Virus record (IMG/VR): IMGVR_UViG_3300046820_000054
Coordinates: 1 to 24,736 of that record
Length of the DNA stretch: 24,736 nucleotides
Source: a virus
Strand: one strand, 5' to 3'
Under the pieces are notes generated by a model. It was given only the letters and a program-made list of their open reading frames with translations, was not told the origin of the DNA and ran no database searches. The position numbers and the translations under genes are program-made. Every line of letters begins with the position of its first letter. Position 1 is the stretch's first letter. This document shows, piece by piece, positions 1 through 24,736 of the stretch.

Positions 1-526
1 TTCCCCATGTATTGATTCGAGCATCGTTCATTAAATACGGCTCTGCCTCAATCAAAGAAGCATAGAGCAAAGCATCAGGCGCAACATTCAAAAACACATT
101 TGACGCATTGGTGCTTGACAGATATGCAGGTGCAGCAAAGTACAACATTCTCAATGTGTAAATGCCATCAGGAGGAGGAGACAGTAAGAACTCGTTAGCC
201 AGAATTGTGTAAGACTTAGGAACACCAACTTCTGATGCTCTTGGGTCATTAGACAAAGCAGAGGGACTAGAGTAACTCAATGGTTGAATTGGGTTTGTCA
301 ATGCGACAAAATCACGAATCTCTAAGAAGTCAGCAGGTAACTCAACAGTTGAATCACCCGAGACAGTCGGTGTCGTTACTGACTTTAACATTTGACGGAT
401 ACGCAACTCTCTACGCAGTCGATTCTCAGCAAATGTAATAAAGTCTGGAATCTGGCTAGTCAAGTCAGACCGAGCCAAATATCCTGCAATAGATGTCTTT
501 AAATCAGAGTATGTTGCGAAACTCAT
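1..526 (-). CDS. Head-tail adaptor protein, SU10-like (partial, C-terminus outside window)
   Basis: The minus-strand reading frame opens with ATG at 526 and stays open to the left edge, giving at least 175 residues. It begins MSFATYSDLKTSIAGYLARS and continues with TSQIPDFITFAENRLRRELR, then a short beta-rich segment (TVELPADFLEIRDFV). From knowledge of the family, this N-terminal pattern (a short helical domain, then a polar AENRLRREL helix) is typical of the SU10-type adaptor that bridges portal and tail. The start overlaps the stop of the upstream 104-aa gene in an ATGA junction, so translation is probably coupled. Position after capsid and portal genes fits. The family call rests on remembered sequence pattern, not a search. 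Confidence 0.75.
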   Translation of the reverse strand, partial: MSFATYSDLKTSIAGYLARSDLTSQIPDFITFAENRLRRELRIRQMLKSVTTPTVSGDSTVELPADFLEIRDFVALTNPIQPLSYSSPSALSNDPRASEVGVPKSYTILANEFLLSPPPDGIYTLRMLYFAAPAYLSSTNASNVFLNVAPDALLYASLIEAEPYLMNDARINTWG

Positions 527-837
527 ACCACTCCAGTCCTAGTGCGCCATGCACGATTCATTGGGTCATTTAACCAAGCGGCAAAACGCTTATCGTCTAG
601 AACTGCAAAGCCACGCATGATGCCTTGTTTGTTAAGGTCATCAATCACAGTCATAGGAATAGAGGCTACTTTGTTGCCAAACAATTCATCAGACCATCTT
701 GAACGCTCATCAAAAGAATTAAATTCTTTCTTGTTCTGCTCAACAATGCTAGATACATCTTGACGAGTCTGAATAACGATGCCGCCATCACCATCGGCAT
801 GGACAGCAGTTTGACGAAAATTGACAGGGTTTTGCAT
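523..837 (-). CDS. Conserved phage head-region protein, unknown function (104 aa)
   Basis: This 104-residue protein lies between the major capsid gene and the adaptor gene. It has a short beta-like N-terminus (MQNPVNFRQTAVHADGDGGI) and a helical centre with DERSRWSDELFGNKVASIP. The C-terminus, with AAWLNDPMNRAWRTRTG, looks like a small folded cap. No enzyme motif, signal peptide or membrane segment is visible. No clear Shine-Dalgarno precedes the ATG at 837, and an intrinsic terminator-like hairpin lies just upstream, so expression probably depends on read-through from the capsid gene. Location suggests a head-completion or minor structural role, but that is inference from gene order only. 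Confidence 0.65.
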   Translation of the reverse strand: MQNPVNFRQTAVHADGDGGIVIQTRQDVSSIVEQNKKEFNSFDERSRWSDELFGNKVASIPMTVIDDLNKQGIMRGFAVLDDKRFAAWLNDPMNRAWRTRTGVV

Positions 838-860
838 ACGCTAATTCTATCAGTTTGGCT

Positions 861-900
861 AGAAAAGAAAATGCCCCAGAGGTTTAAGTCTGAGGCATTT
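861..900 (-). terminator. Intrinsic terminator downstream of the capsid gene
   Basis: Read on the minus strand, AAATGCCTCAGA (900-889) pairs with TCTGGGGCATTT (880-869), a 12-bp stem with one mismatch and an 8-nt loop. It is followed by the T-rich TCTTTTCT (868-861). It lies 17 nt after the capsid stop codon. A leaky terminator here would make capsid transcript more abundant than the downstream adaptor transcript, a common late-gene arrangement (inference). Confidence 0.75.
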
Positions 901-917
901 TTCGGAGTTACCTTAGA

Positions 918-1868
918 TTAAGGTGTCAAGTCAGCAATGATGCCATGTGCGGCTTCGTTACGAACTTCCAATGTGTACTCGCACAGCAACTGTGTAGACT
1001 CATTGTCGCCAGTAACAGCCAACTCGTTGGTCTGGAAAGGACGCAAGTAAGCGATAGCAGCCATGTCGGGATCAAGCACAAATGCTGTCTCATCGCATGA
1101 GTTGGTGGAAGTCATAAAGCGGTTAGGCACAACAGAAACTGTACCAAAATCGCTCAAATAGACATCAGCCGCACCAATGATGGTGGTAGGAGCATTTGCA
1201 GGGGCCATGAAGCGTTGAGCAGCAATACCAGCAAAAGCAGAAACAACTTGCTTGTGTGCAGGGTTGACCATCAACACTTTAGGATTGCCACCAGAGGCGT
1301 ACACTTCACGGATAACAGTCTTCAAGATGTCTTCTGTAAAGGTGCGGTTTGTGCCGTTGGTACGAGCAGTAGTGCCAGAAGCACCAGCAGAACCACCAGA
1401 ACCAAAGTCACCATTGGTAGCCAACCAAGCCTGCAAACCACCCAATTTACGAGCAGTTGTAGAGTTGCCGTTAGCAGCGACTTGGTTGCTCAACAAAGAG
1501 GTTTCCATGTCACGCTTGATTTCGCTAGAAGCCTTGGCCAACTGATAAGCCTTTTCAGACTTACGACCAGCTTTGTCAACAGCGTTCAAAGTGCCAGAAA
1601 TCTTTACAGTTTTCTGTGCAATCTGGCAGCGGTTGCCAACACGGGTAGTTGGAGACATAGTAGCGTCAGAAGCGGTATCGCCTTCAACAGCAAAGTTTGA
1701 CAAAGTGGCGGCTGCCAAAGAGTCGGTTTGCCACTCGTGCAAAACAGCAGTTGCTTTTGTCTTACCAATGGAAGACATGAAAGGCGTATCTGTTGGTGAA
1801 ATCGAATAAATAACATCCGAAAGGTCTTCACGCATACCGATAGCGGTGTATGTTTGATATGTAGCCAT
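918..1868 (-). CDS. Major capsid protein, SU10-type (HK97 fold family)
   Basis: The 316-residue product starts MATYQTYTAIGMREDLSDVI and continues with YSISPTDTPFMSSIGKTKA, the N-terminal pattern of the SU10 major head protein family (formerly DUF5309). Further support comes from the conserved middle KTVKISGTLNAVDKAGRKSE, a helix with KRDMETSLLSNQ (about residues 118-129), a glycine/serine-rich loop (about 155-172), and a C-terminal TLEVRNEAAHGIIADLTP. Length fits the family. A good ribosome site (TTGGAG, about 7 nt before ATG) supports the start. It lies directly after the scaffold gene and before a terminator hairpin, as expected for the most highly expressed late gene. The fold assignment to HK97 follows from the family. 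Confidence 0.9.
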   Translation of the reverse strand: MATYQTYTAIGMREDLSDVIYSISPTDTPFMSSIGKTKATAVLHEWQTDSLAAATLSNFAVEGDTASDATMSPTTRVGNRCQIAQKTVKISGTLNAVDKAGRKSEKAYQLAKASSEIKRDMETSLLSNQVAANGNSTTARKLGGLQAWLATNGDFGSGGSAGASGTTARTNGTNRTFTEDILKTVIREVYASGGNPKVLMVNPAHKQVVSAFAGIAAQRFMAPANAPTTIIGAADVYLSDFGTVSVVPNRFMTSTNSCDETAFVLDPDMAAIAYLRPFQTNELAVTGDNESTQLLCEYTLEVRNEAAHGIIADLTP

Positions 1869-1883
1869 TTTAAAACTCCAAAA

Positions 1884-2819
1884 TTAAAAGAATCGTTCAA
1901 ATGCTTTGGCAGCGTCTGTGACTTTTCCAGTCTCACGCAACCTCTGCATTACCTGTTTGTCTTGTGACGACTTTGTAGGAGGCGCTGAAGTCCCAGATCG
2001 CATCATCTTAGGAGCAGACTGGAGTTTCTTGGTTAACTCAGGCTTGCTCTTTTGAAGTTGCTCATACTTCATTGCTTTATACAAACTCACCACAGCACGA
2101 CTGTCATATACGGAACTGAGTTCTTGGTCAGTCCAACCAACAGACTTCGCATAGTCACGGATTTGTTTCCGCACCGCATCACCCTGTGGCGTAGCCAACT
2201 CAGGAATCAAACTCACTAGCTTCTCAGACTCTTGACGGAGATGGTTTTGCAGAGAGGCTTGTTGCTCGGCTTGTTGCTGTTGGGCAAGGCGTTGCTGTTC
2301 GGCTCTAACTACTGCTAACTGCTTCTCACGCTGACTCTGTTCAGCTACCGCCACGGCATAACCAATGGGGTCTGTTTCCTTTAGAACATCTAAGTTCACA
2401 CCCTGATCTTGCTGACTTAGGAAGCTATCCAAAGCCTTCAACTTCTGGGCATAAGCCATTCGCTCTTGTTTCACCTGCTCTAGATGACTACGCTCGGCTT
2501 CGAGAGCCTTGCGCTGTTCAGCTAGTGCCTGAGACTTTTTAGTGTAGTCCGCACCTTGTTGATAACCTTTGATGAGTTCATCTTCGTCAACCTCGATTTC
2601 CTCACCAGCAGCCTTGACTTTATATCTAGGCTTAGGCGCAATTTCCTCGGATTCCTCCGCATACTCTTGCTCAACTTCATCACTCGCCTGTAGTTCCTCT
2701 GTTTGACCTTCGGCTTGGCTGTTGTCAGCTTCCTCTGAATCACCCATTAAACTCTCAAACGCTGAAGCGGCTTGGTTTACATTTAGGCTTTCACTCCCTT
2801 GTGGGTTGGTGTTTTCCAT
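1884..2819 (-). CDS. Capsid assembly scaffolding protein
   Basis: This 311-residue protein has an acidic, disordered-looking N-terminus (MENTNPQGSESLNVNQAASA, then many E/D/S). A short beta-rich segment follows (PRYKVKAAGEEIEVDEDELI, about residues 63-82), then a motif with KGYQQGADYTKKSQALAEQR leading into a long charged, Q-rich coiled coil (about 95-205). The basic C-terminus has SGTSAPPTKSSQDKQVMQRL and ends in KAFERFF. This layout and the position immediately before the major capsid gene are typical of podovirus-type scaffolds, whose C-terminus contacts the coat protein. It acts in prohead assembly and is expected to be lost from the mature virion. No protease is visible in this window. 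Confidence 0.85.
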   Translation of the reverse strand: MENTNPQGSESLNVNQAASAFESLMGDSEEADNSQAEGQTEELQASDEVEQEYAEESEEIAPKPRYKVKAAGEEIEVDEDELIKGYQQGADYTKKSQALAEQRKALEAERSHLEQVKQERMAYAQKLKALDSFLSQQDQGVNLDVLKETDPIGYAVAVAEQSQREKQLAVVRAEQQRLAQQQQAEQQASLQNHLRQESEKLVSLIPELATPQGDAVRKQIRDYAKSVGWTDQELSSVYDSRAVVSLYKAMKYEQLQKSKPELTKKLQSAPKMMRSGTSAPPTKSSQDKQVMQRLRETGKVTDAAKAFERFF

Positions 2820-2828
2820 GTGTCATCT

Positions 2829-2877
2829 CAAAAATCGCCAGAATCCGTCTGGACTGCGGTGTAGCTTTTACGCTACA
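2829..2877 (-). terminator. Two tandem hairpins, terminator or attenuator before the scaffold gene
   Basis: On the minus strand TGTAGC (2877-2872) pairs with GCTACA (2865-2860) around a 6-nt loop; this hairpin overlaps the stop codon of the preceding 79-aa gene. Then CCAGA (2852-2848) pairs with TCTGG (2842-2838) around 5 nt, followed by CGATTTTTG. The second hairpin plus five Ts is terminator-like but its stem is only 5 bp, so partial termination or mRNA processing is as likely as full termination. Confidence 0.45.
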
Positions 2878-3112
2878 GAATCTTCCACTTCTTATCTCTG
2901 ATCGCAGTCTCCGAGGCTAAGCCTTCTAGGTGTCCTGTAATCAGTTCAATCGTTCTAATGTGTCGATAAGCGTCTTCTCGTTTATCAATCTCACTAGCAT
3001 TTGTGTTAATTATCACACTAATCTGCTCTTTTTTCAAATTATCTATGACTTCTTTGAAAAAGTCATCATTTAACAGATTCTTAGCCCATTGAGCCAGTAG
3101 GTGTTTGTCCAT
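2873..3112 (-). CDS. Small helical head-module protein, unknown function (79 aa)
   Basis: The 79-residue product begins MDKHLLAQWAKNLLNDDFFK and looks all-helical. Its shape (LLNDDFFKEVIDNLKKEQIS followed by a REDAYRHIRTIELITGHLE helix) resembles small proteins of unknown role found in the head modules of many tailed phages, from memory. It overlaps the end of the 795-aa gene by 32 nt, so translation is probably coupled. No cysteines, membrane segment or catalytic motif. A chaperone or partner for the neighbouring large repeat protein is possible but unproven. Confidence 0.6.
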   Translation of the reverse strand: MDKHLLAQWAKNLLNDDFFKEVIDNLKKEQISVIINTNASEIDKREDAYRHIRTIELITGHLEGLASETAIRDKKWKIL

Positions 3113-5468
3113 ATTGGTTTTGTATTCCTGAAATTACATCGTTAATTGAGAGAACTTGGCTTGGCAGTACATCTCTGCTATTGCCCAAAATACTCCGCAA
3201 TTGGTTATAACTCATGTTTGATGGCTGATTGAACTGTACTGGCGCAGGAACTTTGCCATAATTAGGGTCTAAGAACTTCTCCCATTGTGTGCCAATCAAC
3301 AGATTACGATTGCCAAAATCAATAGGAGGCAACTGAGTTGGTGCAACACTAGGCAAGTCTTTTGTGTAAGTTGGAGACTTCCAATCTTCTGGAACAGGAA
3401 CAATCGGGAATCCAGTAGGACCAGTCTCTTGAGTTGTCGCACCCAATACGCTTGCACCCAATACACCTAAACGAATCATGTCAATGATCTCAGAGGCTGT
3501 GTATGTCTTAGGTGGTACTGTATTAGCAATCGGAGGAGCAACAATTGTAGGGGCTGGCTCTGTCTCGTTTGTAATCGTGCTTGGTCTTTCAGCAATAGTC
3601 GTAATCTGTGGGACAGTCTCTTGAATAGGAGGCGCAACAATCGTTGGAATGGGTTGCTCTGGCTCTTTAGGCGCTTGGCTAGTCATTACCAATTCAGGGA
3701 TTATTGAGGCGATAACTTGGTCAACAGTTGTAGGTGCTTCTACTTTAGGCGCTTCTACTCTTGGTGCTGTGACTTCAACAGGTGTTGGTGCTTGCTGAAC
3801 AGGAGGTTGCTCAACAGGTATCTGAGCAATCGCATTGATTACTTCGCTAACAGTCGGTGCAGTAGGTTGAACAGGCTCAGTCACTTGCACAGTTTCAATT
3901 GGCGCAACTGGTGTAGGAGTTGGCTCTACGACTGGCGGCTCTGTAACTACAGGCTGAATAATCGAATTTATTATTTCATTAACAGTTGGCGTAGTTGTCT
4001 GCACAGGCTCAGTAGGCTCAGTCACTCGTACTGTCTCTACTGGTGCAACTACCTCTGGAATTGGTTGTTGGTTAACAATTGCATTGATTATTTCATTGAC
4101 TGTTGGCGTAGGTGCTACAGGCGCAGAAACTTGAACATTCTCAATTGGAGGCTGAGTAATTGTTGGCTCAACAACAGGAGCAACCTCTTGGGGAACGAAT
4201 GATGAAGCATTGCCACCAATGTTATTGATGAACTCAGAAACATTTGTAACGCCAGCGGCTTTTAAATCTTTGACGAGTTGGTTTTGCAAAGCATCATTGA
4301 TCTGCTCAGTAGTACCACCAACAAAGTCAATTGGCACTTCTGGTGTTGGCAAAGATGGCAAATATGGCTTAACAATATCTGCAACAGCGCCACCTGCACC
4401 ACCAAGCAATGCACCTTTCGCAATACTGTCGCCAGTAATCGCTGAAGTGCTACCACCAACCAAAGCGCCAGTTAGTGCGTTTGTGGCTAGTGTTGAGGCT
4501 GTTGGGCCAAGCAAACTAGCCGCAGCAGGGCCAAGAATAGGTGTCAAAGCCGCAGCAATAATCGGTGCAAATACACCAATGTCATCACGGCTTGATGCAC
4601 CAGTCGTATAGAAAACAGGCTTGCCAGAAGCATCAAAATCTACTCTGTAGCCTGTGTTACCTTTTCCCTCAAAAGTACCACCAAATGCGTTACCAGTCTG
4701 TCGTTCGCTATATGTAATCGGTACAGCTTGGTTTGTTTCTTTGTTGCCGTAGGTTACTTGAGTGCCAATTGGTGCAGTAGCGTAGTCAATGCGACCGCCT
4801 TCAGTTTCATAAGAACCTGTTTGGACAATGTTAGGGTCAACAGGATTGCCTCGTTGGTCAACATAGCCACCACGACCATCAGGACGGACATCCTCTTGCA
4901 AGCCAGTCTGTGTGATCTTTCCAAACTGACTAATGTCTGTGATGCCAATGCCCGCCATGATCTTAGCCATGTCTTTAGCGGCTTGTTCAGCACCTACGCC
5001 ACCAGTCCATTTAGAAGTGTCACTAGAGCCTAAGATTTGCTTTGTCAGCGTATCAATAACTGATGCTGAAGGCTTATTCTCCTGTACTGGCTTTGCAGGT
5101 TGCAACTGCTCAACTGGTGCGTCTGCATCTCGTTGAATGGGTTGCTCAATTGGCTGTCTAGCAATGATCTCGTTGATTACAGACGGAGGCAATTGTGCTG
5201 CTATCTGATTGATAACTTCTTGAACAGATTGTGGCTCAACATAAGGTTGCTGAACTTCTGGCTGTTGGAAAACTGGCTGATACACAGGCTCTTGATAAAC
5301 TGGCTCTGGTGCTACATAGACAGGCGCAGGCGCTTGGTATACAGGCTCTGGTGCAATATAAACTGGCTCTTGGTAAACAGGCTGTAACTGCTCAATTTGC
5401 ATCAACAAGTCTTCAAGCGATACCTCGCCATCATTGTTGACCATTGAGATAAAGTTATTTCTAGCCAT
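3081..5468 (-). CDS. Large proline-rich repeat protein of the head module (795 aa)
   Basis: Unrecognised function. The N-terminus carries a tyrosine/proline repeat at residues 30-67 (units such as PVYQEPVYIAPEPVYQAPAP). A globular part with WTGGVGAEQAAKDMAKIM starts near 154 and is followed by a Gly/Tyr-rich beta-like region. A hydrophobic Ala/Gly segment (297-365, with APIIAAALTPILGPAAASLL) could insert in or lie on membrane. The rest is P/V/T-rich linker holding repeated short helices of the form [ST]-h-x-[EDQ]-h-I-x-x-I: TVNEIINAI (456), TVNEIINSI (495), TVSEVINAI (539), TVDQVIASI (581), TASEIIDMI (657), with divergent copies at 17, 81, 96, 409 and 774. It sits between portal and scaffold, 2 nt after the portal stop. 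An internal virion or ejected protein, or an assembly hub, are the main possibilities; this is inference from position and composition. Confidence 0.7.
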   Translation of the reverse strand: MARNNFISMVNNDGEVSLEDLLMQIEQLQPVYQEPVYIAPEPVYQAPAPVYVAPEPVYQEPVYQPVFQQPEVQQPYVEPQSVQEVINQIAAQLPPSVINEIIARQPIEQPIQRDADAPVEQLQPAKPVQENKPSASVIDTLTKQILGSSDTSKWTGGVGAEQAAKDMAKIMAGIGITDISQFGKITQTGLQEDVRPDGRGGYVDQRGNPVDPNIVQTGSYETEGGRIDYATAPIGTQVTYGNKETNQAVPITYSERQTGNAFGGTFEGKGNTGYRVDFDASGKPVFYTTGASSRDDIGVFAPIIAAALTPILGPAAASLLGPTASTLATNALTGALVGGSTSAITGDSIAKGALLGGAGGAVADIVKPYLPSLPTPEVPIDFVGGTTEQINDALQNQLVKDLKAAGVTNVSEFINNIGGNASSFVPQEVAPVVEPTITQPPIENVQVSAPVAPTPTVNEIINAIVNQQPIPEVVAPVETVRVTEPTEPVQTTTPTVNEIINSIIQPVVTEPPVVEPTPTPVAPIETVQVTEPVQPTAPTVSEVINAIAQIPVEQPPVQQAPTPVEVTAPRVEAPKVEAPTTVDQVIASIIPELVMTSQAPKEPEQPIPTIVAPPIQETVPQITTIAERPSTITNETEPAPTIVAPPIANTVPPKTYTASEIIDMIRLGVLGASVLGATTQETGPTGFPIVPVPEDWKSPTYTKDLPSVAPTQLPPIDFGNRNLLIGTQWEKFLDPNYGKVPAPVQFNQPSNMSYNQLRSILGNSRDVLPSQVLSINDVISGIQNQYGQTPTGSMG
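3699..4103 (-). repeat. Coding repeat array: short TVxEIIxxI helices in proline-rich linkers
   Basis: Residues 456-590 of the 795-aa protein contain four near-regular units spaced about 39-44 residues apart. Each consists of the helix (TVNEIINAI, TVNEIINSI, TVSEVINAI, TVDQVIASI) and a linker rich in PVVEPTPTP and VAPIETVQVTEP. Linker pieces also repeat (ETVRVTEP at 478, ETVQVTEP at 525). Tandem duplication followed by divergence is the simplest origin. Confidence 0.75.
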
Positions 5469-5470
5469 GA

Positions 5471-7603
5471 TTAGCCCTTAATTTCTACATTGCTAGTAAT
5501 GCCAGCACCTACCTTCATTGCTTTCAATTGAGCTTCAACCTCAAACTCTTGCTGTTTCATCGCAAAGTAAGCCTGTTGTTTCTCACGCTCAAGCATCAAC
5601 TTAGCAGCCTCTTTCTCACGCATCAATTGCATTTCAAGACCAGCCTTTTGTTGAGCCATTTGCATATCAATCTGCATTTGCTGTTGTTGCAACTGAATGT
5701 CAGCTTGGGCTTTCTGTTGGTTAGCTTGTATCTCAGCCTGTGTTCTAGCCATCATTGCTTGAACCTCTGGAGGCATTTGCTGTTGCTGTGGCGGAGGATT
5801 GCTCAAAGCCTGATCTTGCTCTGGTGTAATAGGCTTGTAGAACTCAGCAGAGTCCTTAAAGCCTGCAATCTCAACCATACGACCCAAAGTGCCACGATAC
5901 TGTGCAGGGCTTACATAAGGGTTAGCAGGGCCGTACTGAGCAATCAACTGCTCTTGTTTGGCAAGAACCATCGACAGCATAGCCATTTGCTCTTGTCTGT
6001 TACCTGCACCCAAACCAACATTGATAGAAACATCGTACTGGTTAGCCCATGTGCGAGGGTCAAACTCTACGAATTCGCCTCTCATACGAACTAAACGAGG
6101 CTTGTCCTGATACTTACAGAGAAGATGCAAGATGCCTTGGAATAGAGACTTAACACCTGTCTCAGCAAAGATTCGAGCCATTAGTTCAATCTTGCCTGCG
6201 CCAGCTTGTTGCATAGACGCAACAGCCGCAGCAGTCACATTCTGCAAGATAGATGGGTCTAAGCCCTGAGAAGCATCAGATACGCCAGTACGCTTAGATT
6301 GGACTGTATCCAAGTACTGAAGCATTGGGAAAGCCTGAGCCGCTACATTCTGCACTACAAGTTGTTGAACAGCTCCCTGAGACTTAGCACGAATAACACC
6401 ACCAGCAGTAGATGTAAGCAAGTCGTCAAGGTTTACCTGCCCTTCAACAGCGACTACTCGTGCGTTGTTTGTCAGATAGAGGTTATCCAACATTTGACGA
6501 GTGATAGTAGTCTTGATTAACTGAATGTCTGTAGTTCTGTCAGCAAGTGAGTTGCCAAAGAACTTGTGCGGAATTGGAATCGGGCAGATTGAATGGAATG
6601 GAACATAGTCCACTTCTTCAATCATTTCCTTGCCATTCTCATCCTCAAGAATCTCGTTTGAGGCATAGAACACCTGAACGAGTGAAGCAATGCCTTTGCC
6701 CTCTATATCAGTCTTGACATAGCACTCAAAGACCTCAATCTCTTGCATTGATGGGTCATCAGTCTGAACTTGGTAAGGCTGCTCACCAGCAGAGAATCTA
6801 ACCACACGCTCAGGGGTGTAGGCTAGTGCATCGTCCATTTGCAAGCCTTCAACTTGCTTTTTGTTGAATCCCATAGCCACCAAAGTGCTACGAGTTAACA
6901 TTTGACGATGGGCTACGAATGGGCTGTCAGCAATCGTTCTAGCTTTCTTGCTAATCAAGAACTCTTCTGGCGGGACATTCTCAATCGTTACCTTGCCTGA
7001 TTTCTTTTTCTTTTGGACGACAACATTGTGTGTCGCACCCATAACTGGCATACCCATAGGGTCAACAACTGGCTGTCCCATTGGGTCAAATATTGGGAAT
7101 TCTGTCGTATCTTGCTCGACAATCTCCATGCTCTCATCGCTCATCAGCATGGCTAACTCGTCCTCAGACAAGTTGAAGTAACGCTCTTTAGTGATGTCCT
7201 CTTTGTCTTCCCAATAGGCTTTTACGATGCCGTTCTTCTGCAAAAGAGCATCTTTAAACCAGTCGTGCAGAATGGCTACGCCTTCGTTATCCCTTGAGAA
7301 TACCCAGTTACAGTACTCGGTGGCTTGCTTGGCAGAGGCTTCGTCTTGTGGGCCTTGTGGCTCAAATACTACAATATTGTCTGAGCCTGTAAAGATACGG
7401 ACTAGGCTAGGCAATGCGCCATCAATGGCTTCGGCTACCTCACCAGTAACGATCTGGCTCTTTCCCTCTGTCTCATTTCCTAATGGCTGACGCAGATAAT
7501 ACTGAAGCGCTTGCTTTCTTTGCTCAACAGTTTCGCTTTCAATGTAGCCAATGGCATCATCAATTTCTGCCTGCAAGATGGATTTCAATTCATTTCGGCT
7601 CAT
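5471..7603 (-). CDS. Portal protein, SU10/P22-type
   Basis: The 710-residue product has the usual size and features of a podovirus-type portal. The N-terminal wing has DAIGYIESETVEQRKQALQY and QPLGNETEGKSQIVTGEVAE. A middle with ENVPPEEFLISKKARTIADS follows, and then the stem and crown region with HSICPIPIPHKFFGNSLADR and DIQLIKTTITRQMLDNLYLT. The last ~115 residues (594-710) are a glutamine- and methionine-rich coiled coil (QAEIQANQQKAQADIQLQQQ), the barrel-like tail seen in this family. It forms the dodecameric DNA channel at the capsid vertex. The ATG overlaps the stop of the upstream HNH gene (ATGA), suggesting that the endonuclease gene was inserted directly in front of the portal gene. 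Confidence 0.9.
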   Translation of the reverse strand: MSRNELKSILQAEIDDAIGYIESETVEQRKQALQYYLRQPLGNETEGKSQIVTGEVAEAIDGALPSLVRIFTGSDNIVVFEPQGPQDEASAKQATEYCNWVFSRDNEGVAILHDWFKDALLQKNGIVKAYWEDKEDITKERYFNLSEDELAMLMSDESMEIVEQDTTEFPIFDPMGQPVVDPMGMPVMGATHNVVVQKKKKSGKVTIENVPPEEFLISKKARTIADSPFVAHRQMLTRSTLVAMGFNKKQVEGLQMDDALAYTPERVVRFSAGEQPYQVQTDDPSMQEIEVFECYVKTDIEGKGIASLVQVFYASNEILEDENGKEMIEEVDYVPFHSICPIPIPHKFFGNSLADRTTDIQLIKTTITRQMLDNLYLTNNARVVAVEGQVNLDDLLTSTAGGVIRAKSQGAVQQLVVQNVAAQAFPMLQYLDTVQSKRTGVSDASQGLDPSILQNVTAAAVASMQQAGAGKIELMARIFAETGVKSLFQGILHLLCKYQDKPRLVRMRGEFVEFDPRTWANQYDVSINVGLGAGNRQEQMAMLSMVLAKQEQLIAQYGPANPYVSPAQYRGTLGRMVEIAGFKDSAEFYKPITPEQDQALSNPPPQQQQMPPEVQAMMARTQAEIQANQQKAQADIQLQQQQMQIDMQMAQQKAGLEMQLMREKEAAKLMLEREKQQAYFAMKQQEFEVEAQLKAMKVGAGITSNVEIKG

Positions 7604-8193
7604 AAAGCATTAACCCACTCATAAGGTTTAGTAAAAGTCATAGTGTTGCGCTTTCTTACATTTAACGCTTCAGGAATGACTTGGATGTTTGAGGCACAAT
7701 GAAATCCAGACGCAGTTTTGCTTTGCAATGGAATCATATGGTCTATGTGCCATTTTACATTAGTTACAGCACTTCTGTGTCTAGAAAGTAATGCTGCCTC
7801 GTGCATTACAAAAGCATCAAATTCACCATACCATTTAGGGGTAGCGTTTATTCGTGACGCTCTACGCTTGTGGAGATCAGCCAAAACCTTCTCAGGATTA
7901 TCTTTTTTCCATTTATTGAGTCTTGCTCTTTGCTCAATACGATTCTTATCTTGCCAAGCCTGTTTGTAGGCTTTCATCTTTTCAGGGTTTGCTTTAGCCC
8001 ACTCTTTGTGCTTATGATAATTGTTAACAGCATAATTTTGTTTTAACTGTCTAGCAAAATCAAGGCAAGCGTCACAAAGACAGTCGCCATTGAGAGTACG
8101 ATCAGCAATGCCACCACGCTTACATGGCTTACCAGTAAAGTAAGTTTTAAACCCTAAGGCTTTAGCTTCCTTCCTGTTTAGCGGCTTGCTCAT
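7600..8193 (-). CDS. Free-standing HNH endonuclease, probably homing type
   Basis: The 197-residue protein has an N-terminal cysteine cluster (C24, C38, C40, C43 in KPCKRGG and GDCLCDACL), a lysine-rich helical linker, and a C-terminal HNH core. The core shows WHIDHMIPL with D151 and H152, a HCASNIQVIPEALN segment (residues 165-178), and K181. This is the treble-clef nuclease layout common in phage HNH proteins. A strong ribosome site (AAAGGAGAAGA then ATG) supports the start. It interrupts the otherwise canonical TerL-portal order and ends exactly on the portal start codon, as expected for a mobile endonuclease gene. A role in packaging-associated nicking is an alternative, since HNH proteins near terminases can stimulate cleavage (known from other phages). 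Confidence 0.85.
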   Translation of the reverse strand: MSKPLNRKEAKALGFKTYFTGKPCKRGGIADRTLNGDCLCDACLDFARQLKQNYAVNNYHKHKEWAKANPEKMKAYKQAWQDKNRIEQRARLNKWKKDNPEKVLADLHKRRASRINATPKWYGEFDAFVMHEAALLSRHRSAVTNVKWHIDHMIPLQSKTASGFHCASNIQVIPEALNVRKRNTMTFTKPYEWVNAL

Positions 8194-8329
8194 TCTTCTC
8201 CTTTGGAGGACGACCCATTCTGGGCTTGTCCGATTTTAACTCTTTAATGGCATTTTCTAACATTTCAATGCGGTTTTCAAGTTCTTTTACTTTGGGGGCT
8301 AAATTAGTCCCTTGGCGTTCTACATACAT
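8162..8329 (-). CDS. Small coiled-coil protein with AT-hook-like GRPPK motif (55 aa)
   Basis: A 55-codon frame runs from ATG 8329 to TAA 8162. The ATG overlaps the terminase stop (TAATG), a classic coupling junction. The product has a short amphipathic coiled coil (VKELENRIEMLENAIKELK, residues 13-31) followed by KPRMGRPPKEKN (35-46). GRPPK resembles the core of an AT-hook (RGRP) that binds the minor groove of AT-rich DNA. It overlaps the HNH start by 32 nt. A small DNA-binding partner of the packaging machinery is a reasonable idea, but no function is shown. Confidence 0.7.
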   Translation of the reverse strand: MYVERQGTNLAPKVKELENRIEMLENAIKELKSDKPRMGRPPKEKNEQAAKQEGS

Positions 8330-9591
8330 TACACAATCCATTTCGGTGCTTGGTTAATAGGCTTAGACCATGTGCTGTGACCTTCATCAAGTCCAAGGGC
8401 TAAGTAGCGAAAACTGTCACTTCCATGACTTGACCAATCGTGAAGTGGTCTTTCATAGAAAATCTTACGCTTCTCATCGTAATCTCTGCGGTAGTTTCTC
8501 AGGCAGTTCAGCCCTGTCTGTACCTTTGGCACATTGAACCAACACCTTGGCAAGATACGCCTTACCGCCTGAATACCATCGTCTAGGCTCATTCTGGGTG
8601 CAATCTTGACCTCTAGTCCTGCTTCCTCAAGCATCTCTAGTCGGCTCTTTCCTGTGCCTAACTCTCTGACTCGGACATCATGGGGCAAGATATGTTCTGC
8701 CTTTGAATAGTCGTTGTCCTTAATCCACTTCACATAGTGGTCTAAACCTACGCCATGATTCTCGTAGTAGTCGATCAATCTGATCTCTGTGCCTACTAAC
8801 TGAGCAACCCAGATAGATGTTGAGTCACCCATACCCAAGTCCCATGCGGTAAAGGTTCTGCTGATTTCCTCGTAAGGAATCTCTTGCATATGCTTCTTGT
8901 CTTCTAGTTCATTGAGGATTTGACCATAGTACGAACCCTCTACAGCAGCGTCAAAGCTACATTCAAACTCTTGGCGATACTTATCCTCACCCATCTCGTT
9001 ACGAGCAGCCTTGAGTTCTACATCATCTACTACCCCTGTCTCAGAGGCTTTGAACTCTAGTAAACCCCATCCATCCTCTTTCTCAGCCCTGTCTCGCAGT
9101 TCCTTGAAGTGGTTGTGGCCTTTGGGAGTCCCGATAAAGAGACACCAGCCTTTGCGGTCTGTCAGGGCAGGTCTAACGATATCTGTCCATATCTTAGGGT
9201 TCTGATCGCCTACCTCGTCAATAATCACTCCGTCAAAAAACTGTCCTCGTAGGGAATCAGGATTGTCAGAGCCATATAACTGAATACGCCTACCCCAGAA
9301 GTCCACCCTTAGTTCTGAGATGTTGCTAGTCCCACCCAGAGGCTGTGTGTACTTTACGAGATAGTCCCAAGCCACCCTCTTAGCTTGACCATAAGTAGGA
9401 GCAATGTAGGCGTATCTTGGTGTCTCTTGTTGGTTTAGCACCGCCTCACGGATTAGGTGGTTGAGAGCCGCAACAGTTTTCCCAAATCTTCGGTGGGCTA
9501 CTACAACAGCAAATCGCTTGCCTTCTAGTAACTCATGAACCTTTAATTGGTGTTCCCTTGGTCTGTAAGGGATTTCGATTACTTCGCCCAT
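8329..9591 (-). CDS. terL: Terminase large subunit (packaging ATPase and nuclease)
   Basis: The 420-residue product carries the ATPase motor motifs: Walker A-like AHRRFGKT (32-39), Walker B GVIIDEV (121-127) and the coupling motif GTPKG (154-158). The RNase H-like nuclease follows, with D251 in AWDLGMGDSTS, LPHD (302-305) and a C-terminal HGSDSFRYLALG segment whose Asp would complete the metal site. It packages DNA into proheads through the portal and cuts concatemers. The length is typical of the short T7/SU10-like terminases. The start overlaps the TerS end by 13 nt, and no ribosome site is visible, so it is probably translated by coupling. Confidence 0.95.
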   Translation of the reverse strand: MGEVIEIPYRPREHQLKVHELLEGKRFAVVVAHRRFGKTVAALNHLIREAVLNQQETPRYAYIAPTYGQAKRVAWDYLVKYTQPLGGTSNISELRVDFWGRRIQLYGSDNPDSLRGQFFDGVIIDEVGDQNPKIWTDIVRPALTDRKGWCLFIGTPKGHNHFKELRDRAEKEDGWGLLEFKASETGVVDDVELKAARNEMGEDKYRQEFECSFDAAVEGSYYGQILNELEDKKHMQEIPYEEISRTFTAWDLGMGDSTSIWVAQLVGTEIRLIDYYENHGVGLDHYVKWIKDNDYSKAEHILPHDVRVRELGTGKSRLEMLEEAGLEVKIAPRMSLDDGIQAVRRILPRCWFNVPKVQTGLNCLRNYRRDYDEKRKIFYERPLHDWSSHGSDSFRYLALGLDEGHSTWSKPINQAPKWIV

Positions 9592-9821
9592 GTAACGATG
9601 TGCTGAAGTGGTTGGTCTTGATCGCCACTTATGGTTACTGAGGCCATATCAGGCATGGATTTACGCAATAGTATTTCAATTGCTTTCATCCGAGTTGGGC
9701 TTAATTCTTCATCTATGCCAAGTGCATGATTTTGCAAAACATTTAGTAATTGACTTACCTGAATTTTTTTGCGTACATCGTCTTGATGTAACTTGTTTAT
9801 CGGTCTTCCGACTTGTGCCAT
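9579..9821 (-). CDS. terS: Terminase small subunit (putative)
   Basis: This 80-residue, largely helical protein is encoded directly before terL and overlaps it by 13 nt. It starts with MAQVGRPINKLHQDDVRKKI, followed by a helix (SQLLNVLQNHALG) and the motif ELSPTRMKAIEILLRKSMPD. It ends with a strand-like ASVTISGD tail. That pattern (a basic N-terminus, a helix pair around LSPTRMKAIEILLRK, and a C-terminal tail) is what I recall for compact small terminase subunits in podovirus-like genomes. It would recognise the packaging site. A GGAG ribosome site precedes the ATG at about 9 nt. The assignment rests mainly on gene order and size. Confidence 0.75.
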   Translation of the reverse strand: MAQVGRPINKLHQDDVRKKIQVSQLLNVLQNHALGIDEELSPTRMKAIEILLRKSMPDMASVTISGDQDQPLQHIVTWAK

Positions 9822-9864
9822 TTTGTTTGACTCCTCTAGGGTTGGTCAAGGTTAAGTTAATACT

Positions 9865-11475
9865 TTATTCTAACAGACTTTGGATTTCTTTACGCTTTTC
9901 TTCATCTAGTAATCCTGTTGCACCTAAAGGCAAAGCTGGAAAAGCAAACATCTTGTCGCCAAACTTCTTAAACAAATCTACTCGTTCTTTAGGTGTTTCA
10001 TAGAAGTAAATCTTTTCAATACCTTGGCTCTTTAGGTAATCAATGGATTTCTGCGGAACATCTTTAGGAACAATTGCACCTTCAAACTCACTTACTTGGA
10101 CTGCCCTTTGAGGCTTAATCTCAAAGTATTCTGTAGGCATTGACTTGACTTTGTTCATAAATATCTGAACATCAGCCTTTAGTGCCTCTGGAACATCTTT
10201 ATAGATTTTATCTAAGAAGTTTACATTCTTGACTTGCCCAAGTTCATATAAAGCATCTTCTGGCTTGTAAGCATAGTTATTGTTTCCCTCTAGGTTTCTC
10301 ATCCTATCGGTCAGATCATTAAAGGCATCACTTATCTTTTTCTTGATAGGCTCAAACTCTTTGGTTGAAACAATGTTTTCTCGTGCAGCTTTTACTTGCT
10401 CAAAGTTCTTAAATTTAGGTGTAGCTACAGCACGAATGTTACCTACGCCATAGAAATAACCTTCAGCGCCAGCACCACCCTTCATCTCTTTGACAAGATT
10501 ATCTAATGTTGCCTCTGCATAGCGTCTATTGCCAGAATCTGTATAACCTTTGAAAATGCGTTCTGTTGGAGTTACACCTGCGTCAGCAAGAACATTGTCC
10601 ATGTTTGCAGACCAACTATCGTAAGCAGGTCTTAAATCTCGCACACGCTGATTAACCTCTTGTTGGAATTCCCAAGGCTTTTCTTTAAAAGAAGATGGGT
10701 CAGGCAACATTCCTTGTTCATCAAGAAACTTTGCTTTGTAAATATCAGAGTCACTTCTGTATTTCCAATCATTCTTTAATCTGTCAACTCTATATTCACC
10801 ATCTGGTATTTTTTGAGCAACATCAGAAAAATAATTGTTTATATTTTTAATACTTTTTGTGTCAAATTTATAGTCAATCTCAGGCGTTCTAGATGTGTAA
10901 GCATCAAAACCATAAACAGGATTCTTGGCAGACGGAACAGCCATTGACTTGTCGCCAATCAATGAGATATTGCCAAAGCCACTTAGTGGGTTTTCTACAT
11001 TGGAAACAGCAATAGATGGTACTGGCATACCACCAACTTTTTCAACTCTTGCCAACTTTTCTGGCGAAAGATTGTGGTGAACAATCATTTCTTTGCCAGC
11101 TTCTACATTAGGAACAAATTGAGATGGCGCTTTTTTACTCAGAAGACCACCAACATCTTCAATACTTGCACCTACTGGTAAACCCTTAGTAGCCTTTGCT
11201 AAACCTACAGAAGCAGGTAACAGCGTCATAGCCGCCTCAATCGCTTCTGGACGAGGCTTAGTGGTCATTCCACTACCAGTAGTTAACGGCTCACCATAAG
11301 CCATTCTTTCCATTGTTTGTTGAACAGCAGGTACTCCCAAGAGATTCATTAACATCTCTACAGGAGGATTTTCGTAACCAAATGGCTTTGCACCAAATTG
11401 TTGGGCTTTCTTTAGGCGGTCAGCAAGTAAACCCAGAATTGGGTTTGACATTGGAGTTGCCCTTAGTTCAGCCAT
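9865..11475 (-). CDS. Polyvalent-type protein, probable virion or ejected protein (536 aa)
   Basis: Function not known. An N-terminal helical part (1-100, including MSNPILGLLADRLKKAQQFG) precedes a recognisable module at about 131-198: IVHHNLSPEKLARVEKVGGM, then PVPSIAVSN, FGNISLIGDKS and DAYTSRTP. From memory this VHNL...GG.PVPS(I/L)A pattern recurs in large polyvalent proteins of phages and conjugative elements, in a domain without a settled function. The C-terminal part has GIEKIYFYETPKERVDLFKK and MFAFPALPLGATGLLDEE; the FA.PAL.....GLL tail is also typical of such proteins. It lies next to terminase genes in the late region. Cargo injected with the DNA is a plausible role but unproven. 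The start overlaps the preceding stop (TAATG). Confidence 0.65.
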   Translation of the reverse strand: MAELRATPMSNPILGLLADRLKKAQQFGAKPFGYENPPVEMLMNLLGVPAVQQTMERMAYGEPLTTGSGMTTKPRPEAIEAAMTLLPASVGLAKATKGLPVGASIEDVGGLLSKKAPSQFVPNVEAGKEMIVHHNLSPEKLARVEKVGGMPVPSIAVSNVENPLSGFGNISLIGDKSMAVPSAKNPVYGFDAYTSRTPEIDYKFDTKSIKNINNYFSDVAQKIPDGEYRVDRLKNDWKYRSDSDIYKAKFLDEQGMLPDPSSFKEKPWEFQQEVNQRVRDLRPAYDSWSANMDNVLADAGVTPTERIFKGYTDSGNRRYAEATLDNLVKEMKGGAGAEGYFYGVGNIRAVATPKFKNFEQVKAARENIVSTKEFEPIKKKISDAFNDLTDRMRNLEGNNNYAYKPEDALYELGQVKNVNFLDKIYKDVPEALKADVQIFMNKVKSMPTEYFEIKPQRAVQVSEFEGAIVPKDVPQKSIDYLKSQGIEKIYFYETPKERVDLFKKFGDKMFAFPALPLGATGLLDEEKRKEIQSLLE

Positions 11476-11660
11476 TATTTCATCCTGCCCATCTTTTTAG
11501 CAGCTTCCGCTATTCCGATCGCAACCGCTTGGCGAGGATTCTTGACAACTTTACCACCCTTGCCAGAGTGCAGTTCACCCTTGCCAAACTCTTTCATCAT
11601 AGTAGCCATCTTAGCTTTACCTGCTTTGTTCATCTTTGGAGTTTTCATGTTGTTCACCAT
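11475..11660 (-). CDS. DUF6496-like small basic protein (61 aa)
   Basis: A 61-residue, strongly basic protein with the pattern MKEFGKGELHSGKGGKVVKN followed by PRQAVAIGIAEAAKK. The arrangement [E/K]F..G.LHSG....VV.N..QA.AI...EA is, from memory, the DUF6496 signature found in many phages and in bacteria. Function is unknown; the charge suggests nucleic-acid contact. It overlaps the neighbouring genes by 7 nt upstream and 1 nt downstream, so it belongs to a coupled block. MKTPKMNK four codons later is an alternative start. Confidence 0.75.
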   Translation of the reverse strand: MVNNMKTPKMNKAGKAKMATMMKEFGKGELHSGKGGKVVKNPRQAVAIGIAEAAKKMGRMK

Positions 11661-11905
11661 TTAACTTTTGACGACCACCAAGCCGCACTCATCTTACCCT
11701 TGGCAATGTTTTCCGCATGACGAGCCTTGAACGCTTCGTTACGCTTACTGCCATCAGGTGAGCCTTTTACGCCTTGTTGACCAAAACGGATTAGCTTTAC
11801 ATCCTCACCAGATTTTGCTAAAACAGCATGAGACTTGGTTGGATGGTCAGGAGTTCTCTTAGGCTTGTTATAGCCAGAAAACTGCTCTGTTCCTCGTTTA
11901 ATCAT
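11654..11905 (-). CDS. Conserved small phage protein, KSHAVLAK / IAKGKMSAAWW family (83 aa)
   Basis: This 83-residue basic protein shows GYNKPKRTPDHPTKSHAVLA, then VKLIRFGQQGVKGSPDG, and at the C-terminus KARHAENIAKGKMSAAWWSS followed by KVKW. I recall the same blocks in many marine and freshwater phage genomes, including T4-like cyanophages, without known function. The conserved histidines and the lysine-rich character suggest DNA or RNA binding or a role inside the capsid, but this is inference. Its stop and start overlap the neighbours, placing it in a coupled string of small late genes. Confidence 0.75.
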   Translation of the reverse strand: MIKRGTEQFSGYNKPKRTPDHPTKSHAVLAKSGEDVKLIRFGQQGVKGSPDGSKRNEAFKARHAENIAKGKMSAAWWSSKVKW

Positions 11906-12060
11906 TTCTTTTTAGCAGTCTTAGCCGCTTGCTTAAATGCAGACGCAGTTGGCGCACCCTTCGAGCCGACTTTACGCATACGCTCTGGAGTTTTGCCAGC
12001 AGCCTTTTGCGCTTCAATGCGTTTTTGTTTGGCATTGATGTTAGCGTACAAGCCATTCAT
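11902..12060 (-). CDS. Small basic protein, NGLYANINAK family (52 aa)
   Basis: The frame extends upstream to 12129, but the ATG at 12060 is preferred. It follows the preceding stop codon by one base and gives the recurrent N-terminus MNGLYANINAKQKRIEAQKA. The 52-residue product ends RKVGSKGAPTASAFKQAAKT followed by AKKK, so it is strongly positively charged and probably disordered. The block GSKGAPTA..FKQAAKTAKK is familiar from small phage proteins of unknown role. Location among other small basic late proteins suggests packaging with DNA or head assembly (inference). Confidence 0.7.
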   Translation of the reverse strand: MNGLYANINAKQKRIEAQKAAGKTPERMRKVGSKGAPTASAFKQAAKTAKKK

Positions 12061-12061
12061 T

Positions 12062-12376
12062 TTAGACAATCTGAGTGATTGAAATATCAACGGCAGTACC
12101 GCCACGGATAACAGCGACTTTATCGCCACCAGTTACCTTGAAGTAGCCAACAGAGTTAGGAGGCATCATGGGGCTTGTTGTCAACGATGCAGTTGGGTTT
12201 GAGCCAATCTGAAAGTGGCAATGTGCTCCGCTACTTGTTGCCAAGCGGATAATTGTGCAATCTGATGCAATAGCACTAGACTGAACGCTAGAAGCACTAA
12301 CAGTCATAACTTGGGTTGTACCAAGTTGATAAATCTGGGTCAGTTGACCATTGTCGTCACGAGCTAATTTACTCAT
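12062..12376 (-). CDS. Small beta-rich virion-type protein (104 aa)
   Basis: This 104-residue protein is predicted by eye to be mostly beta strand. It has TQVMTVSASSVQSSAIASDC, then SSGAHCHFQIGSNPTASL and a C-terminal KVTGGDKVAVIRGG followed by VDISITQIV. The HCHF.IG.NPTA and VTGGDKVAVI blocks are, from memory, shared by many phage proteins of this size, possibly capsid decoration or tail-surface subunits. No experimental function is known to me. The ATG overlaps the preceding TGA (ATGA). Confidence 0.7.
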   Translation of the reverse strand: MSKLARDDNGQLTQIYQLGTTQVMTVSASSVQSSAIASDCTIIRLATSSGAHCHFQIGSNPTASLTTSPMMPPNSVGYFKVTGGDKVAVIRGGTAVDISITQIV

Positions 12377-12489
12377 TTTTTATCCTTTTTTGATTTGTTT
12401 TTTGCAGTACGCTCACCCCTAACAGGCTTAGTCTTCTTCTGCATAAGTTTCTGCATCATCTCTAGCGCCTGCTGATTCATTGTTTCCAT
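12373..12489 (-). CDS. Small Met/Lys-rich protein (38 aa)
   Basis: A short gene whose likely start is ATG 12489, preceded by GGAGAAAGACA (a good ribosome site). The longer upstream frame lies within the neighbouring cysteine-rich gene and is not needed. The product METMNQQALEMMQKLMQKKT then turns into a lysine-rich tail ending KSKKDKK. An amphipathic Met-rich helix plus basic tail is common in tiny phage proteins. Function unknown. It overlaps the 168-aa gene by 62 nt and the next gene by 4 nt. Confidence 0.6.
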   Translation of the reverse strand: METMNQQALEMMQKLMQKKTKPVRGERTAKNKSKKDKK

Positions 12490-12934
12490 TGTCTTTCTCC
12501 TCGGTAATTGGCCCACCACTAATCCATGCCTCGCAAGTTCTCTTGGAAGCACACTTAAAGTCAAATGTTTCGCAGTAACCTAAGTCACCAGCCTCGATAA
12601 CTTCCCAAGCGTCCATCTCGGTGTCACCCATCTCAAGACCTGACTCAATGCAAGACAGCATCTTAGGGGTTTGGATGAAAGCAGCGCAATTGCCACAGCG
12701 AGACTTTTTAGCCTGTGCAGGTGAGTTTCTCCAAGCCTTAGAGATTTCACGCCAGTAATCCATGTTGGCTTCGTTTGGATTCATTGGGCCGTAGTTGGCT
12801 TTTTCGATAGCCTTCTCACGATTTTCAAGATTGACCTCTACATCGCCTGTCGCAACTGGACAAGCATCGCCACTTTTTTCTTGGCTTTGTATCTCAATTT
12901 CAATCTTTACGGAGGGTTCAAGCAAACCAGACAT
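12428..12934 (-). CDS. Cysteine-rich, probably metal-binding protein (168 aa)
   Basis: The open frame extends to 13039, but that extension runs through a terminator hairpin. The ATG at 12934 has a GAGG ribosome site and is chosen. The N-terminal third is acidic and probably disordered (SVKIEIEIQSQEKSGDACPV). The rest carries ordered cysteines: CGNCAAFIQTPKMLSCI, GDLGYCETFDFKCASKRTCE and a final AWISGGPI. Six cysteines in CxxC...C...C...C...C order suggest one zinc or iron-sulfur site. Similar cysteine-patterned proteins occur in many phage genomes without known function (from memory). It is the first gene after the terminator at about 12970. Confidence 0.75.
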   Translation of the reverse strand: MSGLLEPSVKIEIEIQSQEKSGDACPVATGDVEVNLENREKAIEKANYGPMNPNEANMDYWREISKAWRNSPAQAKKSRCGNCAAFIQTPKMLSCIESGLEMGDTEMDAWEVIEAGDLGYCETFDFKCASKRTCEAWISGGPITEEKDNGNNESAGARDDAETYAEED

Positions 12935-12966
12935 AACAGTCCTCAAGGAGTTTGTCTTATTTTCGC

Positions 12967-12993
12967 ACAAAAAAAGAGGACATACAAGTCCTC
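12967..12993 (-). terminator. Strong intrinsic terminator
   Basis: On the minus strand AGAGGAC (12993-12987) pairs perfectly with GTCCTCT (12980-12974) around a 6-nt loop, followed immediately by TTTTTTT. It separates the regulatory and recombination genes on the right from the late virion genes on the left. No convincing sigma70 promoter was found between it and the ATG at 12934, so late expression may depend on antitermination or an unrecognised promoter (inference). Confidence 0.85.
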
Positions 12994-13008
12994 TAAAACC
13001 TTGGCAAC

Positions 13009-13344
13009 TCAGTAAGGCATTGGTACATCTTGAGGCCATAGACCTAAAGACTTGAGTTTATTGTATGTCCGTTTGTGGGCTTCTGTCCACATATCTTGTC
13101 TTTCTTGTTTTGACAGCTTGTTGCCCTGATCTAACTGGTAATGGCAGGTTTGGCACAAAGCGGCTGTGTACTCGTCACTTGCTTTGATTCCACGACCCTT
13201 GCCATGCTCTGCCATATTTGAGTGTGCGGCTTGGCATCCATCGTCCATTCCACACCATTGGCATGGTAGTGAGGCTACATTCCTTAAATGGGTAGTGCTA
13301 CGGAAATATGGGAATTTAGGATATTTCAACGACTTTATCTCCAT
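13009..13344 (-). CDS. YbcO-like / HNH-type nuclease (DUF1364-like)
   Basis: The 111-residue protein has a treble-clef zinc site: C28 and C31 in SLPCQWCGMDDGC, then H41 in QAAHSNMAEHGKGRGIKASD, and C64, C67, H68 in AALCQTCHYQLDQGN. The QAAH...G.G.K..D....LC..CH..LD pattern matches what I know of the YbcO/DUF1364 nuclease family, which lies near NinB/NinG/RusA-type genes in lambdoid phages. It probably cuts branched or single-stranded DNA during recombination. It ends just before a strong terminator and overlaps the upstream gene by 29 nt. Confidence 0.8.
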   Translation of the reverse strand: MEIKSLKYPKFPYFRSTTHLRNVASLPCQWCGMDDGCQAAHSNMAEHGKGRGIKASDEYTAALCQTCHYQLDQGNKLSKQERQDMWTEAHKRTYNKLKSLGLWPQDVPMPY

Positions 13345-13774
13345 GTGATCTTATGTAGTCTTTTGTTTTCTTAATGTATCTCTCAAACTCTGATCTTGAG
13401 ATACTGGCTTGTTGTAGATCAGCATACTCTATCAATTCTCTGATTGCTTGAATACCCTCTCCGCTTAATCCTAGCTTCTTAGTGTTCTCAAACCTGATAG
13501 CCGCCTCATGTAGCGCTTTTTGAGCCTTCTCGCATATTGGTAGCACCTCTGGCCCTATTCCACCTCTACCCATCATTTCAGACAGGTTTAGTACATCTAC
13601 TAAGGTACGCCAGTCATGGATTGTTCCAGAGCCTTTTGTAACCGACTCTAAAGCGGAATACTCAAGCATCCTTAGTTTGTCTAGCTTGTCCCTCTGAGTT
13701 ATCGCTGCTCCCACTATTGCATGAGTCAATGGGTCTATCAGATTCCAATGCTTTCTCTTTGTTTTCTTTCTCAT
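13316..13774 (-). CDS. Conserved phage helical protein, unknown function (152 aa)
   Basis: ATG 13774 (MRKKTKRKHWNLIDPLTHAI) is preferred over the ATG at 13795. The MRKK...LIDP start is what I recall for this family in phages of beta- and gamma-proteobacteria. The product is mostly helical. It contains LESVTKGSGTIHDWRTLVDV, LNLSEMMGRGGIGPEVLPIC, and a C-terminal SRSEFERYIKKTKDYIRSHG. No catalytic motif, membrane segment or signal is seen. It overlaps a smaller gene (13662-13859) by more than 100 nt, a compact arrangement typical of this segment. Function unknown. Confidence 0.7.
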   Translation of the reverse strand: MRKKTKRKHWNLIDPLTHAIVGAAITQRDKLDKLRMLEYSALESVTKGSGTIHDWRTLVDVLNLSEMMGRGGIGPEVLPICEKAQKALHEAAIRFENTKKLGLSGEGIQAIRELIEYADLQQASISRSEFERYIKKTKDYIRSHGDKVVEIS

Positions 13775-13859
13775 TATCTCTGCCAAATATGGCATCCCAT
13801 CTGTTTGCGTATTCTTCGTTAGTTACTGAGAATGGACGACCTGTCGACCCTTTGCTCAT
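13662..13859 (-). CDS. Small protein, STGRPFSV family (65 aa)
   Basis: ATG 13859 is preceded by a strong ribosome site (AGGGAGAAAAATT). The N-terminal half, MSKGSTGRPFSVTNEEYANR followed by WDAIFGRD, matches a short conserved phage protein I recall (TGRPFSV..EE....WD.IFG). The C-terminal half is low-complexity and overlaps the next gene in a different frame, so it may be less constrained. Function unknown. Confidence 0.65.
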   Translation of the reverse strand: MSKGSTGRPFSVTNEEYANRWDAIFGRDNEKENKEKALESDRPIDSCNSGSSDNSEGQARQTKDA

Positions 13860-14112
13860 AATTTTTCTCCCTAAGTGCTAGTTCTATGTCTTTTGCAAAA
13901 TCGTGCATGATTACCGATTCTGGTGAAAACTTACTTGAGATATTCCATAACTCACATCTTTCTTTGTAAGTCAGGCAAACCCAAGGTTTTTCTGGAGTGT
14001 CTACAACCTCCAACAAAGCATCATGCGCCTTATTTAAATCAGTTGTTTCACCAGTCCAATGCCATAAATGCAAGGCATCTAATGCTAATTTAATAGCCTC
14101 ATCTTTGCTCAT
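13819..14112 (-). CDS. DEAxKLAL-family small phage protein, copy 1 (97 aa)
   Basis: The protein starts MSKDEAIKLALDALHLWHWT and has a C-terminal block WVCLTYKERCELWN, then FAKDIELALREKNYEQ. This head-and-tail pattern (xKDEAxKLALxAL and a final A..L(R/K)EKNY) is repeated in the 111-aa gene at 14335-14670, so the two are paralogues. The family is common in phages of Burkholderiales (from memory) and has no known function. ATGA overlap with the upstream gene. A strong ribosome site for the next gene lies inside its C-terminal codons. Confidence 0.7.
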   Translation of the reverse strand: MSKDEAIKLALDALHLWHWTGETTDLNKAHDALLEVVDTPEKPWVCLTYKERCELWNISSKFSPESVIMHDFAKDIELALREKNYEQRVDRSSILSN

Positions 14113-14342
14113 TTTTTCATACCCCTTACAAAACTTGCAAATGATTCACCAGTAGTGCCAAATGCCTTCATCTTGTCAAACTCTAGAGCAACTTCCTCTA
14201 GCACATGATTTCTTTGTGATGGAGACACATAAACATCAAAATGATATGGCTGCCCTAAGTCTCGGAGTATCTGTTTGCCAAGATTGCTTTGTCTTTCAAC
14301 ATCGTTGAAGGCTTCGTCTTCCTCTTTTGTCCAGTCAGTCAT
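14109..14342 (-). CDS. Small hypothetical phage protein (77 aa)
   Basis: ATG 14342 is chosen because GGAGAAGAACT sits directly before it; the frame extends to 14369 without a ribosome site. The product, starting MTDWTKEEDEAFNDVERQSN, is acidic at the N-terminus. It has a middle of QILRDLGQPYHFDVYVSPSQ and ends FASFVRGMKK. No recognised domain. It lies between two paralogous genes, overlapping the upstream one by 8 nt and the downstream one by 4 nt. Confidence 0.65.
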   Translation of the reverse strand: MTDWTKEEDEAFNDVERQSNLGKQILRDLGQPYHFDVYVSPSQRNHVLEEVALEFDKMKAFGTTGESFASFVRGMKK

Positions 14343-14670
14343 AGTTCTTCTCCTTAAGTTTGGCTTCAATGGCTTGATATATTTTTCTTAAAGTAAGTTC
14401 TGTAAATGCTTGGTCAACTTCCTCATCCGTCAGCCCTATCCATGTGCGCTGTGGTTGAATCTTGTGTCCTTCTGAAGCGCACACGCCTACCCGCAAACAA
14501 TTACCAGTGCGTACCTTTGGTTGCGACACAGGCTCATCCTTCGCTTCTAGTGCGGTTTTAATGGCGGTGAATGTTTCTTTGTAAAGAACTTCGCCAGTGC
14601 TTTCGTAATGTTTCATGCCCAAATCTTCCAACGCCTCCAATGCTAATTTGAGAGCTTCATCTTTAGTCAT
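14335..14670 (-). CDS. DEAxKLAL-family small phage protein, copy 2 (111 aa)
   Basis: Paralogue of the 97-aa gene downstream: it starts MTKDEALKLALEALEDLGMK and ends TLRKIYQAIEAKLKEKNYD. Between these conserved ends is a helix with ETFTAIKTALEAK, a cysteine-containing segment (TGNCLRVGVCASEGHKIQPQ) and RTWIGLTDEEVDQAFTE. In related proteins I recall an xTAIxxALxxxEPV core and a LTDEE motif, which match here. Function unknown. The start overlaps the stop of the zinc-finger gene upstream (ATGA). Confidence 0.7.
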   Translation of the reverse strand: MTKDEALKLALEALEDLGMKHYESTGEVLYKETFTAIKTALEAKDEPVSQPKVRTGNCLRVGVCASEGHKIQPQRTWIGLTDEEVDQAFTELTLRKIYQAIEAKLKEKNYD

Positions 14671-14858
14671 TTAGCACCTCCGTTAATCCGATTCTGTTTA
14701 AGGTGTACGCCTGTTACTCTCTTTAACCAACAGGCTTGGCAACTCCACTTATGTCCTATCTCAATTCCTCCCTCTGGAGGCTTTGTTGTATCGCACATAT
14801 TACAGAACTTGAATTTGTTGGTTGAGTGTGTAGCACTTAAGTCTATTGGAGGCATCAT
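14667..14858 (-). CDS. Small CxxC zinc-ribbon-like protein (63 aa)
   Basis: ATG 14858 is chosen because it overlaps the stop of the 49-aa gene (ATGA) and is preceded by AGGTGAAG. The 63-residue product, starting MMPPIDLSATHSTNKFKFCN, carries two CxxC pairs: CNMC (in KFCNMCDTTKPPEGG) and CQAC (in KWSCQACWLKRVTG). Four cysteines at this spacing form a typical zinc ribbon, so a small nucleic-acid- or protein-binding domain is likely. No closer family recognised. Confidence 0.65.
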   Translation of the reverse strand: MMPPIDLSATHSTNKFKFCNMCDTTKPPEGGIEIGHKWSCQACWLKRVTGVHLKQNRINGGAK

Positions 14859-15004
14859 GTCTTCACCTGTAAAGAAATAGGGATGTAGATGCAAGCCAAG
14901 TCCTTGGAACTTTTTACATTCACATAGAACTTGGCATCAGCAACCAGTCTTTTACAGTTCTGGCACTTAACACCAATTAAAACTGGCTTGCATCCCAATA
15001 ACAT
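14855..15004 (-). CDS. Small Com-like CxxC protein (49 aa)
   Basis: A 49-codon frame begins with ATG 15004 that overlaps the upstream stop (TAATG) and ends with a TGA overlapping the next ATG. This tight fit on both sides argues that it is real. The product, starting MLLGCKPVLIGVKCQNCKRL, has CxxC (CQNC) plus single cysteines near each end, resembling the N-terminal half of the Mu Com-type zinc finger. The second CxxC pair of a full ribbon is missing. Function unknown. Confidence 0.6.
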   Translation of the reverse strand: MLLGCKPVLIGVKCQNCKRLVADAKFYVNVKSSKDLACIYIPISLQVKT

Positions 15005-15267
15005 TAGATTGCTCTCATGTCGTAGTCAACACTTGCGGAATGGTCTGATTCTTCAAGCAGGTGGCTTGACAGCATCATCGTGCCACGCATTTCAATCTCT
15101 ACAAATTGCTCATCAGACAGCAAAGAGAAAACGCTCGTGCCCTCGTAATGGATGGACTTAAGATTCTCAGCGTATGTACCTTCCTCGTCCATCTCGTATC
15201 CCAAGACGCATTGCACAGTCTCGTCACCAGCACCAGTAGTTGTTTCAAATTTGAATTCGTATTCCAT
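15004..15267 (-). CDS. Small acidic phage protein, unknown (87 aa)
   Basis: An acidic protein starting MEYEFKFETTTGAGDETVQC. It looks like a small beta sheet followed by a helix with SLLSDEQFVEIEMRGTMML. No recognised domain. The ATG has a good ribosome site (AAGGA, 7 nt before ATG) that is part of a 31-bp element shared with the plus-strand operon (see 15275-15305). It is the second gene of the transcript starting near 15570. Confidence 0.65.
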   Translation of the reverse strand: MEYEFKFETTTGAGDETVQCVLGYEMDEEGTYAENLKSIHYEGTSVFSLLSDEQFVEIEMRGTMMLSSHLLEESDHSASVDYDMRAI

Positions 15268-15274
15268 GATTTTT

Positions 15275-15305
15275 TCCTTAAAAGTGGGGGACTAAGCCCC
15301 CTGTT
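15275..15305 (-). promoter_or_regulatory. Repeated G/C hairpin plus Shine-Dalgarno element, minus-strand copy
   Basis: Minus strand: AACAGGGGGCTTAGTCCCCC followed by ACTTTTAAGGA. GGGGG (15301-15297) pairs with CCCCC (15290-15286) around a 6-nt loop, and the Shine-Dalgarno AAGGA of the 87-aa gene follows 7 nt later. A nearly identical element lies on the plus strand at 19070-19099 (28 matching columns of 31 by hand alignment). There is no U-run, so it is not a standard terminator. It could stabilise mRNA, mark a processing site or modulate translation of the following gene. Confidence 0.7.
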
Positions 15306-15308
15306 AAA

Positions 15309-15530
15309 TTAGTTAAGAATTAAGCGACCAGTCAAACCCCTAGACTTCAAGCAATCAATTGCGTTTTGGATTGCCTCTCTACGAGAATGACCATAGAAAA
15401 CTGGAGGCACATTCGTATCTGGCAAAGCACAATCGAATTCAACTATCCAAGCTGGAGGAACAGTAGCCCGAATACGAGGGTTGTATTGTTCTTGTTGAAA
15501 GTAGCAATCTGCGTAGAATTTGTTTGACAT
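15309..15530 (-). CDS. Small hypothetical protein, first gene of a regulated unit (73 aa)
   Basis: The 73-residue product starts MSNKFYADCYFQQEQYNPRI and has a strand-rich centre (ATVPPAWIVEFDCAL). A helix with GHSRREAIQNAIDCLKSRGL follows, then a short TGRLILN end. The strand-strand-strand-helix-strand layout resembles small HicB-like or dsRBD-like folds, but no motif is decisive. It is the first gene after the 93-bp repeated promoter-leader and is followed by the repeated hairpin. Its counterpart in the plus-strand unit is the unrelated 42-aa gene at 18936. Function unknown. Confidence 0.65.
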   Translation of the reverse strand: MSNKFYADCYFQQEQYNPRIRATVPPAWIVEFDCALPDTNVPPVFYGHSRREAIQNAIDCLKSRGLTGRLILN

Positions 15531-15537
15531 GACTTAA

Positions 15538-15630
15538 TCCTTAAAAGTACCCTTGCGAATTGCTTGGGCTGATGTGATTGTATAGTTTTCTCAACACTTT
15601 GTTGAAAAATATATGTAAGTATTTACCCTA
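15538..15630 (-). promoter_or_regulatory. 93-bp promoter-leader repeat, minus-strand copy
   Basis: Minus strand from TAGGGTAAAT (15630) to AAGGA (15538). A -10 box TACAAT lies at 15582-15577, with a weak -35 (TTCAAC at 18 bp, or TCAACA at 17 bp). An inverted repeat TCAACA-aag-TGTTGA (15605-15591) covers the -35 and upstream spacer and is a candidate operator. Downstream, AGCCCAAGCAATTCGC then AGGGT can form a short CCC/GGG stem before the ribosome site. A plus-strand copy at 18836-18928 matches in about 75 of 95 aligned columns. The element begins inside the ninB stop codon region. Confidence 0.75.
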
Positions 15631-16027
15631 GATCGATTCCGTTGTTTGCAGCCCACGAGTAAAGCCACTCAATAAACTCGTTTGCCATTTCTTTGGTGAA
15701 GTTTCTTGTCTGAAAGCCTAGCTGGACAATTCCAGAGCCGTCCAGATTTGGGACTACCTTTCCTTGGATGTTCTCTACCTCACGCAAGTATTGGTCAACA
15801 AGTAAGCGCTTCCAGTCCTCGGCAGACCACTTAGCGCCCATGTGCTGCGCTTGTTTGGCAATATCACCAATCATGGCGTGATACTTTTCCTCTTGCTCTC
15901 TGGTTTTACTGACCAACTTAATTTCCATTGTTAGATGTTTGCCAGCATCCAAGGCTTTGGTTATCTTGTCCCAATGAAGACGAATACTGGTTTTCGCCTG
16001 TTCTGTACTTGTCAGGTGAATAATCAT
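15623..16027 (-). CDS. ninB: NinB-like recombination protein
   Basis: The 134-residue protein has the NinB order of features. An N-terminal strand-helix (IIHLTSTEQAKTSIRLHWDK) is followed by a strand with GKHLTMEIKLVSKTREQEEK, a helix YHAMIGDIAKQAQHMGAKWS, and AEDWKRLLVDQYLREVE. The substrate-binding strand has VPNLDGSGIVQLGFQTRNFT, and a final helix has KEMANEFIEWLYSWAANNGI. NinB of lambda (Orf) binds single-stranded DNA and helps load recombination proteins. It overlaps the downstream-acting nuclease gene region by 4 nt at its start, and ends at the 93-bp regulatory repeat. Together with ERF and SSB-like genes on the plus strand it forms the recombination set. Confidence 0.85.
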   Translation of the reverse strand: MIIHLTSTEQAKTSIRLHWDKITKALDAGKHLTMEIKLVSKTREQEEKYHAMIGDIAKQAQHMGAKWSAEDWKRLLVDQYLREVENIQGKVVPNLDGSGIVQLGFQTRNFTKEMANEFIEWLYSWAANNGIDLG

Positions 16028-16290
16028 TTAACTACTCCGATCATTCGTAATGCCGCTTCTGGGCTATCTATTCTTGCCAAGGTACTTCCAGACCAATTCT
16101 CGAAAAAGTCGGTTTGTAGCTTGGTTAAGCGCTTTTTAGAGTCTGTTTTGATCTCCACCAAGAAAGTATGACCCTTGTAGCCAACCAAAAGATCAACTGG
16201 TAAGCCAATAATCCAGACGTATGCGCCAGCACCTCGCAAGGCTGAGACTATTTGTTCTTGGTTAGCATCTACCCTAGCTGCGTATCTCAT
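16024..16290 (-). CDS. PD-(D/E)xK small nuclease, resolvase-like (88 aa)
   Basis: This 88-residue protein has the compact PD-(D/E)xK pattern. E12 lies in RVDANQEQIVSALRGAGAYV, D33 in GLPVDLLVG, E46-x-K48 in TFLVEIKTDS, and Q59 in TKLQTDFFENW. Active-site order (E, D, ExK, Q) and the size fit VRR-NUC or Holliday-junction-resolvase-like phage nucleases. It probably processes recombination or replication intermediates. It lies between ninB and a small unknown gene, with ATGA overlaps at both ends. Confidence 0.8.
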   Translation of the reverse strand: MRYAARVDANQEQIVSALRGAGAYVWIIGLPVDLLVGYKGHTFLVEIKTDSKKRLTKLQTDFFENWSGSTLARIDSPEAALRMIGVVK

Positions 16291-16499
16291 TCGAATGTCC
16301 CATCTTTAATCATGTTCATGTAGGTGCGGATACGATCTCTAGCGCCAGAGCCATAGATTCGTTCTGCTCTCTCTAGCCGACCACGGACAAAGTCACGATC
16401 TTTGTTTGTTTCCCAAGTGCGATAGAGTTCCCGAGCTTCTGCTTGCTCGAGGATTACCCTATCGCTTGGGTTTTCTACATTACGCCTGCTGAATGTCAC
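16287..16499 (-). CDS. Small hypothetical arginine-rich protein (70 aa)
   Basis: A 70-residue, charged helical protein starting MTFSRRNVENPSDRVILEQA, with EARELYRTW and GRLERAERIYGSGARDRIRT. The middle (R.L..AER..G..A...R....) resembles small helical phage proteins placed next to recombination nucleases, but no family is assigned with confidence. It overlaps the next gene in an ATGA junction and the upstream 37-aa gene by 20 nt. Confidence 0.6.
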   Translation of the reverse strand: MTFSRRNVENPSDRVILEQAEARELYRTWETNKDRDFVRGRLERAERIYGSGARDRIRTYMNMIKDGTFE

Positions 16500-16593
16500 C
16501 AGTTAACTCCAATGCTTTGTTTATGAGGTGTAGAGGATAAGGTACGCCATCACGCACCTTGTCTAGTAGTTTCATGGCTTCATAGTGACTCAC
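16480..16593 (-). CDS. Tiny protein with GTG start (37 aa)
   Basis: A 37-codon frame starts at GTG 16593, preceded by GGAGAATCCTAA (GGAG at a good distance). The product is MSHYEAMKLLDKVRDGVPYP, then LHLINKALELTGDIQQA. The pattern EA..LLD.VR.G..YP...IN.AL.LTGD is familiar as a very small phage protein of unknown role (from memory). An internal ATG at 16575 is an alternative start. It overlaps the methyltransferase end by 14 nt and the next gene by 20 nt. Confidence 0.55.
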   Translation of the reverse strand: MSHYEAMKLLDKVRDGVPYPLHLINKALELTGDIQQA

Positions 16594-17401
16594 TTAGGAT
16601 TCTCCATGCTGTTGCAGCGCAAAGTGGAACTTGTCCATTTCCAATGGCTTTAAGTCTGTCCACCCTAGCGGCCACCCCATCAGCCACTCTACCCACGTTG
16701 GGTTCAGTATCCCACCAGTCTTGTTCTTGTCTATTAAAACAACTGTTCCAAGACCCGGTGACTGTCTCTTGAACTCTGATGGGCTTCCCTTCTCGTTTGA
16801 GTTGTGACAAGTTGGTGTAGGAAATTTCTCTTGTCTTTTCTTTAATGCTTTTCTGCTGTTGCTCCCACCATCTAATCCTGTCGTGTTGGGCGTGTGGAAG
16901 CTGTCCACGCCATTTGGCGACAATCCAGATTCTGTCCCTCTGATGGTTTGCTCCAACATCCGCTGCTCCCAACACTCCCCATCTCGCATCAAACCCCATT
17001 GAGGCCAAGTCTCCGAGAACTCGTCCAAGTCCCCTAGAAGTGAGCATTGGTGAGTTTTCCACGAACACGAATCTAGGTCGTACTTCGTGAATGATCCTCG
17101 CCATTTCTCCCCACATTCCAGATCGTTCTCCGTCAATTCCGACACCTTTTCCTGCGGCTGAGATGTCTTGGCATGGAAACCCGCCAGATACAACGTCAAC
17201 AATTCCCTTCCAAGGTCGTCCGTCAAAGGTTTGAACATCATCCCAAATCGGGAAAGGCGGGAGAACTTTGTCATTTTGTCTGGCGCACAGTACGCTTGCT
17301 GGGTATTGCTCCCATTCAACGGCACAGACTGTTCTCCAACCAAGGAGGTGTCCACCAAGTATTCCTCCACCAGCGCCTGCGAAAAGAGCCAACTCATTCA
17401 T
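16580..17401 (-). CDS. DNA cytosine-C5 methyltransferase
   Basis: The 273-residue product has the C5-methyltransferase motifs in order: motif I FAGAGGGILG (7-16), motif IV GGFPCQDIS (73-81) with catalytic C77, and motif VI ENSP (115-118; the usual ENV is altered but the Glu is kept). Motif VIII is QRDRIWIVA (154-162), and the motif X region is RLKAIGNGQVP (249-259). The target-recognition region (about 165-240) is short, as in other phage enzymes. It methylates cytosine, probably to evade host restriction; no partner nuclease is nearby. The start overlaps the DUF1376 gene stop (ATGA). The whole coding region is also open in a second frame (16594-17397). Confidence 0.93.
   Translation of the reverse strand: MNELALFAGAGGGILGGHLLGWRTVCAVEWEQYPASVLCARQNDKVLPPFPIWDDVQTFDGRPWKGIVDVVSGGFPCQDISAAGKGVGIDGERSGMWGEMARIIHEVRPRFVFVENSPMLTSRGLGRVLGDLASMGFDARWGVLGAADVGANHQRDRIWIVAKWRGQLPHAQHDRIRWWEQQQKSIKEKTREISYTNLSQLKREGKPIRVQETVTGSWNSCFNRQEQDWWDTEPNVGRVADGVAARVDRLKAIGNGQVPLCAATAWRILSESL
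16594..17397 (-). CDS. Long ORF nested out of frame inside the methyltransferase gene (267 aa)
   Basis: A 267-codon frame, starting ATG 17397 only 4 nt after the methyltransferase ATG, spans nearly the whole methyltransferase gene in another frame. The shared upstream GGCGG lies 7 nt before this ATG but only 3 nt before the methyltransferase ATG. The translation includes SCSWKTHQCSLLGDLDEFSE (110-129), TWPQWGLMRDGECWE (130-144), FPTPT (192-196) and LNPTWVEWLMGWPLGWTDLK (231-250). I recall these blocks from proteins annotated in many phages and bacteria, sometimes near methyltransferases. It may be a real overprinted gene, or a shadow of conserved methyltransferase codons that is itself widely annotated. 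No known function. Confidence 0.45.
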   Translation of the reverse strand: MSWLFSQALVEEYLVDTSLVGEQSVPLNGSNTQQAYCAPDKMTKFSRLSRFGMMFKPLTDDLGRELLTLYLAGFHAKTSQPQEKVSELTENDLECGEKWRGSFTKYDLDSCSWKTHQCSLLGDLDEFSETWPQWGLMRDGECWEQRMLEQTIRGTESGLSPNGVDSFHTPNTTGLDGGSNSRKALKKRQEKFPTPTCHNSNEKGSPSEFKRQSPGLGTVVLIDKNKTGGILNPTWVEWLMGWPLGWTDLKPLEMDKFHFALQQHGES

Positions 17402-18171
17402 ACACCGCCTTTCATTTGTTTAGCAAATTTACGAATGTAATCAGGCATAGGAGCAGCCTTCTTTTCGTCAGCTTTAATCTTTTCCAAAGCCGCATCAGGC
17501 TCTTTGCTCATCGGAACTGTGAGCCTTATGTTGTCAGCAGGATTAACTTTCGGTGCGTTAGTGCTTCTAACCCAATTACGCCATGTAGCAAACCAATCTA
17601 GCTTGACACCTTTCTGACCTGCTACTGATGTCCAATAATCCTTGAACTGGTCAAATGTTTTGGTAGGGTGAAGTTCTGGTCTTGTTTGTTGACAGAACTC
17701 TTCCCATTCTTTTGGAAAATTGAAATTAGAAGCGAGGCGTTTGCCGAGTATCCTCTTATCTATTGGTTTATGGTTATTGGTTATTGGTTCTTGGTTAGGG
17801 TTATCTTTGGAAACCACTTGGGTTTCTTGTTGGTTAGCGTTTAGGTTTGACTTAGGTCTTCCACCTAGCTTTCCAACCTTACGATTACGCTCTGCTTTAG
17901 CTTGATAGTCAGCAATTGCCTTGTCGCAACGCTTGTGAAACCAACAATCATTCTCCATGTCAAACATAAAGAATTCCTCAAGTACTGTTTGAACTGCATT
18001 AATTTGTGCAGTCATCCGTATCCGTCTGGAAACCTCTTGGGTTTTGTTTGGGATAGGTTTTTCGCTTGTGTAGTACAAATCAAGTAAGCGCCTAAATGCC
18101 AAGTCCTCATAGGCTGACAAGTGCGCTGTGTCGTGAATGTAATCACTCACATGAAAAGAATAGTAGTGCAT
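17398..18171 (-). CDS. DUF1376-type phage replication protein
   Basis: ATG 18171 is preferred (GAGG ribosome site, family start MHYYSFHVSDYIHDTAHLSA); the frame extends to 18225 with a GTG. The N-terminal DUF1376 domain spans about 2-80, with YEDLAFRRLLDLYYTSEKPI. A basic linker follows (RNRKVGKLGGRPKSNLNANQ). The C-terminal domain (about 155-215) has WEEFCQQTRPELHPTKTFDQ and FKDYWTSVAGQKGVKLDWFA followed by TWRNWVR. The F..YW......DW..TW.NWV pattern resembles DnaT and phage O-type replication proteins that recruit the host helicase. It ends KQMKGGV, on the methyltransferase start. A likely promoter with direct repeats lies about 100 nt upstream. Confidence 0.8.
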   Translation of the reverse strand: MHYYSFHVSDYIHDTAHLSAYEDLAFRRLLDLYYTSEKPIPNKTQEVSRRIRMTAQINAVQTVLEEFFMFDMENDCWFHKRCDKAIADYQAKAERNRKVGKLGGRPKSNLNANQQETQVVSKDNPNQEPITNNHKPIDKRILGKRLASNFNFPKEWEEFCQQTRPELHPTKTFDQFKDYWTSVAGQKGVKLDWFATWRNWVRSTNAPKVNPADNIRLTVPMSKEPDAALEKIKADEKKAAPMPDYIRKFAKQMKGGV

Positions 18172-18241
18172 AAAGCATCCTCGCAAACCCTCCAGAAAAA
18201 AACAGTCGGCAGGTGGGAGGTTCACTTTTCGGCACGCTCAT
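18143..18241 (-). other. Possible 32-codon upstream ORF overlapping the replication gene start
   Basis: In the 5' leader, ATG 18241 opens a 32-codon frame (MSVPKSEPPTCRLFFSGGFA, then RMLYALLFFSCE). It crosses the replication gene start in another frame and stops at 18143. No clear ribosome site precedes it, and its ATG lies in the loop of a leader hairpin. It could influence translation of the replication protein, or be chance. Confidence 0.25.
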
Positions 18242-18252
18242 GACTTCGTGCC
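18231..18252 (-). promoter_or_regulatory. Hairpin in the 5' leader of the replication gene
   Basis: GGCACG (18252-18247 on the minus strand) pairs perfectly with CGTGCC (18236-18231) around a 10-nt loop. It lies about 12 nt downstream of the inferred transcription start of the promoter at 18271-18299 and 60 nt before the DUF1376 ATG. Purines, not Ts, follow it, so it is not a terminator. An operator or mRNA-stability element is possible. Confidence 0.5.
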
Positions 18253-18270
18253 TAGCCGTTGTTTCAAAAC

Positions 18271-18303
18271 ATTGTAAACTTAAAAAAGCCTTCTGTAAAC
18301 TTA
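18271..18303 (-). promoter_or_regulatory. Sigma70-type promoter with 21-bp-spaced direct repeats
   Basis: Minus strand: -35 TTTACA (18299-18294), 17-bp spacer, -10 TACAAT (18276-18271), each 5 of 6 consensus bases. The decamer TAAGTTTACA occurs twice, at 18303-18294 and 18282-18273, exactly 21 bp (two helical turns) apart, so the repeats cover both promoter boxes on the same DNA face. This is a good candidate operator for one of the two regulators encoded just upstream. It would drive the DUF1376, methyltransferase and downstream genes. The first repeat includes the stop codon of the preceding gene. Confidence 0.75.
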
Positions 18304-18651
18304 TTTATTTGCTGTGAAATTAGGATTCCCGCTATACAAGCGTCTAGCCTGTGCAGCCATCACTCGATACTCAGTAGGCGTAAAGATACCTTTAGCGTTC
18401 CGTATATCAAATGGGTTTAGCAAACAGCGCTTTTCCTCTGGTTTCTTAGCCTCGATTAACTGATCTGCAAGTGTGTACTGAGCAACCCAATGCTTTCCAG
18501 ACTTAACCAGTTCAGTCGTTAGCTTGCCTTGGTAGCGCAGTTTCTTCGCTGTAGACAGCACAGTAGCTTGTGGCATACCAGTTAGGTTAGCAACCTCTCT
18601 TGAGGTCAATGAGCCGTTTTGTAGGGCTTTGATTACTTGTGCTTGAGTCAT
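18301..18651 (-). CDS. Helix-turn-helix DNA-binding protein (116 aa)
   Basis: The N-terminal 60 residues look like a winged helix: MTQAQVIKALQNGSLTSREV, then ANLTGMPQATVLSTAKKLRY (the helix-turn-helix) and a wing with GKLTTELVKSGKHWVAQYTL. The C-terminal part carries cysteine-containing RCLLNPFDIRNAKGIFTPTE and a helix RVMAAQARRLYSG. It follows the cro-like gene with an ATGA overlap, so the two are co-expressed. A second transcription regulator, or a replication initiator analogous to genes after cro in lambdoid phages, are both possible. Its stop codon lies inside the direct-repeat promoter that drives the next unit. Confidence 0.7.
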   Translation of the reverse strand: MTQAQVIKALQNGSLTSREVANLTGMPQATVLSTAKKLRYQGKLTTELVKSGKHWVAQYTLADQLIEAKKPEEKRCLLNPFDIRNAKGIFTPTEYRVMAAQARRLYSGNPNFTANK

Positions 18652-18800
18652 TTAAACCAATCTGGTCTTAGTTCTTTGAGTTGATAAAGGCGCAATAGAG
18701 GAATGGTCTTCCATTGGTGAACGGCAGACCTTTCTATTCCAAAGATACGAGCAAGCGCACTTTGTGAGCCTGCAAGTGTGATAGCAGTTTGTTTATCCAT
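18648..18800 (-). CDS. Cro-like repressor (50 aa)
   Basis: A 50-codon frame from ATG 18800 to TGA 18648 encodes MDKQTAITLAGSQSALARIF, GIERSAVHQWKTIPLLRLYQ and LKELRPDWFK. This is the P22-Cro/YdaS type helix-turn-helix: an A...GSQ.ALA..(F/L)GI...AV..W..IP..R...L pattern with the recognition helix at about 24-30. It is divergent from the plus-strand operon, so this is the genetic switch region. The -10 box ends only 6 nt before the ATG and no ribosome site exists, so its mRNA is probably leaderless. A palindrome overlaps its promoter, consistent with autorepression. Confidence 0.85.
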   Translation of the reverse strand: MDKQTAITLAGSQSALARIFGIERSAVHQWKTIPLLRLYQLKELRPDWFK

Positions 18801-18806
18801 CTAAAC

Positions 18807-18830
18807 AGTATAGCAAACAAATTATTTGTT
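18807..18830 (-). promoter_or_regulatory. cro-like gene promoter (extended -10) with palindromic operator
   Basis: On the minus strand TGCTATACT (18815-18807) is an extended -10 element. Upstream, within the spacer, AACAAAT-A-ATTTGTT (18830-18816) is a perfect palindrome with 7-bp arms. The -35 region is poor (AAAACA at 17 bp), as often seen with extended -10 promoters. A repressor dimer bound to the palindrome would block this promoter and lie 30 bp from the plus-strand -35. Confidence 0.7.
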
Positions 18831-18835
18831 GTTTT

Positions 18836-18928
18836 TAGGGTAAACACCTACATAAATATATTGAGTAATGTTCAGAAACCTTTACAATCCATCTTAGCCC
18901 AAGCAATTCGTGAGGGTCTTTTTAAGGA
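18836..18928 (+). promoter_or_regulatory. 93-bp promoter-leader repeat, plus-strand copy (early rightward promoter)
   Basis: -35 TTGAGT (18861-18866), 16-bp spacer, -10 TACAAT (18883-18888). Transcription would start near 18895, at AGCCCAAGCAATTCG, the block identical in both copies. CCC (18898-18900) can pair with GGG (18914-18916), and a G-U pair is kept in both copies. The Shine-Dalgarno AAGGAG follows at 18924. The opposite-strand copy is at 15538-15630. This promoter drives the ERF/SSB-like operon and faces away from the cro-like gene. Confidence 0.8.
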
Positions 18929-18935
18929 GTCAGAA

Positions 18936-19064
18936 ATGACAGATTCACAAGTTATCGCCTCTGTAATTCGTTACCTCAAAGCTGAAGCTGGTGCAGTTTC
19001 TTGCAATGTGCATTTGCCTAGTGGTAAGAATGTCGTTGTTTACGCTGATGGCAGAGTCGAATAA
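18936..19064 (+). CDS. Small protein, first gene of the plus-strand operon (42 aa)
   Basis: ATG 18936 is chosen because AAGGAG lies 7 nt before it; the longer frame from 18789 would run through the promoter. The 42-residue product starts MTDSQVIASVIRYLKAEAGA, followed by two strands (VSCNVHLPSG, KNVVVYADGRVE). Helix-strand-strand layout; no recognised family. It sits between the 93-bp leader repeat and the repeated hairpin, the position occupied by the 73-aa gene in the minus-strand unit. Confidence 0.65.
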   Translation: MTDSQVIASVIRYLKAEAGAVSCNVHLPSGKNVVVYADGRVE

Positions 19065-19069
19065 AAATC

Positions 19070-19099
19070 AATAGGGGGCTAGTCCCCCACATTTAAGGA
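19070..19099 (+). promoter_or_regulatory. Repeated G/C hairpin plus Shine-Dalgarno element, plus-strand copy
   Basis: AATAGGGGGCTAGTCCCCC, then ACATTTAAGGA: GGGGG (19074-19078) pairs with CCCCC (19084-19088) around 5 nt, and AAGGA at 19095 serves the 29-aa gene. It is the partner of the minus-strand element at 15275-15305 and has the same place in its unit, right after the first gene. Confidence 0.7.
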
Positions 19100-19106
19100 A
19101 ATCAAA

Positions 19107-19196
19107 ATGAACTTCGAGAAAATCATGGATTACGTTACAGCAGTCTCAATTGGTGTTGGCATGGCAGTTTTACTGGTTGCATGGTGGTCAACATGA
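19107..19196 (+). CDS. Single-span membrane micro-protein (29 aa)
   Basis: A 30-codon frame with a clear ribosome site (AAGGA, 7 nt before the ATG) encodes MNFEKIMDYVTAVSIGVGMA followed by VLLVAWWST. Residues 9-27 form one hydrophobic helix with a short charged N-terminus, so an inner-membrane peptide is likely. The stop overlaps the next start (ATGA), placing it firmly in the operon. Early tiny membrane proteins of phages can affect host membrane proteins or superinfection, but no function can be assigned here. Confidence 0.65.
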   Translation: MNFEKIMDYVTAVSIGVGMAVLLVAWWST

Positions 19197-19348
19197 ACAC
19201 ACGATTCTTAACCCACGTTCGTAAGATATTTGCCACCTACGATGCCCCTCCAGAGGTCATTAGAGCCTACCAAAAGCAATGGGTAAGGTCAGTTAGGCAC
19301 TTAGGTGATAAATGGCTTGTAGCAAAGCCTATCGAAAGAATCCAATGA
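19193..19348 (+). CDS. Small basic protein (51 aa)
   Basis: ATG 19193 overlaps the preceding stop. The product MNTRFLTHVRKIFATYDAPP continues with EVIRAYQKQWVRSVRHLGDK and WLVAKPIERIQ. It is basic and tryptophan-containing; RFLTH.RK.F....AP......NQ..W..(A/S)VR.LG..WL is familiar from phages of Burkholderiales (from memory). Function unknown. Its stop overlaps the next ATG. Confidence 0.65.
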   Translation: MNTRFLTHVRKIFATYDAPPEVIRAYQKQWVRSVRHLGDKWLVAKPIERIQ

Positions 19349-19527
19349 CCAGACAAGACGCAATCCAAGACTTACAGGGTGAGTACTGCTGCTACTGCAC
19401 TAACCCTAAGACCTACGGCTCGTGCTGTGGAGAAAACCACTTCGTACCTTTCGAGGATTTATACGAGGAAGACAAAGAAGCAATGATTGAAGAATATTTA
19501 AGTGAAGGAAATGAAAATGGTACATAA
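19345..19527 (+). CDS. Small cysteine-rich protein (60 aa)
   Basis: The start ATG 19345 is chosen for its ATGA overlap; the frame is open further upstream. MTRQDAIQDLQGEYCCYCTN continues with PKTYGSCCGENHFVPFEDLY and an acidic tail. The cysteines (YCCYC, SCC) plus His suggest a zinc site. Unknown function. The ribosome site of the ERF gene lies in its last codons. Confidence 0.65.
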   Translation: MTRQDAIQDLQGEYCCYCTNPKTYGSCCGENHFVPFEDLYEEDKEAMIEEYLSEGNENGT

Positions 19528-20128
19528 GAAGTTAATGCAAGCACGAATCATGTTGCAAAACGCACCCTTAAAGAAGTCAGGGCATAACAAGTTCGCTGGC
19601 TACTCATACTTTGAACTCGGAGACTTTATCCCCACGATTAACCAAATCTTTAACGAGGTTGGCCTGTGTGGTGTAGTGTCTTACGATACAGAGATTGCAA
19701 GCCTGACCATCACAGACACAGACGATGGTACTAGCCTTGTTATCACTAGCCCAATGGCTGATGCTAACCTCAAGGGCTGCCATCCTATCCAGAACCTTGG
19801 CGCAGTAGAAACCTACACCAGACGTTACCTCTGGGTGACAGCAATGGAGATCGTTGAGCATGACGCTCTGGACTCCTCTGCACCGATCAAAGAGGAAAAG
19901 GTCATCATCACACCTACACAGGGCGCAATGGACAACATCCCAGAGGATGAACAGATTTATCTCAAAGAGTTAGCAATGGACTTAATTGCTCTCTGTGATA
20001 AAGAAGAACCTAAGACAGCTTGGGTGAAGTTGGAAGCTGAGAACCTAGACGATCAACAAAAAATCGCTCTGTGGACTTTGCTTCCTAGTAAAGTAAGAAG
20101 TTCCTTGAAAAAGGCTAAGGAGTTATAA
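19517..20128 (+). CDS. erf: ERF-family single-strand annealing recombinase
   Basis: ATG 19517 is chosen because GAAGGAA lies about 6 nt before it; GTG 19502 and ATG 19511 are in frame. The 203-residue protein has the ERF core: a helix with LMQARIMLQNAPLKKSGHNK, then FAGYSYFELGDFIPTINQIF, a beta meander with TDTDDGTSLVITSPM, and HPIQNLGAVETYTRRYLWVT followed by AMEIVEHDALDS. The G(A/S)..TY.RRY L motif is diagnostic. It anneals complementary single strands for replication and recombination, probably with the SSB-like protein two genes later. The C-terminal part (after about 125) is a variable helical tail. Confidence 0.92.
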   Translation: MVHKKLMQARIMLQNAPLKKSGHNKFAGYSYFELGDFIPTINQIFNEVGLCGVVSYDTEIASLTITDTDDGTSLVITSPMADANLKGCHPIQNLGAVETYTRRYLWVTAMEIVEHDALDSSAPIKEEKVIITPTQGAMDNIPEDEQIYLKELAMDLIALCDKEEPKTAWVKLEAENLDDQQKIALWTLLPSKVRSSLKKAKEL

Positions 20129-20308
20129 ATGGAGAGAGTATTTCATGCCCCAGAAGGATATAAAAGGCTCACGATTAACTTGCGTGAGGATATTCATAAA
20201 CAAATAAAACTAATTGCTGTGCAAGAGGAATCTACTGTTACAGACATTATTTCAAAGTTTCTTGAAAAAGAAATTGCATACAAAGAAAAGAAAGCAAAGG
20301 AAGTTTAA
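20129..20308 (+). CDS. Ribbon-helix-helix DNA-binding protein (59 aa)
   Basis: A 59-residue product starts directly after the erf stop codon with AAGGAG 7 nt upstream. MERVFHAPEGYKRLTINLRE continues with DIHKQIKLIAVQEESTVTDI and ISKFLEKEIA. The strand KRLTINL, helix EDIHKQIKLIAVQE, turn ST and helix VTDIISKFLEKEI match the ribbon-helix-helix (CopG/Arc/ParG) fold. It probably dimerises and binds DNA, and could autoregulate the operon or control one of the 93-bp repeat promoters (inference). Confidence 0.8.
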   Translation: MERVFHAPEGYKRLTINLREDIHKQIKLIAVQEESTVTDIISKFLEKEIAYKEKKAKEV

Positions 20309-20560
20309 ATGGAATACGACAACAACAATCGAGGCTCGTTATTTAAGAACGACCGCAAAGACGATGCTAAATTTCCTGATTACAAAGGCAGCATCAATGT
20401 AGATGGAACTGACTACTGGCTATCAGCTTGGATTAAGGTCAGCAAGGACGGAAACAAGTTTATGTCTCTGTCTGTCAAGAATAAGAACGCTGATGCTTCT
20501 TTGCAACCTAAGAAGAAAGTTAAGCAAGAAGAATTTGACGATTCAGACCTTCCGTTTTAA
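20309..20560 (+). CDS. SSB-like single-strand DNA-binding protein (83 aa)
   Basis: The product MEYDNNNRGSLFKNDRKDDA continues with FPDYKGSINVDGTDYWLSAW and IKVSKDGNKFMSLSVKNK. This is a small OB-fold-like set of strands with conserved aromatic residues. It ends KQEEFDDSDLPF, closely resembling the acidic tip (DDDIPF) by which bacterial SSB recruits partner proteins. I recall this short family in phages next to recombinases. The normal SSB length (about 150-180) is not reached, so it is a minimal version. Its place after erf supports a shared role in single-strand DNA handling. Confidence 0.75.
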   Translation: MEYDNNNRGSLFKNDRKDDAKFPDYKGSINVDGTDYWLSAWIKVSKDGNKFMSLSVKNKNADASLQPKKKVKQEEFDDSDLPF

Positions 20561-20620
20561 GTTAATAGGGGAAAGCGGATGCCGAAAGGTGCAGCGAGTA
20601 CCCATCTCAAGGAGAAAATA
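20561..20620 (+). other. Guanine-rich leader between SSB-like and winged-helix genes
   Basis: The 60-nt gap contains TAGGGGAAAGCGGATGCCGA and AAGGTGCAGCGAGTACCC, much richer in G than the flanks. It can form a GNRA-capped mini-hairpin (TGCC-GAAA-GGTG, with wobble pairs) enclosed by GGG and CCC. An in-frame ATG at 20579 would add 14 residues to the next gene, but the strong AAGGAG before 20621 is the better start. It may be a structured leader; no known class recognised. Confidence 0.35.
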
Positions 20621-20947
20621 ATGGATATTAAAAGTGCTTTTGACAGAATATTTAAGATGCCTGACTTCCCAAGAGTTAGGGCAACAGACCCTCTCACTTC
20701 TTTTGAAGCAGCAGAGGAAATCAAACCAGTAGCCTCTCAGCATCACCAGATCATCTTAGAGTGCCTACAAGAGCATGGTGCGCTTGGTAAAGATGGAATA
20801 GCCGCATTGACTAACCTAGATGGCAACCAAGTCGCTAGGCGTTTGAATGAAATGAAAATAATCGGATTGATTGAGTTAACAGGTAACACAGTCAAATCTA
20901 ACTCAGGTAGAAATGAAAGGGAATGGAATGTCGTACGCAAAGACTGA
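20621..20947 (+). CDS. Winged-helix DNA-binding protein (108 aa)
   Basis: ATG 20621 has AAGGAG 8 nt upstream. The N-terminus (MDIKSAFDRIFKMPDFPRVR) leads to ATDPLTSFEAAEEIKPVASQ, then a winged helix: HHQIILECLQEHGALGKDGI, AALTNLDGNQVARRLNEMKI and IGLIELTGNTVKS, with a wing containing SGRNEREWNVV. The RATDP.TS..AA pattern plus a wHTH is typical of small phage regulators and replication accessory proteins. Exact role unknown. The last codons overlap the MazG-like gene start. Confidence 0.75.
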   Translation: MDIKSAFDRIFKMPDFPRVRATDPLTSFEAAEEIKPVASQHHQIILECLQEHGALGKDGIAALTNLDGNQVARRLNEMKIIGLIELTGNTVKSNSGRNEREWNVVRKD

Positions 20948-21230
20948 GATGTTGGTAATTCAATGGGCAGAAGCTAGGGGGTTGGTAAAAAACAGCACAC
21001 CTTATGCTCAAGCATTAAAAACAAAAGAAGAACTAGACGAATTGTTTGAGGCAATTGCTAAAGGTGATCGTGCTGAAATGGCAGACGCTTATGCGGACAT
21101 TCTTATAACTTTAGTCGTTGGATGCGCTTGCGCTGACCTTGACCTCGTTGAGTGCTTTGAGGGTGGCTATCGAGAAATCAAGGACAGGCGAGGATATTTA
21201 AACGAGCAAGGTATCTTTGTTAAGCAATAA
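20928..21230 (+). CDS. MazG-like nucleotide pyrophosphohydrolase
   Basis: ATG 20928 has AAAGGG 6 nt upstream; an ATG at 20913 is in frame. The 100-residue all-helical protein has the metal-binding motifs of the MazG/all-alpha NTP-pyrophosphatase group: KTKEELDELFEAIAKGDRAE (E..E) followed by MADAYADILITLVV (E..D pair). It hydrolyses nucleoside triphosphates and in phages may alter nucleotide pools or ppGpp. It ends 11 nt inside the convergent endolysin gene, with no terminator visible between them. Confidence 0.82.
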   Translation: MSYAKTEMLVIQWAEARGLVKNSTPYAQALKTKEELDELFEAIAKGDRAEMADAYADILITLVVGCACADLDLVECFEGGYREIKDRRGYLNEQGIFVKQ

Positions 21231-21819
21231 GCACTTCTAATGCGTGAGCAATATGTTTCTGTCTATCAGCTAAACCTATTGTTCCGCCATTTATCTTTTT
21301 AGTCATCGTTACATAGTCTCTGGCATCAGCATACTGGTTTAGTTTGTGTGTTTGCCAGAAAAACCCTGCTGTAAGGGCTGCATACATTGGAGTAGCCACT
21401 AGATCAGGATTCATCACAAAGTCCTCTCCTAGCGCTTTTCCTGCATGGAAATAGTTGCTATGCCCAGTAAGCTGAAAAAGTCCTCTGCCTCGGAAACGAT
21501 GCCCATCTCCTGATGCCTCATCTCTGTTTCCCATACGATTCGAGTAAACAGAATTTGCGATTTTTTTAGGATTTTTTTCGTATTGCTTGGCAAACTCTAA
21601 AGTAGGAAAACGCTTAGGCCATACTCGCATTAGAGTTTCTGCCCTGTACTGAAGATTCTCCTCAAGCGTTTTAAAGTTACCGCTTTCATGGGATGCTTGT
21701 CCAATGAACGATGCTTGTTGAGCAGGGGTAATAATTCCAAATCTATGGAATGTCTCGTTAAGAGCATCTACCCATTGTTCACCAATGTGCAACTTTTCTA
21801 ATTGTGTTTTATTTACCAT
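21220..21819 (-). CDS. Endolysin, glycoside hydrolase family 19
   Basis: The 199-residue protein shows the GH19 chitinase/lysozyme pattern: SFIGQASHESGNFKTLEENL with catalytic E45 in HES and a likely second acid at E54. RMGNRDEASGDGHRFRGRGL and FQLTGHSNY follow. No signal peptide is present, so export needs a holin. It degrades peptidoglycan at the end of infection. It is the last gene of the lysis cassette (holin candidate, Rz/Rz1, endolysin), with an 11-nt overlap with Rz, and meets the plus-strand operon tail to tail. Confidence 0.93.
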   Translation of the reverse strand: MVNKTQLEKLHIGEQWVDALNETFHRFGIITPAQQASFIGQASHESGNFKTLEENLQYRAETLMRVWPKRFPTLEFAKQYEKNPKKIANSVYSNRMGNRDEASGDGHRFRGRGLFQLTGHSNYFHAGKALGEDFVMNPDLVATPMYAALTAGFFWQTHKLNQYADARDYVTMTKKINGGTIGLADRQKHIAHALEVLIA

Positions 21820-22303
21820 TTAACTGTGTCCTAACTGATTCGTAAGCATCAATGCAAGCATTTAGTTGGGCTGTGTTTCTATCACCCTGTGCGACTATTT
21901 CTGCAATTGCTGCGAGGGTTGCTCGTTCGGCATCAGTAGCTTCGTTAGTCGGTCTGTCAGGTTGACTTCTTGTTTCTTGATCTGTGGTGGTAACGGAGGG
22001 ACTTGGGGTGGCTTGTACACAACTGGTGGAGGGGAGGCGCACCCTACCAGACCGAATAGCACGATCAAGAGCAGACTGTTTCTGATTGACAACATTGTTA
22101 ACCTCCAGTAATTTGTTTGCGTTAGCGTTTAGTTCTTCAGTAAGTTTCAATTCAGTTTGACGAGATTCCTCATTCTTTCGAGCAATCTCAATCTGCATTT
22201 CCTTATCCCTGTCAGACCAACCATAATGGTATCCACCTCTGTAAGTGCCAAACAAGGCTATACAGAGTCCGAACAGTAACCAAGGTAATGGTATGCCAAA
22301 CAT
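21809..22303 (-). CDS. Inner-membrane spanin (Rz-like)
   Basis: The 164-residue protein has one N-terminal membrane segment (about residues 5-21, GIPLPWLLFGLCIALFG) followed by a long charged coiled coil (DKEMQIEIARKNEESRQTEL, then KLTEELNANANKLLEVNNVV). A C-terminal periplasmic part contains two cysteines. This is the i-spanin layout; with the lipoprotein encoded inside its gene it would fuse inner and outer membranes after endolysin action. The start overlaps the stop of the holin candidate gene. Confidence 0.85.
   Translation of the reverse strand: MFGIPLPWLLFGLCIALFGTYRGGYHYGWSDRDKEMQIEIARKNEESRQTELKLTEELNANANKLLEVNNVVNQKQSALDRAIRSGRVRLPSTSCVQATPSPSVTTTDQETRSQPDRPTNEATDAERATLAAIAEIVAQGDRNTAQLNACIDAYESVRTQLNGK
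21895..22095 (-). CDS. Outer-membrane spanin lipoprotein (Rz1-like), nested in Rz
   Basis: A 66-codon frame lies entirely inside the Rz gene in another frame. MLSIRNSLLLIVLFGLVGCA has a signal peptide with lipobox LVGC (C19), followed by proline-rich PPPVVYKPPQVPPLPPQIKK. A nested, proline-rich lipoprotein is the hallmark of Rz1 in many phages. The acylated protein would sit in the outer membrane and bind Rz across the periplasm. It is reliable because it combines lipobox, proline content and location. Confidence 0.88.
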   Translation of the reverse strand: MLSIRNSLLLIVLFGLVGCASPPPVVYKPPQVPPLPPQIKKQEVNLTDRLTKLLMPNEQPSQQLQK

Positions 22304-22803
22304 CAGTTAGCCTCTTTACGAGCCATTGCCAATTGTTCACGCTCATGGTCATCCTCCAGTAACTCAGGTGGAGTTGTTGGTGGTGGCGGTGGAGTCCAAG
22401 ACTCGTCAAGATCAGCGTTCTTAAATCCCATCCAGTTGTAATTGGTAGACGCTACAGTCGTTACAGGCGCTTGGACTGGTGTTGGGTTAGTCGGAGTAGG
22501 AGTAGGTGCTGTCGGAGGCGCTACAGCGTTCTGGATGGCGTTTACAGCCGTTCCTACGCCCTTCTTACCGATAACACCACCAATGCCACCAACAATGAGC
22601 AAAACGATGTCGTTCAGCATCTTGGTATAAGCCATGTCAATCGGGGCCATGCTCTTAATCGGCTGAGTCACAAAGGTAACTGAGTACAGCAAAGCCACAA
22701 CAATGAAGCAAAGAATTAGGGTTACAGAGATAACTACGAAACCCCAAACCTTCGCTTCTATGAGGTTTACTTGTTGGTCAACCGAATGATAAGTTTGTTG
22801 CAT
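22303..22803 (-). CDS. Two-span membrane protein, holin candidate
   Basis: ATG 22803 (MQQTYHSVDQQVNLIEAKVW) is preferred because GGAAGACAAG lies before it; in-frame ATGs at 22815 and 22833 are possible. The protein has two membrane segments: GFVVISVTLILCFIVVALLY, and a second with NDIVLLIVGGIGGVIGKKGV. A long proline/threonine-rich soluble tail follows (APPTAPTPTPTNPTPVQAPV). Location directly before Rz/Rz1 and endolysin supports a holin, though the proline-rich tail is unusually long. The 5' end overlaps the HNH-AP2 gene, which seems to have been inserted just upstream. Its ribosome site is therefore inside that gene. Confidence 0.65.
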   Translation of the reverse strand: MQQTYHSVDQQVNLIEAKVWGFVVISVTLILCFIVVALLYSVTFVTQPIKSMAPIDMAYTKMLNDIVLLIVGGIGGVIGKKGVGTAVNAIQNAVAPPTAPTPTPTNPTPVQAPVTTVASTNYNWMGFKNADLDESWTPPPPPTTPPELLEDDHEREQLAMARKEAN

Positions 22804-23350
22804 CTTGTCTTCCATGATTAGGATGGTAATCAAATTTTTGTTGAGCAGCTTTTCTGCAAATTACAGCATCATTAAATTCAATAAAGTTACCCAATGCTTT
22901 GCGTTTATTGTTTGCATTTATGTAGGCAGTCCATCGCTTATCTCTTTCGTTCCAACTAACGCCAATGCAACCACTTGTGTTTTTTCTTGAAAGTTTTGTA
23001 TTGCAAGCGTTTTGTTGCATATTTACAGAACGCAAATTTTCAATCCTATTGTCACTTCTTATGCCATTAATATGGTCAATATACTCAGGCCAATAGTTAT
23101 GCTTCATGGCAAATAAAATTCTGTGAGCTAAATATGGTTGTTCAAATATACGACCATGTTTGTAACCATCTTTGTGGTTTGCATCAAGAGCTTGCTTATT
23201 AGAAAATCTTACATTCCAAGTAGTATGTGATCTTTTTGTTTTAAACATTTCAATAGGTCTTTGCTTCCAAAAAAGCAATCCTTTTTCATAGTCTGCATGA
23301 AACAAACTATGCAATTCCTCAATTGTTGGTCTTGTTTTCTGGTGGGACAT
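22778..23350 (-). CDS. HNH-AP2 homing-type endonuclease
   Basis: ATG 23350 is chosen; a TTG at 23368 is in frame. The 190-residue protein has an HNH core: YLAHRILFAMKHNYWPEYID, then HINGIRSDNRIENLRSVNMQ (D92, H93, N95, N101, N105) and QNACNTKL. A C-terminal AP2-like DNA-binding domain follows, with KNTSGCIGVSWNERDKRWTA. This is the standard free-standing phage HNH-AP2 gene. It sits between the lipoprotein and holin genes, overlaps the holin start and is more AT-rich than its neighbours, all consistent with insertion as a mobile gene. Confidence 0.9.
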   Translation of the reverse strand: MSHQKTRPTIEELHSLFHADYEKGLLFWKQRPIEMFKTKRSHTTWNVRFSNKQALDANHKDGYKHGRIFEQPYLAHRILFAMKHNYWPEYIDHINGIRSDNRIENLRSVNMQQNACNTKLSRKNTSGCIGVSWNERDKRWTAYINANNKRKALGNFIEFNDAVICRKAAQQKFDYHPNHGRQDATNLSFG

Positions 23351-23522
23351 CGTTAACCTTTTTTTCAAGAATAGGGGCTACCAAGTATTCAGGGCAAGTC
23401 TGGGTAAACTGACACTTAGGTTTCTGACAGTTTGGATGGACAAAGTTATCAGGATTTTGGCAAAAGTACCTGTAGCGGTCTTCGCATCCTGTTAACAGCA
23501 ACAGTAGAAGTAAATATCTCAT
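23319..23522 (-). CDS. Small cysteine-rich lipoprotein (67 aa)
   Basis: MRYLLLLLLLTGCEDRYRYF carries a short signal peptide with lipobox LTGC (C13). The mature part CQNPDNFVHPNCQKPKCQFT and QTCPEYLV has four cysteines in a pattern (YxCQ.P.N...P.C..P.C....TCP) that I recall in small phage lipoproteins of podovirus-like genomes. It may form two disulfides in the periplasm. Role unknown; superinfection exclusion or a virion part are possible. ATGA overlap with the upstream gene; the HNH gene starts inside its end. Confidence 0.75.
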   Translation of the reverse strand: MRYLLLLLLLTGCEDRYRYFCQNPDNFVHPNCQKPKCQFTQTCPEYLVAPILEKKVNDVPPENKTNN

Positions 23523-23686
23523 GCAAATACATCAATCTTGTTTGTGGTGAGTGGATTGACAATCTGTCTGTGCTTGATCTCTGCTTGACGATTGAGGCGC
23601 TCTAACTCTTTCAAATGCGTCTGGTGAATAACCCTTTGCATCTCTTTGAGCATCAATGCGTTTTGTTGGTAAGGTGTGATTTTCAT
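23519..23686 (-). CDS. Small coiled-coil protein (55 aa)
   Basis: A 56-codon frame begins at ATG 23686, overlapping the previous stop (ATGA), and its TGA overlaps the lipoprotein start. MKITPYQQNALMLKEMQRVI continues with HQTHLKELERLNRQAEIKHR and ends QIVNPLTTNKIDVFA. It is one amphipathic helix, probably a coiled coil, with a short C-terminal tail ending in IDVFA. Double coupling supports the call. A similar small gene before this lipoprotein type is familiar from other phages. Confidence 0.65.
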   Translation of the reverse strand: MKITPYQQNALMLKEMQRVIHQTHLKELERLNRQAEIKHRQIVNPLTTNKIDVFA

Positions 23687-23832
23687 AACCCAATCTTTCC
23701 CAATAAAAGGTTAACAATCTTGTTTGACAAGTCATCAGGTAAAAACTTTAAGAATCCTAAAAACCACCAAGCAACACATCCATAAATAAATACCTTCAGA
23801 AACATATCAAATTGTTTCTGGTACTCGTTCAT
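23683..23832 (-). CDS. Small membrane-associated protein (49 aa)
   Basis: A 50-codon frame from ATG 23832 (ATGA overlap with the 164-aa gene) to TGA 23683 (overlap with the next start). MNEYQKQFDMFLKVFIYGCV continues with AWWFLGFLKFLPDDLSNKIV. The segment from 11 to 31 is hydrophobic and aromatic, enough for one membrane helix. Unknown function; being between other small membrane-linked genes suggests a shared role in the envelope. Confidence 0.65.
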   Translation of the reverse strand: MNEYQKQFDMFLKVFIYGCVAWWFLGFLKFLPDDLSNKIVNLLLGKIGL

Positions 23833-24323
23833 CTTCCGCACCCGCCTTTAGGACACAGACTCATCAACTCGTTAATGCCAATAAAGACGAGAAACAAAAC
23901 AAAGACAATGCCACCAATGATGATCGCCCACTCTTGGAGTTCTTCTTCTCGCTCTTTGGCTTTCTTATCAGCGGCTTTTAACGCTGCCACTTCCTTGGCA
24001 TCATCCCTGTCCATTTCAGCTTGTCTAGCTTTGATCTTGTTCCAGACATCTATCTTGCCAGTAACCATGAATAGCTGTTTTAACTCCTCCTCAAACGCTC
24101 TGGCTTGCTCAAGTGCCATTTCTATTTGAAGCGCAGTACCCATATTAGAACCCTTCTTAGAGTTCTTGGCTTGAAGCATTGCCTTAGTTGCTTGACTCTT
24201 AGCGTCAAACATCTTGCCTAGCATGGGCGCTAGAGAGCCTAAATCATTGGCGACCTTACTCGCCTTTTTGACCATCGAAATGGCGCTTTGTAACCCATTT
24301 AAAGCGGTTATTGGATCGATCAT
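23829..24323 (-). CDS. Membrane-anchored helical phage protein (164 aa)
   Basis: The N-terminal part (MIDPITALNGLQSAISMVKK, then GSLAPMLGKMFDAKSQATKA) and the middle (GSNMGTALQIEMALEQARAF, VWNKIKARQAEMDRDDAKEV) are helical. A charged coiled coil (about 100-130) leads to one membrane segment (WAIIIGGIVFVLFLVFIGI, 132-150) and a CPKGGCGR end. I recall similar proteins in marine podovirus-like genomes, in the virion/tail module, without a settled function. Likely a virion protein that enters membrane during ejection, or a lysis-related protein. Confidence 0.7.
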   Translation of the reverse strand: MIDPITALNGLQSAISMVKKASKVANDLGSLAPMLGKMFDAKSQATKAMLQAKNSKKGSNMGTALQIEMALEQARAFEEELKQLFMVTGKIDVWNKIKARQAEMDRDDAKEVAALKAADKKAKEREEELQEWAIIIGGIVFVLFLVFIGINELMSLCPKGGCGR

Positions 24324-24544
24324 TTTTTAATCCATGTCTGCCAGATAGCACCAGCAGCCATGATTAAACCTCCAACCCATAAAATAGGTTTAGCGGCAGA
24401 AGCAACCCACCCAAGGACTTTAAAAGCCCCTTGCAAGGCATCCATAGCCTCTACAAGACCTTTTGTGTTCTTGTCTATCGAATCTACCTTGGCTTCCACT
24501 TCGACAAGCCTAGAATAGATTTGAGCATGGGTTACTTCTTCCAT
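24320..24544 (-). CDS. Small coiled-coil plus membrane protein, holin-like (74 aa)
   Basis: MEEVTHAQIYSRLVEVEAKV and DSIDKNTKGLVEAMDALQGA form a short coiled coil, followed by FKVLGWVASAAKPILWVGGL and a hydrophobic C-terminus ending in WIKK. This R(L/V)..VE.KVD...(K/N)T layout with a C-terminal membrane hairpin resembles XhlA-type holins and holin-associated proteins. It is a second holin candidate, further from the endolysin than the one at 22303. ATGA overlap with the next gene. Confidence 0.65.
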   Translation of the reverse strand: MEEVTHAQIYSRLVEVEAKVDSIDKNTKGLVEAMDALQGAFKVLGWVASAAKPILWVGGLIMAAGAIWQTWIKK

Positions 24545-24547
24545 GAT

Positions 24548-24736
24548 TTACTCTTTTGGTGTAAGTGCTGTTTTTAGCAAGTTAAAGAAAGCGTCTCTAC
24601 CAACCTGAAGTTGATCGGCATTGAACTTTGCAGACGCTAACTTTCGGTCAAGGTCTGCAACATGGTTGATTAGTACCTGTTGTTCAGGAGTCATATCCTC
24701 GAACTGGTACTCTACTCCGTCAATCGTCAATGGGGT
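24548..24736 (-). CDS. DUF6447-like small protein (5' end outside window)
   Basis: The frame is open to the right edge (at least 62 residues), and only a TTG is available inside the window, so the true start probably lies beyond 24736. The product shows LTIDGVEYQFEDMTPEQQVL, a helix with DLDRKLASAKFNADQLQVGR, and ends FFNLLKTALTPKE. The [TI]-I-D-G-x-[EK]-Y start and helix-helix tail are what I recall for DUF6447, found in phages and of unknown function. It lies 3 nt upstream of the holin-like gene. Confidence 0.65.
   Translation of the reverse strand, partial: TPLTIDGVEYQFEDMTPEQQVLINHVADLDRKLASAKFNADQLQVGRDAFFNLLKTALTPKE

Follow-up and report, generated by a model that had tools for sequence, protein, structure and literature searches.

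The gene between portal and scaffold

What kind of protein does this virus encode between its portal and scaffold genes, and what role, if any, falls to the short helix motif repeated along it? The sequence analysed is a 24.7-kb virus record (24,736 nucleotides, hereafter the window), and we refer to the protein as X. An earlier reading of the sequence had placed its open reading frame at 3081–5468. The frame is indeed intact, with 795 codons on the minus strand, but position 3081 is the last base of the stop codon. The location in the head module holds as well, with an SU10-type portal gene on one side and a 79-aa gene followed by the scaffold gene on the other. The complete minus-strand order is terminase, an HNH-like gene, SU10-type portal, X, the 79-aa gene, scaffold and SU10-type capsid protein, and the last codons of X overlap the start of the 79-aa gene.

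5471..7603, minus: SU10-type portal protein (PF23899, 2e-217)
3084..5468, minus: protein X, whole, 795 aa, the portal–scaffold slot gene
2873..3112, minus: 79-aa protein, phrog_12935, a PHROG match that assigns no role
1884..2819, minus: head scaffolding protein, phrog_3927
918..1868, minus: SU10-type major capsid protein

In distant podoviruses, too, the 79-aa gene is retained at this place, flanked by the portal and scaffold genes.

Distribution of the X family

Searches of X against Pfam and PHROG gave no match, and for these two collections the statement that no known family explains the protein is borne out. Relatives of X were found in 111 stretches of viral contigs and, among GenBank phage records, by search in a single one; MW202462 contains a further, divergent member, recognised by eye and with the C-terminal profile. 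The GenBank phage records found to contain X all derive from metagenomes. The X family is a common yet unannotated gene of environmental phages. Two hypothetical proteins, UOF80803.1 of MW202710 and UOF77134.1 of MW202462, are divergent members in the same slot that share with X the GFDIVPVP-W-P element and a related C-terminal end; unlike X, they have 508 and 540 aa, respectively, and the helix array was not detected in either. A contig scan of genomes gave no relative, and therefore no prophage or host link can be drawn for X. Family members give only weak, mixed PHROG matches: three match ‘head fiber protein’ (best 9e-5), and 3 of 37 weakly match phrog_342, an ejection/internal virion protein family (best 0.0042), which X itself does not match.

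The order portal, X, 79-aa gene and scaffold is repeated in members with an SU10-type portal. The portals beside X are mostly 92–99% identical in L002–L081. For X itself, modular and hypervariable next to this conserved neighbour, identity extends from nearly complete down to about 30%. A large slot gene is absent from Methylophilales phage Venkman, Pelagibacter phage HTVC106P, PaP3 and MW202481. Since these phages share the same head module, X is an accessory gene.

Modules of X and their exchange

From the N-terminus, the modules of X are a variable region, a folded domain, an Ala/Gly hydrophobic stretch, P/T/V linkers with 0–7 helix units depending on the member, and the C-terminus. Residue numbers are given in parentheses.

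5394..5420, minus: motif copy SLEDLLMQI (17–25), a relaxed match; the structure model has a helix at 18–27
5229..5384, minus: PVYxxPEPVY array (29–80), indel-rich in close relatives
5202..5228, minus: motif copy SVQEVINQI (81–89), by pattern match, profile and structure model
4593..5078, minus: folded domain (131–292), two helices and a sheet, the only confidently folded part of X
4362..4580, minus: Ala/Gly hydrophobic, glycine-zipper-like stretch (297–369)
4194..4352, minus: segment 373–425, of different sequence in the very close relatives L005 and L007
3687..4151, minus: four helix units with P/T/V linkers (440–594), by pattern match and profile
4077..4103, minus: motif copy TVNEIINAI (456–464), by pattern match, profile and structure model
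3960..3986, minus: motif copy TVNEIINSI (495–503), by pattern match and profile
3828..3854, minus: motif copy TVSEVINAI (539–547), by pattern match and profile
3702..3728, minus: motif copy TVDQVIASI (581–589), by pattern match and profile
3429..3500, minus: second hydrophobic helix (657–680), conserved in position, directly before the C-terminal region
3150..3419, minus: conserved C-terminal region (684–773), predicted to be mostly unstructured by itself
3084..3149, minus: universal C-terminal helix and tail SINDVISGIQNQYGQTPTGSMG (774–795), by family alignment and pN/pS

The PVY array and the Ala/Gly hydrophobic stretch had both been noticed earlier, and both are present. The latter reaches a peak hydropathy of 1.85 over 21 aa and is conserved in close relatives (pN/pS 0.12), with a membrane-like score in some members only. 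The folded domain had been missed; in the predicted structure it has a pLDDT of about 85–90. A PDB profile search with this domain returned nothing significant (best E 0.53), and neither the whole model nor the domain gave a convincing match with Foldseek and VIA-align (best Foldseek E 0.03–0.2, Z ≤ 2.5). A missing structural match does not prove that X has a new fold.

Modularity is seen in the locus L095, which has exactly domain 131–292 in common with the window, at 93.6% DNA identity over 471 bp. In about 6 kb on either side of the domain, tblastn found no match to the window's portal, scaffold or major capsid protein (MCP). Because such DNA identity accompanies no detectable similarity in head genes, the domain is taken to be an exchanged module, moving between phages. 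Its other settings are varied. In L110, L128, L129, L134 and L141 it belongs to proteins next or close to a phrog_3287 tail protein; those adjoining it in L110, L134 and L141 are 1200–2000 aa long, and the one in L110 is also near a weak DNA-ejection-protein match. In L017/L117-type phages the gene with the domain follows the capsid gene and lies between the MCP and tail-fibre genes, and in L138 it lies between a different portal and a probable scaffold. As a separate observation, proteins of 1700–2000 aa with this domain occur in L110, L134 and L141, the last also having an SGNH domain. The L134 and L141 proteins have a GDGQSDSIPAMLADGEYVF-type C-terminus, which is also matched in cyanophages and, for L134, in Caulobacter phages GB2A and RW.

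At the N-terminus, family members variously have P/Q/V-rich arrays, a short ‘DILGWL’ domain or an SGNH/GDSL hydrolase, of which there are two kinds; many relatives have such a hydrolase. SGNH hydrolases score above the Pfam cut-off in L066 (1.5e-17), L130 (4.8e-14) and L141 (1.8e-13). The L066 domain has intact-looking catalytic blocks (GDS...GMN...DIVHP), and the second kind is divergent. X of the window has no Pfam match to an SGNH/GDSL hydrolase.

The repeated helix motif

The sequence-only reading had counted about ten copies of the motif [ST]-h-x-[EDQ]-h-I-x-x-I and had likened X to a multivalent string of docking helices. The count was too high, but the repetition itself is far above chance. 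The strict pattern matches X seven times (at 81, 456, 495, 539, 581, 657 and 774) and the relaxed pattern eight times, the extra match being at residue 17, compared with means of 0.02 and 0.08 in same-composition shuffles (n=2000) and maxima of one and two in any single shuffle. The motif was absent from all 16 other genes of the window that were scanned. One strict match, TASEIIDMI at 657, is probably not a copy, since it starts the second hydrophobic helix and relatives read DPIKVAQLAL there. Spacing is regular only among the four clear copies (456, 495, 539 and 581), with units of 39, 44 and 42 aa. We take the motif to be a classical helix N-cap ([ST]xx[ED]) combined with an amphipathic pattern, hydrophobic at positions 2, 5, 6 and 9. 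Large parts of X are predicted to be disordered, and X has the layout of a multivalent tether, with short amphipathic helices, predicted at low confidence, repeated within disordered linkers.

Recent tandem duplication of the helix units at the DNA level was considered and found unsupported. TRF did not report the helix array as a tandem repeat beyond short arrays, its best score being a 21-nt × 3.6 repeat inside the PVY array, and unit-to-unit DNA identity in L002 equals or barely exceeds that of codon-shuffled controls.

A comparison of copy number among related phages had been proposed earlier. With a profile built from members, helix-unit counts across the family range from 0 to 7. L002, whose portal is 98.9% identical to that of the window, has two additional units. 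L014/L015 have lost the array beside a portal that is 97% identical, and many other members lack any internal copy. The internal array is lineage-specific and dispensable. The earlier reading would have been contradicted by relatives that lack the motif and conserve the rest, and L014/L015 go part of the way towards this. What survives of the docking string is its C-terminal copy, which is kept throughout and has pN = 0 in close relatives. From the variation in copy number, the loss in L014/L015, the constraint on the motif, only slightly above that on linkers, and the near-identity of the internal TINDVISQI of L010 to its own C-terminal TINDVISGI, we conclude with moderate confidence that the array consists of copies of the helix type represented by the universal C-terminal one, and that these copies can expand in number and be dispensed with. 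The additional helices are probably docking copies in degenerate form.

It is also possible, although we would not put it first, that the array has no binding role at all, being a low-complexity linker in which capped helices arise and drift and only the C-terminal helix matters. The absence of the array from L014/L015 and much of the family, the low confidence of the predicted helices and a pN/pS in close relatives of 0.28 at motif positions, close to the 0.39 in linkers, all speak for it. On the other hand, seven matches were found where 0.02 were expected, the pattern is retained in nearly all aligned copies from close relatives, and a further clade (L029, L072) carries an array of its own built on this helix core. 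This possibility concerns the array only and is compatible with the explanation of the whole protein that we favour below.

The conserved C-terminus

The C-terminal 110 residues of X, overlooked by the earlier reading, are conserved. Together with the preceding hydrophobic helix they give the signature GFxIVPVPxxW...GTQWEKFLDPNYG...SIND[IV]ISGIQNQYGQ, the end of which is nearly invariant. The C-terminal helix is the only universal one in members with an SU10-type portal, and the C-terminus is conserved as far as L082, with pN about 0.2 against pS 0.5–0.7 in distant members. Conservation merely through the overlap with the 79-aa gene was rejected for residues 684–785, which lie outside the overlap and have a pS of about 0.6.

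The SIND..QYGQ end is present in 77/77 complete loci that have an SU10 portal immediately upstream, although these loci are related by descent, include some duplicates of one contig and do not represent 77 independent events. Of the loci with at least 1.5 kb upstream but without an SU10 portal, 26/27 have other ends. The sole exception, L036 (1–6606), was dismissed as an inverted chimeric contig, in which the head genes are reversed and X then follows in forward orientation. The C-terminal end tracks the SU10-type portal, but the association is confounded with common descent. The portal tail AQLKAMK..GAGI[TS]SN.EI was considered as a partner of X; nearly all members have it and those slot-less phages that were checked lack it, but this association is likewise inseparable from descent. 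A PDB profile search with the C-terminus of X returned nothing significant (best E 0.13). Its predicted lack of structure would suit a peptide that acquires its fold on contact with a partner.

Comparison with known systems

The genes of MuF proteins directly follow portal genes, the toxins that these proteins carry are variable, and SPP1 gp7 occurs in complex with the portal (PMC5576092). X resembles them in that its gene lies immediately downstream of the portal gene; they are head proteins, with variable effector modules in some members. However, Pfam gave no MuF domain (PF04233 / PF06152) for X or for nine relatives, and in X the attachment candidate is C-terminal, the variable part is N-terminal and the chain is largely disordered. 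Podovirus ejection proteins are mosaic (PMC8954989), and those of SU10, gp20–24, are encoded elsewhere (PMC9509320). The ejection proteins of P22, T7 and SU10 are like X in being mosaic, domain-swapping and enzyme-bearing proteins of short-tailed phages. Unlike them, X lies between portal and scaffold rather than in an ejection cassette after the tail genes (only domain 131–292 adjoins tail genes, and this in other phages), and X has no clear family match. Moreover, the related phage L082 has a separate downstream gene resembling a DNA ejection protein, which indicates that X is not needed as an ejection machine. By the tests made, X would be neither a MuF nor a podovirus ejection protein.

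A parallel in position is gene 5 of phiGT1 (L143 4918–6081), which occupies the same portal–scaffold slot in a related head module and matches the polyvalent-protein effector ART-PolyVal (PF18760) at 1e-6, slightly under the Pfam cut-off. X, in contrast, has no ART domain, and no sequence relation was seen between the two. Carboxysome CsoS2 and microcompartment encapsulation helices also have short amphipathic helices or repeats, with disordered linkers in between. X shares this spacing, but its array is dispensable and there is no known sequence relation. The architecture of X is a variation on a known one, that of portal-adjacent modular cargo.

A proposed role for X

The slot, the swapped enzyme modules, the hydrophobic stretch and the lineage-matched C-terminus would fit an accessory protein that is loaded into the head and leaves it with the DNA, a location and fate that we infer from the sequences. 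We give about an even chance to the full proposal that X is an accessory, modular, head-loaded protein, probably ejected and anchored by its C-terminus, with the extra helices as degenerate docking copies. The C-terminal 110 residues and the hydrophobic helix before them would, during assembly, anchor X at the portal or inside the prohead. Modules in its N-terminal and middle parts would be exchangeable cargo, represented by domain 131–292 here and by SGNH hydrolases in relatives. The Ala/Gly stretch could aid entry into the host envelope along with the DNA. Threading of X through the portal channel is plausible because most of the chain is disordered. The capping-box helix repeats, as degenerate relatives of the C-terminal helix, might offer extra weak attachment points whose number is uncritical. 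Points against the proposal are the separate ejection-protein-like gene of L082, the phages that lack a large slot gene, the membrane-like score of the hydrophobic stretch in some members only, the location of the shared domain in L017-type phages, the confounding of the portal association with descent and the poor PHROG matches. If the proposal is right, packaged accessory proteins are plugged in at the portal–scaffold slot in SU10-type podoviruses, and the conserved C-terminal peptide offers a handle for studying protein loading into such heads.

An unlikely alternative is that X faces outwards as a head or tail appendage, with the P/T/V linkers as stalks and the SGNH domains of relatives acting on host surface sugars. 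Besides these SGNH/GDSL domains, the three ‘head fiber protein’ matches and the proximity of L017-type genes to tail-fibre genes are in line with it. A slot directly after the portal and before the scaffold, the conserved Ala/Gly stretch and the extensive predicted disorder are not, and the structure searches of the X model found no fibre-type fold. We are equally doubtful of a portal-linked loading string, distinct from MuF and ejection-cassette proteins, in which the C-terminal helix and a variable number of degenerate copies bind several subunits of a single prohead component and load exchangeable enzyme cargo for delivery to the host; if true, such multivalency would be more surprising than portal-adjacent modular cargo. 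Slightly less probable still is a pure assembly factor, tethering portal, scaffold and capsid in the prohead and never delivered to the host, which agrees with the position of X, its conserved, SU10-portal-linked C-terminus and its predicted multivalent, disordered layout, but some phages with the same head module lack X, and the enzyme modules and the module exchange with phages of no detectably similar head genes would be unexpected.

Other genes in the window

Two further observations concern other parts of the window. A C5-cytosine methyltransferase gene (PF00145, 1.6e-31) overlaps a 267-aa ORF almost entirely, in the +1 frame of the same strand; the pair occupies 16580–17401 and 16594–17397 on the minus strand. 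In 37 records by tblastn, from phages of Acinetobacter, Pseudomonas and Vibrio and from MW202462, the +1 frame is open as well (30–53% identity), and on synonymous-codon permutation it stays open in 0 to 2.7% of trials. The two are probably a real dual-coding pair, although conservation of the methylase accounts for part of the similarity in the +1 frame; a literature search found no description of the pair. The second observation concerns 9865–11475 on the minus strand, directly upstream of a putative small terminase gene, where a protein of 536 aa is encoded that has a PBECR5 nuclease-like domain (6.8e-23).

Follow-up and report, generated by a model that had tools for sequence, protein, structure and literature searches.

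In phage lambda, boxA lies upstream of boxB in the transcribed nut leader, and an N-like arginine-rich antiterminator gene is located in the early operon; in HK022, the put RNA consists of two adjacent stem-loops of about 65-70 nt. A 5'-terminal stem-loop reportedly stabilizes the ompA mRNA. In the parts of the following reports available to us, stem-loops at the 5' terminus stabilize papA mRNA and, when a hairpin is added, bla mRNA, and 5' hairpins can stabilize mRNA and impede RppH (PMC3997798), while a small near-identical hairpin with a UNCG loop, together with a leader terminator, occurs in the leaders of the two LoaP operons dfn and mln (PMC12691694). The SAS and extended SAS (ESAS) of Cluster K mycobacteriophages are short repeats that include the ribosome site at the starts of non-structural genes, with various genes behind them; roughly half are preceded by an inverted repeat (PMC3203893). 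The SAS sequence is GGGATAGGAGCCC, many sites occur per genome, the available text describes no tie to promoters, and its authors found little support for an RNA hairpin (PMC3203893).

The window analyzed here, positions 1 to 24,736 of IMG/VR virus record IMGVR_UViG_3300046820_000054, carries a 93-bp segment twice in inverted orientation, at 15630-15538 on the minus strand (locus A, near ninB) and at 18836-18928 on the plus strand (locus B, beside a Cro gene). Both copies run from TAGGGTAAA to AAGGA and lead oppositely directed operons of small genes. Like SAS, this is a phage-internal repeat with a ribosome site before different genes; unlike SAS as the available text of that report describes it, the leader has two sites per genome, predicted transcription starts, compensating stem changes and another sequence, and the window holds two leader copies rather than GGGATAGGAGCCC at many gene starts. 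The original prediction had counted 75 of 95 matching columns by hand, which is equivalent to the blastn alignment (79% identity across 93 bp, E 3.9e-16). The global alignment score was 53, versus a mean of -0.4 (sd 4.2, maximum 15.5) over 2000 dinucleotide shuffles. blastn within the window matched no places other than the two copies, and when both strands were scanned in 10-base steps, the best 12 windows for either copy all overlapped the two. TACAAT was confirmed in both copies (15582-15577, minus; 18883-18888, plus), the AGCCCAAGCAATTCG block did not differ between them, and their local alignment extended a few bases beyond the start codon.

Each copy can be read as one three-part module, so that both opposite early units would combine a palindromic box for a regulator with a sigma-70-like promoter and a hairpin leader. 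At B, the palindromic box TAGGGTAAACACCTA (18836-18850, plus) lies upstream of a predicted promoter at 18861-18888 (TTGAGT, 16 nt, TACAAT; 9/12 versus the sigma-70 consensus). The leader hairpin occupies 18896-18917, with the predicted +1 A at 18896 and the stem-loop GCCC-AA-GC-AATTC-GT-GA-GGGT at 18897-18917, and an AU-rich spacer with the Shine-Dalgarno sequence AAGGA (18924-18928) follows at 18918-18928. At A, on the minus strand, the box TAGGGTAAATACTTA (15616-15630) overlaps the end of ninB, the predicted promoter is at 15577-15605 (TCAACA, 17 nt, TACAAT; again 9/12), and the hairpin is at 15549-15570, with the predicted +1 A at 15570, the stem-loop GCCC-AA-GC-AATTC-GC-AA-GGGT at 15569-15549, and spacer plus AAGGA (15542-15538) at 15538-15548. 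The gap from the -10 to the predicted +1 A was 6 nt in 211, 7 nt in 43 and 4 nt in 3 of 257 leaders. The leader is thus about 33-36 nt long: a single hairpin of 21-24 nt starts at about the predicted +2 and is followed by the AU-rich spacer and Shine-Dalgarno site. Our preferred reading, to which we assign a probability of roughly 0.45, is that the shared operator, the promoter and a 5'-capping hairpin constitute an expression platform for early accessory genes.

The operator part of this platform was examined through the regulator gene. The divergent gene beside the B promoter (18648-18800, minus) belongs to PF14549 (P22_Cro), scoring 38.4 bits above the Pfam gathering cut-off of 30.2; its -10 (TATACT, 18812-18807) lies too close for a leader to fit, and the Cro-type gene appeared leaderless in all 67 regions. 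With a pattern that was defined after the sequences had been inspected and had a background rate of 115/6107 stretches, the box was found upstream of both promoters in 53/53 loci with a P22_Cro gene, and in the loci without that gene (n = 10) at B in 0/10 and at A in 6/10. The sister clade carries the box at both places, yet tblastn did not find the Cro gene there. The earlier proposal that one regulator controls both units is plausible from the co-occurrence of box and Cro gene, but in view of the sister clade the Cro-type protein is only a candidate binder; a single regulator would bind both boxes and switch the two operons together.

Many relatives in this group of environmental phages carry related leaders at both of these places. 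In total, 325 leaders were found in 211 of 252 loci, with none in the same loci reversed; the B leader was present in all 67 distinct Cro-adjacent regions, and the A leader in 16/16 further loci retrieved with the B bait that offered 4.5 kb or more of room. A single leader pattern alone was matched in at least 119 IMG/VR stretches. The type-I pattern, to which other hairpin types are invisible, gave 1-3 matches in each of 28 records; 8 of the 28 had a third match resembling the leader, 1-2.2 kb upstream of A, which was rejected since it reads as primosomal protein coding sequence, judging its coding context from other loci. Because both copies occur across the clade, a recent duplication, one of the two explanations first offered, is not supported. 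The other, selection on the leader, was supported. Position-based sorting of loci that had been retrieved without the A pattern gave 47 distinct A leaders, which were 97% identical, versus 43% for the 60 bases upstream and 51% for the gene's first 45 bases; among 72 B leaders, the values were 72%, 51% and 44% (ungapped identities, somewhat favoring the leader, which was recognized via its hairpin pattern). The constancy of the A leader far exceeds that of its flanks and that of B, where many hairpin types occur, and because B hairpins diverge, self-comparison of the Erf-set loci revealed inverted pairs in few of them. In the sister clade, B has a different 5' hairpin of its own, and A has no stable hairpin (0 to -2.8 kcal/mol over the last 36 nt before the gene in 13/13).

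To assess the hairpin itself, we compared 36 variants, counting pairs in a hand alignment and determining significance against 5000 shuffles. Compensatory changes were found at three stem pairs. Pair 9-17 formed in 36/36 variants (expected 29.4; 0/5000 shuffles as good), pair 5-22 in all 20 variants having it (expected 14.3; 1/5000), and pair 10-16 was C-G in 35 and A-U in one (expected 34.1, p 0.027). The fourth pair, 6-21, was a non-standard C.A in 6/18 variants and no better than shuffles. G.U-type combinations were tolerated at pairs 6-21, 9-17 and 5-22. The outermost pair was G..U in 30 variants and A..C in 6, never G-C or A-U. The unpaired A's of the inner loop and the first loop position were constant in 35/36 variants each, and the final loop base was always a pyrimidine, giving an ANNNY loop in 35/36. 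Folding of single sequences produced the hairpin in 5/5 leaders tried, with weak z-scores (-0.5 to -1.7). The type-II hairpins alone (n = 17) paired no better than their shuffles (91.9% versus 93.3%; slid controls 18-33%), and RNAalifold on a mixed MAFFT alignment recovered 4 pairs only.

The spacer, Shine-Dalgarno site and start codon were more open behind the natural hairpin than behind a shuffled one (mean unpaired 0.672 versus 0.599; higher in 176/208 leaders). When the hairpin was deleted in silico, the ribosome site was no less open (0.692), and an open site thus does not account for the hairpin's existence. The stem-loop begins one base past the predicted +1, as in mRNA-stabilizing leaders, and the arrangement resembles papA and bla as the available text describes them, in that the hairpin stands no more than a few bases from the predicted 5' end and the ribosome site downstream of it is open (PMC3997798). 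In the preferred reading, the hairpin would close the mRNA 5' end, putatively hindering pyrophosphate removal and RNase E, and would leave the ribosome site free irrespective of the downstream gene, so that swapped-in accessory genes would be well expressed. Unlike a plain stabilizing cap, however, the leader has a more constant loop and inner loop and an odder closing pair, and stabilization is putative; plain capping predicts neither the constant unpaired A's nor the odd outermost pair.

The genes behind the leaders fit such exchange. Both first genes of the window are extra cassettes that can be exchanged: at B, a 42-aa gene (18936-19064, plus; MTDSQVIASV...) precedes the canonical first gene, a 29-aa membrane-like peptide (19107-19196, plus; MNFEKIMDY...), and at A, a 73-aa gene (15309-15530, minus; MSNKFYADCY...), with family members at locus B in relatives, precedes the canonical acidic 87-aa gene (15004-15267, minus; MEYEFKFETTTG...). 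The predicted structure of the latter protein (AlphaFold confidence 80) had no PDB match at E 0.001. Downstream of the extra gene in both operons is a second matching pair, GGGGGCT(T)AGTCCCCC plus TTTAAGGA, which includes a second hairpin: GGGGGCTAGTCCCCC at 19074-19088 (plus), then TTTAAGGA, in the B operon and GGGGGCTTAGTCCCCC at 15301-15286 (minus), then TTTAAGGA, in the A operon. Among fully visible extra genes, 36/60 were followed by a second hairpin that carries a ribosome site of its own, and all 36 led to a canonical gene (the B gene for 23 at B, the A gene for 11 at A and for 2 of unassigned position). With many extra cassettes, then, the second hairpin may give the following gene a similar start. 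First-gene families common to A and B, assigned by position, included MSKYFTNKEF, MKLYGINFF, MNKPTFTFN and MSNKFYADCY/MTKLFNADCY.

The leading alternative, which we consider rather unlikely, is that the hairpin is a recognition site through which a phage or host RNA-binding factor acts on both operons, as a translational regulator or by antitermination of the kind known from lambda nut, HK022 put and LoaP dfn. The constant unpaired A's, the loop-end pyrimidine and the wobble-type outer pair (36/36) would suit such a factor, as would the constancy of the A leader, but the high variability of the hairpin at B would not. The binder could conceivably be the small basic protein encoded at 19193-19348, which is conserved in both clades and has 51 aa (AlphaFold confidence 64, low). 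One RNA signal at the 5' ends of two opposite early operons is also the arrangement of nut and put, and the lambda boxB stem is likewise GCCC...GGGC. Unlike nut, the leader has no room for boxA: by inspection, nothing is transcribed ahead of the hairpin at the predicted +2, the hairpin is single and short, no N protein was found in the subset of window proteins scanned, and the A operon is bounded. Nor does one hairpin of 21-24 nt correspond to the double stem-loop of put. LoaP-type antitermination needs a small 5' leader hairpin, and, as in dfn and mln, a small near-identical hairpin leads two operons here; as far as the available text allows comparison, the five-base loop, mostly ANNNY, and the lack of a terminator-like site inside the window's two leaders differ from the UNCG tetraloop and leader terminator of dfn (PMC12691694).

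The end of the A operon also bears on this alternative. An intrinsic terminator (12969-12994, minus) closes the operon ahead of the late genes and was found in 104/107 regions, in three of these at a different distance; immediately behind it lies a candidate late promoter with the extended -10 TGCGAAAAT (12959-12967, minus), and a promoter-like TGN[GT]A[AT]AAT stood there in 65/65 distinct regions. Since the conserved terminator and the promoter-like motif close the A operon, readthrough is not required, and antitermination is treated as a rival and not as the main reading. On the plus strand, no terminator-like site was found from the B leader through the rest of its operon. Scans of a subset of the window's ORFs against PHROGs and Pfam turned up no N, Q or NusG-like family and no N-like arginine-rich gene, N proteins being short and divergent. 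A further proposal, which we regard as unlikely, is that the wobble-locked 5' hairpin, with its A-rich inner loop and R-C-A-N-N-N-Y-G-Y tip, would be a cis-acting phage RNA of a new class, through which a dedicated factor would switch both early operons together and which would make the site behind it a universal dock for exchangeable host-takeover genes.

It is improbable that the leader is mainly shared DNA for recombination swapping first genes between phages or loci, with the hairpin of little import. Similar first genes at both loci, an A leader conserved between differing flanks and the phage's own Erf-like annealing protein would agree with this, but homology alone does not lead one to expect compensating stem changes and many B hairpin types, and 33 nt appears short for recombination. 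The least probable reading is a DNA operator bound by a dimeric protein, with no RNA role, for although an inverted repeat just past the start suits a repressor blocking polymerase and a DNA dyad would also yield compensating changes, the dyad leaves the accepted G.U-type combinations and the always wobble-type outer pair unexplained, and the short arms are asymmetric and interrupted by an inner loop.

The element matched no described family in the collections searched. Rfam 15 gave no family above the gathering cut-off in the window, nothing up to E 5 over 15200-15700, and one match, away from the leaders, in 10 relatives. The 33-nt leader had no match in the phage collection or in a search of genome contigs, where the portal protein also had no confirmed relative; by portal protein, Methylophilales phage Venkman (56.6%) was the nearest named isolate among the best 12 of 301 records. 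A literature search over titles and abstract openings, with subscription journals mostly outside it, found no description of the leader element.

Judged from sequence comparison, the leader resembles a shared on-switch combined with a docking port for swappable genes. The 36 natural hairpin variants with their compensating pairs, the two loci per genome, and the sister clade with the box but without a stable A hairpin provide a comparative set. They make testable how a phage may hold expression steady when the genes downstream of a promoter are exchanged, whether via a 5' hairpin or via a factor recognizing it.

The two 93-bp promoter-leader segments of the original prediction, copy A near ninB (minus strand, 15630-15538) and copy B beside the Cro gene (plus strand, 18836-18928), were recovered in inverse orientation with 79% identity, and no third place was found in the window. 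Their alignment scored 53, versus a mean of -0.4 (sd 4.2) and a maximum of 15.5 in 2000 shuffles. Each segment carries a weak sigma-70-like predicted promoter (9/12). Because promoter-like sites were not commoner in the promoter scan than in shuffles (21 versus 27.0), these promoter calls rest on conservation and not on the scan.

A recent duplication, one of the explanations first offered, is not supported, as the A/B pair is long established in a clade. At least 119 IMG/VR stretches matched AGCCCAAGCAATTCG-NN-AGGGT, and patterns for two further types of hairpin had 72 and 12 matches. Among 80 loci obtained with the Erf protein as bait, 40 had a parsed leader at B, A or both, and 28 of the remaining 40 had a sister clade's promoter motif, TGGCAYATTA, no more than 1.5 kb upstream of Erf. 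When Cro-adjacent regions were chosen by position first and the hairpin pattern was applied afterwards, it fitted all 67 distinct regions (B). The ninB-adjacent regions fitted as well (29/29), many of these loci having originally been obtained with the A pattern. The fair test of A used 46 new loci obtained with B-type patterns: an A leader within 3 mismatches occurred in all 16 where the room was 4.5 kb or more, in 6 of the 15 with 2.2-4.5 kb (none in 9), and in 0 of the 15 with less than 2.2 kb.

As judged from the aligned sequences, the leader RNA can fold into a hairpin. A loose leader pattern, run on 252 loci (2.33 Mb) that were mostly derived from leader or Erf patterns and partly overlapped, found 325 leaders in 211 loci and 0 in reversed sequences; 208 leader-plus-start sequences were distinct. 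In the predicted stem, GCCC/GGGU is extended by 0-2 pairs and followed by an inner loop rich in A, by R-C/G-Y, and by a loop of five bases. When the variants were aligned by hand, with bases assigned according to arm length, pair 5-22 was seen as A-U, U-A, G-C, and G.U; pair 9-17 as A-U, G-C, and G.U but never A.C; and pair 10-16 as C-G, with A-U in one variant from three loci. Because the pattern itself required A at +1, a purine versus a pyrimidine at 9-17, and G/A versus T/C at the outer pair, only the base combinations count as pairing evidence. The outer pair was G..U in 30 variants and A..C in 6, never G-C or A-U. With +1 unconstrained, A was found in 61 of the 67 Cro-adjacent regions, and in the other six the pattern matched with G there, seemingly shifted by one base. 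Counter to structure, pair 6-21 was a C.A mismatch in 6/18 variants, single-sequence folds of leaders gave weak z-scores, and RNAalifold recovered only four pairs from a mixed MAFFT alignment that displaces the type I stem. For the type II hairpins alone, pair counts were not above shuffles, yet far above slid partners; the hairpin shuffle tests take no account of kinship.

With leaders assigned to A or B by position and canonical genes, the usual first genes of each operon, identified via their first residues, the canonical gene came first behind 68/90 A leaders and 49/86 B leaders. Twenty-six leaders had no A/B assignment, 22 preceding the canonical A gene and 4 an extra gene, that is, an exchangeable cassette between leader and canonical gene. 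Extra genes totaled 63 (37 B, 22 A, and 4 unassigned), 3 of which were cut off. Behind 36 of the other 60 (23 B, 11 A, and 2 unassigned) lies a G-C-rich hairpin with a Shine-Dalgarno sequence (SD), leading in every case into the canonical gene; behind the 24 without it (13 B, 9 A, and 2 unassigned), the next SD often overlaps the extra gene's end. This second hairpin varies pairwise (GGGGG/CCCCC, GGGGA/TCCCC) and has a GAAA loop twice (related loci L025 and L135). In the window, both operons carry an extra gene and a second hairpin. The canonical first A gene (15267-15004, minus strand) encodes an acidic protein whose predicted model (mean confidence, 80) combines a long helix with three strands and had no PDB match at E 0.001. 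A 51-aa basic protein (19193-19348, plus strand), helical in a low-confidence model, is conserved in both clades and has a relative in MW202710; no family was found for it.

Both operons may also share an operator. In 53/53 loci carrying a P22_Cro gene, each of the two promoters has a palindromic box upstream of it, whereas in the 10 loci without this gene the box is absent at B in 10 and at A in 4 (Fisher, 7.8e-12 for B and 3.5e-4 for A, kinship uncorrected). The box pattern was defined after viewing sequences and matched 115/6107 background stretches. In the sister clade, the box was present at A in 13/13 listed loci and, on visual inspection, in most listed loci at B, and tblastn found no Cro gene; therefore, its binder may be a protein other than Cro. 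The P22_Cro-type gene itself (18800-18648, minus strand) has a -10-like hexamer 5-6 nt ahead of its ATG in 67/67 regions and is thus probably leaderless.

At the far end of the A operon, a terminator precedes the first late gene in 104/107 distinct regions (none in L044, L064, and L209), at a distance of about 60 nt in all but L097, L107, and L207. The extended -10 TGN[GT]A[AT]AAT occurs 31-34 nt before the ATG in 65/65 distinct 66-nt regions, 64 of them additionally with a T-run (background, 13/4775 stretches). In the window (12994-12959, minus strand, for terminator plus motif), the clade-conserved terminator is directly followed by this motif, and the late promoter seems to abut the terminator. 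The A operon therefore appears to be a closed set of small genes, with a late promoter of its own for the genes that follow.

No Rfam family matched at a leader in the window or in 10 relatives, and the nearest published idea encountered among open-access papers is the SAS/ESAS of Cluster K mycobacteriophages (PMC3203893). Separately, an int-alpA RNA (RF02996) match lies between a Ren-like and a primosomal gene (18262-18188, minus strand; 32.5 bits, E 1.9e-5), just below the gathering score of 35.8, which relative L102 exceeds (9390-9314; 37.6 bits). Five sister-clade leaders upstream of the Erf operon (L163, L173, L176, L179, and L197) have a much longer possible stem, in L163 GTGTTGAGC...GCTCAACAC with further sequence enclosed, and are perhaps a larger structured RNA.

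The chief rival is that a factor recognizes the leader hairpin, as is indicated by its constant unpaired bases and wobble-only closing pair. In the sister clade, 20/20 distinct short B leaders (longer ones left out) fold with a stem starting at most 5 bases after TGGCAYATTA, which, as their sequence is different, speaks for shape rather than sequence at B; folds of the A leaders there are weak (0 to -2.8 kcal/mol for 36 nt, 13/13). In silico, results for the ribosome site were mixed: the natural hairpin left it more open than a shuffled one did, but not more open than with the hairpin deleted. The most economical reading is a common operator, promoter, and 5' hairpin for both operons, in which the hairpin would protect the end of the early mRNAs and would leave the ribosome site free, regardless of the gene docked downstream.
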